From Pseudomonas putida (GTDB taxonomy: Bacteria; Pseudomonadota; Gammaproteobacteria; Pseudomonadales; Pseudomonadaceae), in contig NZ_CP039371.1 of assembly GCF_005080685.1 (NCBI RefSeq), forward strand, positions 2,790,001-2,854,000: DNA of 64,000 nt. Direction: 5' to 3'. The position numbers were made by a program, and so were the translations under genes. Below, piece by piece: positions 1-64,000 of this stretch. Within the stretch, counting starts at the first letter, position 1. Every line of letters starts with the position of its first letter. Below the pieces are notes generated by a model that made no database searches, was not told where the DNA came from, and saw only the letters and a program-made list of their open reading frames with translations.

Positions 1-81
1 GCTGGCGACGCCATAGTCACGGCAGGCGCGGGCGATACGCACGGCGATTTCGCCACGGTTGGCAATCAGGACCTTTTTCAT
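1..81 (-). CDS. Biotin carboxylase-like subunit, N-terminal fragment
   Basis: Only the first 27 codons lie in the window; the rest runs off the left edge. The visible start MKKVLIANRGEIAVRIARAC is the signature N-terminus of the biotin carboxylase (AccC / propionyl-CoA carboxylase alpha) family, which uses ATP and bicarbonate to carboxylate biotin. Its ATG overlaps the stop of the upstream pxpB-pxpC fusion (ATGA), so the two are translationally coupled. Biotin carboxylase genes are often found beside AHS1/AHS2 (PxpB/PxpC) genes. The partner substrate cannot be read from this fragment. Confidence 0.85.
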   Translation of the reverse strand, partial: MKKVLIANRGEIAVRIARACRDYGVAS

Positions 82-1679
82 CGGGCTTGGATCTCGTCGG
101 AATGGGCAGGCCGCACGGGCTCGAAGGCGCCCAGCGGATTGAAGCGGATATGCGCGTTGACCGGGATCTGCCCGGCCAGGTCCAGGTGATACGGCGCGAC
201 CACGCCGATCACCGGGTAGCCACCGGTCAGCGGGTGGTCGGCCAGGAACAGCACCGGTTGCCCGCTGGGGGGCACCTGGATGGCGCCGACGCTGGTGCCT
301 TCGCTGGGCAGCTCACCGTCGATGGCGCGTTGCAGCGGCTGATCGCCTGCCAGGCGAATACCGATGCGATTGGACTGCGGGGTCACTTGCCATTGCTGCT
401 CGGCCAGCAGCGCCTGGGCTTGGGGGGTGAACCAGTCGCTGCGCGGGCCCATCACCACATCCAGGGTGACGACCTCGCCGGAGCGCGGCATGGCGAACGC
501 GGGTTGTTCATCGAGCGAGACAGCGGCGCCGCCAACGCGGGCGTTGAAACCCAGGCGATCACCTGCAGCCACGGCCTTGGGGCCGACCTGGGCGAGGGTG
601 TCGGTGGCCAGGCTGCCCAGTACAGGAGTAGCGCTGAAGCCGCCACGGATGGCCAGGTAATTACGCAAGCCGGCGCTGGGCGCCTGCAAGCTGACCTGAT
701 CGCCCGCCTGCAACGTGAACGGCGCATACAGGGCAGGGCGCAGCACCTGGCCACTGGCGGTACGGACTTCGATCACGGTGCTGGCACCGGTGACGGCTGC
801 CACGGTATGGCCTCGGCAAATGAAGCTCAGGCCGCCCATGAGCACTTCCAGGCAGGCACTGCCCGGGTCGTTGCCCACGGCGCGGTTGGCTGCCCGCAGT
901 GCGCCCCGGTCCAGGGCGCCGGAGGCCGATACGCCTTGGCCGGCGCGACCAGGGCGACCGAGGTCCTGGAACAGGGTCTGCAGGCCTGGCGAGAGGATTT
1001 CGAGGTGGCCGTCAGTGGCCGAATCGGCCGGCGCGGCGGCAGCTTGCACCTGCACCTGCACCGCCGCCTGCGGCCCCGCATCGACGAAGCGCACGCGATA
1101 ACCAGGTTGCAACAGGGCCGGCTCGGCGCGGTCCAGGTCCCACATGCGGGTCGCGGTGACGCCGATGATCTGCCAGCCGCCGGGGCTGGCCTGCGGGTAG
1201 ATGCCGCTGAAACCGCCGGCCAACGCCACCGCGCCAGCCGGGATGCGGGTGCGCGGGGTGCTGCGCCGGGGCACGACGAAGCCGGCACCGCCGCTGAGAT
1301 AGGCAAAGCCTGGGGCAAAACCACAGAAGGCTACGCTGTAGTCGCTGCCGGTGTGGCGGCGGATCACTTCGTCGCGGCCGATGCCCAGCTCGCGCGCCAC
1401 GTCGTCGAGGTCTTCGCCGTCGTAGTGCACCGGGATCTCGATGAGCTTGCCGGCCTCACGCGCCGTGGCGCTGATATCGCGCCCGGCAATCTGTGCGGCG
1501 AGCGCCTCGCGGCTGACCGCACTGGGGCGAAAATACACCAGCAACGTGCGCGCCGCGGGCACGATCTCTTCTACGCCAGCGATGGGCGCCTGCTGCAAGG
1601 CGTCGAACAGGGCGAGGGTCTCGTCCAGGTTCGCCAGCTCGACCAACAGCGCATCCAGGCTGACCGGATAGAAACGCAT
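78..1679 (-). CDS. 5-oxoprolinase subunits B and C fused (KipI-KipA / AHS1-AHS2)
   Basis: This 533-residue protein joins two proteins that are usually separate. Residues about 1-215 are the KipI/PxpB (AHS1) domain with the family motif GFAPGFAYLSG at 120-130. Residues about 226-520 are the KipA/PxpC (AHS2) domain, beginning near the SPGLQTLFQDLGRPG motif. With PxpA, these subunits hydrolyse 5-oxoproline to glutamate using ATP. Both domains are also related to urea amidolyase/allophanate hydrolase parts, so another amide substrate is possible. The gene starts 9 nt after the DUF1445 gene and overlaps the biotin carboxylase gene, so it is inside one operon. Confidence 0.9.
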   Translation of the reverse strand: MRFYPVSLDALLVELANLDETLALFDALQQAPIAGVEEIVPAARTLLVYFRPSAVSREALAAQIAGRDISATAREAGKLIEIPVHYDGEDLDDVARELGIGRDEVIRRHTGSDYSVAFCGFAPGFAYLSGGAGFVVPRRSTPRTRIPAGAVALAGGFSGIYPQASPGGWQIIGVTATRMWDLDRAEPALLQPGYRVRFVDAGPQAAVQVQVQAAAAPADSATDGHLEILSPGLQTLFQDLGRPGRAGQGVSASGALDRGALRAANRAVGNDPGSACLEVLMGGLSFICRGHTVAAVTGASTVIEVRTASGQVLRPALYAPFTLQAGDQVSLQAPSAGLRNYLAIRGGFSATPVLGSLATDTLAQVGPKAVAAGDRLGFNARVGGAAVSLDEQPAFAMPRSGEVVTLDVVMGPRSDWFTPQAQALLAEQQWQVTPQSNRIGIRLAGDQPLQRAIDGELPSEGTSVGAIQVPPSGQPVLFLADHPLTGGYPVIGVVAPYHLDLAGQIPVNAHIRFNPLGAFEPVRPAHSDEIQAR

Positions 1680-1688
1680 GATCCACTC

Positions 1689-2483
1689 CTATACGTGGTA
1701 ATGGCTGTCGGGAACGTCGGTGATGAACATGTGCCCTGGCGCGTGGGAGATGGCGAACGGCACTTTCGAGGCCATCACCACGGCCTGGGGGGTGACCCCG
1801 CACGCCCAGAACACGGGGATTTCCCCTGGATTGATGGTCACCGCATCGCCAAAATCGGGGCGAGCGATGTCGGCGATACCGAGCAGGCCGGGCTCACCGA
1901 CATGCACTGGCGCACCGTGCACGCCGGGGTAGCGGCCAGTGATCTTGGCCGCGTCGGCGACGCGGTCGGCCGGGATCGGGCGCATCGACACCACCATGTT
2001 GCCTTGCAGGCGGCCAGCGGGGCGGCAGGCACGATGGGTGCGGTACATCGGCACGTTGCAGCCTTCGCTGATGTGGCGCACGTCGATACCGGCCTCGAGC
2101 AGGTCGTTCTCGAAGGTGAAGCTGCAGCCGATCAGAAAACTCACCAGATCGTCGTGCTCGGCCCACAGCTGGCGAGCGTCGCTGACTTCCTCGACCAACT
2201 GCCCGTCACGCCACACGCGATACAGCGGCAGGTCGGTGCGCAGGTCGGCGTCAGCGGCGAGGAACGTCGAATGCTCGCCTGGCTCGGTGACGTCGAGCAC
2301 CGGGCAGGCTTGCGGGTTGCGCTGGGCGAAGAGCAGGAAGTCGTACGCCCATGCGCGTGGTAGGCAGATCATGTTGCACTGGGTCAGGCCGGGAGCATGA
2401 CCGGCGGTGGGCGAGACCAGGCCATCACGGTAACGGGCGCGGGCGGCAGCGGCGGCTTCGCGGGCTTGCTGGAATGGGTTCAT
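1689..2483 (-). CDS. DUF1445 / YcsI-type protein, putative D-glutamate cyclase or hydro-lyase
   Basis: The protein has 264 residues from [10 protein letters not shown] and matches the DUF1445 (YcsI) family by motifs such as [17 protein letters not shown] and [13 protein letters not shown] near the C-terminus. A eukaryotic member is a D-glutamate cyclase that forms 5-oxo-D-proline; bacterial members are usually called putative hydro-lyases. In-frame sequence continues upstream to 2822, but that would run through pxpA, and the ATG at 2483 lies 8 nt after the pxpA stop. Its place between pxpA and pxpBC mirrors Bacillus ycsI. A role in feeding 5-oxoproline to the oxoprolinase is inferred. Confidence 0.85.
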
Positions 2484-2491
2484 GGTCAACC

Positions 2492-3250
2492 TCAGGAAAA
2501 TGCGCGGAGGGTGGCGCCCGCTTCGAGCAGGCGGTGCTTGACACTGCGGGCGATATCGACGGCATCGGGGCTGTCGCCGTGCACGCAGATCGAGTCGGCC
2601 TGCAGTCGGATCACCTGGCCGTCCTCGGCTTCGATTTCGCCATCGCGCACCAGGCGCAGCATGCGCTGGGCGATCAGTTCGGCATCGTGCAGCACGGCGC
2701 CAGGGCGACCACGCGAAACCAGGGTGCCTTGGGCGGTGTAGGCGCGGTCGGCAAAGGCCTCGGCGACGCACTTCAGCCCGGCTTCGGTCGCCCAGCCGAT
2801 CAGCGGCGAGTTGGCCAGGCACACCAGCTTGAGCTGCGGGTCGATGCGCAGCACCGCCTGGATCACCGCCGCTGCCTGGACCGGGTCGGCGGCAATGGTG
2901 TTGTACAGCGCGCCGTGGGGCTTGACGTAGCTCACCTGGGTGCCGACGCTGCGGGCCAGGCCTTGCAGGGCGCCAATCTGATAGATCACGTCGGCGCGGA
3001 GCTGCTCGGCGGGCACGTTCATGTTGCGGCGGCCGAAACCGACCAGGTCGGGGTAGGACACATGGGCACCCACGGCCACGCCACGTGCGGCCGCAGCCTC
3101 CAGGGTGCGTAGGATCCCGGCGGGGTCGCCGGCATGGAAACCGCAGGCGACGTTGGCGCTGGTGACGATTTCGAGCATCGCGGTGTCGTCGCCCATGCTC
3201 CAGGCGCCGAAGCTTTCGCCGAGGTCGCTATTGAGGTCGATGGCAGTCAT
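2492..3250 (-). CDS. pxpA: 5-oxoprolinase subunit A (LamB/YcsF family)
   Basis: This 252-residue protein starts [15 protein letters not shown], the diagnostic N-terminus of the LamB/YcsF (PxpA) family, followed by the conserved [11 protein letters not shown] segment. PxpA acts with PxpB and PxpC to open 5-oxoproline to L-glutamate with ATP hydrolysis in the cytoplasm. The ATG at 3250 is preferred over an in-frame start about 18 codons upstream, because the family always begins with the short DLNxDxGE lead and the upstream stretch overlaps the permease gene. It lies 22 nt after the permease stop. Confidence 0.93.
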
Positions 3251-3272
3251 GAAAAGGGTCTCCGTGGCAGTC

Positions 3273-4505
3273 TCAGGCTGCGTTGATGAAGGCGAAGATG
3301 GCACCGGCCGATTTGAATGCCATGTACCACGACAACAGGCAGGTCAGCACGCCCAGTACCAGCAGCCAGCGCGGGTAGTGGTAGCCGCCCATCAGGTCGG
3401 AGCGGCGCCAGCCGACGTACATGAAGATGCTCAGGCCCAGCGGCAGGATCAGGCCGTTGAAGCCACCGGCGAACACCAGCAGTGCCGCGGGCGGTTTGCC
3501 TGCTGTCAGGTATACGGCGAGTGCGACCAGAATGAAACCGACCGTGGCGCGGTGACGGATGCGCTCGTTGATCTGCTTGGACAACACGGTGATGAACGAC
3601 ATCGAGGTATAGGAAGCGCCGATCACGCTGCTGATCCCCGCTGCCCACAGCACCAGGCCGAAGGCGATCAACCCGGCATTGCCTGCCGCCGCGCTGAAGG
3701 CCTGGGCTGCAGGGTTGGCGGCCTGGCCGGATACGTCGATCACCACACCGCTGGCGACTACGCCGAGGATGGCCAGGAACAGGACATAGCGCGCCACGCC
3801 GGTCACCAGGATGCCGGTGAGGGCAGCCTTGGAGACCACCTCGATGTTTTCCACGCCCACGGTGCCCTTGTCCAGCAGACGATGCGCGCCGGCATAGGTG
3901 ATGTAGCCGCCCACGGTGCCGCCGACGATGGTGGTGATCGCGGCGAAGTCGACGAAATCGGGCCATACCGCCTGGCGCAGGGCTTCACCCAGCGGTGGGT
4001 GGGTGGAACACGCCGCGAACACGATCAGGCCGATCTTCAGCGTGCCGAGCACGATCATGATGCGGTCCATGGCAACGCCGGCGCGGTGCGAAGAGAAGAT
4101 GCCGATGGCCACCAGCGCACTCAGCGCGCCACCCCATTTCGGGTCCATGCCGGTCAGGGCGTTGAGGCCCAGCCCCGCGCCAGCGATGTTGCCCAGGCTG
4201 AACACCAGGCCACCGAAGATCACCAACACCGCCAGCAGGTAGCCACTGCCAGGAATGGCGGCGTTGGCCAGGTCCGAAGCGCGCATGCGGGTCAGGGTGA
4301 CGATGCGCCAGACGTTCAACTGTACGACGAAGTCGATCAGGATCGAGGCCAGGATGCCGAAGGCGAACGCAGCGCCGAGGGTAGCGGTGAAGGTGGCGGT
4401 CTGGGTGAGGAAACCCGGGCCAATGGCTGAGGTGGCCATCATGAAGATCGCGGCGATCAGGGACGATCGCCGGGCCTTGCTGAACTCTAGAGCGGTCTGT
4501 GTCAC
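3273..4505 (-). CDS. NRAMP-related (YcsG-like) permease
   Basis: This is a 410-residue polytopic membrane protein with about 10-11 hydrophobic segments, similar overall to the NRAMP divalent metal family. The first membrane helix reads [16 protein letters not shown] and lacks the DPGN metal-binding motif of true NRAMP transporters; no MPHN motif is visible either. I chose the GTG at 4505 because AGGA lies 8 nt upstream. The alternative ATG at 4610 would put coding sequence over the 4598-4612 palindrome. As first gene of the pxp operon, equivalent to Bacillus ycsG, it more likely imports an amino-acid-like substrate than a metal; that is inference. Confidence 0.82.
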
Positions 4506-4597
4506 AGCAGCATTCCTACAATGAGAGATGACTTCGCCGAGCAAGCGCCGTGCCACATACCTCATATTTGTGTCTATTCGGTGAATCATGCGGCATT

Positions 4598-4612
4598 GAT
4601 TGTTCAACAATC
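4598..4612. promoter_or_regulatory. Candidate GntR operator palindrome
   Basis: GATTGTTCAACAATC is an inverted repeat with 7-bp arms and a single central base. It lies in the 251-bp gap between the divergent permease and GntR genes. TTGT-N-ACAA cores are typical for GntR/FadR-family operators, so this is a good candidate site for the adjacent regulator. No footprint is known. Confidence 0.5.
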
Positions 4613-4756
4613 TATGTTTGATGGATGAGCATTATGCACCGGATTGTTACACTTTCACTCATTCGTGCTACCTGATGAAGCACGCCGTGGCTTTGTGCCT
4701 TGCCAGGTAACGAGGTCTCAGGGAACATCCATCCGTCTCCTTACCCTGGATTGCCC

Positions 4757-5422
4757 ATGAACGACGCTGACACTTCACTCCCACGCACTCTGGGTGAATC
4801 CATCACGCAAGACATTCGCAGGATGCTGGTCGAAGGCGAGCTGGTGCCGGGGCAACGCCTTTCCGAGGCGGCGCTGGCCGAGACCTTGCAAATTTCCCGG
4901 AACACGCTGCGCGAGGCGTTCCGTGTATTGACGCGCGAAGGCCTGCTCAAGCACGAACCCAATCGCGGCGTGACCGTCGCCGAGCCGGACATGGCGTCGA
5001 TCATTGACATCTACCGCGTTCGTCGCTTCATCGAGTGCAAGGCCATCGCCCAGGGGTTTCCTTTGCATCCCGGGACGCTGCACATGCGCGAGGCGGTGGA
5101 GGCGGGCATGCAGGCGCGCGAAGCCAAGGACTGGGTCGGCGTGGGTACGGCGAACATGCTGTTCCACCGGGCTGTCGTCGAGTTGGCCGACAGCCCCCGG
5201 TTGCTGGTGTTCTATGGGCAGATCTCGGCCGAACTGCGCTTGGCATTCGGGGTACTCAACGACCCGGAGTTCCTGCACCTGCCTTATCTGGACATGAACG
5301 CGGCGATCTTGCGGTGTGTCGAGGAAGGACGGTCGGAGGAGGCGACGCGCATGCTGGAGAATTACCTGGTGCAGTCGGAGCGCATCGTGCTGGCGGCGTA
5401 TGAGCGGCGGGTCAAGCGCTGA
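4757..5422 (+). CDS. GntR family transcriptional regulator (FCD type)
   Basis: The protein has 221 residues. A winged helix-turn-helix at about 12-80 (with RLSEAALAETLQISRNTLREAFRVLTREGLL) is followed by an all-helical FCD ligand-binding domain at about 90-215. It is transcribed divergently from the permease-pxp operon and is the likely regulator of it, probably responding to an organic acid such as 5-oxoproline or glutamate; the ligand is inferred from context only. The ATG at 4757 is chosen over one at 4700 because it gives the usual short lead before the DNA-binding domain. Confidence 0.9.
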   Translation: MNDADTSLPRTLGESITQDIRRMLVEGELVPGQRLSEAALAETLQISRNTLREAFRVLTREGLLKHEPNRGVTVAEPDMASIIDIYRVRRFIECKAIAQGFPLHPGTLHMREAVEAGMQAREAKDWVGVGTANMLFHRAVVELADSPRLLVFYGQISAELRLAFGVLNDPEFLHLPYLDMNAAILRCVEEGRSEEATRMLENYLVQSERIVLAAYERRVKR

Positions 5423-5566
5423 CGAGCAGCGGATGCAGGTCGCCGCGCAAAAGGGCTGCTGAATCGATTTTCCTGAAATTTGACGTCAAAATGCCATCAA
5501 AAGCTTTCAAGATGTTTCACATCTGGCCGATAGGACAAGTCCACACGACCAGGAGGTGATCTGTCC

Positions 5567-7249
5567 ATGAAGCTTACAGTGAAGAGCAAGCTGCTCTGCC
5601 TAGCCATCGTCCCAGCGTTGCTATTTGCCCTGATTCTCAGTGGCGTCGCCTCCTGGATGTTGCAGCGCAGCGCCACGACAGAAATGAAGGAAGGACGCGA
5701 AAAACTGGTGGAGCGCAACCGCCAGGTACTGAAAAACTACGTGGACGTGGCCCTGACCACCATCCAACCCCTGCACGATGCCTCCACCCAGGGCGATATG
5801 CAGAGCCGCGACAAGGCGCTGGAGTTGCTCAAGCCGGTCAAGTTCGGTGACGAGGGCTACTTCTTCGGCTACGACACCAAGGGCGTGCGGGTCTTCCGCG
5901 GCGACAGCCCGGCCGGCGTCGGCACCAGCTTCTGGAATACCCGCGACCCCGACGGCTCGTACCACTACCAGACCTTCGTCGAGGTGGCCAAGAACGGCAC
6001 CCACTACATCGACTACCAGGCGCCCAAACCGGGTGACGAAGCGGTGCAGGTACCCAAGCTCGGCTACACCGTGTACCTGCCGAAATGGGACCTGGTGCTG
6101 GGTAGCGCGATCAACATGGACGACATCGACGCTGCCATGGCCCTGGAACAGGCAGCCGTCGACAAACGTACCCGCAGTATCCTGGTCAGTGTATTCGTGG
6201 TGACCCTGGTGCTGCTGCTGGCCACCGCCGCCGTCGGCGCCTGGATCGCCAACAGCATCGTGCGCCCGCTGCGCGTGCTCAAGACCAACCTCGACGACAT
6301 CGCCGCCGGCGACGGCGACCTGACCCATCGCCTGGCCATCACCAGCCGCGATGAACTGGGCGACCTGGCTGCCTCGTTCAACCGCTTCGTGGAGAAGATC
6401 CATGGCATGGTCCGCCAGATCGCGCAGATGACCACCGATCTTGCAGGCTTGGTCGAGCAGGCCACCCAGCAGACGCTTCGCTCCGAGCAGGCCATGCAGC
6501 GCCAGCGCGAAGAGACCGACCAGGTCGCCACCGCCATCCACGAAATGTCCGCCGCCGCGCAGGAAGTCGCGCGCAGCGCCCAGCGCGCCGCCGAGGCCGC
6601 CTCGGAAACCGACCAGCAAGGCCAGGCCGCGCGCAAGGTGGTGGGGTCGAGCATCAGCGGCATGAGTTCGCTGGTCGAGGACATCCAGCTCAGCGGCACC
6701 AGCCTCGACAGCCTGCAACAGGACGTGCGCTCGATCGTCTCGGTACTCGACGTTATCCGCTCGATTGCCGAGCAGACCAACCTGCTGGCGCTCAACGCGG
6801 CCATCGAGGCCGCCCGCGCCGGTGAGGCCGGACGTGGCTTTGCCGTGGTCGCCGACGAGGTCCGCGCCCTGGCCAGCCGCACCCAGCAAAGCACCCAGGA
6901 AATCCAGGGCATGATCACCCGCCTGGAAACCGGCACCCACGCCTCGGTCGAGGCGATGCGCCGTTCCACCGAAGCCGGGCAGGGCGCCAACGAGCAGACC
7001 AACGCCGTCGGCGCCTCGCTGGACTCGATCTCCGGCCTGATCGCCACCATCAATGCGATGAACGCGCAGATCGCCAGTGCCGCCGAAGAGCAAACCTCAG
7101 TGGCCGAGGAAATCAACCGCAGCGTGCACCAGATTGCCGGTGCCGTCGAAAATCTCGCCGAGGAAACCGAACAGAGCGCCAGTACCATGCGCGACGTTTC
7201 GACCTTGGGCGGCAACCTCAGCGCCCTGGTCCGCCAGTTCAAGATCTGA
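5567..7249 (+). CDS. Methyl-accepting chemotaxis protein with Cache sensor domain
   Basis: This is a 560-residue chemoreceptor. A first membrane helix (about 8-30) is followed by a periplasmic single-Cache domain (about 35-190, with [16 protein letters not shown]), a second helix (about 203-228), a HAMP domain, and a cytoplasmic signalling region with the hairpin tip [21 protein letters not shown]. Cache_2-type receptors in Pseudomonas commonly sense C2/C3 carboxylates such as pyruvate, acetate or lactate. The ligand here is not established. AGGAGGT lies upstream of the ATG. The gene is monocistronic. Confidence 0.92.
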
Positions 7250-7440
7250 ATAAACGTTTCAGCCGTCCGCGGCGGTGGTCGCGGGCAGCAATTGCTGGTT
7301 TAGTGACGACTGATTGCTTAGCTACGTAATGATTAGCTGGCGATCATATCGCGCGGTGCCGAGGATCGGTCCGCCCGACTCATGACGAGAAACATAAGAA
7401 AAAAGCACTCCCCGTGTTTAGCCCAAGGAGTAGAAGCAAG

Positions 7441-8190
7441 ATGCTCGATGACGATACATCCCCCGCACGGCGCGATTTCCTGCGCAAATCGCTGACGCTG
7501 ATCCCGGTTGTCACCCTGGCCGGCGCCGGCGTTCCCACCGCCACCTTCGCCCAGACACCCGCCAGCGACGCAGCGGCCAAGCCCACGGCAGTACCCGCGC
7601 AAGCGGCGGGTGAATACCAACCGACCTTTTTCACCCCAGAGGAATGGGCTTTCGTGATCGCCGCGTGCGATCGGCTGATTCCATCCGACCATGTCGGCCC
7701 TGGCGCCGTGGAGCTGGGCGTGCCCGAGTTCCTCGACCGGCACATGCAGACGCCGTACGCCAACGGGGCGATCTGGTACATGCAAGGGCCCTTCCTCGAA
7801 GCCGCACCGGAGTTCGGCTACCAGGGGCGACTGAACCTGCGCGAAACCCTGCGCATCGGCATCAAGGCGTTCAACGGCCACTGCCGCAAGGCGTTCGACG
7901 GCAAGGCCTTCGCCGAGCTGTCCGATGCCCAGCAGGAAGACCTGCTCAAGGCCGCGGAGGCCGGCAAGCTGGCGCTGGACGACATCTCCTCGAAGCTGTT
8001 CTTCAGCAGCCTGCTCGCCGAAGTGCGCAATGGCTACTTTGCCGACCCCTCGCATGGTGGCAACAAGAACATGGGGGCCTGGAAGATGATCGGCTACCCC
8101 GGCATGCGTGCCGATTACATGGACTGGGTGACGGTGCGTGACAAGCCGTATCCGTTCCCACCCGTGGACCTGGCCGGACGGAGAGGCTGA
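7441..8190 (+). CDS. Gluconate 2-dehydrogenase gamma subunit (subunit 3 family)
   Basis: The protein has 249 residues with a twin-arginine signal (ARRDFLRKSLTLIPVV, RR at 10-11), so it is exported folded, probably together with the flavoprotein. It belongs to the gluconate 2-dehydrogenase subunit 3 family, the small subunit of the periplasmic enzyme that oxidises D-gluconate to 2-ketogluconate. I chose the ATG at 7441 because AAGGAG lies 10 nt upstream; an in-frame ATG at 7414 has no such site. The next gene begins 2 nt after its stop. Confidence 0.88.
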   Translation: MLDDDTSPARRDFLRKSLTLIPVVTLAGAGVPTATFAQTPASDAAAKPTAVPAQAAGEYQPTFFTPEEWAFVIAACDRLIPSDHVGPGAVELGVPEFLDRHMQTPYANGAIWYMQGPFLEAAPEFGYQGRLNLRETLRIGIKAFNGHCRKAFDGKAFAELSDAQQEDLLKAAEAGKLALDDISSKLFFSSLLAEVRNGYFADPSHGGNKNMGAWKMIGYPGMRADYMDWVTVRDKPYPFPPVDLAGRRG

Positions 8191-8192
8191 TC

Positions 8193-9968
8193 ATGGCAAA
8201 TGCAAAACCGAAAGTGGACGCCGTCATCGTCGGCATGGGTTGGACCGGGGCGATCCTGGCCAAGGAACTGACCGACGCCGGGCTGCACGTGGTGGTGCTC
8301 GAACGTGGCGCCGACCGCGACACCCAACCGGACTTCGCCTATCCCAAGGTGGTCGACGAACTGGAGGGTTCGGTGCACCGCCGCTACCTGCAAAGCCTGG
8401 CCCAGGAAACCGTCACCGCGCGCCACAACCCAGGGAGCACAGCCGTGCCTTATCGGCAGATGGGTTCGTTCAAGCCGGGTACCGGCGTCGGCGGCGCCGG
8501 CAGCCACTGGTCCGGCTGCCATTTCCGTGCGCTGCCGGAGGACTTCAAGCTGCGCAGCAACGTCGAGCAGCGCTACGGCGCCAAGTTCATCCCGTCGGAC
8601 ATGAGCATCCAGGACTTCCCGATCACCTACGAGGATCTCGAGCCGCATTTCGACCACTTCGAGCATGTGTGCGGGACCTCGGGCAAGGCCGGCATCATCA
8701 AGGGCGTGCGCCAGCCGGGCGGTAACCCGTTCGAAGGCTCGCGCTCGCGTGAGTTCCCGCTGGGTCCCAACCCCAACTACCTGGGCGCGGAGATGTTCTA
8801 CAAGGGCGCCCGCGAAATGGGCTGGGATCCGTATCCGATCCCGGCATCCAACGCCTCGGGCCCGTACGTCAACCCGTACGGTTGCCAGATGGGCCCATGC
8901 AACGCCTGCGGTTTCTGCAGCGACTATGGCTGCCTGAACTACTCCAAGGCCAGCCCCAACATCAGCATCCTGCCGGTGTTGCGCCAGCGCAAGAACTTCG
9001 AACTGCGCACCCACGCCCAGGTGCTCAAGGTGAACCTGGACAGCGACGGCAAGAAGGCCACCGGCGTGACCTACCTCGACGCCCAGGGCCGTGAAGTCGA
9101 ACAGCAGGCCGACCTGGTGCTGCTGTGCGCGTTCTCGCTGTACAACGTGCACCTGATGCTGCTGTCGGGCATTGGCAAACCCTACGACCCGCAGACCGGT
9201 GAAGGCACGGTGGGCCGCAACTACTCGTACCAGAACCTCAACCGTGTGGTGCTGTTCTTCGACAAGGACGTGCAGGCCAACCAGTTCATCGGTATCGGCG
9301 GTGCCGGCACCACCATGGACAACCTCAACGGCAACCAGCTCGACAATGCCAGCGCCGGCTTCGTCGGTGGCGGCATCATCTGGGCGCGCCAGCCGGGCGC
9401 GGGGCCTGTGCGCGGGATCAATGTGCCGCCGGGTACGCCCAACTGGGGCACGGCCTGGAAACAGGCGGCCAGCGATGCGTTCCGTCACTCGTTCTATTTC
9501 GAGGTGCAGGGTGCCTGCATGTCGTACAAGCAGCACTACCTGAGCCTCGACCCGACCTACAAGGATGCCTTCGGCAGACCGCTGCTGCGCATGACCTTCG
9601 ACTGGCACGACAACGAGGTCAAGGCCTCGCAGTTCCTCGTGGGCAAAGCCCTGGAGATGTCCAAGGTGCTCAACCCGACGGCGCTTTCCGGCGACGCCAA
9701 GAAGCCGGGCGAGCACTACAACATCACCAAGTACCAGAGCACCCACACCTGTGGTGGCGCGATCATGGGCAGCGACCCGAAAACCTCGGCGCTCAATCGC
9801 TATTTGCAATCGTGGGACGTGCACAACGTGTTCGCCATCGGTGCCAACGCCTTCCCGCAGAACAATGGCTACAACCCGACCGGCATGGTCGGTGCGCTGG
9901 CGTACTGGTCGGCCAAGGCGATTCGCGAGCAGTACCTTAAAAACCCTGGCCCGCTGGTCCACGCCTAA
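8193..9968 (+). CDS. Gluconate 2-dehydrogenase flavoprotein (GMC oxidoreductase)
   Basis: This 591-residue GMC-family oxidoreductase has an N-terminal FAD dinucleotide-binding motif (VIVGMGWTGAILAKEL, about 11-26). Its C-terminal segment HNVFAIGANAFPQNNGYNPTG matches the gluconate/2-keto-gluconate dehydrogenase branch. There is no own signal peptide, consistent with piggy-back Tat export with the gamma subunit. It passes electrons from the FAD to the triheme cytochrome encoded next. Other GMC sugar-acid substrates are possible, but the three-gene arrangement favours gluconate. Confidence 0.9.
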   Translation: MANAKPKVDAVIVGMGWTGAILAKELTDAGLHVVVLERGADRDTQPDFAYPKVVDELEGSVHRRYLQSLAQETVTARHNPGSTAVPYRQMGSFKPGTGVGGAGSHWSGCHFRALPEDFKLRSNVEQRYGAKFIPSDMSIQDFPITYEDLEPHFDHFEHVCGTSGKAGIIKGVRQPGGNPFEGSRSREFPLGPNPNYLGAEMFYKGAREMGWDPYPIPASNASGPYVNPYGCQMGPCNACGFCSDYGCLNYSKASPNISILPVLRQRKNFELRTHAQVLKVNLDSDGKKATGVTYLDAQGREVEQQADLVLLCAFSLYNVHLMLLSGIGKPYDPQTGEGTVGRNYSYQNLNRVVLFFDKDVQANQFIGIGGAGTTMDNLNGNQLDNASAGFVGGGIIWARQPGAGPVRGINVPPGTPNWGTAWKQAASDAFRHSFYFEVQGACMSYKQHYLSLDPTYKDAFGRPLLRMTFDWHDNEVKASQFLVGKALEMSKVLNPTALSGDAKKPGEHYNITKYQSTHTCGGAIMGSDPKTSALNRYLQSWDVHNVFAIGANAFPQNNGYNPTGMVGALAYWSAKAIREQYLKNPGPLVHA

Positions 9969-9980
9969 GGAGAAATGACC

Positions 9981-11303
9981 ATGAAGAAGTTTCTCCTGCG
10001 CTTGCTCGGCCTGGCGCTGCTGGTGTTCATCGCCGTGCTGGCGTATGCCCTGTGGCCGACCAAAACGGCGCCGGTGGCACCGATCGCCAGCGTTGACCAG
10101 GCGCTGATCGACAAGGGTCGCTACCTGGCCGATGCCGGTGACTGCACCGCCTGCCACACCAGCAAGGACGGCAAGCCGTTCGCCGGTGGGCTGGCGATCG
10201 CCTCGCCGATCGGCACCCTGTACAGCACCAACATCACGCCGGACAAGGACACCGGTATCGGCAACTACTCGCTGGACGCGTTCGACCGCGCCTTGCGCCA
10301 CGGTATCGCCGCCAACGGCGACAGCCTGTACCCGGCCATGCCGTATCCGGCCTACGCCCGTGTCAGCGATGACGACGTGCGGGCGCTGTATGCCTACTTC
10401 ATGCAAGGGGTGGCACCGGTCCAGGCCGAAAACCGTGCCAACGATGTACCCTGGCCGCTGTCGATGCGCTGGCCGCTGGCGATCTGGCGCAAGCTGTTCG
10501 CCCCAACCCCGCAGGCCGTGGCCTTCGACGCCGGCCGCTACCCGGACGCGCAAGTCGCCCGTGGTGCCTACCTGGTGCAAGGCCTGGGGCATTGTGGCAG
10601 CTGCCATACGCCGAGGGCGGCGACCCTGCAGGAAAAGGCCCTGGACGAGTCGGGCGAGGCCTTCCTTGCCGGTGGCCCGGTGATCGACGGCTGGTTGGCG
10701 GTGAACCTGCGCGGCAACCAGGCCGACGGCCTGGGAGCCTGGAGCGCCGAGGACATCGTCGCGACGCTGCGCAGTGCGCGCAGTCCTACCCATGCGGTAC
10801 TCGGCGGGGCCATGGGCGATGTGGTGGTGCACAGCACCCAGCACCTGGGTGACGATGACCTGCTGGCCATTGCCGCGTACCTCAAGACCCTGCCGGCGAG
10901 CGCCGACTCGGTGTCGTCATTCAAGGCCGATCCGGCGACCGCCAAGGCATTGCAGGCCGGTCAGGAGAGCGGCCGGGGCGCCGAGTTGTACGTCGATAAC
11001 TGCGCCGCCTGCCATCGTACCGATGGCCTGGGTTATGCGCGGGTATTCCCGAAGATCGCCGGCAACTCCTCGGTGCTGTCTGCCGACCCTGTTTCGATGA
11101 TTCGCTTGGTCCTGCACGGCAGCAAGCTGCCAGCTACCGCCAGCGCGCCTTCGGAACTGGGCATGCCGGGCTTCGCCTGGCGCATGAGCGATGAGGAAGT
11201 GGCGCAGTTGCTGACCTTCGTGCGCAGCAGCTGGGGCAACCAGGCGCCGCAAGTGACCGCGGCCAGTGTCGCCAAGGTCCGCGCGACCCTGGCGAGCGAG
11301 TAA
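9981..11303 (+). CDS. Gluconate 2-dehydrogenase triheme cytochrome c subunit
   Basis: The protein has 440 residues with an N-terminal membrane anchor/signal (KKFLLRLLGLALLVF) and three heme c motifs: CTACH at 55-59, CGSCH at 205-209 and CAACH at 341-345. It is the membrane-bound electron acceptor that passes electrons from the flavoprotein to ubiquinone. The ATG at 9981 is preferred to the one at 9975 because AAGGAG (9967-9972) is 8 nt away rather than 2. It is the last gene of the three-gene operon; a foldback repeat follows. Confidence 0.92.
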   Translation: MKKFLLRLLGLALLVFIAVLAYALWPTKTAPVAPIASVDQALIDKGRYLADAGDCTACHTSKDGKPFAGGLAIASPIGTLYSTNITPDKDTGIGNYSLDAFDRALRHGIAANGDSLYPAMPYPAYARVSDDDVRALYAYFMQGVAPVQAENRANDVPWPLSMRWPLAIWRKLFAPTPQAVAFDAGRYPDAQVARGAYLVQGLGHCGSCHTPRAATLQEKALDESGEAFLAGGPVIDGWLAVNLRGNQADGLGAWSAEDIVATLRSARSPTHAVLGGAMGDVVVHSTQHLGDDDLLAIAAYLKTLPASADSVSSFKADPATAKALQAGQESGRGAELYVDNCAACHRTDGLGYARVFPKIAGNSSVLSADPVSMIRLVLHGSKLPATASAPSELGMPGFAWRMSDEEVAQLLTFVRSSWGNQAPQVTAASVAKVRATLASE

Positions 11304-11327
11304 CGCCCGCAGTCGACCCGCGCGCCG

Positions 11328-11516
11328 TAATGCCGTTCACTTAAGCACGATATCGCCGGCATTGGGGCCGCTTTGCGGCCCTCTCGCGACACAAGGCCGC
11401 TCCCACACTGACCGTGAAGGCCTCTATCTACAGGGCAAGCTCGGAAAATGTGGGAGCGGCCTTGTGTCGCGAGAGGGCTGCGCAGCGGCCCCGGCATTCT
11501 TAAGTGAACAGCATTA
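11328..11516. mobile_element. Foldback repeat element, copy 1 (MITE-like)
   Basis: This 189-bp element begins TAATGCCGTTCACTTAAG and ends with the inverse complement of TAATGCTGTTCACTTAAG, so the termini match at 17 of 18 positions. The arms continue inward as an almost complete foldback (GGGGCCGC..., CTCGCGACACAAGGCCGC, GCTCCCACA) around a central loop of about 40 nt. It is flanked by the direct repeat ACCCGCGCGCCG at 11316-11327 and 11517-11528, as expected of a target-site duplication. No coding capacity. A second copy is at 32995-33182. The arms contain a REP-like core. Confidence 0.8.
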
Positions 11517-11520
11517 ACCC

Positions 11521-11557
11521 GCGCGCCGGAGCCGGTGCAATGCAGGCTCCGGCGCGC
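11521..11557. terminator. Hairpin between cytochrome gene and DJ-1 gene
   Basis: A perfect 13-bp stem, GCGCGCCGGAGCC (11521-11533) with GGCTCCGGCGCGC (11545-11557), encloses an 11-nt loop. It lies just past the stop of the minus-strand DJ-1 gene and probably terminates it. There is no strong T-tract. The neighbouring foldback element inserted against its outer arm. Confidence 0.55.
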
Positions 11558-11565
11558 TGGACGTT

Positions 11566-12261
11566 TCAGGCGCTGGGCTCGGCCTTGAGGCGCTTGATGA
11601 GTGCCTCGGCGACGCCTTCGGAGGATGCCGGGTTCTGACCGGTGATCAGGTGGCCATCCTCGACCACGTGGCTCTGCCAATCGGCTGCCTTCGAATACTG
11701 ACCCCCCTGACCCTTGAGCATGTCCTCGACCAGAAATGGCACCACCGCGCTCAGGCCGACCGCGTCTTCCTCCGAGTTGCTGAAACCGGTCACTTTCTTG
11801 CCCTTGACCACGGGCTGGCCGTCGGGCGCCTTGACGTTCTTCAACACCCCAGGGGCGTGGCAAACGGCCGTTACCGGTTTGTTGGCGGCGTAGAAGGCCT
11901 CGATGAGGATTTTCGAGTCGTTGTCCTCCGCCAGGTCCCACAGCGGGCCGTGGCCACCTGGGTAGAACACGGCATCGAACTGGTACGGGTCGATTTCCCC
12001 CAGCGGCACGGTATCGGCCAGTGCCATCTGCCCTTCGGTGTCGCTGGCGAAGCGCCGGGTGGCCGCCGTTTGCGCGTCCGGCTCGTCGCTCTTGGGGTCC
12101 AGCGGCGGCTGGCCGCCCTTGGGCGAGGCGAGGGTGACATCGGCCCCAGCGTCGATGAATACGTAATAGGGCGCGGCGAATTCCTCCAGCCAGAAGCCCG
12201 TCTTCTTGCCGGTATCGCCCAGTTGATCGTGGGATGTCAGGACCATCAGGATCTTCATCAT
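11566..12261 (-). CDS. DJ-1/PfpI family protein (HchA-like glutamine amidotransferase fold)
   Basis: The protein has 231 residues. It carries the nucleophile elbow AVCHAPG with Cys134-His135 and the acidic WLEEF motif at 24-28, giving the typical Cys/His/Glu arrangement of class I DJ-1/PfpI proteins related to glyoxalase III/chaperone Hsp31. A role in methylglyoxal detoxification or stress protection is likely but not specific. Two adjacent ATGs (12261 and 12258) are possible; a GGAGG lies upstream. The gene is monocistronic and convergent with the gluconate dehydrogenase operon. Confidence 0.88.
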   Translation of the reverse strand: MMKILMVLTSHDQLGDTGKKTGFWLEEFAAPYYVFIDAGADVTLASPKGGQPPLDPKSDEPDAQTAATRRFASDTEGQMALADTVPLGEIDPYQFDAVFYPGGHGPLWDLAEDNDSKILIEAFYAANKPVTAVCHAPGVLKNVKAPDGQPVVKGKKVTGFSNSEEDAVGLSAVVPFLVEDMLKGQGGQYSKAADWQSHVVEDGHLITGQNPASSEGVAEALIKRLKAEPSA

Positions 12262-12426
12262 CTACGCCATCCTCCAGCAGGGTCGACGCAGCGCGCCAGT
12301 CGCACTGCATATGGGGTGAGAGGGTGCAACGGATTCAGAGGTTCAGTAGCGGGGCCAGCAGGCCATGTTCCAGATAGCTGCTAGAGTCTAATACCTGCGC
12401 ATCCCGGACGCGCTACAGGAGGCAAC

Positions 12427-12765
12427 ATGAGTCCCATTCGACGTTCCACCCTTTGCATCGCTCTGGCTTGTTCCATCGGTTCGCCCTGGGCGCTTGGGGC
12501 AGGGCTCTCCGACCTGGGGGGGCTGACCTCCGGCGGAACCGGCAAGGTCGCCGGAGTGCTCGAGTACTGCGTGAAAAACAACTACCTCAGTGCCGATGCC
12601 GCCACGGCGGTAAAGGACAAGCTGCTCAGCAAGGTCTCGGGTGGTACCTCCGATAGCGACTATCAAGCAGGTGCCGAGGGCGACTACAGCGTTGCCGGGA
12701 TGAAAAAGAAGGTCACCAAGCAGGTGTGTGAACAGGTCCTCAAGCAAGGCAAGTCGTTGATCTGA
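12427..12765 (+). CDS. DUF2501 (YjjA-like) secreted small protein
   Basis: The protein has 112 residues with a signal peptide (cleavage likely after SPWALGA), then a compact helical region with two cysteines (in EYCVKNN and QVCEQVL). The pattern matches the DUF2501/YjjA family of periplasmic proteins of unknown function. Many family members are glycine-rich after the signal, as seen here (SDLGGLTSGGTGK). The next gene starts 25 nt downstream in the same direction, so co-transcription is possible. Confidence 0.75.
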   Translation: MSPIRRSTLCIALACSIGSPWALGAGLSDLGGLTSGGTGKVAGVLEYCVKNNYLSADAATAVKDKLLSKVSGGTSDSDYQAGAEGDYSVAGMKKKVTKQVCEQVLKQGKSLI

Positions 12766-12790
12766 GCCTGACTCCAGGGCGGACTGGACA

Positions 12791-13609
12791 ATGCACGGGC
12801 GTGGAGCTTACCGCTGGCCATGCCTGCTGCTGTGCTTGTGCCTGGCGGCCGCTGGGGTGCTGGCGCAGGAAAGCTGCGGGCAACTGACCGCCACCGGCAA
12901 CCCCGAATATCCCCCTTACCTGTGGCGCGACCCAAAGGACCCGCAGCGCCTGATTGGCGTCAATGCCGACCTGCTCCGGCAAGTGGGCGATGCGCTCGGC
13001 CTGGACGTGAAGGTGGTCTACGCTGGTCCCTGGTCACGCGCCCAGGAAGAAGTGCGCACCGGGCATATCGATCTGCTGGCCGGCTATTTCATCACCCAGG
13101 CCCGTGAGCAGGCGATGGACTTCATCAGTCCAGCCTTCCTGTATACGCCCAGCGTGGTCTGGGTACGCGAGGACGGCGCATTCGCCTATGAGAAATGGGA
13201 CGACCTCAAAGGCCGAAGGGGCGGCACGCTGGTCAACAACAGCCATGGCCAGCAGTTCGACGATTTCGCCAAGGCCAACCTCGACCTCGAGGCAGTGCCC
13301 AGCGCCCGCCAGGCATTCGAGAAATTGTTGCTCAAAAGGAGCGACTACGTGGTGTACGAGCAGTACCCCGGCATGGCCCTGGCGCGCCAGTTGAACATGG
13401 ACGGGCGCCTGAAGGTGCTCGCGCCGGCGGTGTCCAGCGAGGGGCTTTACCTGGCGTTGTCCCATGCTTCACCCTGCAACCAGCCGCGGTTGCGTGAGCT
13501 TCTGGCGAAGCAGATGAGGCAGATCGTCTCGGGGCCATTGCCACGGCAACTGCTGGAGCACAACCTGCAACGCTGGGAGCAGCAGCAATCTACAGGAGAC
13601 GCAGAGTGA
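12791..13609 (+). CDS. Periplasmic solute-binding protein, family 3
   Basis: The protein has 272 residues with an N-terminal signal (PCLLLCLCLAAAGVLAQ) followed by a bacterial extracellular solute-binding family 3 domain: NPEYPPYLWRDPKDPQRLIGV near the start and GRRGGTLVNNSHGQ in the middle. Such proteins bind amino acids or small organic ions for ABC importers or sensors. No permease or ATPase gene is adjacent. It overlaps the following cupin gene by 4 nt (GTGA), so the two are probably translationally coupled and functionally linked. Confidence 0.85.
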   Translation: MHGRGAYRWPCLLLCLCLAAAGVLAQESCGQLTATGNPEYPPYLWRDPKDPQRLIGVNADLLRQVGDALGLDVKVVYAGPWSRAQEEVRTGHIDLLAGYFITQAREQAMDFISPAFLYTPSVVWVREDGAFAYEKWDDLKGRRGGTLVNNSHGQQFDDFAKANLDLEAVPSARQAFEKLLLKRSDYVVYEQYPGMALARQLNMDGRLKVLAPAVSSEGLYLALSHASPCNQPRLRELLAKQMRQIVSGPLPRQLLEHNLQRWEQQQSTGDAE

Positions 13610-14205
13610 CCTCGTCAGAACCGATCCCACCCGTAGCCCGTTTTATCGCCGAAATCGACCGCTGGCTGCGCCAGCGCGGAGCCACGGGGTTTGCCAGCGA
13701 GCAAGTGGCGATGGTGCCTGGCAGAGCCACCGCCGAAGTTCCTGCACAGGTCCAGGCGTGGTTTGCCGATAGCAGCACGCGGGCCTTGACCACTACGCCG
13801 GCGTTGGCGGGCGTGGTCACGACTTTGGCGGCACTGGTGCCCGAGCTCGATTGGTATAAACGGCCCAGCGATGGCTCCGACACAGGCTTCGATGCGGGCC
13901 ATTTCAATGCCATCATCGTCGGCAATGCGGGGCTGGCGTCGCTGGGGCCGGTATTGATCGGCGTTTCGCTGATGGCCAGTGGCGTCAGCTATCCCGTGCA
14001 CCGACATCCGCCGGACGAGTGCTACGTGGTGTTGTCGCCTGGAGAGTGGTGGCGCGAAGACGCAGGCTGGTGGACGCCGGGTATCGGCAACCTGGTGCAC
14101 AACGCCGGCAACCAGTTGCATGCCATGCGCGCCGGTGCCGCGCCGCACCTTTCGGTGTGGATACTGCGCGGCGAAGGTGCGGCCGGATTCAACCAGGTGA
14201 GCTGA
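13606..14205 (+). CDS. Cupin related to DMSP lyases (DddL/DddQ/DddW type)
   Basis: The protein has 199 residues. Its C-terminal half carries the cupin metal/active-site pattern HRHPPDECY (His132, His134, Glu138, Tyr140) and a later LHAM histidine at 172, which resembles the DMSP lyase cupin family. DMSP lyases split dimethylsulfoniopropionate into acrylate and dimethylsulfide. The start is a GTG with AGGAG about 8 nt upstream, overlapping the solute-binding gene. The activity in a soil/plant pseudomonad is unproven; another small zwitterion or a scaffold function is possible. Its 3' end overlaps convergent mocA by 17 nt. Confidence 0.7.
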   Translation: MTSSEPIPPVARFIAEIDRWLRQRGATGFASEQVAMVPGRATAEVPAQVQAWFADSSTRALTTTPALAGVVTTLAALVPELDWYKRPSDGSDTGFDAGHFNAIIVGNAGLASLGPVLIGVSLMASGVSYPVHRHPPDECYVVLSPGEWWREDAGWWTPGIGNLVHNAGNQLHAMRAGAAPHLSVWILRGEGAAGFNQVS

Positions 14206-14803
14206 ATCGACCGGCAAGGTCCGCCGGAGTGTCGATATCCAGCAGCACGCCGGGGTCGTCCACCTCGACCCGCATGCAGGCCTGTGCATGGGCCGCGACC
14301 ACCTGGCGACCGCCCTGGTCGCCCTGTACCTGCTCCAGCGCGGCCCAGAATGCCCGCCCGAAGATGACCGGGTGACCTCGTTGCCCCTGGTGGACGGGCA
14401 TCACGATGCGTTGGGCATGGGCATTGGCACAGAGCGTGCGCAGCGTCGATTGGGCAATCCATGGCATATCGCCCAGCAGCACGGCCGCTGCCTGGGCGGA
14501 TGAGCCACGTAACGCGGCGATCCCGGCAGCCAGGCTCGCGGAAAGCCCGCTTGCAGCTTGCTGCGCCCGGACCACGGTCACGCGTGAATCGATGTCCAGC
14601 GTTTGCCTGTCATCCCCTGGACGTAGCACGACGGTGACTTCATCGAAGTGTTCCAGCGCCCGCGCAAGGGTGGCGCTGAGCACGGTCTGGCCGCTCGTCA
14701 AGCGCGCTTGGCGCTTGTCGCTGCCAAAACGAATGCCTTGGCCTGCCGCCAGCACCAGGGCATGGCAGGGGCAGGCGTGAGTGGTCGATTGCTTTGAACG
14801 CAT
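14189..14803 (-). CDS. mocA: MocA-like molybdenum cofactor nucleotidyltransferase
   Basis: The protein has 204 residues. The N-terminal motif ALVLAAGQGIRFGSDK is the nucleotide-binding loop of the MocA/MobA-like NTP transferase family, and DMPW in the middle is the usual metal-binding segment. MocA adds CMP to molybdopterin to make the MCD cofactor used by xanthine oxidase-family enzymes. It is divergent from the three-subunit molybdenum hydroxylase operon and close to the second one, which supports this role. The ATG at 14803 (AAGGG upstream) was chosen over 14893. Confidence 0.85.
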   Translation of the reverse strand: MRSKQSTTHACPCHALVLAAGQGIRFGSDKRQARLTSGQTVLSATLARALEHFDEVTVVLRPGDDRQTLDIDSRVTVVRAQQAASGLSASLAAGIAALRGSSAQAAAVLLGDMPWIAQSTLRTLCANAHAQRIVMPVHQGQRGHPVIFGRAFWAALEQVQGDQGGRQVVAAHAQACMRVEVDDPGVLLDIDTPADLAGRFSSPG

Positions 14804-14878
14804 TTGTGAGCCCTTGGGTCGGACCTGAAAAAGCAGCATCCGCTGCACACAAGCATACCGACCGTGAGGCAATTCGTG

Positions 14879-15394
14879 ATGACTCAATTGCAAGATGCCA
14901 ATCCAGGCCTGTCGATTGGCCTGACCATCAATGGCCAGCCCAGGCGATTGACTGTAGCGCCTTGGACCACACTGCTCGACCTGCTACGTGAGCAACTGGA
15001 CCTGGTGGGCACCAAGAAGGGCTGCGACCATGGCCAGTGCGGCGCCTGCACGGTGCTGCGCAATGGCGTTCGGGTCAATGCCTGCCTGACCCTGGCGGTG
15101 ATGTGCGATGGCGACCAGTTGACCACCATCGAAGGCTTGGCCGAAGGCGACCACCTGCACCCCTTGCAGCAGGCGTTCATCGATCACGACGCGTTCCAGT
15201 GCGGCTATTGTACGCCGGGGCAGATCTGTTCGGCATTGGGCCTGGCCCACGAGGGTAGGGCCCATTCGCCTGAGCAGTTGCGTGAAGCCATGAGCGGCAA
15301 CCTCTGCCGCTGCGGCGCCTACGGCAACATCATCGCGGCCGTGGAACAGGCGTTGCCGCTGATTCATCGCGATGGCCGAGGGCCGCGCCCATGA
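14879..15394 (+). CDS. Molybdenum hydroxylase [2Fe-2S] subunit (xanthine oxidase family)
   Basis: The protein has 171 residues. An N-terminal plant-type ferredoxin domain has CDHGQCGACTVL and an upstream GTKKG segment; a C-terminal four-helix [2Fe-2S] domain has CGYCTPGQIC and CRCG. It is the small electron-transfer subunit of a three-subunit xanthine oxidase-family enzyme like PaoABC (YagTSR). There is no Tat signal, so the enzyme is probably cytoplasmic. The ATG at 14879 has GAGG 9 nt upstream and is preferred over the GTG at 14864. It overlaps the FAD subunit by 4 nt. Confidence 0.9.
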   Translation: MTQLQDANPGLSIGLTINGQPRRLTVAPWTTLLDLLREQLDLVGTKKGCDHGQCGACTVLRNGVRVNACLTLAVMCDGDQLTTIEGLAEGDHLHPLQQAFIDHDAFQCGYCTPGQICSALGLAHEGRAHSPEQLREAMSGNLCRCGAYGNIIAAVEQALPLIHRDGRGPRP

Positions 15395-16380
15395 CCCCGT
15401 TCGCCTACAGCAAACCCTCCAGCATCGAACAGGCCTTGCACCAGGCCGGGCCGCAGACGCGCTTCATCGCCGGTGGCACCAACCTGCTCGACCTGATGAA
15501 GGAAAACATCGCCAACCCGCGCACGATCATCGACATCACCGGCCTGCCGCTGCGCGAGGTGAGCGAAACGGCCGCAGGCGGCGTGCGCATCGGTGCGCTG
15601 GTGAGCAATGCGGATCTGGCCTGGCATCCGCTTGTCGAACAGCGCTACCCGCTGCTGGCCCAAGCCATTCTCGCGGGGGCCTCGCCGCAGTTGCGCAACA
15701 TGGCCAGCACCGGCGGCAACCTGCTGCAGCGCACCCGTTGCCATTACTTCTACGATGTCGGCAGCCCCTGCAACAAGCGCCTGCCCGGTAGCGGCTGCCC
15801 AGCGCGCAACGGGCTCAACCGCAACCACGCGATCCTCGGCGCGAGCGTGCATTGCGTGGCGGTGCACCCCTCGGACCTGTGCGTGGCCCTGGCAGCGCTG
15901 GATGCCGTGGTGCACGTGCGTGGGCTGGGTGGAGAGCGCTGGGTGCCTTTCGCTGAGTTCCATCGTCTGCCGGGTGAGCATCCCGAACGCGACAACTGCC
16001 TTGCCGACGACGAGCTGATCCTGGCCATCGAGCTGCCCGCGCCCCGGTTCGCCGCGCGTAGCCACTATCTGAAGGTACGTGACCGGGCTTCATATGCCTT
16101 CGCCCTGGTCTCGGTAGCAGCCGGGCTCGAACTCGATGGCGAGCACATCGGCAGCCTGCGTCTGGCCTTGGGCGGCGTGGCGCACAAGCCGTGGCGCGAC
16201 CCGGGGGTGGAACAGCGTTTTACCGGCCAGCCGGCAAACCCGCAGACCTACGCGCACGTCGCAAGAGCGTTGCTGCAGGGCGCCCAGGTACTGTCTGGCA
16301 ACGCCTTCAAGGTCGCGTTGGCGACCCAGGCGATCATTCGCGCACTGACCGAGGCACAGGCTCAGGGAGACGACCAATGA
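15391..16380 (+). CDS. Molybdenum hydroxylase FAD subunit
   Basis: The 329-residue protein belongs to the FAD-binding PCMH/CO dehydrogenase flavoprotein family. TRFIAGGTNLLDLMK (about 22-37) is the pyrophosphate-binding FAD loop, and a middle segment with several cysteines (NLLQRTRCHYFYD, PCNKRLPGSGC) resembles PaoB/YagS, whose equivalent cysteines bind an extra [4Fe-4S] cluster. It passes electrons from the FeS subunit to the acceptor. It overlaps both neighbours by 4 nt in a tightly coupled three-gene unit. Confidence 0.9.
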   Translation: MTPFAYSKPSSIEQALHQAGPQTRFIAGGTNLLDLMKENIANPRTIIDITGLPLREVSETAAGGVRIGALVSNADLAWHPLVEQRYPLLAQAILAGASPQLRNMASTGGNLLQRTRCHYFYDVGSPCNKRLPGSGCPARNGLNRNHAILGASVHCVAVHPSDLCVALAALDAVVHVRGLGGERWVPFAEFHRLPGEHPERDNCLADDELILAIELPAPRFAARSHYLKVRDRASYAFALVSVAAGLELDGEHIGSLRLALGGVAHKPWRDPGVEQRFTGQPANPQTYAHVARALLQGAQVLSGNAFKVALATQAIIRALTEAQAQGDDQ

Positions 16381-18584
16381 CCCACTTCGAACCCAGCAGC
16401 GGCCAGCCACTCAATCGCATAGACGGCCCGGCCAAGGTCACCGGCCAGGCCCGCTATGCAGCAGAGTACCCCGCCGATGACCTGTTGCACGGCAGCGTGG
16501 TCTGCAGCCACATGCCCCGTGGTCGCATCCGCCACATCGACTGTAGTGCTGCGCTGGCGGTGCCCGGCGTGATCGCCGTGTTGCACCACCTGGACCGCCC
16601 GCCGATGGCCGGTGACGACGAACCGTACCAGGACGCCGATGCCGCTGACGGCAAGCCGTTCCGGCCGTTGTTCAACGACCGCGTGCTGTACAGTGGCCAG
16701 CCCGTGGCACTAGTCGTCGCGCAGAGCCTGGAACTGGCCCGGCACGCAGGTGCGCTGCTGCGCGTCGAGATAGAGCCTGAGCCCTTCGAGACCGATCTGC
16801 TGGCGGCCCTTGATCGTGCTCACTCGGCGCCTGCCGAGCTCCCCAAGCCCCGCGGCGATTTCCAGCGGGCCTTCGACGCCGCCCGGTTCAAGGTGGACGC
16901 GGCGTACAGCACGCCGAGCGAACACCACAACCCGATGGAGCCGCACGCCTCGACGGTGATCTACCAGGCCAATGGCAGCCTGCAGGTGCACGACAAGACC
17001 CAGGGCACCCAGAACAGCCAGGACTACCTGCACAAGGTATTCGGCCTGGCCAAGGACAAGGTGCGGGTCTGCGCGGCCTATGTCGGCGGTGCCTTCGGTT
17101 CGGGGTTGCGGCCTCAGTACCAGCTGGCGCTGGCGACCATGGCCGCGCTGAAACTCCGGCGCTCGGTGCGCGTGACATTGACCCGGCAGCAGATGTTCAC
17201 CTTTGGCTATCGGCCCCGCACCTTGCAGCGCCTGCAACTGGCTGCCGACGACCAGGGCCGCCTGCAGGCGGTGCGCCACCAGGCGACGGCCCAGACCTCG
17301 CGCTTCGAGGACTTCACCGAGCACGTCGTGGAATGGAGCGGCATGCTCTACCGCTGCGACAACGTGGCGATGGACTATCGACTGGTCCCGCTGGATGTCT
17401 ACACCCCTCTGGACATGCGTGCTCCGGGCGCGGCACTCGGTTTGATCGGCCTGGAGTGCGCCATGGACGAGCTGGCCGAGACCGTGGGAATGGACCCGAT
17501 CGCCTTGCGTCAGGCCAACTTCGCCGACAGCAACGGCAATGAGGGCAAGCCATACTCCAGCAAGGCCTTGCTCGACTGCTACCGGCAGGGCGCCGAGCGC
17601 TTTGGCTGGGCTGCCCGCGATGCGCGCCCAGGTAGCAGGCGCGAAGGCCACGAACGGATCGGCTGGGGCATGGCCGGTGGGGTCTGGGAAGCGATGCAGA
17701 TGAAGGCCAGTGCCAAGGCGCGGCTGGATGCCGATGGGCACCTGTGGGTCAGCAGCGCGACCACCGACATCGGCACCGGCACCTATACCGTGATGACCCA
17801 GATTGCCGCTGACGCGGCCTTGATGGCAGTCGGCGATATCACGTTCCAGCTGGGTGACAGCTCGCTGCCGACCGCGCCGCTGCAAGGCGGCTCGTTCACC
17901 GTGTCTTCGGTCGGATCCGCTGTGCGACAGGCTTGCGAGGTGTTGCGCGGCAAGTTGGTTGACGTCGCCAGGTCGCGCTTTGGCGAAGTGGCCAGCGAGC
18001 CCGCGGAGCGTTTTCGCATAAGCGCAGGCCGCTTGCAAGTTGGGGACCGCAGCTATGACCTGGGCGCCTTGCTGCAGGACATGCCCGGCGGTGTGCTCGA
18101 AGTGCAACTGCAGGCCGAGCCTGGCGCCCGCCGCCAAGGCTTTTCTACCGCCACGCATTCGGCAGTGTTCGTCGAAGTGCGAGTGGACGAGACGCTGGGC
18201 ACGATACGGGTCAGCCGGGTGGTCAGTGCCATTGCCGCAGGCCGGGTGATCAATCCCAAGACCGCGCGTAGCCAGATTCTCGGTGGTGTGGTCTGGGGCT
18301 TGAGCATGGCCCTGCACGAGCAGACCGAGGTCGACCATCATCTGGGACGCCCGATGAACCACAACCTGGCCGAGTATCACATTCCGGTGAACGCCGATAT
18401 CGGCGACATCGACGTGCTGTTCGTCGACGAGCCCGACGACATCGTCAATGAGCTGGGCTCCAAGGGGGTAGGGGAAATCGGTATTCTCGGCGTCGCCGCA
18501 GCGGTGGCCAACGCGGTCTACAACGCCACCGGCAAGCGCTTGCGCGACTTCCCGATCACTCTCGACAAGGTGCTGGCCGGCTAG
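16377..18584 (+). CDS. Molybdenum hydroxylase large (Mo-cofactor) subunit
   Basis: The protein has 735 residues. It has the aldehyde oxidase/xanthine dehydrogenase a/b hammerhead domain at the N-terminus (NRIDGPAKVTGQARYAAEY) and the molybdopterin-binding domain after it (GGAFGSGLR, RAPGAALGLIGLECAMDELA). The late GVGEIGILG segment carries the conserved active-site glutamate. By length and operon structure it resembles PaoC/YagR aldehyde dehydrogenase; the substrate could be an aromatic aldehyde or an N-heterocycle. An in-frame extension upstream to 16191 lies inside the FAD gene and is ignored. Confidence 0.9.
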   Translation: MTHFEPSSGQPLNRIDGPAKVTGQARYAAEYPADDLLHGSVVCSHMPRGRIRHIDCSAALAVPGVIAVLHHLDRPPMAGDDEPYQDADAADGKPFRPLFNDRVLYSGQPVALVVAQSLELARHAGALLRVEIEPEPFETDLLAALDRAHSAPAELPKPRGDFQRAFDAARFKVDAAYSTPSEHHNPMEPHASTVIYQANGSLQVHDKTQGTQNSQDYLHKVFGLAKDKVRVCAAYVGGAFGSGLRPQYQLALATMAALKLRRSVRVTLTRQQMFTFGYRPRTLQRLQLAADDQGRLQAVRHQATAQTSRFEDFTEHVVEWSGMLYRCDNVAMDYRLVPLDVYTPLDMRAPGAALGLIGLECAMDELAETVGMDPIALRQANFADSNGNEGKPYSSKALLDCYRQGAERFGWAARDARPGSRREGHERIGWGMAGGVWEAMQMKASAKARLDADGHLWVSSATTDIGTGTYTVMTQIAADAALMAVGDITFQLGDSSLPTAPLQGGSFTVSSVGSAVRQACEVLRGKLVDVARSRFGEVASEPAERFRISAGRLQVGDRSYDLGALLQDMPGGVLEVQLQAEPGARRQGFSTATHSAVFVEVRVDETLGTIRVSRVVSAIAAGRVINPKTARSQILGGVVWGLSMALHEQTEVDHHLGRPMNHNLAEYHIPVNADIGDIDVLFVDEPDDIVNELGSKGVGEIGILGVAAAVANAVYNATGKRLRDFPITLDKVLAG

Positions 18585-19603
18585 GCCGCCGGCACCTGCA
18601 CCTCGCGGGCGCGCTTGGCCACGGACACGCTGACCTCGCCGGGCAGCGCGATGTGGTTTTTTGCGGCAAGAATCTGCGCCATGACGCTGACGGCGATTTC
18701 CGGCGGCGTCTTGCTGCCGATGTAGATGCCGATGGGACCGTGCAGGCGTGCCAGTGAGGCCTCGGTCTCGCCGAAGTGTTCGATCAGCCGTTCGCGACGC
18801 AACTGGCTGTTGCGTCGCGAACCAATGGCACCGATATAGAACGCCGGGCTGTGCAGGGCTTCGAGCAATGCCAGGTCATCGAGCTTGGGGTCGTGGCTGA
18901 GGCCGACGATGCAGGTGCGCAGGTCGGGCGCGAAGGCGCGGACCACGTCATCCGGCATGCCGACGATCTTCTCCACGCCGGCCACGTTCCAGCCGCTCAT
19001 GTATTCGGGGCGCGGGTCGCACACCGACACCTTGAAGCCGTTGAACAGCGCCATGGTCGCCAGGTACTCGGCCAGCGCACCGGCACCGATCAACAACATG
19101 CGGTAGCCCGGGCCAAGGGTGTTGACCATGCGCCGACCGTCGAAGTCGAACTGCGCCGGGGCATCGCTGGCTGCGAGGCTGGCGATACCGCTGTTCAGGT
19201 CGAGGCTGCGCTGCACCAGGTGGCCGGCATCCAGGCGTTCCAGCAGTTGCTCGAGGACTTGCCAGCTGGGGTCGAACTCCAATACCAGCGCGAGGGTGCC
19301 ACCACATGGCAGGCCGAAACGATGCGCCTCGTCGGCGCTGACGCCATAGCGCACCACGTCGGGCAGCCCCACCTGCATCCCGGGGCCGCCGTAGGCGGTG
19401 GTGTAGCGGTGGATCAGGTCATCTTCGATGCAGCCACCGGAGACGCTGCCGACCACCCGGCCATCTCCGCGCAGGGCCATCATCGAACCCACCGGCCGGG
19501 GCGACGAGCCCCAGGTGCGGGCGACGGTGGCGAGCAGCACACGCTCGCCAGCCTTGCGCCATTCGTAGGCGGTACGCAGTACCAGCAGGTCAATACTTTC
19601 CAT
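18581..19603 (-). CDS. XdhC/CoxI-family molybdenum cofactor insertion protein
   Basis: The 340-residue protein contains the XdhC_CoxI N-terminal domain (LLATVARTWGSSPRPVGSMM, VSGGCIEDDLI) and an XdhC Rossmann domain (GPGYRMLLIGAGALAEYLA, then AIGSRRNSQLRRERL). XdhC proteins bind and sulfurate MCD and hand it to xanthine oxidase-family apoenzymes. It is last in the iorA-iorB-cytochrome c operon, 72 nt after the cytochrome gene, and its stop overlaps the convergent Mo subunit by 4 nt. It could serve both enzymes. Confidence 0.9.
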   Translation of the reverse strand: MESIDLLVLRTAYEWRKAGERVLLATVARTWGSSPRPVGSMMALRGDGRVVGSVSGGCIEDDLIHRYTTAYGGPGMQVGLPDVVRYGVSADEAHRFGLPCGGTLALVLEFDPSWQVLEQLLERLDAGHLVQRSLDLNSGIASLAASDAPAQFDFDGRRMVNTLGPGYRMLLIGAGALAEYLATMALFNGFKVSVCDPRPEYMSGWNVAGVEKIVGMPDDVVRAFAPDLRTCIVGLSHDPKLDDLALLEALHSPAFYIGAIGSRRNSQLRRERLIEHFGETEASLARLHGPIGIYIGSKTPPEIAVSVMAQILAAKNHIALPGEVSVSVAKRAREVQVPAA

Positions 19604-19675
19604 GGGCTCCTTTGCACCTCTGTCGATCAGGCTATCTGCAAGGTATGGACCACTGCAGCGTGGCCTGGGCTCAAT

Positions 19676-21016
19676 TCATCGCATGTGCAGGATGATCGGG
19701 CTGCTGCTGGCCGGGTCGGTGTGGCCGCGCAGCTTGCCGACCGCCTGGGCCCCGACCGCGCTGCCGTGGTTGCCCCAGGCGCTGCGCACGTAGCTCAATA
19801 CCTGGGCGATGTCCTGGTCCGACAACTGCTGGCGGAACGCCGGCATGCGGTAGGCATCGGGCCTGCCTGCGGCGACTACGCGTTGCGAGCCGTTGAGGGT
19901 GATATTGATCGCCGAGGCGTCTTCCTTGGCCAAGGCCGAGGTCGCGCCGGCCAGCGGTGGCATCCACGGTGCCTGGCCCTTGCCGTCCAGGCCGTGGCAC
20001 GAGGCGCAGCGGGTGGCATAGGTGTGGGCGCCAGGGGCATCCGGGTTGGCCACGGCGGCCTGGTACTGCCAGGGCGTACCGTCGCGCCCTGGGTCGCCAG
20101 GTAGTGACTTGAGGTAGCGAGCGATGGCGGCCAGGTCCTGGTCGCTCATGAACTGGGTGGAGTTGTTGAAGGCTTCGGTCATCGAGCCGAACACCACCGC
20201 GTGGCGATTGCGCCCGGTCTTGAGGAACTCGGCGATCTCGCCCTCGCTCCAGCGGCCCAGGCCGGTGTTGTGGTCGCCGCGTAAGCTCGGCGCATACCAG
20301 CCATCGAGCAGGGCGCCGGCCAGGTACGCGTCGCCGTGCTCGTCCAGGGCTTTCTCGTTGAACGCCAGCCCGCGAGGGGTATGGCAACTGCCACAATGGC
20401 CGGCGCCTTGGACGATGTAGGCGCCACGGTTCCACAGTGGGTCCTGGCCGGGCTTTTCGGCGTAGGGCGTGTCGGCGGCGAACAGGCCATTCCACAGCGC
20501 GATTGGCCAGCGCAGGTTGAGTGGCCAGGGAATGCTGCTGGGGATGTTCGCCTTTTCGGCAGGTTGCACGCCCTGCATGAAGAACGCATACAGCGCCCGC
20601 ACATCGTCATCGCTGAGCTTGGCGTAGGACGGGTAGGGCATGGCCGGGTACAGCCGCCGGCCGCCAGGTGCCACGCCCTGGCGCACCGCGCGGTCGAAGT
20701 CGGCCAGGCTGTAGCCGCCGATGCCGGTGGCCTTGTCCGGGGTGATGTTGGTGGCGTGGATGGCGCCCAACGGCGTCGCCATCTCCAGGCCACCGGCGAA
20801 TGGCTTGCCCTCGGGCAGGCTGTGGCAGGCCACGCAATCGCTCAGGCGGGCCACGTACTCGCCCCGGCTGACCAGCGCCATGTCCGGGGCCTGGGAGGAT
20901 TCGCCAGCGAAGGGTGTGTCTGGCTCGCGGGTGACGTACCAGGCCAGCAGGCCGGCGGCGACCAGGCAAGGCAGGGCCAGCCAGGCAGCGGTTGTTGCCA
21001 ATCGACTCTTGGGCAT
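19676..21016 (-). CDS. Triheme cytochrome c, electron acceptor of IorAB-type enzyme
   Basis: The protein has 446 residues, an N-terminal membrane anchor (AAWLALPCLVAAGLLAW) and three heme motifs: CVACH at 61-65, CGSCH near 205 and CASCH near 340. It is paralogous to the gluconate dehydrogenase cytochrome at 9981-11303 (same heme order and spacing) and to alcohol dehydrogenase cytochrome subunits. It starts 17 nt after iorB, so it probably accepts electrons from the IorAB-type enzyme and feeds the quinone pool or terminal oxidases. Confidence 0.9.
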   Translation of the reverse strand: MPKSRLATTAAWLALPCLVAAGLLAWYVTREPDTPFAGESSQAPDMALVSRGEYVARLSDCVACHSLPEGKPFAGGLEMATPLGAIHATNITPDKATGIGGYSLADFDRAVRQGVAPGGRRLYPAMPYPSYAKLSDDDVRALYAFFMQGVQPAEKANIPSSIPWPLNLRWPIALWNGLFAADTPYAEKPGQDPLWNRGAYIVQGAGHCGSCHTPRGLAFNEKALDEHGDAYLAGALLDGWYAPSLRGDHNTGLGRWSEGEIAEFLKTGRNRHAVVFGSMTEAFNNSTQFMSDQDLAAIARYLKSLPGDPGRDGTPWQYQAAVANPDAPGAHTYATRCASCHGLDGKGQAPWMPPLAGATSALAKEDASAINITLNGSQRVVAAGRPDAYRMPAFRQQLSDQDIAQVLSYVRSAWGNHGSAVGAQAVGKLRGHTDPASSSPIILHMR

Positions 21017-21033
21017 GGGCGTTCCTTGTCCGT

Positions 21034-23280
21034 TCAGCTGAAGGTATGGCGGCTCAGGGGCAGGCTGCGCACGCGCTGGCCAGTGAGCTGGGCCACGGCA
21101 TTGGCTACCGCTGGCGCCACCGCAGGCAGCGGCGGTTCGCCGATGCCGCCCATCTTCGCGCCGCTCTCGACGATGCGTACATGCACGCGGGCCATGCGCG
21201 AAGGCGGCAGGATCGGGTACAGGTCGTAGTTACGCGCGCGCGGTTTGCCGTCGACGTATACCGCTTCCTCGACCAGCGTCTGCGAAAGGCCCAGCGCCAC
21301 GGCACCATTGACCTGGTGCTCGATGATCGCCGGGTTGACGATGCTGCCGGGGTCGATGGCCTGCCAGATGTCGTGCACCTTGACCTGGCCATTCTCGATC
21401 GACACCTCGGCAATGGCCGCCGCTTCCGAGCCGAACGGCGAGGCCATGGCGATGCCGCGGGCGCGTCTGGAGCCATCCTGTGCGGTAAACGGCCCGCGTT
21501 TCCAGCCGCCGGACAAGTCCGCTACTGCATTGAGCAGGTTGGTCAGGCGCTGATTGTCACGCAACAGGTGCAGGCGCAGTTCGAAGGGATCCTTGCCGCC
21601 CTTGTCGGCCAATTCGTCGAGGAATGATTCGTAGAAGAAGTCATTCAACGAATTGCCTACCGAACGCCAGTAGCCGAGCATGGCCGGGCCCTTGACGTAG
21701 ATCTGGGCGATACGTTTGTTGGCGATGGCGTAGGACTTGCCCGACAGCCCTTCGACGGCGGTGGGATCGATCTTGTCGCCTTGCTTGCCGGCCAGTGCCT
21801 CGGTGGGCCCCTCGGTGGCGCTCACGGCTTCGATCGCCAGCGGCAGGCCATCGGCGTCCAGCGCAGCGCGGAACTTGACCACCGCAACCGGGCGCAGCAC
21901 ATCGCGCAGGAACTCTTCTTCGCGGCTCCATATCAGTTTCACTGGCCGTCCGACCGCCTTGGCCAGGGCGATGGCCTGGGGGTAGGGGTTGGCCGAATCG
22001 TAGAGGAAGTGGCGGCCAAAGAAGCCGCCGAGCAAGGGTGAATGCAGGGTGATGCGGGCCGGGTCGAGGCCCGTGCGCTTGGCGATGTCGTCGCGGAACA
22101 TGTCTGGCGCCTGGTTCGGCAACCACACCTCCAGCGAGCCGTCGGGGTTGAAGCGGGCCAGCGCGGAAGGGGGCTCGAGCTGGGCGTGGTTGAGGTACTG
22201 GTTGTGGTAGGTCGCTTCGAGCGTGGTCTTGGCGCCCGCCAGGGCCTTGGCCACGTCGCCCTCGTTCTCGTCATCGCGGGCTGGGCCCTGGGCGGCGGCC
22301 AGGTGCTCGAGCCAGCCGTCGCTGGAAAAGTCGGCCGGCATTGGCCGCACCTTGCTGCCTGTGCCTGGCTCCTGCCAGTCGACCTGCAACGCTTCGACCG
22401 CGCGCTTGGCGTGCCACCAGCGTTCGGCGACCACGGCCACCGCGCCCGGCAGTTGATGCAAGGAGTGGACGCCCGGCATGGCCTTGACCTGGTCTTCGTT
22501 GCGCAGCTTGCCGACCGTCATGCCCAGGCGCGGGGCATGCTGCACGGCGGCATGGAGCATGTCCGGCAGTTTGATGTCGATGCAGTACACGGCCTTGCCG
22601 GTGGACTTGTCGTAGGCGTCCAGGCGGCGCACCGGTTTGCCGATCCAGCGGAACTGGCTGGGGTCGCGCAGCTTGACGCTCGCAGGGTCCGGTACCGGCA
22701 GGTCCATGGCCCGCCCAGCCAGTTCGCCGTAGCTCAACGAGCGGCCCGAGGCACTGTGCAGCACCTTGCCAGGCTCGGTGGACAGCTCACTGACCGGCAC
22801 GCCCAACTGCTCGGCCGCGGCCTGCAACAGCATAGCCCGGGCGAGGGCGCCGAGGCGGCGCATGGTGGGGTAGCTCATGCGCACCGACATGCTGCCTCCG
22901 GTGATGCGCATGCCGTTTTCCATCACCACGTAGGCTTCCCCGGGCGGTGCGCTGTCGACCAGGAAATTGGCCGGGTCGACGTCCAGTTCCTCGCCGACGA
23001 TCTGCGCCATGGCGGTGAAGGGGCCTTGTCCGCCTTCCATGAACGGGCTCAGCAGGCGCACCTTGCCGTCCGGGCGGATTTCCAGGAACGCCGGCACCTG
23101 GGTGCCGCGTTCGGTGGTGGCAGCTGCCGCCTGGACCCGGGCCGAGCCCAACGGCAGGCCGAAGCCCAGTACCAGGGCGCCGACCGCGGTACCGGCGAGG
23201 AAGCGCCGGCGCGACAGGTTGACGGTTTCGCCCAGTTGCAGCTTGAGCAGATCGGCGGGGGTATCGACAGGCGAGTTCAT
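21034..23280 (-). CDS. Isoquinoline 1-oxidoreductase-like molybdenum subunit (IorB type)
   Basis: The protein has 748 residues with a twin-arginine signal SRRRFLAGTAVGALVLG (23-39), which indicates export. It is the two-copy molybdopterin-domain protein typical of isoquinoline 1-oxidoreductase, nicotinate and aldehyde dehydrogenases of the IorB class; GGFFGRHF and a late GIGEPPLPAVAPAVANA match. The small subunit has no signal and would be co-exported. In-frame sequence upstream to 23475 lies inside iorA. The ATG at 23280 overlaps the iorA stop. The substrate is unknown. Confidence 0.9.
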   Translation of the reverse strand: MNSPVDTPADLLKLQLGETVNLSRRRFLAGTAVGALVLGFGLPLGSARVQAAAATTERGTQVPAFLEIRPDGKVRLLSPFMEGGQGPFTAMAQIVGEELDVDPANFLVDSAPPGEAYVVMENGMRITGGSMSVRMSYPTMRRLGALARAMLLQAAAEQLGVPVSELSTEPGKVLHSASGRSLSYGELAGRAMDLPVPDPASVKLRDPSQFRWIGKPVRRLDAYDKSTGKAVYCIDIKLPDMLHAAVQHAPRLGMTVGKLRNEDQVKAMPGVHSLHQLPGAVAVVAERWWHAKRAVEALQVDWQEPGTGSKVRPMPADFSSDGWLEHLAAAQGPARDDENEGDVAKALAGAKTTLEATYHNQYLNHAQLEPPSALARFNPDGSLEVWLPNQAPDMFRDDIAKRTGLDPARITLHSPLLGGFFGRHFLYDSANPYPQAIALAKAVGRPVKLIWSREEEFLRDVLRPVAVVKFRAALDADGLPLAIEAVSATEGPTEALAGKQGDKIDPTAVEGLSGKSYAIANKRIAQIYVKGPAMLGYWRSVGNSLNDFFYESFLDELADKGGKDPFELRLHLLRDNQRLTNLLNAVADLSGGWKRGPFTAQDGSRRARGIAMASPFGSEAAAIAEVSIENGQVKVHDIWQAIDPGSIVNPAIIEHQVNGAVALGLSQTLVEEAVYVDGKPRARNYDLYPILPPSRMARVHVRIVESGAKMGGIGEPPLPAVAPAVANAVAQLTGQRVRSLPLSRHTFS

Positions 23281-23750
23281 CAGGCCTTCTCCCCTTGAGC
23301 CAGGTCGTGCAGGGCGGCATGGATGGCATTGTAGGTGCCGCAGCGGCACAGGTTGACCATCGCGGCATCGATCTGCTCGGTGCTGGGCTGGGCGCTGTGC
23401 TTGAGCAGCGCGGTGGCCGCCATCACCTGGCCCGACTGACAGTAGCCGCACTGCGCCACCTGGTGCTCGACCCACGCGGCGACCACGCGCTTGCCGATCG
23501 CGTCTTCCTCGATCGCCTCGATGGTGGTCACTTCACGCCCGACCACGCCGGCGACCGGGGTCACGCAGGCGCGTACCACGTTGCCGTCCACCAGCACCGA
23601 GCAGGCGCCACATTGGGCCAGGCCGCAGCCGTACTTGGTCCCGGTCAGCCCCAGGTCGTCGCGGATCACCCATAACAGGGGCGTGTCGGCCTCGGCCTCG
23701 ACCTGGTAGGTCTTCTGGTTGATGCGTAGTTCGATGATGGATAGTTCCAT
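23280..23750 (-). CDS. Isoquinoline 1-oxidoreductase-like [2Fe-2S] subunit (IorA type)
   Basis: The protein has 156 residues with two [2Fe-2S] sites: [18 protein letters not shown] in the ferredoxin domain and CGYCQSGQ plus CRCG in the helical domain. It transfers electrons from the Mo subunit to the cytochrome c. I chose the ATG at 23750 because GGAG lies 9 nt upstream; a start at 23765 adds five residues. It is the first gene of an iorA-iorB-cytochrome-xdhC operon. Confidence 0.9.
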
Positions 23751-24036
23751 GTTGGGTAGCTCCATGAAAGGGAGCGCCGTGGCTCACCTGCTGATCATCG
23801 GTTGATGGCGTTTGCAATCTGGTGGGGAATACGTCGTTCCCCAATCCAGAAAAGCTAGCACAGCGGCATGACCGGCTGTCCGACCGGCGCGCCACGTTCG
23901 GAGGATCGGGCAAGCAATTCGGTGAAATGCGCAAGCCTCTGACGGGTGCTGCGCCGGCAAGCAGGACTTCCCGGGCAAAAAACCGGATAATGCCGGCCAA
24001 TTTCGTTTTGCACGCTTAACTCACGGTAATCCCCGC

Positions 24037-26226
24037 ATGGAAATCAAGGTCAATTTTCTCGACAACCTCCGGCTCGAAGCCAAGTTCGACGATTTCACGG
24101 TGATCGCCGACCAGCCCATCCGCTACAAGGGGGACGGCTCGGCTCCTGGACCGTTCGACTACTTCCTGGCTTCCTCGGCACTGTGCGCGGCCTACTTCGT
24201 CAAGCTGTACTGCCAGAGCCGCGGCATCCCGACCGAGAACATCCGCCTCTCGCAGAACAACATCGTCGACCCGGAAAACCGCTACAACCAGATCTTCAAG
24301 ATCCAGGTCGAGCTGCCCGAGGACATTTCCGAAAAGGACCGCCAGGGCATCCTGCGCTCGATCGACCGCTGCACCGTGAAAAAGGTGGTGCAGACCGGCC
24401 CCGAATTCATCATCGAGGAAGTCGACAACCTCGATGCCGACGCCCAGGGTCTGCTGATGCCGGTGGCCGACAGCACGACCTACATTCCGGGCAAGGACCT
24501 GCCGCTGGAGCAGACCATCGCCAACATGTCGGGCCTGCTGGCTGGGCTTGGGATGAAGATCGAGATCGCCTCGTGGCGCAACATCGTGCCCAACGTCTGG
24601 TCGCTGCACGTGCGCGATGCCCAGTCGCCGATGTGCTTCACCAACGGCAAGGGCAGTACCAAGGAGGCGGCGCTGGCCTCGGCGCTAGGCGAGTTCATCG
24701 AGCGGCTGAACTGCAACTTCTTCTACAACGACCAGTTCTGGGGCGAGGACATCGCCAACGCCGACTTCGTCCACTATCCCAACGAGCAGTGGTTCAAACC
24801 GGGCGCCAAGAACGCGCTACCGACCGAGATTCTCGATCCGTACACCCTCGAGATCTACAACCCGGACGGCGAGCTGCGTGGCTCGCACCTGTACGACACC
24901 AACTCGGGCAACACCGCCCGCGGCATCTGCTCGCTGCCGTTCGTGCGCCAGTCGGACGGCGAGGTGGTGTACTTCCCATCCAACCTGATCGAAAACCTGT
25001 TCCTGAGCAATGGCATGAGCGCCGGCAACACCCTGGCCGAAGCGCAGGTGCAGTGCCTCTCGGAAATCTTCGAGCGGGCGGTCAAGCGCGAGATCCTCGA
25101 AGGCGAACTGGCCCTGCCTGACGTGCCGCAAGAGGTGCTGGCCAAGTACCCCGGCATCCTGGCCGGTATCCAGGGGCTGGAGGAGCAGGGCTTCCCGGTG
25201 CTGGTCAAGGACGCTTCGCTGGGCGGTGAGTTCCCGGTGATGTGCGTGACCCTGATGAACCCGCGCACCGGCGGCGTATTCGCTTCGTTCGGCGCCCACC
25301 CAAGCTTCGAGGTGGCGCTGGAGCGCAGCCTTACCGAATTGCTCCAGGGTCGCAGCTTCGAAGGCCTGAACGACCTGCCGCAGCCTACCTTCGAGAGCCA
25401 TGCGCTGACCGAACCGAACAACTTCGTCGAACACTTCATCGACTCCAGCGGCGTGGTCTCCTGGCGCTTCTTCAGCGCCAAGGCCGATTTCGAGTTCGTC
25501 GAGTGGGATTTCTCGGGCCATGGCGAGGACTCCAACGTCCAGGAAGCGGCAACGCTGTTCGGCATCCTCGAAGACATGGGCAAGGAAGTCTACATGGCGG
25601 TGTACGACGACCTCGGTGCCAACGCCTGCCGCATCCTCGTGCCAGGTTATTCGGAGATCTATCCGGTCGAGGACCTGATCTGGGACAACACCAACCGGGC
25701 CCTGGATTTCCGTGCCGACATCCTCAACCTGCACAGCCTCGACAGCCGCAGCCTCAAGCTGCTGCTCAAGCGCCTGGACAACTGTGATGTGGATGACTAC
25801 ACCACCATCACCACGCTGATCGGGGTCGAGTTCGACGAGAACACGGCCTGGGGCCAACTGACCCTGCTCGAGCTCAAGTTACTGATCTGCCTGGCCGTGC
25901 AGCGCCTGGACGAGGCCAAGGAACTGGTCGAGGCGTTCCTCCAGTTCAACGACAACACCGTCGAGCGTGGCCTGTTCTACCAGGCGCTGAACGTGGTGCT
26001 GGAGGTGATGCTGGACGACGAATTGGCGATGGCCGACTACGAGGCCAATTTCCGCCGTATGTTCGGCGATGCGCGCATGGACGCGGCGCTTGGTTCGGTG
26101 GATGGCAGCGTGCGCTTCTACGGCCTGACCCCGACCAGCATGAAGCTCGAAGGCCTCGATCGCCATCTGCGCCTGATCGAGAGCTACAAGAAGCTGCACG
26201 CCGCACGCGCCAAGGCCGCGCGATAA
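24037..26226 (+). CDS. OsmC-YcaO fusion protein
   Basis: The protein has 729 residues in two parts. Residues about 1-140 form an OsmC-like domain (DYFLASSALCAAYFVKLYC keeps the family cysteine). Residues about 165-570 form a YcaO domain (TKEAALASALGEFIERL; GNTLAEAQVQCLSEIFERAVKREIL with ATP-binding glutamates). A helical C-terminal region follows. YcaO proteins activate amide backbones with ATP; the E. coli protein helps RimO methylthiolate ribosomal protein S12. No azole precursor peptide or dehydrogenase gene is near, so a natural product role is less likely. It is monocistronic. Confidence 0.9.
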   Translation: MEIKVNFLDNLRLEAKFDDFTVIADQPIRYKGDGSAPGPFDYFLASSALCAAYFVKLYCQSRGIPTENIRLSQNNIVDPENRYNQIFKIQVELPEDISEKDRQGILRSIDRCTVKKVVQTGPEFIIEEVDNLDADAQGLLMPVADSTTYIPGKDLPLEQTIANMSGLLAGLGMKIEIASWRNIVPNVWSLHVRDAQSPMCFTNGKGSTKEAALASALGEFIERLNCNFFYNDQFWGEDIANADFVHYPNEQWFKPGAKNALPTEILDPYTLEIYNPDGELRGSHLYDTNSGNTARGICSLPFVRQSDGEVVYFPSNLIENLFLSNGMSAGNTLAEAQVQCLSEIFERAVKREILEGELALPDVPQEVLAKYPGILAGIQGLEEQGFPVLVKDASLGGEFPVMCVTLMNPRTGGVFASFGAHPSFEVALERSLTELLQGRSFEGLNDLPQPTFESHALTEPNNFVEHFIDSSGVVSWRFFSAKADFEFVEWDFSGHGEDSNVQEAATLFGILEDMGKEVYMAVYDDLGANACRILVPGYSEIYPVEDLIWDNTNRALDFRADILNLHSLDSRSLKLLLKRLDNCDVDDYTTITTLIGVEFDENTAWGQLTLLELKLLICLAVQRLDEAKELVEAFLQFNDNTVERGLFYQALNVVLEVMLDDELAMADYEANFRRMFGDARMDAALGSVDGSVRFYGLTPTSMKLEGLDRHLRLIESYKKLHAARAKAAR

Positions 26227-26407
26227 ACCTGGCGATCATTGGCCCTATAGCCAATCGATCTTGCCGCTCGCGCGCTGGTGGTTGTCGCCAGCGCGCTGCG
26301 GGGTTTAGCTGGGGGTTGGCCATGGCCCGGCCATCTTTCTTCCCATTACCCATGGCGCGATGACCGCCAGAAGGACCTCGGCCGCGCACAGCAGGAAGGC
26401 GCAGACC

Positions 26408-27220
26408 ATGAGTACTCCTCTGGATACCAATGCCCTGAAGGCCCGCCAGCAGGCGGCGTGGGCCAGCGGCGACTATGCGGTAATCGGTACCACCTTGCAG
26501 TTGGTTGGCGAGCGGCTTGCCGAAGCCTGTGACCTGCGCTGGGACGAACAGGTCCTGGACGTGGCCGCTGGTAACGGCAACGCCACCCTGGCTGCAGCGC
26601 GGCGCGGTTGTCGCGTCATTTCCACCGACTATGTGGCCGAATTGCTCAGGCGCGGCGAAGCGCGTGCGCAAGCCGAGGGCCTCGATGTGCAGTTCCAGGT
26701 GGCCGATGCCGAGGCGTTGCCGTTCACCGATGGTGCGTTCGATGCAGTGCTTTCCACCTTCGGCGTGATGTTCGCGCCGGATCAACTGCAGGCGGCGCGT
26801 GAATTGGCCCGGGTCTGTCGCGCTGGCGGGCGCATCGGCCTGGCCAACTGGACTGCGCAAGGCTTCGTCGGCCAGATGTTCAAGACCCTGGGACGCCACG
26901 TACCGCCACCTGCCGGGGCTTTGCCGCCCTCGCGCTGGGGGGACGAGGAACAGCTGAGGGCGATGTTCGGCGATGCGATCGGGGCGATGGATGTGAGTCG
27001 CCAGCAATTCAACTTCCGCTATCGCAGCGCGGCGCACTTCATCGAGGTGTTCCGCACCTGGTATGGACCGGTGCACAAGGCGTTTGCGGCGCTGGATGTG
27101 CAGGCTGGCGAGGCCCTGGAGCGCGACCTGGCGCGGTTGCTTGAGGACAACAACCGGGGAGGAGGGGATTCGCTGGTAGTGCCCAGCGAGTACCTGGAGG
27201 TGGTCATTACCCGCAGATGA
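26408..27220 (+). CDS. Class I SAM-dependent methyltransferase
   Basis: The protein has 270 residues with a Methyltransf_11/UbiE-like Rossmann core: motif I VLDVAAGNGNATLAAA, acidic motif II after it (VISTDYV), and PFTDGAFDAVLSTFGVMFAP. The acceptor is unknown; the family includes quinone and small molecule methyltransferases. The ATG at 26408 follows AGGAAGG by about 9 nt. It is separated by 181 nt from the YcaO fusion and no link is evident. Confidence 0.85.
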   Translation: MSTPLDTNALKARQQAAWASGDYAVIGTTLQLVGERLAEACDLRWDEQVLDVAAGNGNATLAAARRGCRVISTDYVAELLRRGEARAQAEGLDVQFQVADAEALPFTDGAFDAVLSTFGVMFAPDQLQAARELARVCRAGGRIGLANWTAQGFVGQMFKTLGRHVPPPAGALPPSRWGDEEQLRAMFGDAIGAMDVSRQQFNFRYRSAAHFIEVFRTWYGPVHKAFAALDVQAGEALERDLARLLEDNNRGGGDSLVVPSEYLEVVITRR

Positions 27221-27247
27221 GCCTTCCCATGCTCCGCGTTGTCCTCT

Positions 27248-27329
27248 TCGCGGGCAAGCCCGCTCCTACAGGATCTTCACCGCTGCCAAGGCCGGCGATG
27301 TACCTGTAGGAGCGGGTTCACCCGCGAAC
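27248..27329. repeat. REP doublet (inverted pair)
   Basis: Two REP units in opposite orientation (about 27248-27270 and 27305-27329) with the Pseudomonas core TCGCGGGCAAGCCCGCTCC and a slightly diverged partner (GGAGCGGGTTCACCCGCGA). They are separated by about 34 nt, after the methyltransferase gene and before a convergent lipoprotein gene. Confidence 0.85.
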
Positions 27330-27397
27330 ACCTGCGAAGCTGGTGCCATACCCCAAGGTACTCGTCCTCGCACAAGGCCGATGCCCACTGCTCCAAG

Positions 27398-27691
27398 TCA
27401 GTTCTTGCACTTGGCCAACACCACCTGGCAGGTGTCCGGCGTGCCACCCGAGCGGCTGGCATAGCGAATGCAGTTGTTCAGCGACTTCTGCCGGGCAATG
27501 CTCATGGTGTTGCCCCAGGCCAGGCCGCCTTCGCCGCTTTGCGGTACGGCCTTGGCATAGCAGTTCGAACCCACCGCCGCATAGCGGGCCTGCTTGGGCT
27601 TGCTCGAACAACCCCCGGTCAGCACCAGGCTCAGGCCGAGCAGGGCGCCCAATGCCCAGCGGGCGTAGGGCTGCGATGCAAGTCTATTCAT
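27398..27691 (-). CDS. Small lipoprotein with conserved cysteines
   Basis: The protein has 97 residues. A lipobox LTGGC places the lipidated cysteine at 28. The mature part contains four further cysteines (in GSNCYAK, NNCIRY, DTCQVVLAKC), suggesting two disulfides, and the phrase SIARQKSLNNCIRYA resembles DUF4189-like proteins that list repeated small Cys-rich segments. Function is unknown. The ATG at 27691 follows GGAG by 6 nt; longer in-frame starts upstream would hide the signal peptide. Confidence 0.7.
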   Translation of the reverse strand: MNRLASQPYARWALGALLGLSLVLTGGCSSKPKQARYAAVGSNCYAKAVPQSGEGGLAWGNTMSIARQKSLNNCIRYASRSGGTPDTCQVVLAKCKN

Positions 27692-27879
27692 ACGGGTCTC
27701 CAATCCTGGGCCTGACGATAATACGCTTCGCTTGCCGCTTATCACACCGCCGCTGTCCGATAAACCTGAACTATCAGCCCTCTGGGCTATCTTCTCCTAG
27801 GCGCACCCCGCGCAAGCCTGATGGACCGGGCACTGCGCTCGTTCATCGGCACCAGGTCACCGAATGATAAGGAGGCGCC

Positions 27880-28308
27880 GTGACCGCACCAGACCAAACC
27901 CTCTATCGATGCACGCCCAGCCCGCTGCACGCGATCCTGCTGGCCGGCTCGGTTCCACTGTTCCTCGGCGCACTGCTGAGCGATATCGCCTACTACCAGA
28001 GCTACCAGATCCAATGGGCCAACTTCGCCGCCTGGCTGATCGCCGGAGCCCTGCTGTGCTGCGGGCTGGCGATACTGTTCGCGCTGGCCAACCTGGTGCG
28101 GGCCGAGCGCAAGGGTGGCCGGCCAACCGTCTACCTGCTGTTGCTGGTAGCGACTTGGATCCTCGGCCTGATCAACGCCTTCGAGCATGCCAAGGACGCC
28201 TGGGCGGTGATGCCGTCGGGCCTGGTGTTGTCGGTGATCGTCAGCGTGCTCGCCTGTGTCGCCGCATGGACCGGCATGAGCAACCTGCGTTCGGGAGGTG
28301 CGGCATGA
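27880..28308 (+). CDS. DUF2231-like four-helix membrane protein
   Basis: The protein has 142 residues and four predicted membrane helices: about 16-35, 47-68, 83-100 and 112-130. The N-terminus SPLHAILLAGSVPLFLGALLSD matches DUF2231 family proteins, which keep an early histidine. The start is a GTG right after AAGGAGG. Its stop overlaps the ATG of the following PQQ-type dehydrogenase (ATGA), so it may anchor or accept electrons for that lipoprotein; this is inference. Confidence 0.75.
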   Translation: MTAPDQTLYRCTPSPLHAILLAGSVPLFLGALLSDIAYYQSYQIQWANFAAWLIAGALLCCGLAILFALANLVRAERKGGRPTVYLLLLVATWILGLINAFEHAKDAWAVMPSGLVLSVIVSVLACVAAWTGMSNLRSGGAA

Positions 28309-29597
28309 ACCACCTACCTGTATTGAGCGTATTGAGCCTGGCGGTGCTGCTCAGCGCCTGTGGTGGCGAAGGCGAAGCCACCCAGTCGCGTGGCCCCGAC
28401 CCGAAACTGCCATCGCCAGAGCGCGGCTTGCTGCCAAGCATGAAGATCGCCGAACCGACGCACTGGGGCGAGCAGAAACCCACCGTGCCCGAGGGCTTCA
28501 GCATCACGGCGATTGCCACCGACCTGAAGATCCCGCGCCAGACCCTGGTACTGCCCAATGGCGACATCCTCGTGGCCGAGGGCCGGGGAGGCAATGCCGC
28601 CAAGCTCAAGCCCAAGGACGTCATCGCAAGCCAGATCAAGGCCAAGGGCAACACCCAGGTCAAAGGCGGCAACCGCCTGACCTTGCTGCGCGATGCCGAT
28701 GGCGACGGCACCTACGAGACCATGAGCGTATTCGCCGAAAACCTCAACGCCCCCTATGGCCTGGCATTCGCCGACGGCAAGCTGTACGTGGCCAACCAGG
28801 ATGCCCTGGTGCGCTTCGACTACCAGGAAGGCCAGACCAAGGCAGGCGGCCCGCCAACCGTGCTCACCCAATTGCCAGCCGAGATCAATCACCACTGGAC
28901 CAAGTCCCTGGCGGTCAGCCCCGATGGCCGTTACCTGTACGTGGGCATCGGGTCCAACAGCAACATCACCGAGCGAGGGCTGGAAGTCGAAGCCGACCGT
29001 GCCATGGTCTGGCAGATCGACAGCCAGACCGGCGCCCACCGGCCGTACGCAACGGGCCTGCGCAACCCCACGGCGCTGGCCATTGAGCCGGGCAGCGGGC
29101 AGCTGTGGGCCGTGGTGAACGAGCGCGACGAGCTGGGCCCGGACCTCGTGCCGGACTACCTGACGTCGGTGCGCGAAGGCGCCTTCTATGGCTGGCCCTA
29201 CAGCTACTGGGGCCAGAACGTCGACGAACGCGTCAAACCGCAAAACCCGGACAAGGTCGCGGCGGCCATCAAGCCTGACTACAGCCTCGGTTCCCACGTT
29301 GCAGCGCTTGGGGTGAGCTTCTCCATCCCGGCCATGGGCACGCAGTTCGCCGAGGGGGCTTTCGTCGGCGAGCATGGCAGCTGGAACCGGCCCAATCCGG
29401 TGGGCTACAAGGTGATCTTCGTGCCGTTCAGCGATGGCAAGCCGGCCGGAGAGCCGGTGGACTTCGCAACCGGTTTCCGCGGCGAGGATGGCAAGACCCG
29501 CGGCCGCCCGGTGGGTGTGACGGTCGACCCACGTGGCGCGTTGATCATCGCCGACGACCTGGCCAATACGGTGTGGCGCGTCACGCGTAATCGGTAA
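28305..29597 (+). CDS. PQQ-dependent sugar (sorbosone-like) dehydrogenase lipoprotein
   Basis: The protein has 430 residues, with a lipobox LLSAC (lipidated Cys19) and a beta-propeller of the glucose/sorbosone dehydrogenase (GSDH) type: PEGFSITAIATDLKIPRQTLVLPNGDILVAEGRGG, LAVSPDGRYLYVGIGSNSN, and ADDLANTVWRVTR at the end. Such enzymes oxidise aldoses or sorbosone with PQQ and work at the periplasmic face. The frame stays open upstream to 27864, but that runs through the DUF2231 gene; the ATG at 28305 exposes a clear signal. Confidence 0.88.
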   Translation: MNHLPVLSVLSLAVLLSACGGEGEATQSRGPDPKLPSPERGLLPSMKIAEPTHWGEQKPTVPEGFSITAIATDLKIPRQTLVLPNGDILVAEGRGGNAAKLKPKDVIASQIKAKGNTQVKGGNRLTLLRDADGDGTYETMSVFAENLNAPYGLAFADGKLYVANQDALVRFDYQEGQTKAGGPPTVLTQLPAEINHHWTKSLAVSPDGRYLYVGIGSNSNITERGLEVEADRAMVWQIDSQTGAHRPYATGLRNPTALAIEPGSGQLWAVVNERDELGPDLVPDYLTSVREGAFYGWPYSYWGQNVDERVKPQNPDKVAAAIKPDYSLGSHVAALGVSFSIPAMGTQFAEGAFVGEHGSWNRPNPVGYKVIFVPFSDGKPAGEPVDFATGFRGEDGKTRGRPVGVTVDPRGALIIADDLANTVWRVTRNR

Positions 29598-29672
29598 GTC
29601 CGGCTATTGTGAAGGAGCGGCGCGTGAATGGTTCACGCGCCAATCCGGTTTCGATCACATGGAAGCAGGCCT

Positions 29673-30251
29673 ATGAACCCGATTCGCCCACTTGCTCGTG
29701 CCTTTGCCCTCGCTACCCTGGTTGGTGCCGCTAGCTTCGCGGTGCAGGCCAACGAAATTCCGATCGGCGCCGAGGCGCTGGAAAGCCATGTCAAGACCCA
29801 GGTCACGGCCATCGACCTGCCCAATCGCCTGGTGACGGTGAAAGGGCCGCATGAAAAGGACGTGACCTTCCAGCTTTCGGAAAACGCCAAGTCGTTGCCC
29901 AACCTGAAGGTGGGTGACAACGTCGATATCTACGTTACCCGCGCCGTGGCCTATGTGCTCAACAGCAACGTCGGTGGGGCGCCGAAAGCGAGCGCCGAGC
30001 AAGGCACCATCCGCGCCACCGCCGACAACCCGAACCCCGGCGGTGAGGCCTTCCGCCAGGTGCGGGTGACCTCCAAGGTCGAGAAGATCGACCTCACCAC
30101 GCACGAAGTGACCTTGCTGCCGCCGCAAGGCAAGGTGCAGGTGGTCAAGGTCGAGAACCCGGACCTTCAAGCCAGGATGAAAAACCTCAAGGTCGGCCAG
30201 ACGGTCGATGCGATCTATACCGAGGTGCTGCGCGTCGAGACCTCGCGCTGA
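29673..30251 (+). CDS. Periplasmic protein of unknown function with repeated OB-like unit
   Basis: The protein has 192 residues with a signal peptide (cleavage near VQA-NEIP). Two related halves are visible: VTAIDLPNRLVTVKGPHEKDVTF then LKVGDNVDIYVTRAV, and VEKIDLTTHEVTLLPPQGKV then LKVGQTVDAIYTEVL. Each half looks like a small beta-barrel unit similar to DUF5666-type domains. No function can be assigned. It follows the PQQ-type dehydrogenase by 75 nt. Confidence 0.75.
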   Translation: MNPIRPLARAFALATLVGAASFAVQANEIPIGAEALESHVKTQVTAIDLPNRLVTVKGPHEKDVTFQLSENAKSLPNLKVGDNVDIYVTRAVAYVLNSNVGGAPKASAEQGTIRATADNPNPGGEAFRQVRVTSKVEKIDLTTHEVTLLPPQGKVQVVKVENPDLQARMKNLKVGQTVDAIYTEVLRVETSR

Positions 30252-30388
30252 CCTGAGCCAGGCACCGTGGGGCAGGGGCCTTGGCGCCGATTGGCCGGCG
30301 ACGAGGCCCGAATCTCCAAGACTGCGCAGCATGGATCCGTTGGCGGCGTTATACTCGCTTTCCGTTTCATAGTAATCCGAGTATTCCG

Positions 30389-31603
30389 ATGGGTTTTTCT
30401 GCAACCGCCACACCCGAACAGCGCCGCCTGGGCGCACCCCTGATCGCCCTGGCCCTGCTGCTGGCGGGCGCCTGGTTCCTCAACCTCAACGCCGGCTTCA
30501 AGCAGGTGCTGCTGCTGGTGGTGGGCGCAGCCCTTGGGCTGACCCTGTACCACGCGGCGTTCGGCTTCACCTCGGCGTGGCGGGTGTTCATCAACGAACG
30601 CCGAGGCGCTGGCCTGCGTGCGCAGATGGTGATGCTGACCCTAGCGGTGCTGCTGTTCTTCCCGGCCTTGTCGGCCGGCAGCCTGTTCGGCAACCCGGTC
30701 ACCGGCCTGGTGGCACCTGCGGGCGTATCGGTGGTGTTCGGCGCCTTCATCTTCGGTATCGGCATGCAGTTGGGCGGCGGCTGTGCTTCAGGCACGCTGT
30801 TCACCGTGGGCGGTGGCAATGCGCGGATGCTCGTGACCCTGTTGTTCTTCATCATCGGCTCGGTCACTGCCACCCATCATGCCGACTGGTGGTTCGCGCT
30901 GCCTTCGTTGCCGCCAACCTCTATCGTTCAGAGCTGGGGTGTCGGCCCTGCGCTGCTGGTGAGCGTGGCGGTGTTCGCGGTCATCGCCTGGGCCACGATC
31001 GTGCTCGAAAAGCGCCGCCACGGCGCCCTGGAGGCACCGATCAGCAGTGAGCACCAGGGCCTGCGCCGCTTCCTGCGTGGGCCTTGGCCGCTGCTGTGGG
31101 GCGCAATTGCCCTGGCGCTGCTGAACTACGCGACCCTGGCACTGGCAGGCCGCCCATGGGGCATCACCTCGGCGTTCGCCCTGTGGGGCGCCAAGACCCT
31201 CCAGGGGCTGGGTATCGATGTCGGCAGCTGGGTGTTCTGGCAGGCGCCGGTCAACGCCAAGGCCCTGGCCTCGCCACTGTGGCAGGACGTCACCACCGTC
31301 ATGGACCTCGGTATCGTCCTGGGGGCCTTGCTCGCCGCTGGACTGGCCGGGCGTTTCGCACCAAGCCTGAAGATTCCGTTGCCGTCCCTGATCGCTGCGG
31401 TGATTGGCGGTCTGTTGCTTGGCTATGGTTCGCGCCTGGCGTACGGCTGCAATATCGGCGCCTACTTCAGCGGCATCGCCTCAGGTAGCGTGCACGGTTG
31501 GCTGTGGCTGGTGGCGGCGTATGCCGGCAACGTCATCGGCGTGCGCCTGCGCCCACTGTTCTTCGTCGGCGAGCGTCGGCCGGCGACCCTGAGCGGCTGC
31601 TGA
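30389..31603 (+). CDS. YeeE/YedE family transporter (thiosulfate-type)
   Basis: This 404-residue membrane protein has two Sulf_transp (DUF395) repeats and about nine to ten helices. It keeps the family cysteines in MQLGGGCASGTLFTVGGG and YGCNIGAYFSGIASG, which in the TsuA/YeeE structure line a thiosulfate path. It probably imports thiosulfate or a related sulfur compound. I chose the ATG at 30389; an earlier in-frame start at 30281 adds a hydrophilic tail not seen in the family. A hairpin terminator follows. Confidence 0.88.
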   Translation: MGFSATATPEQRRLGAPLIALALLLAGAWFLNLNAGFKQVLLLVVGAALGLTLYHAAFGFTSAWRVFINERRGAGLRAQMVMLTLAVLLFFPALSAGSLFGNPVTGLVAPAGVSVVFGAFIFGIGMQLGGGCASGTLFTVGGGNARMLVTLLFFIIGSVTATHHADWWFALPSLPPTSIVQSWGVGPALLVSVAVFAVIAWATIVLEKRRHGALEAPISSEHQGLRRFLRGPWPLLWGAIALALLNYATLALAGRPWGITSAFALWGAKTLQGLGIDVGSWVFWQAPVNAKALASPLWQDVTTVMDLGIVLGALLAAGLAGRFAPSLKIPLPSLIAAVIGGLLLGYGSRLAYGCNIGAYFSGIASGSVHGWLWLVAAYAGNVIGVRLRPLFFVGERRPATLSGC

Positions 31604-31615
31604 GTCGCTCGCCTC

Positions 31616-31685
31616 GGTTAGGAGCGCTCTCAACCACGAGGATGTTAATTTCGTGTGTTAAGAGTTTCTCCTAACCTTTTGTTTT
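31616..31685 (+). terminator. Inverted repeat with T-rich tail after the yeeE-type gene
   Basis: GGTTAGGAG (31616-31624) pairs perfectly with CTCCTAACC (31668-31676), with further pairing inside, and is followed at once by a T-rich run. The loop is long (about 43 nt), so it may be a terminator for the upstream gene or for both convergent genes. Confidence 0.5.
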
Positions 31686-31691
31686 TATACG

Positions 31692-32021
31692 TTATCTTTT
31701 CGCAACAGCGTGCTGCACGCATTGTTCGAAGTAGGTCTGCTTGATGGCCGCCGGTTTGAGCCGCGAGCGGCTATTGTAGGTCTGTTCGGTAATGCCGAAG
31801 GCGGTCATGCGCATCCACGGCTTGGGGAACCTGCGGACCTGCAGCTTTTTTCGCGTGGCATATAGCGTGACCCCAGAAAGCTTGGCCTGTTGAGCCTCGG
31901 CGGCGATCTGCGAGCCCCATCCACACACCTGGCGCTCATTCTGGCTAAGCGCCTTCGCCTGTGCGATGCAAGCGGCCGAGGCCAGTACCGCGCCGGCTAT
32001 CGTTGCTAGAAGTACTCGCAT
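31692..32021 (-). CDS. Small secreted protein of unknown function
   Basis: The protein has 109 residues, with a clear signal peptide (VLLATIAGAVLASAACIAQA-KA) and a mature part with two cysteines (QVCGWG, EQCVQHA) and many basic residues (TRKKLQVRRFPKPWMR). I recognise no family. It is convergent with the YeeE-type gene and divergent from the GntR regulator. Confidence 0.65.
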   Translation of the reverse strand: MRVLLATIAGAVLASAACIAQAKALSQNERQVCGWGSQIAAEAQQAKLSGVTLYATRKKLQVRRFPKPWMRMTAFGITEQTYNSRSRLKPAAIKQTYFEQCVQHAVAKR

Positions 32022-32150
32022 GTTGCTGTCCTAAGCTACTGATGGAGAACGGAGTTTGCCTCCGCTTCGAACGGCCGGGGGCCAGCAATTTGCCGTTATG
32101 CAGTCGATGATTGGCGTTCACGCCTGGAAATACCGCGTTCGGCGTATGTG

Positions 32151-32161
32151 ATCGTACAACT
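32151..32161. promoter_or_regulatory. Motif shared with the kdgD promoter
   Basis: ATCGTACAACT lies 46 nt before the chosen start of the GntR regulator and is repeated exactly upstream of kdgD (39025-39035). The second half-site is poorer here. It may be an autoregulatory site of this regulator. Confidence 0.45.
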
Positions 32162-32206
32162 GCTTGCGCTATGATGACCGCAGTCTTTCAAGGTGAAATT
32201 CAGGGC

Positions 32207-32956
32207 ATGACAGAGCAGCAGGTACAGGCACGGGTCCGGCGCAAGCCGCGCAGCCTTGCCCAGGAACTGGTCACGGTGCTGACCGAGCGTATTCGCAGTG
32301 GCCAGCTCAAGCGCGGCGACAAGCTGCCGACCGAGTCGCAGATCATGGCCGAGGAGGGCGTCAGCCGCACCGTGGTGCGTGAAGCCATCTCGCGGCTGCA
32401 GGCTGCTGGTCAGGTCGAGACCCGCCATGGCATCGGCACCTTCGTGCTGGATGCGCCAGCCACTGGCGGCTTCCGCATCGACCCGGCAACGGTGGTGACC
32501 CTGCGTGAAGTGCTGGCGGTACTGGAGCTGCGCATCGCCCTGGAAATAGAGTCGGCCGGGTTGGCCGCGCAGCGCCGCACCGACGAGCAACTGGCGGGTA
32601 TGCGCGCCGCGCTGGACGAGCTCAACGAGGGCGCCGCCCATGCCAACGATGCGGTGTCCGCAGACTTCCAATTCCACCTGCGGATCGCCCAGGCCAGCGG
32701 CAACCACTACTTCGCCGACATCATCAATCACCTGGGTACCAGCATCATTCCGCGCACTCGGCTGAATTCGGCGCGGCTGGCCCACGACGACCAAGCCCAT
32801 TACCTGAGCCGGCTGATGCACGAACATGAGGCGATCTACGAGGCCATTGCCCGGCGCGATAGCGAAGGGGCGAAGATGGCCATGCGCATGCACCTGAGCA
32901 ATAGCCGTGAGCGGCTGCGCCAGGCGCACGAAGCGGCCGAGGCGCAGAGGGCCTGA
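32207..32956 (+). CDS. GntR/FadR family regulator of the aldarate locus
   Basis: The protein has 249 residues. The winged helix-turn-helix at about 15-85 contains LKRGDKLPTESQIMAEEGVSRTVVREAISRL and GTFV; an FCD domain follows (about 95-235, with ALEIESAGLAAQRRT). It faces the kdgD-gudP-garD-aldehyde dehydrogenase operon across a convergent terminator region, and is likely the glucarate/galactarate-responsive repressor. The ATG at 32207 gives the usual lead; 32171 or 32111 are longer alternatives. A foldback element has inserted in its terminator. Confidence 0.88.
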   Translation: MTEQQVQARVRRKPRSLAQELVTVLTERIRSGQLKRGDKLPTESQIMAEEGVSRTVVREAISRLQAAGQVETRHGIGTFVLDAPATGGFRIDPATVVTLREVLAVLELRIALEIESAGLAAQRRTDEQLAGMRAALDELNEGAAHANDAVSADFQFHLRIAQASGNHYFADIINHLGTSIIPRTRLNSARLAHDDQAHYLSRLMHEHEAIYEAIARRDSEGAKMAMRMHLSNSRERLRQAHEAAEAQRA

Positions 32957-32994
32957 TAGGTTCGCTGCAGAAAAAAGAAAGCCCCGCGAATGCG

Positions 32995-33182
32995 TAATGC
33001 TGTTCACTTAAGCTCTGCATCGCCGGCATTGGGGCCGCCTTGCGGCCCATCGCGACACAAGGCCGCTCCCACAATGACCGTGAAAGCCCTTATCTACGGG
33101 GCAAGCACGGACGATGTGGGAGCGGCCGTGTGTCGCGAAAGGGCTGCGCAGCAGCCCCGGCATTCTTAGGTGAACAGCATTA
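32995..33182. mobile_element. Foldback repeat element, copy 2, inserted in a terminator
   Basis: This 188-bp element begins TAATGCTGTTCACTTAAG and ends with the inverse complement of TAATGCTGTTCACCTAAG (17 of 18 match). Interior and central loop are close to copy 1 at 11328-11516. It is flanked by the direct repeat CCGCGAATGCG at 32984-32994 and 33183-33193. Removing the element and one repeat restores GCCCCGC-GAAT-GCGGGGC with flanking AA/TT, a perfect terminator hairpin between the convergent regulator and aldehyde dehydrogenase genes. Confidence 0.85.
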
Positions 33183-33215
33183 CCGCGAATGCGGGGCTTC
33201 TTCGTTTCAGGGCAA

Positions 33216-34796
33216 TCAGAGTGCCGCTTCGCTCCACTGGCCATTGACCAGGCGACGCAGCCCCAGCGGGTTGGCGTCACGCAGTGCCTCAGGCAGCAGG
33301 GCTTGCGGGTAGTTCTGGTAGCACACCGGGCGCAGGAAGCGGTCGATGGCCAGGGTGCCCACCGAGGTGCCACGGGCATCGGAAGTAGCAGGATACGGTC
33401 CGCCGTGGACCATGGCATCGCACACCTCGACGCCAGTCGGGTAGCCATTGATCAGGATGCGGCCGACTTTCTCTTCCAGCAGTGGCACCAGCCAGGCGAA
33501 AGCTTCGAAGTCTTCCGGTTCGCCGATCAGGGTCGCGGTCAACTGGCCACGCAGGCCCAGCAGGGCGGCGCGCAGTTGGGCATTGTCCACGGCCTCGACC
33601 GCCACGGTAGTGGGGCCGAACACTTCTTCCTGCAGCAGCGGGTCCGATTCCACCAGCAGGCGAGCGTCGGCCTTGAACAGCTGGGCACGGGCCTGGCTGC
33701 CTTCCTGGGCCTGGCCGGCCAGGTGCTGGATACCGTCATGGGCGTGCAGGTGCTCCAGGCCGCCGACGTAGCTGCGCAGGCCGCCGGCGTTGAGCATGGT
33801 CTGCCCGGCTTGCTGGTCGAGGTGCTGGCCGAGGTCGGCCAGCAACTGGCTGTATTGTGGCGACTGCAGGCCGATCACCAGGCCCGGGTTGGTGCAGAAC
33901 TGCCCGGCACCCATGCACACCGAACCTGCCAGTTCACGGGCGATGGCATCGCCGCGCTTGGCCAGGGCGCCCGGCAGCACGATCACCGGGTTGATGCTGG
34001 ACATCTCGGCGAACACCGGGATCGGCTGTGGGCGCTCGGCGGCCATGCGGCACAGGGCGTCGCCGCCTTTGAGCGAACCGGTGAAGCCGACCGCCTGGAT
34101 GGCCGGATGCTTGACCAGCCATTCGCCGACGCCGCCGCCGAAGACCATGTTGAACACGCCTTTGGGCATGCCGGTACGTTCGGCTGCGCGCTGGATCGCG
34201 CAGCCGACCAGGTCGGCGGTGGCCATGTGGCCGCTGTGCGCCTTGAACACTACCGGGCAGCCGGCAGCCAGGGCGGCGGCGGTGTCACCGCCAGCGGTGG
34301 AGAAGGCCAGCGGGAAGTTGCTGGCGCCGAACACGGCGACCGGACCGACACCGATGCGCATCTGGCGCAGGTCCACCCTTGGCAGAGGTTGGCGATCGGG
34401 CAGCGCCAGGTCGATGCGAGCACCGAGGAAGTCGCCACGGCGCAGCACTTGGGCGAACAAGCGCATCTGGCCGCTGGTGCGGCCGCGCTCGCCCTGGATA
34501 CGGGCCGCCGGCAGGGCGGTTTCGCGGCAGACGATGGCGACGAAGGCGTCATCCAGCTCGTCCAGTTCTGCGGCGATGGCATCGAGGAATTCGGCGCGGC
34601 GCGCCGGCGACAGCTGGCGGAACTCGGCGAAGGCAGCGGCGGCGGCCTTGGCGGCCTGGTCCACTTCGCTTTCCAGGGCCTGGGCGAAGCTGTAGGGCAG
34701 GGCCTCGCCAGTGGTGGCGTCCACGCTTTGCAGGCGCTGTGGGCCAGCGGCGCTGCGCTGGCCGGCGATGAAGTTGTGGCCGAGGATCTCAGGCAT
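33216..34796 (-). CDS. 2,5-dioxovalerate (alpha-ketoglutarate semialdehyde) dehydrogenase
   Basis: This 526-residue NAD(P)-dependent aldehyde dehydrogenase belongs to the branch in which the catalytic Cys motif reads GQFCTNPG and the glutamate sits in FAEMSSINP. Members of this branch in aldarate operons oxidise 2-oxoglutarate semialdehyde (2,5-dioxopentanoate) to 2-oxoglutarate, the last step after garD and kdgD. The ATG at 34796 (MPEILGHNFIAGQR) is the family start. A REP doublet lies in the 168-nt gap behind garD. Confidence 0.9.
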   Translation of the reverse strand: MPEILGHNFIAGQRSAAGPQRLQSVDATTGEALPYSFAQALESEVDQAAKAAAAAFAEFRQLSPARRAEFLDAIAAELDELDDAFVAIVCRETALPAARIQGERGRTSGQMRLFAQVLRRGDFLGARIDLALPDRQPLPRVDLRQMRIGVGPVAVFGASNFPLAFSTAGGDTAAALAAGCPVVFKAHSGHMATADLVGCAIQRAAERTGMPKGVFNMVFGGGVGEWLVKHPAIQAVGFTGSLKGGDALCRMAAERPQPIPVFAEMSSINPVIVLPGALAKRGDAIARELAGSVCMGAGQFCTNPGLVIGLQSPQYSQLLADLGQHLDQQAGQTMLNAGGLRSYVGGLEHLHAHDGIQHLAGQAQEGSQARAQLFKADARLLVESDPLLQEEVFGPTTVAVEAVDNAQLRAALLGLRGQLTATLIGEPEDFEAFAWLVPLLEEKVGRILINGYPTGVEVCDAMVHGGPYPATSDARGTSVGTLAIDRFLRPVCYQNYPQALLPEALRDANPLGLRRLVNGQWSEAAL

Positions 34797-34836
34797 GGGA
34801 TGCTCCTGTTGCTTGAAGGAAGAAATTGAAGAAGCT

Positions 34837-34925
34837 CTGTGGGAGCGGGCTTGCCCCGCGAACACCGGCGCAGCCGGTGCCAGGCACCGTGTGGTCTGCT
34901 TCGCGGGGCAAGCCCGCTCCCACAG
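34837..34925. repeat. REP doublet between garD and the aldehyde dehydrogenase
   Basis: Two inverted REP units (34837-34863, CTGTGGGAGCGGGCTTGCCC; 34900-34925, its inverse) flank a short GC-rich stem (ACCGGCGCAGCCGGT). It lies inside the operon gap and could stabilise or attenuate the mRNA. Confidence 0.9.
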
Positions 34926-34964
34926 GGGGGAAGGTGTACAGCCAAACAGCGCACGCCCGCTGCA

Positions 34965-36518
34965 TCAGGTAATCGGTGCCGGATTGAACAAGGTGATGTC
35001 GTTGTGCAAGCGGTGCTGTTCGGCCCAGGTCTGCTTGCGGCCGCTGGCCACGTCCAGGTAGTAGTGGAACAGCTCCCAGCCCAGTTCCTCGATGCTCGAA
35101 CGACCACTGGCGATACGCCCGGCGTCGATGTCGATCAGGTCCGGCCAGCGCTGCGCAAGCTCGGTGCGGGTGCAGACCTTGACCACCGGGGCCATGGCCA
35201 GGCCGTAGGGGGTGCCACGGCCGGTGGTGAACACGTGGAGGTTCATGCCGGCTGCCAGCTGCAGGGTGCCGCAGACGAAATCGCTGGCCGGGGTGGCGCA
35301 GAAGATCAGGCCCTTGCGTTGAACCCGCTCGCCCGGCCCGACCACGCCCTGGATGGCGCCACTGCCGGACTTGACGATGGAGCCGAGGGACTTCTCGACG
35401 ATATTGGACAACCCGCCTTTCTTGTTGCCAGGCGTGGTATTGGCGCTGCGATCCGCCGCCCCTTGTTGCAGGTAACGGTCGTACCAGTCCATCTCGCGCA
35501 CCAGGGCCTCTGCGACTTCCTGGTTCTCGGCGCGGGAGGTGAGCATGTAGATGGCATCGCGTACTTCGGTCACCTCCGAGAACAGCACGGTGGCGCCGGC
35601 ACGTACCAGCAGGTCGGCGGCATAGCCCAGCGCCGGGTTGGCGGTGATGCCGGAGAACGCATCGCTGCCGCCGCACTGCATGCCGAGGATTAGCTCGCTG
35701 GCTGGCACGGTTTCGCGGCGGCGCTGGTCGAGCTTCTTCAGGCGGGTTTCGGCCAGGTCCATGATCTGCTCGATCATTTCGCCGAAGCCCAGGCTCGCGT
35801 CCTGCAGGCGATACAACCAGGGGTCGCTGAGGTCGACCGAAGGGTCGTTCTCATGCATCACCTGGCCGGCCTGGAGCTTTTCGCAGCCCAGGCTGATCAC
35901 CAGGGCTTCGCCGCCCAGGTTGGGGTTGCGTGCCAGGTTGCGCACGGTACGGATCGGGATGTAGGCGTCGCGGGCGTTGATCGCCACGCCGCAGCCATAG
36001 CTGTGGGTGATGGCGACCACGTCGTCGACATTGGGGTATTTGGGCAGCAGCTCTTCACGGATGCGCTTGACCGCATGTTCCAGCACGCCGGTGACGCACT
36101 GCACGGTGGTGGTGATGCCAAGGATGTTGCGGGTGCCGACGGTGCCGTCGGCATTGCGGTAGCCTTCGAAGGTGAAGCCATCGAGCGGTGGCAGCGGGGC
36201 GGGGACTGCGTCGCAGCGAGGCAGGCTGTCCAGCTCGGGTGCCGACGGCATGGCCAGTTGGCTCTCCTGTACCCAGCTGCCTTGGCGCAGGTCTTCCAGG
36301 GCATAGCCGATGATTTGCCCGTAGCGACGCACGGGCTCGCCCTTGGCGATGGCGACGGTAGCCACTTTGTGGCTCTGTGGTACGGCCTCGACCAGGGTCA
36401 GGCCGTCGGGAAAGCGGGCGCCTTCGCCCAGGCCGCCATCGTTGACCACGACCACGACGTTGTCGTCGTCGTGCAGGCGGACGTAGCGGGGCGAGTCGGA
36501 ATGTTCGATCAACTGCAT
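34965..36518 (-). CDS. garD: Galactarate dehydratase
   Basis: The 517-residue UxaA/GarD family protein has an N-terminal SAF domain ([37 protein letters not shown]) and a C-terminal metal-dependent dehydratase domain ([51 protein letters not shown]). Length matches E. coli GarD (523). It dehydrates galactarate to 5-dehydro-4-deoxy-D-glucarate, the substrate of KdgD. It lies 76 nt after gudP, behind a strong hairpin. Confidence 0.92.
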
Positions 36519-36556
36519 GGTCGTGCCCTTTTTCGATTGCTCAGGCTTTGTACTTC

Positions 36557-36587
36557 CGCCCACCCCCGGCAGGGCCGGGGGTGGGCG
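36557..36587. terminator. Perfect 14-bp hairpin between gudP and garD
   Basis: CGCCCACCCCCGGC (36557-36570) pairs perfectly with GCCGGGGGTGGGCG (36574-36587) around a 3-nt loop. There is no T-tract on either side. It may set the ratio of gudP to garD transcript by 3'-end protection or partial termination. Confidence 0.6.
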
Positions 36588-36594
36588 TGTTCAC

Positions 36595-37956
36595 TCATTG
36601 TTGCGAGGTGGCCAGTTTACCGTTGCCGGCGGCCTCGGCCTCAGGCTTTGGGTCGTCGCGCAGCTCGATACGCTTGATCGGGCCGACGATCACCAGATAG
36701 CTGAATACCGCCACCAGGGCGTTGGCACCCACATACACCAGGGCCCACTTGAACGAACCGGTGGCGCTGATGATGTAGCCGATGACGATCGGCGTGGTGA
36801 TCGAGGCGATGTTGCCGAAGGTGTTGAACAGGCCACCGGACAGCCCGGCGATCTGCTTGGGCGAGGTGTCTGCCACTACCGCCCAGCCCAGCGCGCCGAT
36901 GCCTTTGCCGAAGAAGGCCAGGGTCATGAAGCCGACCACCATCCATTCAGCATCGACGTAATTGCAGAAGACCATGGTGGTCGACAGCAGCAGGCCGCAG
37001 ACGATCGGCAGCTTGCGCGAGAAAGTCAGCGAATTTCCACGGCGCAGCAACCAGTCCGAGATCACGCCGCCCAACACGCCACCGATGAAGCCGCACACCG
37101 CCGGCAGCGAGGCGATGAAGCCTGCCTTGAGGATGGTCATGCCGCGCTCCTGCACCAGGTACACCGGGAACCAGGTCAGGAAGAAGTAGGTGATGGCGTT
37201 GATGCAGTACTGGCCCAGGTACACGCCCAGGAGCATGCGGCTGGTCAGCAGTTGCTTGATGTAGCCCCACTTCGGACCGTCGTTGCCGCGCTTCTGGTCC
37301 ATGTCGACCAGGCCACCGTTCTGCTCGATGTGTTCGAGTTCGGCCTGGCTGATGCGCGGATGCTGGCGCGGGTTGTAGATGGTCTTGAGCCAGACCATCG
37401 AGAACACGATGCCCAGCGCGCCCATGACCACGAAAACGTGCTCCCAGCCGAAGCTGAACACGATCCAACCCATGATCGGGGCGAACAGCGCGGTGGCGAA
37501 GTATTGCGCCGAGTTGAAGATCGCCGAGGCCGTGCCGCGTTCCTGGGTAGGGAACCAGGCCGCGACGATTCGGGCATTGCCCGGGAACGACGGGGCTTCG
37601 GCGAAACCGACCAGAAAGCGCAGGGTGAACAGGGTCACCACCGCCCAGGCTACCGGCAGACCGCCGACGAAGCCCTGCAGCAGGGTGAACAACGACCAGG
37701 TGAAGATACTGAAGGCGTAGACGTTCTTGGAACCGAAACGGTCGAGCAGCCAGCCGCCAGGGATCTGGCCGGCGACATAGGCCCAGCCGAAGGCGGAGAA
37801 GATGTAACCCAGGGTCACGGCATCGATGCCGAGGTCTTTCTGCAGGCTGGAGCCGGCGATGGCGATGGTGGCTCGGTCTGCATAGTTGATCGTGGTCACC
37901 AGGAACAGCATGAACAGGATCAGGTAGCGCACATGCGTCTTTTTCGTCGCTTGCAT
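36595..37956 (-). CDS. gudP: Glucarate/galactarate MFS transporter
   Basis: This 453-residue MFS protein has 12 predicted helices and starts with VRYLILFMLFLVTTINYADRAT, a hallmark of the GudP/GarP anion:cation symporter family. The conserved TM4 motif RFLVGFAEAPSFPGNARIVAAWFP is present. It imports D-glucarate or galactarate by proton symport into the pathway encoded by kdgD and garD on either side. Confidence 0.92.
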   Translation of the reverse strand: MQATKKTHVRYLILFMLFLVTTINYADRATIAIAGSSLQKDLGIDAVTLGYIFSAFGWAYVAGQIPGGWLLDRFGSKNVYAFSIFTWSLFTLLQGFVGGLPVAWAVVTLFTLRFLVGFAEAPSFPGNARIVAAWFPTQERGTASAIFNSAQYFATALFAPIMGWIVFSFGWEHVFVVMGALGIVFSMVWLKTIYNPRQHPRISQAELEHIEQNGGLVDMDQKRGNDGPKWGYIKQLLTSRMLLGVYLGQYCINAITYFFLTWFPVYLVQERGMTILKAGFIASLPAVCGFIGGVLGGVISDWLLRRGNSLTFSRKLPIVCGLLLSTTMVFCNYVDAEWMVVGFMTLAFFGKGIGALGWAVVADTSPKQIAGLSGGLFNTFGNIASITTPIVIGYIISATGSFKWALVYVGANALVAVFSYLVIVGPIKRIELRDDPKPEAEAAGNGKLATSQQ

Positions 37957-38005
37957 GCTGGTAATACTCCCACTAGTTATTTTTGTGCGGGCTCACGAGT
38001 TGTAG

Positions 38006-38030
38006 CCGGAGTGGGGGCAGCCCACTCCGG
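38006..38030. terminator. Hairpin downstream of kdgD
   Basis: CCGGAGTGGG (38006-38015) pairs perfectly with CCCACTCCGG (38021-38030) around a 5-nt loop, in the 102-nt gap between kdgD and gudP. It has no T-tract and may act in mRNA processing or stability. Confidence 0.5.
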
Positions 38031-38058
38031 TCGCGGCAATGGCAGGCCGCTTGGGCGC

Positions 38059-38970
38059 TTATTGCGGGCCCATCTTGTCCATCAGCGCTGCGAGCATTTC
38101 GTATTCTTCGCCAGTCAGGTCGGTCAGTGGAGTACGCACCGGGCCTGCGTCGTAACCGGCGATCTTGGCGCCAGCCTTGACGATGCTCACGGCATAGCCG
38201 GCCTTGCGGTTACGGATGTCCAGGTACGGCAGGAAGAAATCGTCGATCAGCTTGGCCACGGTGGCGTGGTCGTCACGGGCGATGGCGTTGTAGAAGTCCA
38301 TCGCGGTCTTAGGCACGAAGTTGAATACGGCCGAGGAGTAGACCGGCACACCGAGGGCCTTGTAGGCAGCAGCATACACCTCGGCGGTGGGCAGACCACC
38401 CAGGTAGCTGAAACGATCGCCCATGCGGCGACGGATCGACACCATCAGTTCGATGTCGCCCAGGCCGTCTTTGTAGCCGATCAGGTTCGGGCAGCGCTCG
38501 GCGAGTTTTTCCAGCAGGTCGGCGTTGAGGCGGCAGACGTTGCGGTTGTACACCACAACGCCGATGTTCACCGATTTGCACACGGCTTCGACGTGGGCGG
38601 CAACGCCGTCCTGGCTGGCTTCGGTCAGGTAGTGCGGCAGCAGCAGCAGGCCCTTGGCGCCCAGGCGCTCGGCTTCCTGGGCGTATTCGATGGCCTGGCG
38701 GGTGGAGCCGCCGACGCCGGCCAGGATGGGTACCGACTTGGCGCAGGTGTCGACCGCGGTCTTGATCACCTGGCTGTACTCGCTGGCGGCGAGGGAGAAG
38801 AACTCACCGGTGCCACCGGCTGCGAACAGAGCGCTGGCGCCGTATGGGGCCAGCCATTCCAGGCGCTTGATGTAGCCAGTCTGGTGGAAGTCGCCCTGGG
38901 CATTGAAGTCGGTAACCGGGAACGACAGCAGGCCGTGGGAGAGGATGGATTTCAGTTCTTGTGGATTCAT
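38059..38970 (-). CDS. kdgD: 5-dehydro-4-deoxyglucarate dehydratase
   Basis: The 303-residue class I aldolase of the DHDPS family has the Schiff-base lysine at 167 (IGYKDGLGD), Tyr141 in [11 protein letters not shown], and the phosphate-like loop [12 protein letters not shown] near 50-60. It decarboxylates and dehydrates 5-dehydro-4-deoxyglucarate to 2,5-dioxopentanoate. It is first in the kdgD-gudP-garD-aldehyde dehydrogenase operon; a candidate operator is upstream at 39025-39043. The chosen ATG gives the standard [10 protein letters not shown] start. Confidence 0.94.
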
Positions 38971-39024
38971 TGTTATAGGCATCCTGTGGCGCTTTGGGGT
39001 GAGAGCTAAGGTGAGAGGTAAGTT

Positions 39025-39043
39025 ATCGTACAACTTGTGCGAT
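39025..39043. promoter_or_regulatory. Candidate operator upstream of kdgD
   Basis: ATCGTACAACTTGTGCGAT is a near-perfect 19-bp palindrome (8 of 9 paired positions) 55 nt before kdgD. Its left half is repeated before the divergent-acting GntR gene at 32151. FCD-GntR operators have similar TNGTNNNACNA cores. Confidence 0.55.
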
Positions 39044-39103
39044 GACTAGTCCCCTTGCGCAGATTTTTTGTTGGGGGATGAAAGGAGTGGGGGGTATGTC
39101 TGT

Positions 39104-39185
39104 GCCGGCCCTTTCGCGGGCAAGCCCGCTCCTACAAGATCACCGCCGCCCCTGTGGGAGCGGGCTTGCCCGCGAAAGGGCCGGC
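39104..39185. repeat. REP doublet with extended arms
   Basis: Inverted pair GCCGGCCCTTTCGCGGGCAA... and its complement ending ...GCGAAAGGGCCGGC, separated by about 20 nt. Arms match over nearly 30 bp, longer than a plain REP pair. It occupies much of the 431-nt gene-poor gap 38971-39401. The remaining part (39186-39401) holds the possible small ORF and a hairpin. Confidence 0.85.
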
Positions 39186-39216
39186 GCAGACGACAATCAG
39201 GTCACAGGAAATCCCG

Positions 39217-39399
39217 GTGAATCGGATCAACCCACGATCAGTCGTCGTATATCTAGAGGAGGATAAGAAAAAACGATCGCGGAGACAGGCACGAACCCGC
39301 CGCCCGCTTCCACGGGAGATGTTCTGGGACCAGCAGAGGGTGACCGGGGAAGCGGGGGCGGCCTTGCGCCGCCCCGCGATCAAAGCTAACGAAGCTTAG
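39217..39399 (+). CDS. Possible small basic protein (60 aa)
   Basis: An ORF with a GTG start at 39217 and AGGA about 8 nt upstream would encode MNRINPRSVVVYLEEDKKKR followed by a run of arginines and a C-terminus APIKANEA-like (RRPAIKANEA). The composition is strongly basic and the frame is open to 39399, but no homologue is recognised and the codon pattern is not decisive. It could be a DNA- or RNA-binding small protein or chance. Confidence 0.28.
   Translation: MNRINPRSVVVYLEEDKKKRSRRQARTRRPLPREMFWDQQRVTGEAGAALRRPAIKANEA
39352..39377. terminator. Hairpin after the gamma-Glu-GABA hydrolase gene
   Basis: GCGGGGGCGGC pairs with GCCGCCCCGC with one bulged G and a 5-nt loop. It sits downstream of the minus-strand hydrolase gene. 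It would lie inside the possible small ORF, which weakens that ORF. Confidence 0.45.
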
Positions 39400-39401
39400 G
39401 C

Positions 39402-40211
39402 TCAGGCGGCCTGTTGGCGCTTGACCTGGGCTTTGCGCACCTGGGCGCGGCAGGCGTCGCCGAAGGCCTGGAAGATCTTGATCGAGTCAGGGTTCTTCGC
39501 AGCCTGCCATTCCGGGTGCCATTGCACGGCGAACAGGAACGGCGAAATGCTCGGGGCGTGAATCGCCTCGACCAAGCCATCTTCGGCGTGGGCGATTGGC
39601 TCGATACCGGCGCCCAGCTTGTGCAGGCCCTGACCGTGCAGCGAGTTGACGCGAATCTCGTCGCTGCCCAAAGCGTCACGCAGCCAGCTGCCAGGCTTGA
39701 TCTTCACGCCATGGACTTGGGCGTACTGCACATCGACCGGGTCCTCCGGGTTTTCCCGGTGGTCGTTGAAACCAGGCTCGGCGTAGACCTTCTGGTAGAT
39801 GTCACCACCCAGTGCCACGTTGATTTCCTGCATGCCACGGCAAATGCCGAAGATCGGCAGGCCGCGCTTGATCGCCGCCTTGACCAGCGGGATGTCGAAC
39901 AGGTCGCGGTCCTTGTCCTGGGCTTTGCCGGGGGTCTGGTTTTCCTGGCCGTACAGGGCAGGGTCGATGTTGCTCCCGGCGCCGGTCAGGTACACGCCGT
40001 CGGCCATGTCCAGGTAGGCCTCGAGTGCCTCGGTGCCACAGCAGGTCGGCACCAGCACGGGGATGCAATCGGCGAAGTCGACCAGCGGGGTGATGTATTT
40101 GTGGGTCATGACCTGGTAGTCATGGCCTTTGCGCTCTTGGCTGCCCATGGTCATCAGAACGACGGGTTTGCGCAGGGAAGGTTGCTTGTTGCCAATGTTG
40201 CTGTTGGACAT
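39402..40211 (-). CDS. puuD: Gamma-glutamyl-gamma-aminobutyrate hydrolase family protein
   Basis: The 269-residue class I glutamine amidotransferase-like peptidase C26 has nucleophile Cys124 in FGICRGMQEIN and the histidine in FAVQWHPEWQ. PuuD cleaves gamma-Glu-GABA to GABA and glutamate in putrescine use; Pseudomonas has several paralogues (SpuA-like). No other puu/spu gene is adjacent, so the exact glutamyl amide is uncertain. It is divergent from dpkA. Confidence 0.85.
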   Translation of the reverse strand: MSNSNIGNKQPSLRKPVVLMTMGSQERKGHDYQVMTHKYITPLVDFADCIPVLVPTCCGTEALEAYLDMADGVYLTGAGSNIDPALYGQENQTPGKAQDKDRDLFDIPLVKAAIKRGLPIFGICRGMQEINVALGGDIYQKVYAEPGFNDHRENPEDPVDVQYAQVHGVKIKPGSWLRDALGSDEIRVNSLHGQGLHKLGAGIEPIAHAEDGLVEAIHAPSISPFLFAVQWHPEWQAAKNPDSIKIFQAFGDACRAQVRKAQVKRQQAA

Positions 40212-40281
40212 ATGTCACCTTGGGGCAGGTCCTGCCTGCCGTTGTCGTGCAGGTGCACGGCTTGGGCCATTGTGCTACCTG

Positions 40282-40321
40282 AAGCCCCGAGCACTGCCGG
40301 AGAGGGATCCGGTCGGGGCTT
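40282..40321. other. Hairpin in the puuD-dpkA intergenic region
   Basis: AAGCCCCGA (40282-40290) pairs with TCGGGGCTT (40313-40321), with a CCGG inner pair. It lies 71 nt upstream of the puuD start on the transcribed side, so it may be in the puuD leader. A second perfect 8-bp stem TTCACCCC/GGGGTGAA is at 40383-40407. The rest of the 377-nt gap 40212-40588 holds an AT-rich stretch near 40453-40465 and no gene. Confidence 0.4.
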
Positions 40322-40588
40322 ATCGATAGCTTGCCAGAGCCGTTCGATATGTCAAACGACTCTCAGGCGGCCAAACCCGGGTTTCACCCCTGTTTTCGGG
40401 GGGTGAAGAAGCTGCGAGCCTGTGGCGACAAGGGTTTGCCGAAGGTATAGGTCAATTATATTTAACGATGCAGTCGGATCATTGCAGCGATGCAAAGAAG
40501 GTGGGTGCCAGTCGACTTGCCTGCCCCAACCGAAGTGGGCATAACTGAATGTCGCAGCCCAACCATCATTCCAAGAAAGGAGCCGCCG

Positions 40589-41614
40589 ATGTCCTCACCT
40601 TCCTCCAGCCCCGTAGTCCGCATGCCGTTTGCCGAGTTGTCGGGGCTGTTGCAGGCGATCTTCCAACAGCATGGCTGCAGCGAGTCGGTCGCCAGTGTGC
40701 TTGCGCACAACTGCGCCAGCGCGCAACGCGATGGCGCCCACAGCCATGGAGTGTTTCGTATCCCGGGCTATGTCTCGACGCTGTCGAGTGGCTGGGTCGA
40801 TGGCCGCGCCACGCCACAGGTGAGCGATGTGGCACCGGCCTACGTACGCGCCGATGCCCAGGGCGGTTTTGCCCAGCCGGCCCTGGCTGCGGCCCGGGCA
40901 ATGCTGGTGGACAAGGCCCGCAGCGCCGGCATCGCCGTGTTGGCGATTCATAACTCCCACCATTTCGCCGCCCTCTGGCCAGACGTCGAGCCGTTCGCCG
41001 ACGAGGGGCTGGTGGCCCTGAGCGTGGTCAACAGCATGACCTGCGTGGTGCCCCATGGCGCGCGCAAGCCGCTGTTCGGGACCAACCCGATCGCCTTCGC
41101 CGCACCCTGCGCCGGGCATGCCCCGATCGTGTTCGACATGGCCACCAGCGCCATGGCCCACGGCGATGTGCAGATTGCCGCCCGGGCTGGCCAGCAACTG
41201 CCCGAAGGCATGGGCGTGGATGCGGCGGGGCAGCCGACCACCGACCCGGCAGCGATACTCGATGGCGGTGCTTTGCTGCCGTTTGGCGGGCACAAGGGGT
41301 CGGCGCTGTCGATGATGGTCGAGTTGCTGGCTGCGGCGCTCACCGGCGGGCACTTTTCCTGGGAGTTCGATTGGTCGGGGCACCCTGGGGCGAAGACGCC
41401 CTGGACCGGGCAGTTGATCATCGTGATCGACCCGAGCAAGGCCGAGGGCGAGCGCTTCGCGTTACGCAGCCGTGAACTGGTGGATCAGATGCAGGCGGTG
41501 GGGTTGTCGCGCATGCCGGGCGAGCGTCGTTACCGTGAGCGCGAGGTTGCCGCGCGCGAAGGGGTGGCGTTGAGCGAGCTTGAGTTGCAGGGGCTCAAGG
41601 AGTTGGCGGGCTGA
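40589..41614 (+). CDS. dpkA: Delta1-piperideine-2-carboxylate / pyrroline-2-carboxylate reductase
   Basis: The 341-residue protein is in the malate/L-lactate dehydrogenase (Ldh_2) family. It has the conserved QRDGAHSHGVFRIPGY near the N-terminus and AIHNSHHFAALWPDVEP in the middle, and the sequence closely resembles P. putida DpkA. It reduces piperideine-2-carboxylate from D-lysine to L-pipecolate with NADPH. The ATG at 40589 follows AAAGGAG by 6 nt. The next gene amaC supports this assignment. Confidence 0.9.
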   Translation: MSSPSSSPVVRMPFAELSGLLQAIFQQHGCSESVASVLAHNCASAQRDGAHSHGVFRIPGYVSTLSSGWVDGRATPQVSDVAPAYVRADAQGGFAQPALAAARAMLVDKARSAGIAVLAIHNSHHFAALWPDVEPFADEGLVALSVVNSMTCVVPHGARKPLFGTNPIAFAAPCAGHAPIVFDMATSAMAHGDVQIAARAGQQLPEGMGVDAAGQPTTDPAAILDGGALLPFGGHKGSALSMMVELLAAALTGGHFSWEFDWSGHPGAKTPWTGQLIIVIDPSKAEGERFALRSRELVDQMQAVGLSRMPGERRYREREVAAREGVALSELELQGLKELAG

Positions 41615-41622
41615 GCCGGCCC

Positions 41623-41767
41623 TAGGCTCTGTATGAAAAGTCTTGAGACGAAGGTCAGGCAAGGCGAAAACAGCCGAGGAAGCGGAGTTTACGGGTTGTA
41701 AATGAGCATTCCGAGGCTGTTTTCAACGCAGCATCACCGAGTATCAAGGCTTTTCGTACAGAGCCTA
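41623..41767. mobile_element. Palindromic MITE-like repeat flanked by CTAG
   Basis: This 145-bp element has inverted ends GGCTCTGTATGAAAAGTC and GGCTCTGTACGAAAAGCC (two mismatches) and folds back along most of its length (GAAAACAGCCGAGGAA with TTCCGAGGCTGTTTTC). CTAG occurs at both ends, consistent with a 4-bp target duplication if the element is GCTCTGT...ACAGAGC. It has no ORF. The ends resemble IS-derived repeats of Pseudomonas; IS5-type elements use YTAR targets. Confidence 0.7.
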
Positions 41768-41880
41768 GTCATGCACGCTTGCATAGACACCCTTGCACGC
41801 AAGTGATGTTCCTCCACCGCAACAGCGGGTATGCTCAGGGCTGCCTTTCCGAACTGTCCTGATCCAAGGAGCTGCACGCT

Positions 41881-43077
41881 GTGTTCAAACATGTCGATGC
41901 CTATGCCGGCGACCCGATTCTCTCGTTGATGGAAACCTTCAAGGCCGATCCACGCGCCAACAAGGTCAACCTGAGTATCGGTCTGTACTACGATGAGGCC
42001 GGCGTGGTGCCGCAGCTGGCATCGGTGGATGCGGTCGAGAAGCGCCTGGCTGGCCAGGCTCACGAAGCCTCGCTGTACCTGCCGATGGAAGGCTTGGCCA
42101 GCTATCGCCAGGCGATTCAGGCCCTGTTGTTTGGTGCCGATCACCCGGCAGTGACCGCCGGCCGCGTGGCAACCGTGCAGACCGTGGGTGGCTCGGGTGC
42201 GCTCAAGGTCGGTGCCGACTTCCTCAAGCGCTACTTCCCGCAGTCGGAAGTCTGGGTCAGCGATCCGACCTGGGACAACCACCGCGCCATCTTCGAAGGC
42301 GCCGGGTTCAAGGTGCACACCTACCCGTACTTCGATCAGGCCAGCCGTGGCGTCGATTTCGACGGCATGCTCGCGACCTTGCACACCTTGCCGGCCAATA
42401 GCGTCGTGCTGCTGCACCCCTGCTGCCATAACCCCACCGGCGCCGATCTGTCCCAGGGCCAGTGGCAGCAAGTGGTCGAAGTGGTCAAGGCGCGCCAGCT
42501 GATTCCCTTCCTCGATATCGCCTACCAGGGCTTCGGTGAGGGTCTGGTGGAGGATGCCTTCGCCATCCGCGAAATGGCCCGTGCCGGCGTGCCATGCCTG
42601 GTCAGCAACTCGTTCTCGAAGATCTTTTCGCTGTACGGCGAGCGGGTAGGGGGCTTGTCGGTGGTCTGCGACGACGAGGCCACCATGCAGAGCCTGCTCG
42701 GCCAGCTCAAGGCAACCGTACGCCGCAACTACTCCAGCCCGCCCAACTTCGGTGCCCAGCTGGTGGCAGGCGTGCTCGGCGACGCCACCCTGAATGCACA
42801 GTGGGCGGCGGAAGTCGACGTCATGCGCAAGCGCATCCTCGACATGCGCCAGGCGCTGGTCGATGCGCTGGGGCAACTGCTGCCTGGCCAGGACTTCCAG
42901 TTCTTCCTGCGCCAGCGCGGCATGTTCAGCTACACCGGCTTCAGCGTCGAACAGGTCCGTCGCCTGCGTGACGAGTTCGGTGTGTACCTGATCGACAGCG
43001 GCCGCGTGTGCATGTCCGGCCTGCGTCCGGCCAACCTGCAACAGGTAGCCGAAGCCTTCGCGGCCGTACAGAAGTAA
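41881..43077 (+). CDS. amaC: Aromatic/D-lysine aminotransferase
   Basis: The 398-residue class I PLP aminotransferase has Lys247 in [19 protein letters not shown] and an arginine near the C-terminus ([10 protein letters not shown]). It starts at a GTG ([19 protein letters not shown]). In P. putida the gene next to dpkA, amaC, gives the transamination step of D-lysine catabolism; the same protein also acts on aromatic amino acids (TyrB-like). A MITE-like repeat lies in the gap to dpkA, so separate promoters are possible. Confidence 0.88.
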
Positions 43078-43315
43078 TCAGCCAGGGGGCTGCTTTGCGG
43101 CCCTTCCGCCTTGCAGGTGCGGCGTATCGACGCCGGGCCTGCAAGGTCTGGTGCAACCTTCATTGTCATGACAAGTGCAACCGTCCCTCGGACGGGGCTT
43201 CGCAATTGCCCTCATTCAGTGCACAATCGCGCCCCCTTTTTCGGTTGAGGTGCGCGAAGCATCTGTTTCGCCATTCTCAGCCTGTTGCAGTCTTGCGAGT
43301 GGAGTTGCACCCGGA

Positions 43316-44605
43316 ATGAATGAGCAGGCCCCAAGCGTCGAACAACGCTTCGAATCGACCCCCGCCGCCCTCGGCAGCTGGTCGCGTCATGACACCACGT
43401 GGATGCTCGGCCTGTTCGGCACCGCCATCGGTGCAGGGACGCTGTTCCTGCCGATCAACGCCGGCCTTGGCGGTTTCTGGCCGTTGCTGATACTTGCCGC
43501 CCTGGCATTCCCGATGACCTATTATGCCCACCGCGCCCTGACCCGGTTCGTGCTGTCCGGCCGCGCCGGCGGCGACATCACCGAGGTGGTCGAGGAGCAT
43601 TTCGGCATCAAGGCCGGTGCGCTGATCACCGTCCTCTACTTCTTCGCCATTTTCCCGATCCTGCTCATCTATAGCGTGGCGCTGACCAATACCGTCAGCA
43701 GCTTCATCGAGCACCAGTTGCACATGGTGCCGCCGCCACGCGCGCTGCTGTCGTTCGTGCTGATCCTTGGCCTGCTGGCCATCGTACGCTGCGGCGAGCA
43801 GGCCACGGTCAAGGTCATGAGCCTGTTGGTCTACCCGTTCATCGTCGCTCTCGGGTTGCTCGGGCTGTACCTGGTGCCGCACTGGACTGGCGGCATCCTC
43901 GACAGCGTCGGCCAGGTGCCCTCGGGCTCGGCCTTCCTGCACACCATTTGGCTGGCGATCCCGGTCATGGTGTTCTCGTTCAACCATTCGCCGATCATCT
44001 CGGCTTTCGCGGTGGACCAGAAGCGCCGATACGGCGAACACGCCGACGAGCGCAGCGGCCAGATCCTGGCACGTGCCCACCTGCTGATGGTGGCCATGGT
44101 GCTGTTCTTCGTGTTCAGCTGCGTGCTCACCCTGAGCAGCGCCCAGCTGGCCGAGGCCAAGGCGCAGAACTTGTCGATCCTGTCGTACCTGGCCAACCAT
44201 TTCAGCAACCCGGCCATTGCCTTCGCCGCGCCGCTGATCGCCTTCGTGGCTATCGCCAAGTCCTTCCTGGGGCACTACATCGGTGCCAGCGAAGGCCTCA
44301 AGGGCATCATTGTCAAGACCGGCGCGCGCCCGTCGGCAAAGGCGCTGGATCGCCTGGTCGCCGCGCTGATGCTGGTGGTGTGCTGGATCGTCGCCACCCT
44401 CAACCCGAGCATCCTTGGCATGATCGAGTCGCTGGGCGGCCCGATCCTCGCCGTGCTGCTGTTCCTGATGCCGATGTATGCCATTCGCCGTGTACCTTCG
44501 ATGCGCAAATACAGTGGTGCGCTGTCGAACGTGTTCGTCGTGGTGATCGGGCTGGTGGCGCTGACCTCGGTGGTGTACAGCTTGGTTTACAGCCTGCTCG
44601 GCTGA
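43316..44605 (+). CDS. HAAAP family amino acid permease
   Basis: This 429-residue membrane protein with about 11 helices belongs to the HAAAP family (aromatic or serine/threonine proton symporters such as SdaC/TdcC): DTTWMLGLFGTAIGAGTLFLPINAGLGGFWPL near the N-terminus is typical. It may import serine, threonine or aromatic amino acids. The ATG at 43316 (MNEQAPSVEQR) is preferred to 43175. A good terminator follows at 44627-44658. Confidence 0.88.
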   Translation: MNEQAPSVEQRFESTPAALGSWSRHDTTWMLGLFGTAIGAGTLFLPINAGLGGFWPLLILAALAFPMTYYAHRALTRFVLSGRAGGDITEVVEEHFGIKAGALITVLYFFAIFPILLIYSVALTNTVSSFIEHQLHMVPPPRALLSFVLILGLLAIVRCGEQATVKVMSLLVYPFIVALGLLGLYLVPHWTGGILDSVGQVPSGSAFLHTIWLAIPVMVFSFNHSPIISAFAVDQKRRYGEHADERSGQILARAHLLMVAMVLFFVFSCVLTLSSAQLAEAKAQNLSILSYLANHFSNPAIAFAAPLIAFVAIAKSFLGHYIGASEGLKGIIVKTGARPSAKALDRLVAALMLVVCWIVATLNPSILGMIESLGGPILAVLLFLMPMYAIRRVPSMRKYSGALSNVFVVVIGLVALTSVVYSLVYSLLG

Positions 44606-44626
44606 TTAACTGCGCGTGACACCCAG

Positions 44627-44658
44627 GCCCGGATGGCATACCGCTCTCCGGGCTTTTT
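44627..44658 (+). terminator. Rho-independent terminator after the permease gene
   Basis: GCCCGG pairs with CCGGGC around a 15-nt loop and is followed by TTTTT (44654-44658), 22 nt after the stop codon. Confidence 0.75.
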
Positions 44659-44738
44659 CATGCACGGCGGGGCAAGTTGCTCGTTTGCCTGTCGACACGA
44701 AACCGTCATGAAGCCTCGCTAGCCTGCGCCGACACAAA

Positions 44739-45157
44739 ATGTCACAACTCATGGATCAGGCAATGCACGACGCACCCGAGCACGACGCAGCAGCGAACGA
44801 GGACGATCAAAGACCCGCGCCAGGCACCTCGCGCCGCGGCTTCCTCGGTGGCCTGGCGGAGCTCGGCGCAGGTGCCGGCCTGGCAGCTTGTGGCCGCACC
44901 GATCGCCCCTCGGACGCTGCCCCGCGAGCCCAACCGACGGGGCCGCGCTGGACAAGGCGCTGCGCGAGAAAGTTCGCACCGTAGGGGTGCTCTATGCCGA
45001 TAATCGCAGCTTCAACAACCTGTTCGCCGATTGCCCGGGTTTGCAGAGCCCGCTGGCACAGTGGGCGAGGGATGCCTACGCCCAGCGCGACCAGGCCATG
45101 GCGGCACGCGGCCAGGTGTTGTTGGGCGACCTGACCCACGCGCTGGACCTGGCTTGA
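44739..45157 (+). pseudogene. Decayed AcpA-like phosphoesterase gene
   Basis: Two overlapping frames together resemble the ends of an AcpA-type acid phosphatase/phosphoesterase. The first frame (from 44739) gives a twin-arginine signal SRRGFLGGLAELGAGAGLAAC. The second frame (from about 44946) gives LDKALREKVRTVGVLYADNRSFNNLFADCPG, then a C-terminal-like tail ending GDLTHALDLA. The family is about 500-600 residues, so a frameshift near 44940 and a large internal deletion are inferred. It sits between the permease terminator and tpx. Confidence 0.7.
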
Positions 45158-45273
45158 GCAAAGGCCGCTGCGTCGAAAAAAACGTCCAACAATTTCGCTG
45201 GGTCCCATAGGCACCCGGCTGCCTTCATGGTTAACTCATTGTCCTTTTCAAACCCCGCATAAGGATTTCCGTC

Positions 45274-45774
45274 ATGGCTCAAGTGACTCTCAAAGGCAAC
45301 CCGGTTCAGGTAAAAGGCAACCTGCCACAGGCCGGCGCCCAGGCTCCAGCCTTCTCCCTGGTAGGCGAGGGGCTGGCCGACAAGTCGCTGAAAGACTACG
45401 CCGGCAAGCGCAAGGTGTTGAACATCTTCCCGAGCGTCGACACCCCGACCTGCGCTACCTCCGTGCGTAAGTTCAATGCCCAGGCCAACGACGTGGCCAA
45501 TACCGTCGTGCTGTGCATCTCCGCCGACCTGCCGTTTGCCCAGGCGCGCTTCTGCGGTGCCGAAGGCCTGGACAACGTCAAGAACCTGTCGACCCTGCGT
45601 GGCCGTGAGTTCCTCGAAAACTACGGCGTCGCCATCGCCGACGGCCCGCTGGCCGGCCTGGCCGCCCGCGCTGTGGTGGTGCTGGACGAAAACGACAAGG
45701 TCCTGCACAGCGAACTGGTCGGCGAAATCGCCGAAGAGCCGAACTACGATGCGGCACTGGCAGTCCTGAAGTAA
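45274..45774 (+). CDS. tpx: Thiol peroxidase
   Basis: The 166-residue 2-Cys peroxiredoxin of the Tpx group has the peroxidatic cysteine in [11 protein letters not shown] (Cys60) and the resolving Cys94 in ARFCGAEGL. It reduces hydrogen and alkyl peroxides with thioredoxin and acts in the periplasm/cytoplasm depending on species. AAGGA lies upstream of the ATG at 45274. A strong terminator follows, so it is monocistronic. Confidence 0.96.
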
Positions 45775-45841
45775 GGACTGCCTTGGGGGAGGGCGAGGCG
45801 AGGAACTCTTTGGCCGCGCGCCCCTCAAAGCAACACCCTGT

Positions 45842-45875
45842 AACGGCCCGGAACCCCTCCGGGCCGTTTTCATTT
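45842..45875 (+). terminator. Rho-independent terminator after tpx
   Basis: AACGGCCCGG (45842-45851) pairs perfectly with CCGGGCCGTT (45859-45868) around a 7-nt loop and runs into TTCATTT. Confidence 0.88.
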
Positions 45876-46001
45876 AAAGTTCAGGATCTTGGCATCGTCA
45901 GCTTAAGGTAAATGCCCTGTAAAGGCGCTTTGCTAAAACGATACCAATGCTTATCGTTCACCCTCCCCAAGTCGCTTTTCCGAACAAGGCTCGTTCAACC
46001 C

Positions 46002-47264
46002 ATGCAAGCTTCCGTCTCCCGTTCTCCCCGTCGCTGGCTCGTGGGCCTGCTGATTCTGCTGCTGGTGGCCCTGCTGGCATGGTGGCTGTGGCCCGCGTCC
46101 ATGCCTCATAAGGAAGCGAAAGGACGAACAGGTGGTAACGGGCGTCCAGGCTTCGGTGCCTCCACCGATCCTGTGCCGGTGCGCGTCGAGCCCGCCACCG
46201 TCGGCGACTTTCCGCTGTACTACAAAGCCTTGGGCACTGTCACTGCGGTCAATACGGTCAATGTTCGTAGCCGCGTGGCCGGCGAGTTGGTGAAGATTCA
46301 CTTCAAGGAAGGCCAGCAGGTCAAGGCCGGCGACCTGCTCGCCGAGATCGACCCGCGTCCCTATCGTATTGCGCTGCAGCAAGCCGAGGGCACCCTGGCG
46401 CAGAACCAGGCGCAGTTGAAGAATGCCCAGGTCGATGTCGCCCGCTACCGCGGCCTGTATGCCGAAGACAGCATCGCCAAGCAGACTTTGGATACCGCGG
46501 AGGCGCAGGTGGCGCAATTCCAGGGTTTGGTCAAGACCAATCAGGCGCAGGTCAGCGACGCCCGCCTGAACCTCGATTTCACCCAGATCCGTGCGCCGAT
46601 CAGCGGCCGGGTTGGCCTGCGCCAACTCGACCTGGGCAACCTGGTGGCGGCCAACGACACCACCGCGCTGGTGGTCATCACCCAGACCGAGCCGATCAGC
46701 GTCGCCTTCACCCTGCCGGAAACCGAGCTGAGCACCGTGCTCGATCGCTATCGCAGCGGCGCCAGCCTGCCAGTCGAAGCCTGGGACCGCAGTGACAGCA
46801 AGCTGCAGGCCAGCGGCGTGCTGGGCAGCATCGACAACCAGATCGACACCACCACCGGCACCTTGAAGTTCAAGGGCCGCTTCGAGAACAAGGACCTGTC
46901 GCTGTTCCCCAACCAGTTCGTCAACGTGCGGCTGCTGGCCGATACCCTCAAGCAGGTGGTGCTGGCGCCTTCTGCTGCCGTTCAGTTCGGCAATGACGGC
47001 TCCTTCGCCTATGTGGTCAATGCCGACAACAAGGTCAGCATCCACAAACTCAAGGTGGGGGCCAGCGATGGCGAGCGCAGCGTGATCCTCGAAGGCCTGG
47101 CCGCTGGCGACCGCCTGGTGCTCGAAGGCACCGACCGGCTGCGTGAAGGCACCCAGGTCGAAGTCGTGCAGGACAGCTCGCAGGTGCCGACCACCCCCGG
47201 CTCGCAGCTGCAGGGCGGCGAGGCCAAGGGCAAGGTCGATGAGCCGGGCAAGGCGGGCGCATGA
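46002..47264 (+). CDS. muxA: RND efflux periplasmic adaptor (MuxA/MdtA)
   Basis: The 420-residue membrane fusion protein has an N-terminal anchor ([17 protein letters not shown]), a barrel-sandwich lipoyl domain ([33 protein letters not shown]), an alpha hairpin and beta-barrel domains ([22 protein letters not shown]). It links two different RND pumps to the outer membrane factor, as MdtA/MuxA do. I chose the ATG at 46002 because it places the anchor near the N-terminus; an in-frame start at 45912 is longer. It overlaps muxB by 4 nt. Confidence 0.9.
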
Positions 47265-50200
47265 ACCTCTCGCGCCTGTTCATCCTGCGGCCGGTCGCCA
47301 CCACGCTGAGCATGCTGGCCATCGTCCTGGCCGGCCTGATCGCCTACAAGCTACTGCCGGTTTCCGCGTTGCCCCAGGTCGACTATCCGACCATCCGGGT
47401 CATGACTCTGTATCCCGGTGCCAGCCCCCAGGTGATGACCAGCGCGGTCACAGCACCACTGGAGCGTCAGTTCGGGCAGATGCCCGGGCTGACCCAGATG
47501 GCTTCGACCAGCTCCGGCGGCGCCTCGGTGCTGACCCTGCGCTTCAACCTCGACATGAACATGGACGTCGCCGAGCAACAGGTGCAGGCGGCCATCAATG
47601 CCGCCAGCAACCTGCTGCCCAGCGACCTGCCGGCGCCGCCGGTGTACAACAAGGTCAACCCGGCCGATACGCCGGTGCTGACTCTGGCGATCTCTTCCAA
47701 GACCATGCCGCTGCCCAAACTCAACGACCTGGTCGACACCCGCGTGGCGCAAAAGCTCGCGCAGATCAGCGGCGTGGGCATGGTCAGCATTGCCGGTGGC
47801 CAGCGCCAGGCGGTGCGGATCAAGGTCAACGTCGATGCCCTGGCCGCCAACGGCCTCAACCTGGACGACGTGCGCACACTGATCGGCGCCTCCAACGTCA
47901 ACCAGCCCAAGGGTAACTTCGACGGCCCGACGCGGGTGTCGATGCTCGATGCCAACGACCAGCTGCGCTCGCCCGAGGAATACGCCAACCTCATCCTCAG
48001 CTACAACAACGGCGCGCCGCTGCGCCTGAAGGACGTTGCCGAAATCGTCGATGGCGCCGAGAACGAGCGGCTTGCGGCCTGGGCCAACCAGAACCAGGCG
48101 GTGCTGCTGAACATCCAGCGCCAGCCGGGGGCGAACGTCATCGAAGTGGTCGACCGTATCAAGCAGATGCTGCCGTCGATCACCGACAACCTGCCGGCAG
48201 GCCTGGACGTCTCGGTGCTCACCGACCGCACCCAGACCATCCGCGCCGCAGTGAAAGACGTGCAGCACGAACTGCTGATCGCCATCGTCCTGGTGGTGAT
48301 GGTGACATTCGTGTTCCTGCGCCGCGTCAGTGCCACCATCATTCCCTCGATTGCCGTGCCGCTGTCGCTGATCGGCACCTTCGGGGTGATGTACCTGGCG
48401 GGCTTCTCGATCAACAACCTGACCCTGATGGCGTTGACCATCGCCACCGGTTTCGTGGTGGACGACGCGATCGTCATGCTGGAGAACATCTCCCGGCACA
48501 TCGAGGAAGGCGAGACGCCGATGCAGGCGGCGCTCAAGGGCGCCCGGCAGATCGGTTTCACCCTGATATCGCTGACCTTCTCGCTGATCGCGGTGCTGAT
48601 CCCGCTGCTGTTCATGGCCGACGTGGTCGGCCGGTTGTTCCGCGAGTTCGCCATCACCCTGGCGGTGGCCATCCTGATTTCCCTGGTGGTTTCGCTGACG
48701 CTGACGCCGATGATGTGCGCACGGCTGCTCAAGCGTGAACCCAAGGAGGAGGAGCAGGGGCGCTTCTACCGTGCCAGCGGTGCGTGGATCGACTGGCTGA
48801 TCGAACACTACGGGCGTGGCTTGCAGTGGGTCCTCAAGCACCAGCCGCTGACCCTGCTGGTGGCGGTGGCCAGCCTGGTACTCACGGTATTCCTGTACAC
48901 GGTGGTGCCCAAGGGCTTCTTCCCGGTGCAGGACACCGGGGTTATCCAGGGTATCTCCGAGGCGCCGCAGTCGATCTCGTTCAATGCCATGAGTGAACGC
49001 CAGCAGGAACTGAGCAAGCTGATCCTGCAGGATCCTGCTGTGCAGAGCCTGTCGTCCTACATCGGTGTCGACGGCGACAACGCCACGCTCAACAGCGGTC
49101 GCCTGCTGATCAACCTCAAGCCCCATGGCGACCGTGACGTCACGGCCAGTGAAGTGATCTCCCGCCTGCAACCGCAGGTCGACAAGCTGGTCGGCATCCG
49201 CCTGTTCATGCAGCCGGTCCAGGACCTCAGCATCGAGGACCGGGTCAGCCGTACCCAGTACCAGTTCAGCCTGTCCTCGCCCGACGCCGACCTGCTGTCA
49301 TTGTGGAGCGGCAAGCTGGTCGACGCCCTGCAGGAGCGCCCTGAGCTGCAGGATGTGGCCAGCGACCTGCAGGACAAGGGGTTGCAGGTGTACCTGGTGA
49401 TCGACCGCGACATGGCCAGCCGCCTGGGCATCGACGTCTCGCAGATCACCAACGCCTTGTACGACGCCTTCGGCCAACGGCAGATCTCCACCATCTATAC
49501 CCAGGCCAGCCAGTACCGCGTGGTCTTGCAGTCGCAGGATGCCGGGAGCATCGGCCCACAGGCGCTGGAATCGATCCACGTCAAGGCCAGCGACGGCGGC
49601 CAGGTTCGCCTCTCGGCATTGGCGCGCATCGAGCAGCGCCAGGCGCAACTGGCCATCTCGCACATCGGCCAGTTCCCGGCCATCACCCTGTCGTTCAACC
49701 TGGCCCATGGCGCCTCGCTCGGCGAGGCGGTGAAGGTGATCGAGCAGGTTCAGCAGGAGATCGGCATGCCGATCGGCGTGCAGACCCGCTTCCAGGGCGC
49801 GGCGGAGGCGTTCCAGGCGTCGTTGTCGAGCACCTTGCTGCTGATCCTGGCAGCGGTGGTGACCATGTACATCGTGCTGGGCGTGCTCTACGAGAGCTAC
49901 ATCCACCCGGTGACCATCCTCTCGACCCTGCCGTCGGCGGCGGTCGGTGCCTTGCTGGCGCTGATCATCAGCGGCAACGACCTGGGTATGATCGCCATCA
50001 TCGGCATCATTCTGCTGATCGGCATCGTCAAGAAGAACGCGATCATGATGATCGACTTCGCCCTCGAGGCCGAACGTAACCAGGGCATGGCGCCGGCCGA
50101 TGCCATCTACCAGGCGGCGCTGTTGCGCTTCCGTCCGATCCTGATGACCACCCTGGCAGCGCTGTTCGGTGCCGTGCCGCTGATGCTCGCCACCGGTTCC

Positions 50201-50359
50201 GGCGCCGAGCTGCGCCAGCCGCTGGGCCTGGTGATGGTCGGCGGCCTGTTGGTCAGCCAGGTGCTGACGCTGTTCACCACCCCGGTCATCTACCTGTACT
50301 TCGACCGCCTTGCCCGCCGCTGGCGCCCGGCCACCGATAGCCAGCAGGCCCAGGCATGA
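47261..50359 (+). CDS. muxB: RND multidrug pump subunit (MuxB/MdtB)
   Basis: The 1032-residue HAE1-type RND transporter has 12 helices and two large periplasmic loops. The N-terminus is [24 protein letters not shown]4 carries the proton-relay residues in [15 protein letters not shown]. It forms a hetero-oligomer with MuxC. It is translationally coupled to both neighbours by 4-nt overlaps, typical of MuxABC-OpmB, which exports novobiocin, macrolides and other drugs in P. aeruginosa; here the substrates are inferred. Confidence 0.92.
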
Positions 50360-53300
50360 ACCTGTCCGGGCCATTCATTCGGCGGCCAGTGGCGACCATG
50401 CTGCTGAGCCTGGCGATCATGTTGCTGGGTGGGGTGAGCTTCGGGCTGCTGCCGGTGGCGCCATTGCCGAAGATGGACTTCCCGGTGATCGTGGTGCAAG
50501 CCAACCTGTCCGGCGCCAGCCCCGAGGTCATGGCCGCTACCGTGGCCACGCCGCTGGAGCGCAAGCTCGGCACTATCGCCGGGGTCACCACGCTGACCAG
50601 CAACTCGAGCCAAGGCTCGACCCGGGTCATCATCGGCTTCGAGATGGGCCGCGACGTCGACGGCGCCGCCCGCGAAGTGCAAGCGGCGATCAACGCCACG
50701 CGCAACCTGCTGCCCAGCGGCATGCGCAGCATGCCCACGTACAAGAAGATCGACCCCTCGCAGGCGCCGATCATGGTGCTGTCGCTGACCTCCGACGTGC
50801 TGCAGAAGGGCCAGTTGTACGACCTGGCCGATACCATCCTGTCGCAGAGCCTGGCCCAGGTGACCGGGGTAGGGGAAGTGCAGATCGGCGGCAGCTCGTT
50901 GCCGGCGGTACGCGTGGCGGTGGAGCCACAGTTGCTCAACCAGTACGGGCTTGCCCTCGATGACGTGCGCACCGCGGTGGCCAATGCCAACCAGCGCCGG
51001 CCGATGGGCTTCGTCGAGGATGGCGAGCGCAACTGGCAGGTACGTGCCAACGACCAGTTGGAAAAGGCCAAGGACTACGAGCCGGTGGTGATCCGCCAGG
51101 AGAACGGCACCATCCTGCGCCTGTCCGACGTGGCCACCATTACCGATGGCGTCGAAAACCGCTACAACAGCGGCTTCTTCAACGACCAGAGCGCGGTGTT
51201 GCTGGTGATCAACCGGCAGACCGGCGCCAACATCATCGAAACCGTCGACCAGATCAAGGCGCAGTTGCCAGCGTTGCAGTCGCTGCTGCCAGCCAGCGTC
51301 AAGCTGGACGTGGCCATGGATCGCTCGCCGGTGATCAAGGCCACCCTCAAGGAGGCCGAGCACACCCTGTTGATCGCCGTGGTGCTGGTGATCCTGGTGG
51401 TCTACCTGTTCCTCGGCAGCCTGCGCGCCTCGCTGATCCCAAGCCTCGCGGTGCCAGTGTCGCTGGTCGGTACCTTCGCGGTCATGTACCTGTGCGGCTT
51501 CTCGCTCAACAACCTGTCGCTGATGGCGTTGATCCTGGCCACCGGCCTGGTGGTGGACGATGCCATCGTGGTGCTCGAGAACATCTCGCGGCACATCGAG
51601 GACGGCCAGCCGCCGATGCGGGCGGCGTTCCTTGGAGCCAAGGAAGTTGGCTTCACCCTGCTGTCGATGAACGTCTCGCTGGTGGCGGTGTTCGTTTCGA
51701 TCCTGTTCATGGGCGGGATCGTGCGCAATCTGTTCCAGGAGTTCTCAATTACCCTGGCGGCGGCGATCATCGTCTCCCTGGTGGTGTCGCTGACATTGAC
51801 GCCGATGCTCTGCGCACGCTGGCTCAAGCCGCAGAAGGCTCAACACAATCGCCTGCAACAGTGGAGCGAAAGGCAGCACCAGCGCCTGGTCCACGCCTAC
51901 GATCGCAGCCTGGGCTGGGCGTTGCGGCACAAGCGTCTGACCTTGTGCAGCCTACTCGTGACCATCGGCGTCAACGTCGCGTTGTACGTGGTGATTCCCA
52001 AGACGTTGATGCCGCAGCAGGATACCGGGCAACTGATGGGGTTCATCCGTGGCGATGACGGCCTGTCGTTCACCGTGATGCAACCGAAGATGGAAATCTA
52101 CCGACGCGCCTTGCTGGCCGACCCTGCGGTGCAGAGCGTGGCTGGCTTCATCGGTGGCAACAGCGGCACCAACAATGCCATGGTGCTGGTGCGCCTGAAG
52201 CCGATTGCCGAACGCAAGATCTCCGCGCAGAAGGTCATCGACCGCTTGCGCCGGGACCTGCCCAAGGTACCGGGCGGGCGCTTGTTCCTGATGGCCGACC
52301 AGGACCTGCAGTTGGGCGGCGGTGGTCGCGACCAGAGTTCCTCGCAGTATGTGTATACGCTGCAGAGCGATGACCTGAGCGCCTTGCGCGAATGGTTCCC
52401 GAAGGTGACGGCCGTGGTCCGAACGCTGCCCGAGTTGACCTCGGTCGATGCCCGCGATGGCGGCGGGACCCAGCAGGTGACCCTGGTGGTCGACCGCGAC
52501 CAGGCAAAGCGCCTGGGCATCGACATGGACATGATCACCACGGTGCTCAACAACGCCTACAGCCAACGGCAGATCTCGACCATCTATGACAGCCTCAACC
52601 AGTATCAAGTGGTACTGGAGATCAACCCCAAGTACGCCTGGGACCCCAGCACCCTGGAACAGGTACAGGTGATCACCAGCGAGGGTGCTCGGGTGCCGCT
52701 GTCGACCATCGCCCGCTACGAGAACAGCCTGGCCGACGACCGGGTCAGCCACGAGAACCAGTTCGCCTCCCAGGACATCAACTTCGACGTCGCCGAGGGC
52801 TACAGCACCGACCAGGCCATGGCCGCGCTGGAGCGTGCGGTTGCCAAGATGGGGCTGCCTGAGTCGGTGATCGCCCGCCTGGGCGGTACGGCGGATGCGT
52901 TCGCCAAGACCCAGCAGGGCCAGCCGTTCATGATCCTGGGCGCACTGGTGCTGGTGTACCTGGTGCTGGGCATTCTCTACGAGAGCTACATCCACCCGCT
53001 GACGATCCTTTCGACCCTGCCTTCGGCGGGCGTCGGGGCATTGCTGGCGCTGTACCTGACCGGCGGCGAATTCAGCCTGATCTCGCTGCTGGGATTGTTC
53101 CTGCTGATCGGCGTGGTGAAGAAAAACGCCATCCTGATGATCGATCTGGCGTTGCAACTGGAGCGTCACCAGGGGCTCACGCCCGAAGAGTCGATTCGCC
53201 GGGCTTGCCTGCTGCGCCTGCGACCGATCCTGATGACCACCCTGGCAGCCATCCTGGGCGCCTTGCCGCTGCTGCTCAGCCGCGCCGAGGGGGCGGAGAT

Positions 53301-53463
53301 GCGCCAGCCGCTGGGCCTGACCATCATTGGCGGCCTGGTCTTCAGCCAGGTCCTGACCCTGTATACGACGCCGGTGGTGTACCTGTACCTCGACCGCCTG
53401 CGTCACCGTTTCAACCATTGGCGCGGTGTGCGCACCGATGCCGCCCTGGAAACCCCGCTATGA
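50356..53463 (+). CDS. muxC: RND multidrug pump subunit (MuxC/MdtC)
   Basis: The 1035-residue second RND pump of the operon is clearly paralogous to MuxB but distinct (for example [17 protein letters not shown] at TM4 and [20 protein letters not shown] in the first loop). MdtB and MdtC work as a 2:1 heterotrimer in E. coli, and the presence of two different full-length pumps supports the same arrangement. Its stop overlaps the OpmB start by 4 nt. Confidence 0.92.
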
Positions 53464-54950
53464 CCTTTGCCCAAGCTCCCCTACACCGTGCCCTGCAGTC
53501 GTTGACCCGTGGGCGCGGCTCGCGCCTGATCGGCGCCGGGCTGTGCGTGGCCATGCTCAGCGCCTGTACCCTGAGCCCGGACTACCATCGTCCGGACATG
53601 GACACGCCCGCGCAGTTCAAGCAGGCCGAGGGCTGGACCCAGGCCAGCCCATCCGATGCCATGGCCCGTGGCGCCTGGTGGGAGGTCTATGGCGATCCGA
53701 GCCTGAACGCGCTTGTCGAGGAGCTCAACCGCAGCAACCAGACCGTTGCGCAATCGGAGGCCCAGTATCGCCAGGCCCAGGCGTTGGTGCGCAGCAGCCG
53801 TGCGTCGCTGTTCCCCACCTTGGACCTGACCACCAGCAAGAACCGCTCCGCGCAAGGCACCGGCAGCTCCAGCTCGAGCCTGTCGAACAACAGCAGCGGT
53901 ATCCGCAATACCTACAATGCGCAGCTCGGCGTCAGCTGGGAAATCGACCTGTGGGGCAAGTTGCGCGAAACGCTCAATGCCGACCAGGCCAGCGCCGAGG
54001 CCAGCCTCGCCGACCTGGCCTCCATTCGCTTGAGCCAGCAGTCGGAGCTCGTGCAGAACTACCTGCAATTGCGGGTCATCGATGAGCAGAAGCGCCTGCT
54101 GGAGGCCACCGTTGCCACCTACGAGCGGTCGCTGCGCCTGACCGAGAACCAGTATCGCGCCGGGGTGTCCGGCCCGGATGCGGTGGCCCAGGCGCGCACG
54201 CAGCTCAAGAGCACCCAGGCCGACCTGATCGACCTGGTGTGGCAGCGCGCCCAGTTCGAGAACGCCATCGCGGTGTTGTTGGGCAAGGTGCCCGCCAATT
54301 TCGCCCTGGCCGACAGCAAGTCGATCCCGGCCTTGCCGGAGATACCTCTGGCGTTGCCGTCGCAACTGCTTGAGCGCCGTCCCGACATCGCTGCTGCCGA
54401 ACGCAATGTGATGGCGGCCAACTCGCAGATCGGCGTGTCGCGGGCGGCTTATTTCCCCGACTTGTCGTTGAGCATGAGCGGGGGCTACTCGAGCAGCAGC
54501 TTCAGCAACTGGATCGAGTTGCCGAACCGCTACTGGTCGGTAGGGCCGCAGCTGGCGCTGACCCTGTTCGATGCCGGCAAGCGCAGCGCCGAAGTGGACC
54601 GCACAGTGGCTGCCTATGACCAGACCGTGGCGCAGTATCGGCAGACGGTGCTCGATGGTTTCAAGGAAGTGGAAAACTACCTGGTGCAGTTGAAGGTGTA
54701 TGCCGACGAGGCGGTGGTGCGCCAGGAGGCCCTGGAGGCTGCCCGCGAGTCGCTGCGACTGACCGACAACCAGTACAAGGCCGGGCTGATCGGTTACCTG
54801 GATGTGGTCAACGTACAGACCACCGCCTTGAGCAACGAACGCAGCGTGCTGTCGTTGCTGGAAGGGCGGTTGGTGGCCAGCGTCCAGTTGATCGCCGCCC
54901 TGGGCGGTGGCTGGGAGGCCGAACAGGCGTTCGCTGAAGCCAAGGACTGA
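53460..54950 (+). CDS. opmB: Outer membrane efflux lipoprotein (OpmB type)
   Basis: The 496-residue NodT/OprM family outer membrane factor has a lipobox LSAC with lipidated Cys36 followed by TLSPDYHRP, and two repeated alpha-barrel halves (for example ENYLVQLKVYADEAVVRQEAL in the second). It forms the exit duct for MuxABC. The frame is open upstream to 53205, but that lies inside muxC; the ATG at 53460 gives a normal signal. It is the last gene of the operon, followed by a REP doublet. Confidence 0.93.
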   Translation: MTFAQAPLHRALQSLTRGRGSRLIGAGLCVAMLSACTLSPDYHRPDMDTPAQFKQAEGWTQASPSDAMARGAWWEVYGDPSLNALVEELNRSNQTVAQSEAQYRQAQALVRSSRASLFPTLDLTTSKNRSAQGTGSSSSSLSNNSSGIRNTYNAQLGVSWEIDLWGKLRETLNADQASAEASLADLASIRLSQQSELVQNYLQLRVIDEQKRLLEATVATYERSLRLTENQYRAGVSGPDAVAQARTQLKSTQADLIDLVWQRAQFENAIAVLLGKVPANFALADSKSIPALPEIPLALPSQLLERRPDIAAAERNVMAANSQIGVSRAAYFPDLSLSMSGGYSSSSFSNWIELPNRYWSVGPQLALTLFDAGKRSAEVDRTVAAYDQTVAQYRQTVLDGFKEVENYLVQLKVYADEAVVRQEALEAARESLRLTDNQYKAGLIGYLDVVNVQTTALSNERSVLSLLEGRLVASVQLIAALGGGWEAEQAFAEAKD

Positions 54951-54955
54951 GCTCG

Positions 54956-55077
54956 ATGGCACCGGCTACGCCGGTGTTCGCGGGGCAAGCCCGCTCCCAC
55001 AGGGTGCGCGGTCGTCAAATACTATGCGCTACCTGTAGGAGCGGGCTTGCCCGCGAACACGGCAAAGCCGGTGCCAT
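54956..55077. repeat. REP doublet with outer GCACCGGC arms
   Basis: REP units at 54977-55002 (TTCGCGGGGCAAGCCCGCTC) and 55032-55058 (inverse) are separated by about 30 nt and flanked by an additional inverted pair TGGCACCGGC / GCCGGTGCCA. It lies after the efflux operon. Confidence 0.85.
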
Positions 55078-55230
55078 ACACCACTGCGCCGCCTGCGCCG
55101 CGATCACAGTACATGCGGGCGTCAGCCGGACCCATTCCCATTCGCGAAAACCCCATGGCGTTTCGCCAGCGCTTGAGTACAATCTGCAGTTTTGTCCGGG
55201 CGCTTTCTGCGCCTGCCGCTGGAACTGCAA

Positions 55231-57318
55231 ATGCTGATCGGTAGCTATTCGTCCTCGCTGGTGTTGATCTCGCTGTGCGTGGCCATTCTTGCGTCCTATA
55301 CCGCCCTCGACCTGACCGGTCGCCTGGCCACCGCCAAGGGCCGGGCGGTGTACTTGTGGATGGGTGGCGGGGCACTGGCCATGGGTATCGGCGTATGGTC
55401 GATGCACTTCATCGGCATGCTCGCCTTCAGCCTCCCGGTGGACCTTGGCTATGACATCGGGCTGACCGCGTTTTCCCTGTTGATCGCCGTGTTGTCCGCA
55501 GGTTTTGCCCTGTGGATGGTCAGCCAGCCCAGCCTGCCATGGCTGCAACTGGGCTTTGGCGCACTGATCATGGGCGCCGGGATCAGCTGCATGCACTACA
55601 CCGGCATGGCCGCGCTGCGCATGTTGCCGGGCATCGATTACGATCCGACCCTGTTCGGCGCCTCTTTGGCCATCGCCGTCGGCGCTTCGGCAGCGGCGCT
55701 GTGGATCGCCTTCCGCCTGCGCCAGCACACCCCCTATGTACGGCAGATCCGAGGTCTGGCGGCAGTGTTGATGGGCATCGCCATCGTCGGCATGCACTAC
55801 ACCGGCATGGCGGCTGCCAACTTCCCGGAAGGCAGCTACTGCGGCGCCCTGGCCACTGGCCTGAAAGGCGACGGACTGGTTTACCTGGTATTGATCACCA
55901 CCCTGGCGGTGCTAGCGGTGGCATTGCTGACCTCGGTGCTGGACGCCCGCCTCGAGGCACGCACCGCTGAGCTTGCCCGTTCGCTAACCCTGGCCAACCA
56001 GGAACTGACCCAACTGGCCCTGCACGACACCCTGACCGGGCTGCCCAACCGCACGCTGCTGGCGGACCGCATCGACCAGGCCATCGGCAAAGTGGCCGAG
56101 CAGGGCGGCTGTTTTGCCTTGATGTTCATCGACCTGGACGGCTTCAAGCCGGTCAACGACGCCTTCGGCCACCATGTCGGTGACCTCCTGCTCAAGGCCG
56201 TGGCGGCTCGTTTGCGCGGGCACCTGCACAGCCAGGACACACTGGCGCGCATCGGCGGTGATGAGTTCGTCCTGTTGGTGGAGTTGCAGGAGCCCGATGA
56301 CGCCATGGGCGTGGCGGTCAAGCAGGTCAACCTGGTGTCGCGGGCGTTCGAGGTCGCGGGCCACGACCTGCAGGTCACGGCCAGCCTGGGTATCGTCCTC
56401 TATCCGGGCAATGGCCTGGATCAGCACGAACTGTTGCGCAACGCCGACGCCGCCATGTACCACGCCAAGAGCGCCGGCAAGAACGGCTACAGCTTCTTCG
56501 ACGCGTCGATGAACAGCAACGCCCGCCAGCAGCTGCAATTGCTTCAGGACCTGCGCCTGGCCCTGGAACATCGCCAGTTCCGCCTGCACTACCAGCCCAA
56601 GTTCGCCGCCCAGGGGTGCCAGCCGATCGGCGCCGAGGCGCTGCTGCGTTGGGAGCATCCGCAACACGGGCTGATGCTGCCGGACCGGTTCATCGCCCAG
56701 GCGGAAAAAACCGGCCTGATCATTCCTATCGGTGAGTGGGTGCTGGGCGAAGCCTGTCGGCAGATGCGACAGTGGCTCGACCAGGGGCATGAGCAATGGC
56801 GCATGGCGGTCAACCTCTCGGCTTTGCAGTTCTGCCATGTGGGGCTGGTCGACAGCGTGGCTCAGGCGCTGCAGGACAACGGCCTGCCTGCCAACCGCTT
56901 GACCCTGGAAATCACCGAATCCACTGCCATGCACGACGCCGATGCCAGCCTGATGGTGCTGCAGCGTCTGTCCGACATGGGCGTCGACCTGTCCATCGAT
57001 GATTTCGGTACGGGTTATTCCAGCCTGATGTACCTCAAGCGGCTGCCAGCCAACGAGTTGAAGATCGACCGCGGCTTCGTGCGCGACCTGGAGCAGGATG
57101 GCGACGACGCGGCGATCGTCTCGGCCATCGTCGCGCTGGGTCAGGCGCTAGGGCTGCGAATCGTTGCCGAGGGAGTGGAGACCGATGGCCAGCAAGCGTT
57201 CCTGACCGGCCTGGGGTGCGATTCATTGCAAGGCTATCTGCTCGGCCAGCCGGTGCCGGCCGAGCAGTTCATGGCGAGATTGCAGGCGTTGGGGCAGGGG
57301 CGCGAGGTGCCCGCCTAA
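55231..57318 (+). CDS. MHYT-GGDEF-EAL c-di-GMP sensor/regulator (MucR-like)
   Basis: The protein has about 695 residues. Seven membrane helices carry three MHYT-type motifs (SMHFIGM, CMHYTGM, GMHYTGM), thought to bind a metal and sense a diffusible gas such as oxygen or NO. An intact GGDEF follows (RIGGDEFVLLVEL), then an EAL domain with GAEALLRWEHP, EITES, DDFGTGYSS and EGVET. So both synthesis and hydrolysis of c-di-GMP are plausible. The usual RxxD inhibitory site before GGDEF reads HSQD. The ATG at 55231 resembles PA1727 MucR better than the TTG at 55192. Confidence 0.9.
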   Translation: MLIGSYSSSLVLISLCVAILASYTALDLTGRLATAKGRAVYLWMGGGALAMGIGVWSMHFIGMLAFSLPVDLGYDIGLTAFSLLIAVLSAGFALWMVSQPSLPWLQLGFGALIMGAGISCMHYTGMAALRMLPGIDYDPTLFGASLAIAVGASAAALWIAFRLRQHTPYVRQIRGLAAVLMGIAIVGMHYTGMAAANFPEGSYCGALATGLKGDGLVYLVLITTLAVLAVALLTSVLDARLEARTAELARSLTLANQELTQLALHDTLTGLPNRTLLADRIDQAIGKVAEQGGCFALMFIDLDGFKPVNDAFGHHVGDLLLKAVAARLRGHLHSQDTLARIGGDEFVLLVELQEPDDAMGVAVKQVNLVSRAFEVAGHDLQVTASLGIVLYPGNGLDQHELLRNADAAMYHAKSAGKNGYSFFDASMNSNARQQLQLLQDLRLALEHRQFRLHYQPKFAAQGCQPIGAEALLRWEHPQHGLMLPDRFIAQAEKTGLIIPIGEWVLGEACRQMRQWLDQGHEQWRMAVNLSALQFCHVGLVDSVAQALQDNGLPANRLTLEITESTAMHDADASLMVLQRLSDMGVDLSIDDFGTGYSSLMYLKRLPANELKIDRGFVRDLEQDGDDAAIVSAIVALGQALGLRIVAEGVETDGQQAFLTGLGCDSLQGYLLGQPVPAEQFMARLQALGQGREVPA

Positions 57319-57575
57319 ACGGCGTCCTTGAGCATCAGGTTGGGTATGAACGCGTCCATCTCCGCCTCGACTGCCTCGATGATGCGCTCGACATCGGCTG
57401 CCGGCATGACCGCCGTGCAGGGGATGCCGGCAATCGCCAGCAACGTTTCACCGCTGGCCCGATCGAACAGGCGGGCAACCATGCTGCGTGGTGCGTCCAT
57501 GCTGGCTTCGAACCCTAGCGGGTGGAAGTGCCAACGCATCACCTGGCAGGCGTTGGGGAACGTCATTTTGTTCAT
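57315..57575 (-). CDS. DUF1652 small protein
   Basis: The 86-residue protein matches the Pseudomonas-typical DUF1652 family by CQVMRWHFHPLGFEASM and GETLLAIAGIPC. Function is unknown. It is convergent with and overlaps the MHYT gene by 4 nt. The chosen ATG at 57575 has AAGGAGG upstream. A longer in-frame start at 57644 is rejected. Confidence 0.8.
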   Translation of the reverse strand: MNKMTFPNACQVMRWHFHPLGFEASMDAPRSMVARLFDRASGETLLAIAGIPCTAVMPAADVERIIEAVEAEMDAFIPNLMLKDAV

Positions 57576-58060
57576 GCCAGCCTCCTTGTCCGTTCCTGGA
57601 CGTGGTGAGGGTAGCCCGGGCTTTACCACCGGGAATCTAACCATAGCACCGGAAAATCCCGTGTCACCCGGAAAACAAGAGAAATTCGCAAATAATTGAT
57701 ACCGATCACGCGGGCGTGAGTTGCGCTATCCCGCGTGCACGCACGTTGCAAACGTTTTCCTGGACGCCGCTTGGCGCTTGCCGTGCGCTGTACTATCAGA
57801 CCAATGGCACCGCGCCAGGTCGCAGACCGCTTTGAGGACGCCGCGTGTCCGACTGCACCAGCAAGGGCGCGTGCTGGTGGCATCGACAGGGCTGCAAGTG
57901 CGCTCCAATGAGGTACTATCACGCTCCGCGCCATCGCCAAAGCCTTTGAATATCAAGGTGATGGCACTGTTTTCCGGGTCTCGATGACCTAAGGTTTCGT
58001 AGTTATTTCGCTTTCGGCTGAAGTCGATTTGACCCGCTATCGCGACACAGGATCCACGTT
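57576..58060. other. Gene-poor gap with unclear content
   Basis: This 485-nt gap between the DUF1652 gene and the lone recombinase holds only weak ORFs. A GC inverted pair (CGGGCGTGAGTTGCGCTATCCCG) is near 57712 and base composition is mixed. I see no gene, tRNA-like cloverleaf or clear attachment site, though a recombination site of the neighbouring integrase could be here. Confidence 0.4.
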
Positions 58061-58975
58061 TTGTCCGAGCTTTCACAGAACCCGCTGCTGCAATATCTGG
58101 CCCGCCTTGCACCGTCCAGCCAACAGACCATGCGCTATGTGCTTCAGGATGCCGCCGACCGGTTGGGTTTCGTCGACCATGATATCGCCGACGTGCCCTG
58201 GCACCGGCTCGATCCTGGCCATGTCATCGGCCTGGTCGCGGCGCTGCGTGCCGACGGCTACGCGCCCAACAGTTCCTCGCTTTATGTCAATGCAGTGCGC
58301 GGCGTGATGAACGAAGCCTGGCGTCAGGGCCTGATCGACCACGAACAGTTGCTGCGCATTCGCGAGGTCAAGCCTGATACCGGCAGCCGTCTGCCACCGG
58401 GGCGCAACCTGCGCCGCAGCCTGATCCGCGAGCTGATGGAGTTGTGCGCTGCCGATCCGCGTCCCCAGGGTGTGCGGGATGCGGCGATCATCGCGCTGTT
58501 ATATGGCACCGGCATGCGCAAGTCGGAATCGGTGGACATCGACCTGGACGATGTCGACTTCGAGGCCCGTAGCGTACAGGTGGTGGGCAAGGGCAATCGG
58601 CAGCTGATCAAGTACGCCCCCGCCTGGGCGTTCGAGAAGCTGCAGGCCTGGCTCGACTTGCGCCGCGAGATGCTCCCCGAAGGGGCGAGCGACGATCCGT
58701 TCCTGTTCAATCGCATCCGCCGTGGCAACCACATCACCCGGGCGCGCATCACCAAGCATGCCATCTACTACATTGCCCGCCAGCGCGGCGCACAGGTGGG
58801 GGTGAAGATCATGCCGCATGACTTCCGCCGCGCCTTCATCACCCGGGTGATCGAGGAACACGACCTGTCGATCGCACAGAAGCTGGCGCACCACGTCAAC
58901 ATCCAGACCACCGCCAGCTACGACCGCAGGGATGACAACGAGCGGCGGCGGGCGGTGGATCGTTTCGACTATTGA
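58061..58975 (+). CDS. Lone tyrosine recombinase
   Basis: The protein has 304 residues with a SAM-like N-terminal core-binding domain (about 1-105) and a catalytic domain with the full active set: Arg153 (GTGMRKSES), Lys177 (VVGKGNRQ), His253-x-x-Arg256 (PHDFRR), His278 and Tyr287 (TTASYDRR). Start is TTG at 58061 with AGGA 8 nt before; no ATG fits. It is not flanked by phage or integron cassette genes, nor is it XerC/XerD by context. Its role and target are unknown. Confidence 0.85.
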   Translation: MSELSQNPLLQYLARLAPSSQQTMRYVLQDAADRLGFVDHDIADVPWHRLDPGHVIGLVAALRADGYAPNSSSLYVNAVRGVMNEAWRQGLIDHEQLLRIREVKPDTGSRLPPGRNLRRSLIRELMELCAADPRPQGVRDAAIIALLYGTGMRKSESVDIDLDDVDFEARSVQVVGKGNRQLIKYAPAWAFEKLQAWLDLRREMLPEGASDDPFLFNRIRRGNHITRARITKHAIYYIARQRGAQVGVKIMPHDFRRAFITRVIEEHDLSIAQKLAHHVNIQTTASYDRRDDNERRRAVDRFDY

Positions 58976-58993
58976 GTAGAGGCGTCGAGGTTG

Positions 58994-60184
58994 TCAGTGA
59001 ATGCTCGATGCCAACTCGAAGATCGGCATGTACATCAGGATCACGATGAGCCCGATGAGCAGCCCGATGAAGGTCATCAGCAACGGCTCGAACAGCTTCA
59101 CGAACCACTCCACCCAACGGCCTATCTCCTGGTCGTGAAAATCCGCGCAGCGCTCGAGCATTTCGCCGAGGTTGCCTGATTGCTCCCCGGCGCGCAGCAG
59201 GCGCAACGAGACCGGGGTCACCAGCTTGGCCGCTTCCAGCGCATCGGACAACGGCAAGCCTTCGCCAACCCGCTGGCTGGCCTGCTCAAGGCCCTGCGCC
59301 GAGGTACTGCCCAGCAGCCCGCGGGCCATGCCCATCGCGGTCAGGATGGGAATGCCGCCTTGCAGCAGGATGCCCAGCGAGCGGTAGAAGCGTGCCAGTT
59401 CGTACATCATCAGCCGTTGATGCAGCGCCGGCATGCGCCGTAACTGGCGAGCCACCCAGCGACGTACCAACGGGTGGCGGCGCAGCATCACCAGGGCGCC
59501 GCTGGCGCCGGCCGCACCCAGCGCCAGCGGGACCTGCTCTGCATGCAGGAACAGGCCAATCTGCATCAGCACCCGCGACAGCCAAGGCAGCTCGCTGCCC
59601 ATGCCCTCGAACACCAGGCTGAAGCGTGGTACCACGTAACCGAGCAGGAACAGCACAACGCCTCCGCCCACCAGCAACAGCAGCAACGGGTAGACCGAGG
59701 CGCCCACCAGCTTCTGTCGAACCAGGTCCAGTCGCTGCCGGTAGCCGATGTAGCGCGCCAGCGCATCACCCAACGCGCCGGTGCGTTCGCTGGACTGCAC
59801 CAGCGCCACGTAAAGCGGCGGAAACACGCGGGGCTGCTGGCCTAGCGCCTGAGACAGGGAACGGCCTTCATAGAGCTGCCGGACCAGCGCTTCGAGCACC
59901 TTGCGTGCGCCTGCGCCGGGGGCTTTTTCCGCCAGGCTCTCCAGCGCATCGATCAGTGGCAGGCCGGCGTTTAGCAAAGTCGTCAGTTCCTGGCTGAACA
60001 GCACCAGGTCGAACGCCGCCTCGCGACGCCAGGCGATGCCACGCAGGGCGCTGCCCTGGCTGCGAATGCTGACCACTTTCAAACCTTGCTCGGTGGCCTT
60101 GCTGCGCGCCTGTTCGACGTCCTCGGCTTCGATTTGCAGTTGCACCACGCCCCGGCTGCCCAGGGCCTTGAGGTGATAGCGCAT
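58994..60184 (-). CDS. gspF: Type II secretion inner membrane protein F
   Basis: The 396-residue protein has two T2SSF domains (MRYHLKALGSRGVVQLQIEAED at the start; DLVLFSQELTTLLNAGLPLIDAL; second copy with FYRSLGILLQGGIPILTAM) and three to four membrane helices. GspF/PilC proteins form the platform for pseudopilus assembly. It follows gspG by 12 nt. No ATPase, secretin or other gsp genes are in the window, so it is an orphan pair. Confidence 0.9.
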   Translation of the reverse strand: MRYHLKALGSRGVVQLQIEAEDVEQARSKATEQGLKVVSIRSQGSALRGIAWRREAAFDLVLFSQELTTLLNAGLPLIDALESLAEKAPGAGARKVLEALVRQLYEGRSLSQALGQQPRVFPPLYVALVQSSERTGALGDALARYIGYRQRLDLVRQKLVGASVYPLLLLLVGGGVVLFLLGYVVPRFSLVFEGMGSELPWLSRVLMQIGLFLHAEQVPLALGAAGASGALVMLRRHPLVRRWVARQLRRMPALHQRLMMYELARFYRSLGILLQGGIPILTAMGMARGLLGSTSAQGLEQASQRVGEGLPLSDALEAAKLVTPVSLRLLRAGEQSGNLGEMLERCADFHDQEIGRWVEWFVKLFEPLLMTFIGLLIGLIVILMYMPIFELASSIH

Positions 60185-60196
60185 GAGCCGTCTCCC

Positions 60197-60622
60197 TCAC
60201 TGCCAACTGGTGATTTCGGCGTTCTCGCCATCGCCGCCGGGCTGGCCGTCCTTGCCCATGGATAACAAGTCGTACTCGCCGCCGTTCTCCCCCGGTTGGC
60301 GATAGATATATGGCCGCCCCCATGGGTCCTGGGGTACCGCCTTCTGCAGGTACGGGCCCGACCAGCGCGCCTCGCCGCTGGGGGCGGCGACCAGCGCCTG
60401 CAGGCCTTGCTCGCTGTTGGGGTAGTGGCCGACCTCCAGCCGGTACAGATCCAGGGCCTTGCCCAGGCCTTCGATCTGCGCCCGCGCCACCTTTGCCTCG
60501 GAGCGGCCGAGCTGGCTGAAGTACTTGGGCGCGACGATACCGGCCAACAGGCCGAGTACCACCAGTACCACCAAAAGCTCGAGCAGGGTGAAGCCACGTT
60601 GGGGATTGGGTCTGCGTTGCAT
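60197..60622 (-). CDS. gspG: Type II secretion major pseudopilin
   Basis: The 141-residue protein has a class III leader: cleavage after Gly10 with Phe11 methylation and Glu15 (RGFTLLELLVVLVVLGLLAG). The soluble part ends with the GspG signature DPWGRPYIYRQPGENGGEYDLLSMGKDGQPGG, including the calcium-binding aspartates. It pairs with the gspF gene downstream. Confidence 0.93.
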   Translation of the reverse strand: MQRRPNPQRGFTLLELLVVLVVLGLLAGIVAPKYFSQLGRSEAKVARAQIEGLGKALDLYRLEVGHYPNSEQGLQALVAAPSGEARWSGPYLQKAVPQDPWGRPYIYRQPGENGGEYDLLSMGKDGQPGGDGENAEITSWQ

Positions 60623-60802
60623 GGTGAATCCTCCGCTGCTGGGACATGCCTGGCAGTCGCCATGCAACAGCCGTGCACGTCTGCCTCGGGGCCTTGCGCC
60701 ATGCGCCATGGCAAGCGGCACGGTGCTTGCGTCGTAGCCATAAAGTCCCGGATTTGCGGGGCATTTCCCCCATATCGGGGGCACGGCGGGGAGGCGACCG
60801 AC

Positions 60803-61396
60803 ATGCGTGGACTCATCCTGGTTTCATTGTGGCTGGCGGCGACGATCGCCCAAGCCGATGTGTACATTTCCATCGATGCCAAGGGCGGCTACGTACTGAC
60901 CAACGTCCATCGACCCGGACGCCACTATGAACGGGTGATCAGCGAACCGATCGCCCAGGCCGGGCCGAGCAACGCCCAGTTGATCACCGGGCGCCCCTAT
61001 GCCGACGTGGTGGCTGCGGCGGCTCGCATCCATGATGTGCCCCAGGCGTTGCTGCATGCCCTGATCAAGGCCGAGTCAGGCTACAACCCCCGGGCTCGTT
61101 CGGCGGCGGGGGCAGTGGGGTTGATGCAGCTGATGCCGGACACCGCCCGAGAGATGGGGGTGGAAAACAGGCTCGACCCCGAGGACAACATCAAGGGCGG
61201 TGCGCGCTACCTCAAGCGCATGCTGAAGCTCTTCGACAACGACATCACCCTGGCGGTGGCTGCCTACAACGCCGGACCCGACGCAGTGCTGCGCCGTGGC
61301 GCGATACCGCCGTTCGCCGAAACCCGTCGCTATGTCCCCGCAGTGCTGCGCGAGTACCGCAAGCTGCAAGGGCTGGCGGCGGATTCGCCACTCTAG
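60803..61396 (+). CDS. Lytic transglycosylase (SLT family)
   Basis: The 197-residue secreted protein has an N-terminal signal (LILVSLWLAATIAQA), a short DUF4124-like lead and a SLT lysozyme-like domain: ALIKAESGYNPRARSAAGAVGLMQLMPDTA with catalytic Glu91, and ITLAVAAYNAGP. It cleaves peptidoglycan in the periplasm. It is divergent from gspG; similar enzymes open the wall for secretion machines, so a link with the orphan gsp pair is possible. Confidence 0.88.
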   Translation: MRGLILVSLWLAATIAQADVYISIDAKGGYVLTNVHRPGRHYERVISEPIAQAGPSNAQLITGRPYADVVAAAARIHDVPQALLHALIKAESGYNPRARSAAGAVGLMQLMPDTAREMGVENRLDPEDNIKGGARYLKRMLKLFDNDITLAVAAYNAGPDAVLRRGAIPPFAETRRYVPAVLREYRKLQGLAADSPL

Positions 61397-61489
61397 GAGC
61401 GCTGACCATGGGCCGCCCGCAGATTCTCTCCATCGACTCCCCAACTCTGGGCTATAACCTTTCACAGGTGCCCAGCAGTGGAGTCCGCC

Positions 61490-62950
61490 ATGGACATCGC
61501 CCCCCGTTCCGAGACCGCCATGATGCCTGCCGTTGCTGATGCTTCCAGCGGGCGCCGGCCCTTCGACCTGCTGCGCTGGTACGCCTGGGTCAGCCTGGCC
61601 ATCATCGTCTCGGTAGCTGCCGGCCTGGGGCTGATTTCCAGCCGCTTCATTATCGATGAGAGCATCGAGCGCGATGCGCTGCTCACCGCCCAGTTCATTA
61701 CCGCGATCGCCGATGCCGAGGTGCGCCACGTATCGATCCCCAACGTGCGTACCATGGGCGAGTTGCTCGATCCACGGACCGACCAGGCAGCCTTGCCGGA
61801 TGTCGACCCGGATGCCCGGCGCAAGGCGCGCGGCGAGTTCCTCGACCATATCGCCCATTTGCCCGACATGCTCCTGGCCAATATCTATGCGCCGGATCGC
61901 ACGGTGATCTGGTCGAGCAACCCTGCCTTGGTGGGCAAGCTGATCGAGGGCGACAGCGACCTGGACCGGGCTTTCGAGTACAAGATGCGGGTTTCGGCCA
62001 GCTATCACGATTTCGAGCAGGCCCGGGCCGAGCAGAAATTCGTCACACCGCCCGAGCAACTGTTCATCGAGAACTACATTCCGCTGTTCGACGCCGATGG
62101 CGAGCGGGTAACGGCCATGGTCGAGATCTATAAGGAGCCCCATGACCTGATCGTGCGCATAGAGCACGGGCTGATCCTCATCTGGCTGGCCATCGCCGTG
62201 GGGGCCGGGCTGGTCTATGTCGGCCTGTACGGCATCATGCGTCGCGCCGCCCGGGTAATGGCGGTACAGCAGAAGCGACTGATCAGCAATGAAACCTATG
62301 TGGCCCTGGGCGAGGTGTCTTCGGCGGTGGCGCACAGCTTGCGCAATCCCCTGGCCAGCATCCGTTCCAGCGCCGAGTTGGCCCAGGCGTTCGACGAAGG
62401 TCCGGCGCAGCGCAACGTCAACGACATCATCAGCCAGGTCGACCGTATGTCGCACTGGATCCGCCAGTTGCTGCAGTCGCTGCGCCCACTGAACGACGAG
62501 GCCGTGCCGGTTGACCTTGCCCAGGCGCTGAACGAAAGCCTGCAGGCCTTCGCTGTACCCCTGGCCCGCAGCGGCGTGACCCTCGACCTCCAGCCGCTAC
62601 CGGCAGTCCAGGTCCTCGGCCACCCGGCGCTGCTCGCGCAGATTTTCAACAGCCTCATCGCCAATGCCCTGGAGGCCATGGAGCAGGGCGGCCGTCTGCG
62701 GGTTGAGGTCGTGCGCCATGACAGGCGCAGTATCACCCTGCGCCTGGCGGACAGCGGCAGAGGCATGAACGAGCAGCAAGCGCGCCTGGCCTTCAGGCCA
62801 TTCTTCACCACCAAGCAAGGTGGCTTGGGGGTCGGACTGGTATTGGTACGCCGGATAATGGAGCGGTTCGGCGGCTCGGTTCGGCTTAGCAGTAGCGAGG
62901 GGCATGGCACACGGGTATCGCTGAGTTTCAAGTTGGCTAGGTCTTCATAA
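61490..62950 (+). CDS. Membrane sensor histidine kinase
   Basis: The 486-residue kinase has two membrane helices (about 33-52 and 223-248) around a periplasmic domain, and a cytoplasmic transmitter with H-box AVAHSLRNPLASI (His282), N-box NSLIANALEAME, and G boxes LADSGRGMN and GLGVGLVLVRRIM. There is no receiver gene next to it. The paralogue at 63244 has a similar sensor region, pointing to a recent duplication. I chose the ATG at 61490, with GGAG 6 nt upstream; the GTG at 61478 is possible. Confidence 0.88.
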   Translation: MDIAPRSETAMMPAVADASSGRRPFDLLRWYAWVSLAIIVSVAAGLGLISSRFIIDESIERDALLTAQFITAIADAEVRHVSIPNVRTMGELLDPRTDQAALPDVDPDARRKARGEFLDHIAHLPDMLLANIYAPDRTVIWSSNPALVGKLIEGDSDLDRAFEYKMRVSASYHDFEQARAEQKFVTPPEQLFIENYIPLFDADGERVTAMVEIYKEPHDLIVRIEHGLILIWLAIAVGAGLVYVGLYGIMRRAARVMAVQQKRLISNETYVALGEVSSAVAHSLRNPLASIRSSAELAQAFDEGPAQRNVNDIISQVDRMSHWIRQLLQSLRPLNDEAVPVDLAQALNESLQAFAVPLARSGVTLDLQPLPAVQVLGHPALLAQIFNSLIANALEAMEQGGRLRVEVVRHDRRSITLRLADSGRGMNEQQARLAFRPFFTTKQGGLGVGLVLVRRIMERFGGSVRLSSSEGHGTRVSLSFKLARSS

Positions 62951-63000
62951 ATGTTCTTAGAATAGATTCCTAACTATCTGATTAATAAGTATTTGCAGTA

Positions 63001-63023
63001 TTTTGGGTGAAAAATACCCAAAA
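63001..63023. promoter_or_regulatory. Palindrome in AT-rich gap between kinases
   Basis: TTTTGGGT (63001-63008) pairs perfectly with ACCCAAAA (63016-63023). It lies in a 293-nt gap (62951-63243) whose first half is markedly AT-rich compared with the rest of the window. It may be an operator or a terminator of the first kinase gene. Confidence 0.4.
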
Positions 63024-63243
63024 GTGGGGAATTATCCTCGAATTGATATCTTATTGGTTATTTAAGTCATTGATTTACATGTATTCGCAGTTATCGATAT
63101 AAGCCTGGCTGAGTTTTTGCAGCACCCCATACGCAATGTTCGGCAGCTTGGCTGCCATGGCGAGGCGCCACTAAATTGCTACCCTGGGTAGCAGTCGTGT
63201 CGAAGGCGCTTTTCGAACGGACTCCCTGTGTGGAACCCAACCG

Positions 63244-64000
63244 ATGCAGATGCTGGAAGACCCTGTTTCCCCAGCGGCAGCACCCACCAGCAGCCCGGCA
63301 ACGCCGGTCAGCCAGTTCAATCTGCTGCGCTGGTTTTCGGTGATCAGCTTGCTGATCATCGCTGCGGTAGCGGGCGGACTGGGGTATGTGTCGACCCGTT
63401 TCGTGGTGCGCGACAGCGTCCAGCGCGATGCCATGCTGACGGCCCAGTTCATCCAGGCCATCGCCCAGGCCGAGGTGCGCCATTCGCAATTGCCACCGGG
63501 TACGACCATGGGCGAACTGCTCGACCCGCGGCTGGACCAACAGCACCTGCAGTTCACCCCGGCGCTCGCCGAGGCGACCCGCTCGGAGTTTCTCGACCAC
63601 GTCGCCCATCTGCCGGACATCCTCCTGGCCAATGTCTATGCCCGCGACCGCACCATCGTCTGGTCGACCAATCCACAGTTGCTGGGCAAGCGAATCGAGG
63701 CCGACGGCGACCTCGATCATGCGTTCCGCTCGCGCAAGGCGGTGTCGGCCAGCTACCACAAGGCCGATGAGGACCGTGAGGAACAGAAGTTCCAGCGCGA
63801 GCCCCAGTATTTGTTCATCGAGAACTACATCCCGCTGTTCGACAGCCAGGGCGAGCAGGTGATGTCGATGGTCGAGATCTACAAGGAGCCGCACGACCTG
63901 GTGCGACGCATCCAGCGTGGCTACGTGCTGATCTGGGTCTCGACCCTGGTCGGCGGTGCGCTGATCTACTTCGGCCTGTTCTGGATCGTGCGCCGCGCGG
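63244..64000 (+). CDS. Second sensor histidine kinase, 5' part
   Basis: This is the N-terminal part (about 252 residues) of a kinase cut by the right edge. Its membrane and periplasmic region parallels the first kinase over the whole visible length: FNLLRWFSVISLLIIAAVAGGLG, RDAMLTAQFIQAIAQAEVRH, TMGELLDPR, FIENYIPLFD, VEIYKEPHDLV. The H-box lies beyond the edge. A paralogue produced by duplication is likely; ligand differences would be in the variable part around residues 80-100. Confidence 0.85.
   Translation, partial: MQMLEDPVSPAAAPTSSPATPVSQFNLLRWFSVISLLIIAAVAGGLGYVSTRFVVRDSVQRDAMLTAQFIQAIAQAEVRHSQLPPGTTMGELLDPRLDQQHLQFTPALAEATRSEFLDHVAHLPDILLANVYARDRTIVWSTNPQLLGKRIEADGDLDHAFRSRKAVSASYHKADEDREEQKFQREPQYLFIENYIPLFDSQGEQVMSMVEIYKEPHDLVRRIQRGYVLIWVSTLVGGALIYFGLFWIVRRA

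What the first reader, a model, noticed from the sequence alone, without database searches (positions are those of the whole stretch)
32984..33193. Foldback element inserted exactly in a terminator loop
Deleting the element and one CCGCGAATGCG copy restores a perfect stem GCCCCGC-GAAT-GCGGGGC. The other copy at 11328 also lies against a perfect 13-bp hairpin arm. Two of two insertions at intergenic hairpins suggests a target preference for terminator stems, which would be a safe-haven strategy; the element's own foldback might replace the lost terminator.
Basis: partly seen in the sequence, partly recalled or inferred. Interest (0 to 1): 0.7.

Follow-up and report, generated by a model that had tools for sequence, protein, structure and literature searches.

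The report
Jumping element homing on transcription terminators
The short hairpin-shaped insert in this (likely Pseudomonas) genome belongs to a family of jumping elements that, like full IS4-type transposons of many related bacteria, sits again and again at the exact centre of hairpins predicted to stop transcription, and it is predicted to rebuild a longer stop signal at the spot it interrupts.

Summary
Window 32995-33182 is a 188-bp element with 18-bp terminal inverted repeats and an 11-bp target duplication. Removing it and one duplicate restores GCCCCGC-GAAT-GCGGGGC; three relatives carry that locus with an uninterrupted hairpin.

It is a transposase-less MITE sharing ends and duplication length with 1.4-kb IS4-subgroup insertion sequences. 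Of 115 sites with clear duplications, 92 have a stem of at least 5 bp centred on the duplication (45/61 in the window's genus, 41/43 in other named loci, 6/11 E. coli IS4), against 4-6% at nearby positions; 90 of the 92 also have an A- or T-run at the stem foot. Twelve of 12 further IS4-subgroup copies agree; 1 of 10 copies of a related type has a stem, without A/T run. The target is A-tract / GC dyad / T-tract, cut symmetrically.

The filled site is predicted to fold into one long hairpin whose base is the original stem. Termination was not tested. Whether the transposase reads sequence, dyad or extruded hairpin, and how much selection contributes, is open. De Palmenaer 2008 noted strong target-arm specificity in this subgroup; its text lacks the word 'terminator'.

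The parts
32995..33182 (+). 188-bp foldback MITE with IS4-type ends; too short for a transposase gene
32995..33012 (+). left terminal inverted repeat TAATGCTGTTCACTTAAG
   Evidence: 0 mismatches
33165..33182 (-). right terminal inverted repeat
   Evidence: 1 mismatch
32984..32994 (+). left target-site duplication CCGCGAATGCG
33183..33193 (+). right target-site duplication CCGCGAATGCG
32981..32987 (+). 5' arm GCCCCGC of the interrupted hairpin, preceded by an A-rich stretch (32970-32980)
   Evidence: fold; empty orthologues
33191..33197 (+). 3' arm GCGGGGC of the interrupted hairpin, followed by a T-rich stretch (33198-33209)
   Evidence: folds
33020..33160 (+). interior of the element (approximate): inverted sequences that I take to be REP-like, also found scattered elsewhere in the genome
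   Evidence: partial matches; alignment; the REP label is recalled
11328..11516 (+). second copy of the MITE (189 bp)
11316..11327 (+). left target-site duplication ACCCGCGCGCCG of the second copy
11517..11528 (+). right target-site duplication of the second copy; overlaps the 5' arm of the adjacent hairpin
11521..11557 (+). 13-bp hairpin (GCGCGCCGGAGCC / GGCTCCGGCGCGC) beside the second copy, off centre
32201..32956 (+). GntR/FCD regulator gene (start approximate), convergent upstream neighbour
33216..34796 (-). aldehyde dehydrogenase gene (start approximate), convergent downstream neighbour

Best explanation
The 188-bp element is a transposase-less MITE; most of its family's copies, like the IS4-subgroup insertion sequences that share its ends and duplication length, lie at the dyad axis of predicted intrinsic-terminator hairpins, and the IS4-type transposase likely selects these sites by reading the symmetric A-tract / GC-dyad / T-tract DNA itself. 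Shown: the shared 18-bp ends; duplications of 9-14 bp (nearly all 10-14); a stem centred on the duplication; A and T runs at fixed offsets outside it; and the lack of this preference in one related IS4-type group. Inferred: the MITE was moved in trans by such a transposase (none of this kind was detected in the window's own genome); the transposase dimer aligns its two-fold axis with that of the target, so that both strand joints fall symmetrically about the loop. Predicted: because target and element are both foldbacks, the product folds into one longer hairpin with the original stem still at its base beside the T-run, so termination would be kept on one or both strands. Autonomous copies would instead be insulated by a terminator-like hairpin that they carry at the likely start of the transposase gene. 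Landing between transcription units at low cost would then be the benefit to the element.
For: Stem of at least 5 bp centred on the duplication: 45/61, 41/43 and 6/11, against 4-6% of positions 20-180 bp away; with an A- or T-run 43/61, 41/43 and 6/11, against 1-3%. 84 of the 92 stems are centred within 0.5 bp of the duplication midpoint; complementarity summed over x = -6..3 is 6.99 against a shuffled mean of 4.87 (maximum 5.30 in 1000). Arms: A 61-89% at -8..-4, mirrored T 63-88%. Phylum-wide check: 12/12 copies of the subgroup against 1/10 copies of a related type with CACT ends and 9-bp duplications, that one without A/T run. Orthologous empty sites G024, G045, G009; at least 80% of the reconstructed 48-base eno site is found unbroken in 2705 of 5426 E. 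coli genomes. Transposase: Nterm_IS4 + DDE_Tnp_1 and NCBIfam IS4, Y-R-E-K positions invariant in A1. Among sites with A/T arms of at least 7/10 (3 or more on each side) and a GC core, 71/77 insertion sites have the stem, against 27/61 intergenic and 0/235 coding background sites in 100 kb of E. coli (with a looser core 33/143 and 10/516). Fold of the filled window site: one hairpin, -151.8 kcal/mol, z -13.7, original outer stem present; outer stem present in 35 of the 40 MITE sites that have a stem. Terminator-like hairpin at the transposase-proximal end in 56 of 56 elements of 1-2 kb listed.
Against: 23 of the 115 sites lack the stem, including the window's second copy and copies at palindromes that I take for REP-like, without A/T runs. 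E. coli IS4 also sits inside bcsG, yicI and ydcO. In E. coli intergenic DNA sites with arms of 9-10/10 are all terminator-like already (10/10), so arm reading and dyad reading are hard to separate. The refolding test is not specific: after swapping in another site's right flank, 72/120 still form the outer stem. A generic terminator scan found none at the window site or at one empty orthologue. No transposase of this kind was detected in the window's genome (a search without a positive control). A different IS4-type element of the window's genome also sits in a short palindrome, three times in the same one, so hairpin targeting may not be confined to this subgroup. No experiment was possible.
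Confidence: 0.75

Rival explanations
1. Survivorship: insertion is broad and selection removes all but the harmless sites just after genes, so terminators are where survivors remain.
For: The two window copies lie between genes and E. coli IS4 copies inside genes exist, so genic insertion happens.
Against: Survivorship predicts any harmless position, not a stem centred within 0.5 bp of the duplication midpoint (84 of 92 stems). Positions 20-60 bp away have such a stem with an A/T run in 1-2%. Copies of a related IS4-type group show no preference (1 of 10).
Confidence: 0.1
2. Structure or transcription recognition: the transposase (or its host partner) binds an extruded DNA hairpin, or a terminating RNA polymerase or R-loop, rather than linear A-tract/dyad/T-tract DNA.
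For: Stem pairs covary beyond column composition; at similar A/T arms the stem is more frequent in insertion sites (71/77) than in intergenic background (27/61); a few copies sit beside palindromes without A/T runs (L067-L069).
Against: The A and T runs keep a fixed offset from the duplication edges, and three E. coli sites without the stem keep arms of at least 7/10 (L168, L169, L170). A 10-14-bp staggered join fits B-form DNA better than two separate hairpin loops (general knowledge of DDE transposases).
Confidence: 0.22
3. REPIN-like spread: the element is a REP pair moved by a REP-associated tyrosine transposase and the terminal repeats are incidental.
For: The interior is built of inverted sequences found elsewhere in the genome, which look REP-like (recalled).
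Against: 18-bp terminal repeats identical to those of IS4-subgroup IS and duplications of the same length. I did not search for a RAYT gene.
Confidence: 0.03

Closest known systems
IS4 family, subgroup IS4 (E. coli IS4; a source names a related transposase ISAzvi6; plasmid relatives named ISAeme15)
   Same: Same transposase domains, (T/C)AATG ends, duplications of mostly 10-14 bp, and similar target arms
   Different: The window element is a 188-bp derivative without a transposase; E. coli IS4 targeting is looser (6 of 11 sites; 7 of 12 with fumB, seen by eye)
'IS4 family goes genomic' target consensus (PMC2266710; passages read, Figure 3 not visible to me)
   Different: 'Terminator' does not occur in its main text; no link to terminators in the passages read
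Group IIC introns inserting after intrinsic terminators (stated in passages of PMC3522654, which cites Robart 2007)
   Same: Terminator as homing site, safe-haven logic
   Different: Retroelement that inserts downstream of the stem; here a DDE-type element splits the stem at its dyad
IS elements at REP palindromes, e.g. ISPsy8 at a REP symmetry axis and ISRm22 of the IS4 family in REPs (PMC1525189; passages)
   Same: Insertion into an extragenic palindrome, for ISPsy8 at its symmetry axis
   Different: Target is one repeat family (3-bp duplication for ISPsy8), not terminators of unrelated sequence
MITE-like intergenic repeats of Pseudomonas fluorescens (R0, R2, R6; PMC2718517; passages)
   Same: Short repeats with inverted repeats, tail-to-tail gene bias, IS-like ends for R0 and R2
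   Different: That paper explains the bias by stem-loop termination and selection; I could not compare its repeat sequences with this one

Membership tests
MITE of the IS4 family, subgroup IS4 | terminal repeats shared with an autonomous element | tested here: met
   same 18-bp ends on 1420-1422-bp elements with a transposase gene in the same genus; one of the three genes is broken
MITE of the IS4 family, subgroup IS4 | no transposase of its own; short; multicopy | tested here: met
   188 bp; about 20 copies or remnants in the window's genome
MITE of the IS4 family, subgroup IS4 | same target-duplication length as the autonomous element | tested here: met
   mostly 10-14 bp for both
MITE of the IS4 family, subgroup IS4 | mobilised in trans by that transposase | not testable with these tools
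   no such transposase detected in the window's genome
IS4 family (likely parent elements) | DDE transposase with Y(2)R(3)E(6)K signature | tested here: met
   Pfam and NCBIfam matches; Y312, R315, E319, K326 invariant in A1 including E. coli InsG
Intrinsic terminator as target | GC stem-loop followed by a T-run (or mirrored A-run) | tested here: met
   stem plus A/T run in 90 of 115 sites; a stricter generic scan found none at two sites tried
Intrinsic terminator as target | terminates transcription in the cell | not testable with these tools
   no expression data
Group IIC intron | group II intron RNA | tested here: not met
   terminal repeats and target duplication instead; no group II intron among the Rfam matches at 32800-33400
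REPIN moved by RAYT | no target duplication (recalled feature) | tested here: not met
   11-bp and 12-bp target duplications; presence of a RAYT gene not searched

The most novel reading that the evidence does not exclude
A clade of cut-and-paste DDE transposons has evolved to home on intrinsic transcription terminators as a class, reading their A-tract / dyad / T-tract symmetry and splitting them at the two-fold axis; its foldback MITEs make the insertion self-healing, because the product is a longer hairpin with the same base, while the autonomous copies carry their own terminator. This would be a protein-encoded counterpart of group IIC introns and a general safe-haven strategy across Gammaproteobacteria.
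Probability: 0.6. Interest if true: 0.78.

Novelty: new variant of a known kind. Interest (0 to 1): 0.68.

Why it matters
If right, transposons of a classic and widespread family choose a functional class of genomic site rather than a fixed sequence, which would explain why IS4-type copies and their MITEs gather between genes and how they persist at low cost. It makes a testable link between target recognition by a DDE transposase and terminator architecture, offers a natural marker of terminators, and suggests a route by which bacterial terminators grow into long extragenic hairpins.

Tried and rejected
Chance: rejected. Survivorship alone: disfavoured. Arms alone as the cue: not fully excluded, because strong arms imply a terminator in E. 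coli intergenic DNA (10/10). The refolding of the outer stem as proof of terminator repair: rejected as proof, because the flank-swap control keeps it in 72 of 120. Empty-site search for the copy at 11328: no spanning hit among 76 genomes. Rfam at the window site: no match reaches its gathering score; the best sub-threshold hits are to microRNA precursor models, which I take to reflect the long hairpin only. PDB by sequence: no match to the transposase.

Rows dropped before the counts: window's genus 27 duplication unclear, 41 without two ends, 2 duplicate sites (of 131); named loci 22, 13 and 2 (of 80); E. coli 1 unclear and 3 duplicates (of 15). The 131 loci are 22 of the window's genome and 109 from places listed, which does not list every place or genome; 66 of 298 genomes had an exact end. 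Of the 61 kept, 58 are MITE-sized (42 with stem) and 3 IS-sized (3 with stem). The 80 named loci are the best 80 of 194 confirmed; of the 43 kept, 10 come from one Xanthomonas arboricola genome, 9 from Thaumasiovibrio occultus and 4 from Pectobacterium aroidearum. E. coli records were picked by me from a spread list of 60 (15; 7, of which fumB was the one new site with a clear duplication); the eno terminator counts twice, once for each orientation of the insert. From the 50 loci scanned, one search took 12 with AATG-type and 9 with CACT-type ends; left out were repeats of the same copy, L294 (AATG type, duplication unclear, flanks look like a terminator), short or unresolved loci, the three CATC-type copies of the window's genome (stem 5), L321 of another type (no stem) and L306 (CACT type, no stem), the last five scored.

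Papers: ten searches, seen as listings; passages only of PMC2266710, PMC1525189, PMC2718517, PMC10969869, PMC6382973, PMC3733652 and PMC3522654. That I saw no report of terminator targeting by IS4 elements rests on these only. Insertion of IS4 in the pheST attenuator (Mayaux 1984) is recalled, not seen.

Full report
What is there. The finding is real. At 32995-33182 lies a 188-bp foldback with 18-bp terminal repeats (one mismatch), flanked by CCGCGAATGCG twice. It separates the 3' ends of two convergent genes, a GntR/FCD regulator and an aldehyde dehydrogenase. A second copy, 189 bp with a 12-bp duplication, is at 11328-11516, after a cytochrome c gene and before a convergent DJ-1/PfpI gene.

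Empty sites. Deleting the element and one duplicate gives a hairpin with a 7-bp GC stem and A- and T-rich flanks. Among 76 genomes searched with the joined flanks, three (G024, G045, G009) match along nearly the whole query; each has the locus without the element's end sequence and with an uninterrupted GC hairpin, e.g. AAAAGGCCCCGC-AATC-GCGGGGCCTTTT. No spanning hit was found for the second copy.

Copies in the same genome. Matches to the whole element and to its ends give some 20 copies or remnants. Ten distinct sites have a clear target duplication; nine have a stem of at least 5 bp centred on it. The exception is the window's second copy, whose duplication overlaps one arm of a 13-bp hairpin off centre.

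The likely parent. 66 of 298 genomes of the genus have at least one exact end. Three pairs of ends lie 1420-1422 bp apart and hold an IS4-type transposase gene, whole in two and broken into two reading frames in L077. The protein has Nterm_IS4 and DDE_Tnp_1 domains, matches NCBIfam IS4, and is 36% identical to E. coli InsG with the YREK positions kept. This protein found no relative in the window's genome (the tool warns that an empty answer without a positive control shows little), although three copies of a more distant IS4-type transposase are present. So this strain's MITEs look stranded, and mobilisation in trans is inferred.

Target statistics. I took 131 loci from the window's genus, 80 from a scan of named genomes and 15 E. 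coli IS4 loci, kept those with two ends, a clear duplication and a new site (61, 43 and 11), and joined the flanks at the duplication. A stem of at least 5 bp centred within 2 bp of the duplication midpoint occurs in 45/61, 41/43 and 6/11, against 4-6% of positions 20-180 bp away. With an A- or T-run at the stem foot the figures are 43/61, 41/43 and 6/11, against 1-3%. Of the 92 stems, 84 are centred within 0.5 bp of the midpoint; 70 have both runs, 20 have one, 2 have none. Duplications are 9-14 bp, mostly 11-13.

Shape of the target. Aligned on the duplication edges, the site reads A-tract at -8..-4, then C/G-rich stem, duplication with the loop in its middle, stem, and a mirrored T-tract. 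Paired positions agree more than their composition predicts (6.99 against 4.87, maximum of 1000 shuffles 5.30). Among sites with arms of at least 7/10 and a GC core, 71 of the 77 insertion sites that qualify have a stem, against 27/61 intergenic and 0/235 coding sites in 100 kb of E. coli K-12 (P 7e-10 against intergenic; overlapping registers are counted, so P is approximate). With the strongest arms (9-10/10) intergenic background sites all have a stem too (10/10), so arm reading and dyad reading cannot be fully separated.

Breadth and negative control. The 43 named loci come from Pseudomonas, Xanthomonas, Reinekea, Pokkaliibacter, Marinobacterium, Hahella, Marinomonas, Aeromonas, Aliidiomarina, Shewanella, Aestuariibacter, Thaumasiovibrio, Zobellella, Pectobacterium and unnamed Oceanospirillaceae, Alteromonadaceae and other gammaproteobacterial genomes; 10 are from one Xanthomonas and 9 from one Thaumasiovibrio genome, so sites are more independent than elements. 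A separate phylum-wide search by family gave 12 further distinct copies with AATG-type ends from two genomes; 12 of 12 sit in stems with A/T runs. Ten copies of a related IS4-type group with CACT ends and 9-bp duplications, handled the same way, gave 1 of 10 stems and, for that one, no A/T run. The preference is therefore not produced by the method and is not common to all IS4-type elements. It may not be confined to this subgroup: a third type, with CATC ends, sits three times in one 11-bp palindrome of the window's genome (stem 5, one run of 4).

E. coli IS4. This classic element shows a looser form. Sites after bamD, zapB, eno (both orientations), adhE and fumB, and one seen after glcA and in a like sequence of another record, are terminator-like stems; those in bcsG, yicI and ydcO, after a YcgL-domain gene and at the K-12 nan-region locus are not. 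Three of the stemless sites keep arms of at least 7/10.

How it may work. The target's two-fold axis coincides with the midpoint between the two strand joints, as expected if a transposase dimer reads two half-sites of A-tract plus GC. This is inference. Recognition of an extruded hairpin or of terminating transcription is the main rival.

Consequence for the terminator. The filled window site is predicted to form one long hairpin, -151.8 kcal/mol (z -13.7; other strand -149.4), in which the original outer stem is paired at the base, still next to the T-rich tail. In 35 of 40 MITE sites that have a stem, the original outer pairs appear in the predicted fold, but with another site's right flank 72 of 120 do as well: the consensus arms are complementary anyway. 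Termination by the filled site is therefore predicted, not shown. All 56 elements of 1-2 kb carry a terminator-like hairpin (typically AAAATCCG..CGGATTTTTT) 33-102 bp inside the transposase-proximal end. It ends at a likely ATG or GTG start; in E. coli some records, and the longest open frame (TTG start), begin inside it, so the true start is not settled. It would limit read-through into the transposase gene.

What is known. De Palmenaer 2008 describes strong target-arm specificity for some subgroup IS4 elements without the word 'terminator' (Figure 3 not seen). Tobes and Pareja 2006 report IS at REP palindromes, one on the symmetry axis. Group IIC introns insert downstream of terminators. In the listings of ten searches of the open library, and in passages of seven papers, I saw no report of terminator targeting by a DDE transposon; subscription papers and ISfinder were not available.

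Verdict. New variant of a known kind: an ordinary MITE and a known IS subgroup, with a target preference for terminator-like hairpins that is statistically strong, broad within Gammaproteobacteria and, as far as I could search, not described as such. That the genus is Pseudomonas is inferred from the named owners of near-identical transposases.

Noticed in passing
L324, L325, L326 (G000:C1 near 1535088, 5293840, 6195761): Three copies of a different 1417-bp IS4-type element (ends CATCCCTTTCAAGGTC, 11-bp duplication) all sit in the same short palindrome GCCGTAAAGGC with similar flanks: a second IS in this genome that may target a hairpin (no Rfam match).
   Followed up: partly
56 elements (L077, L079, 43 of L171-L246, 11 E. 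coli loci), 33-102 bp inside the transposase-proximal end: Terminator-like hairpin, typically AAAATCCG..CGGATTTTTT, at the likely transposase start in every autonomous-sized IS4-subgroup copy listed.
   Followed up: partly
L221, L225-L227, L230-L241, L243-L246 and most E. coli loci, right ends: In these copies the right terminal repeat itself forms a hairpin followed by a T-run, read inward from outside the element.
   Followed up: no
G000:C1:2781272-2782198 (just before the window) and 6369402-6370190: Parts of the MITE interior recur with periods of 265 bp (four times) and 334 bp (three times), suggesting tandem arrays.
   Followed up: no
L162 (G214:C1:4818900-4823900): An IS4-subgroup copy 3780 bp long that also holds an IS66-like transposase gene (my reading of the ORF, no family search); its duplication still marks a hairpin.
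   Followed up: no
L067, L068, L069: MITE copies whose target lies at a REP-like palindrome without A/T runs and off the dyad: a possible relaxed target.
   Followed up: no
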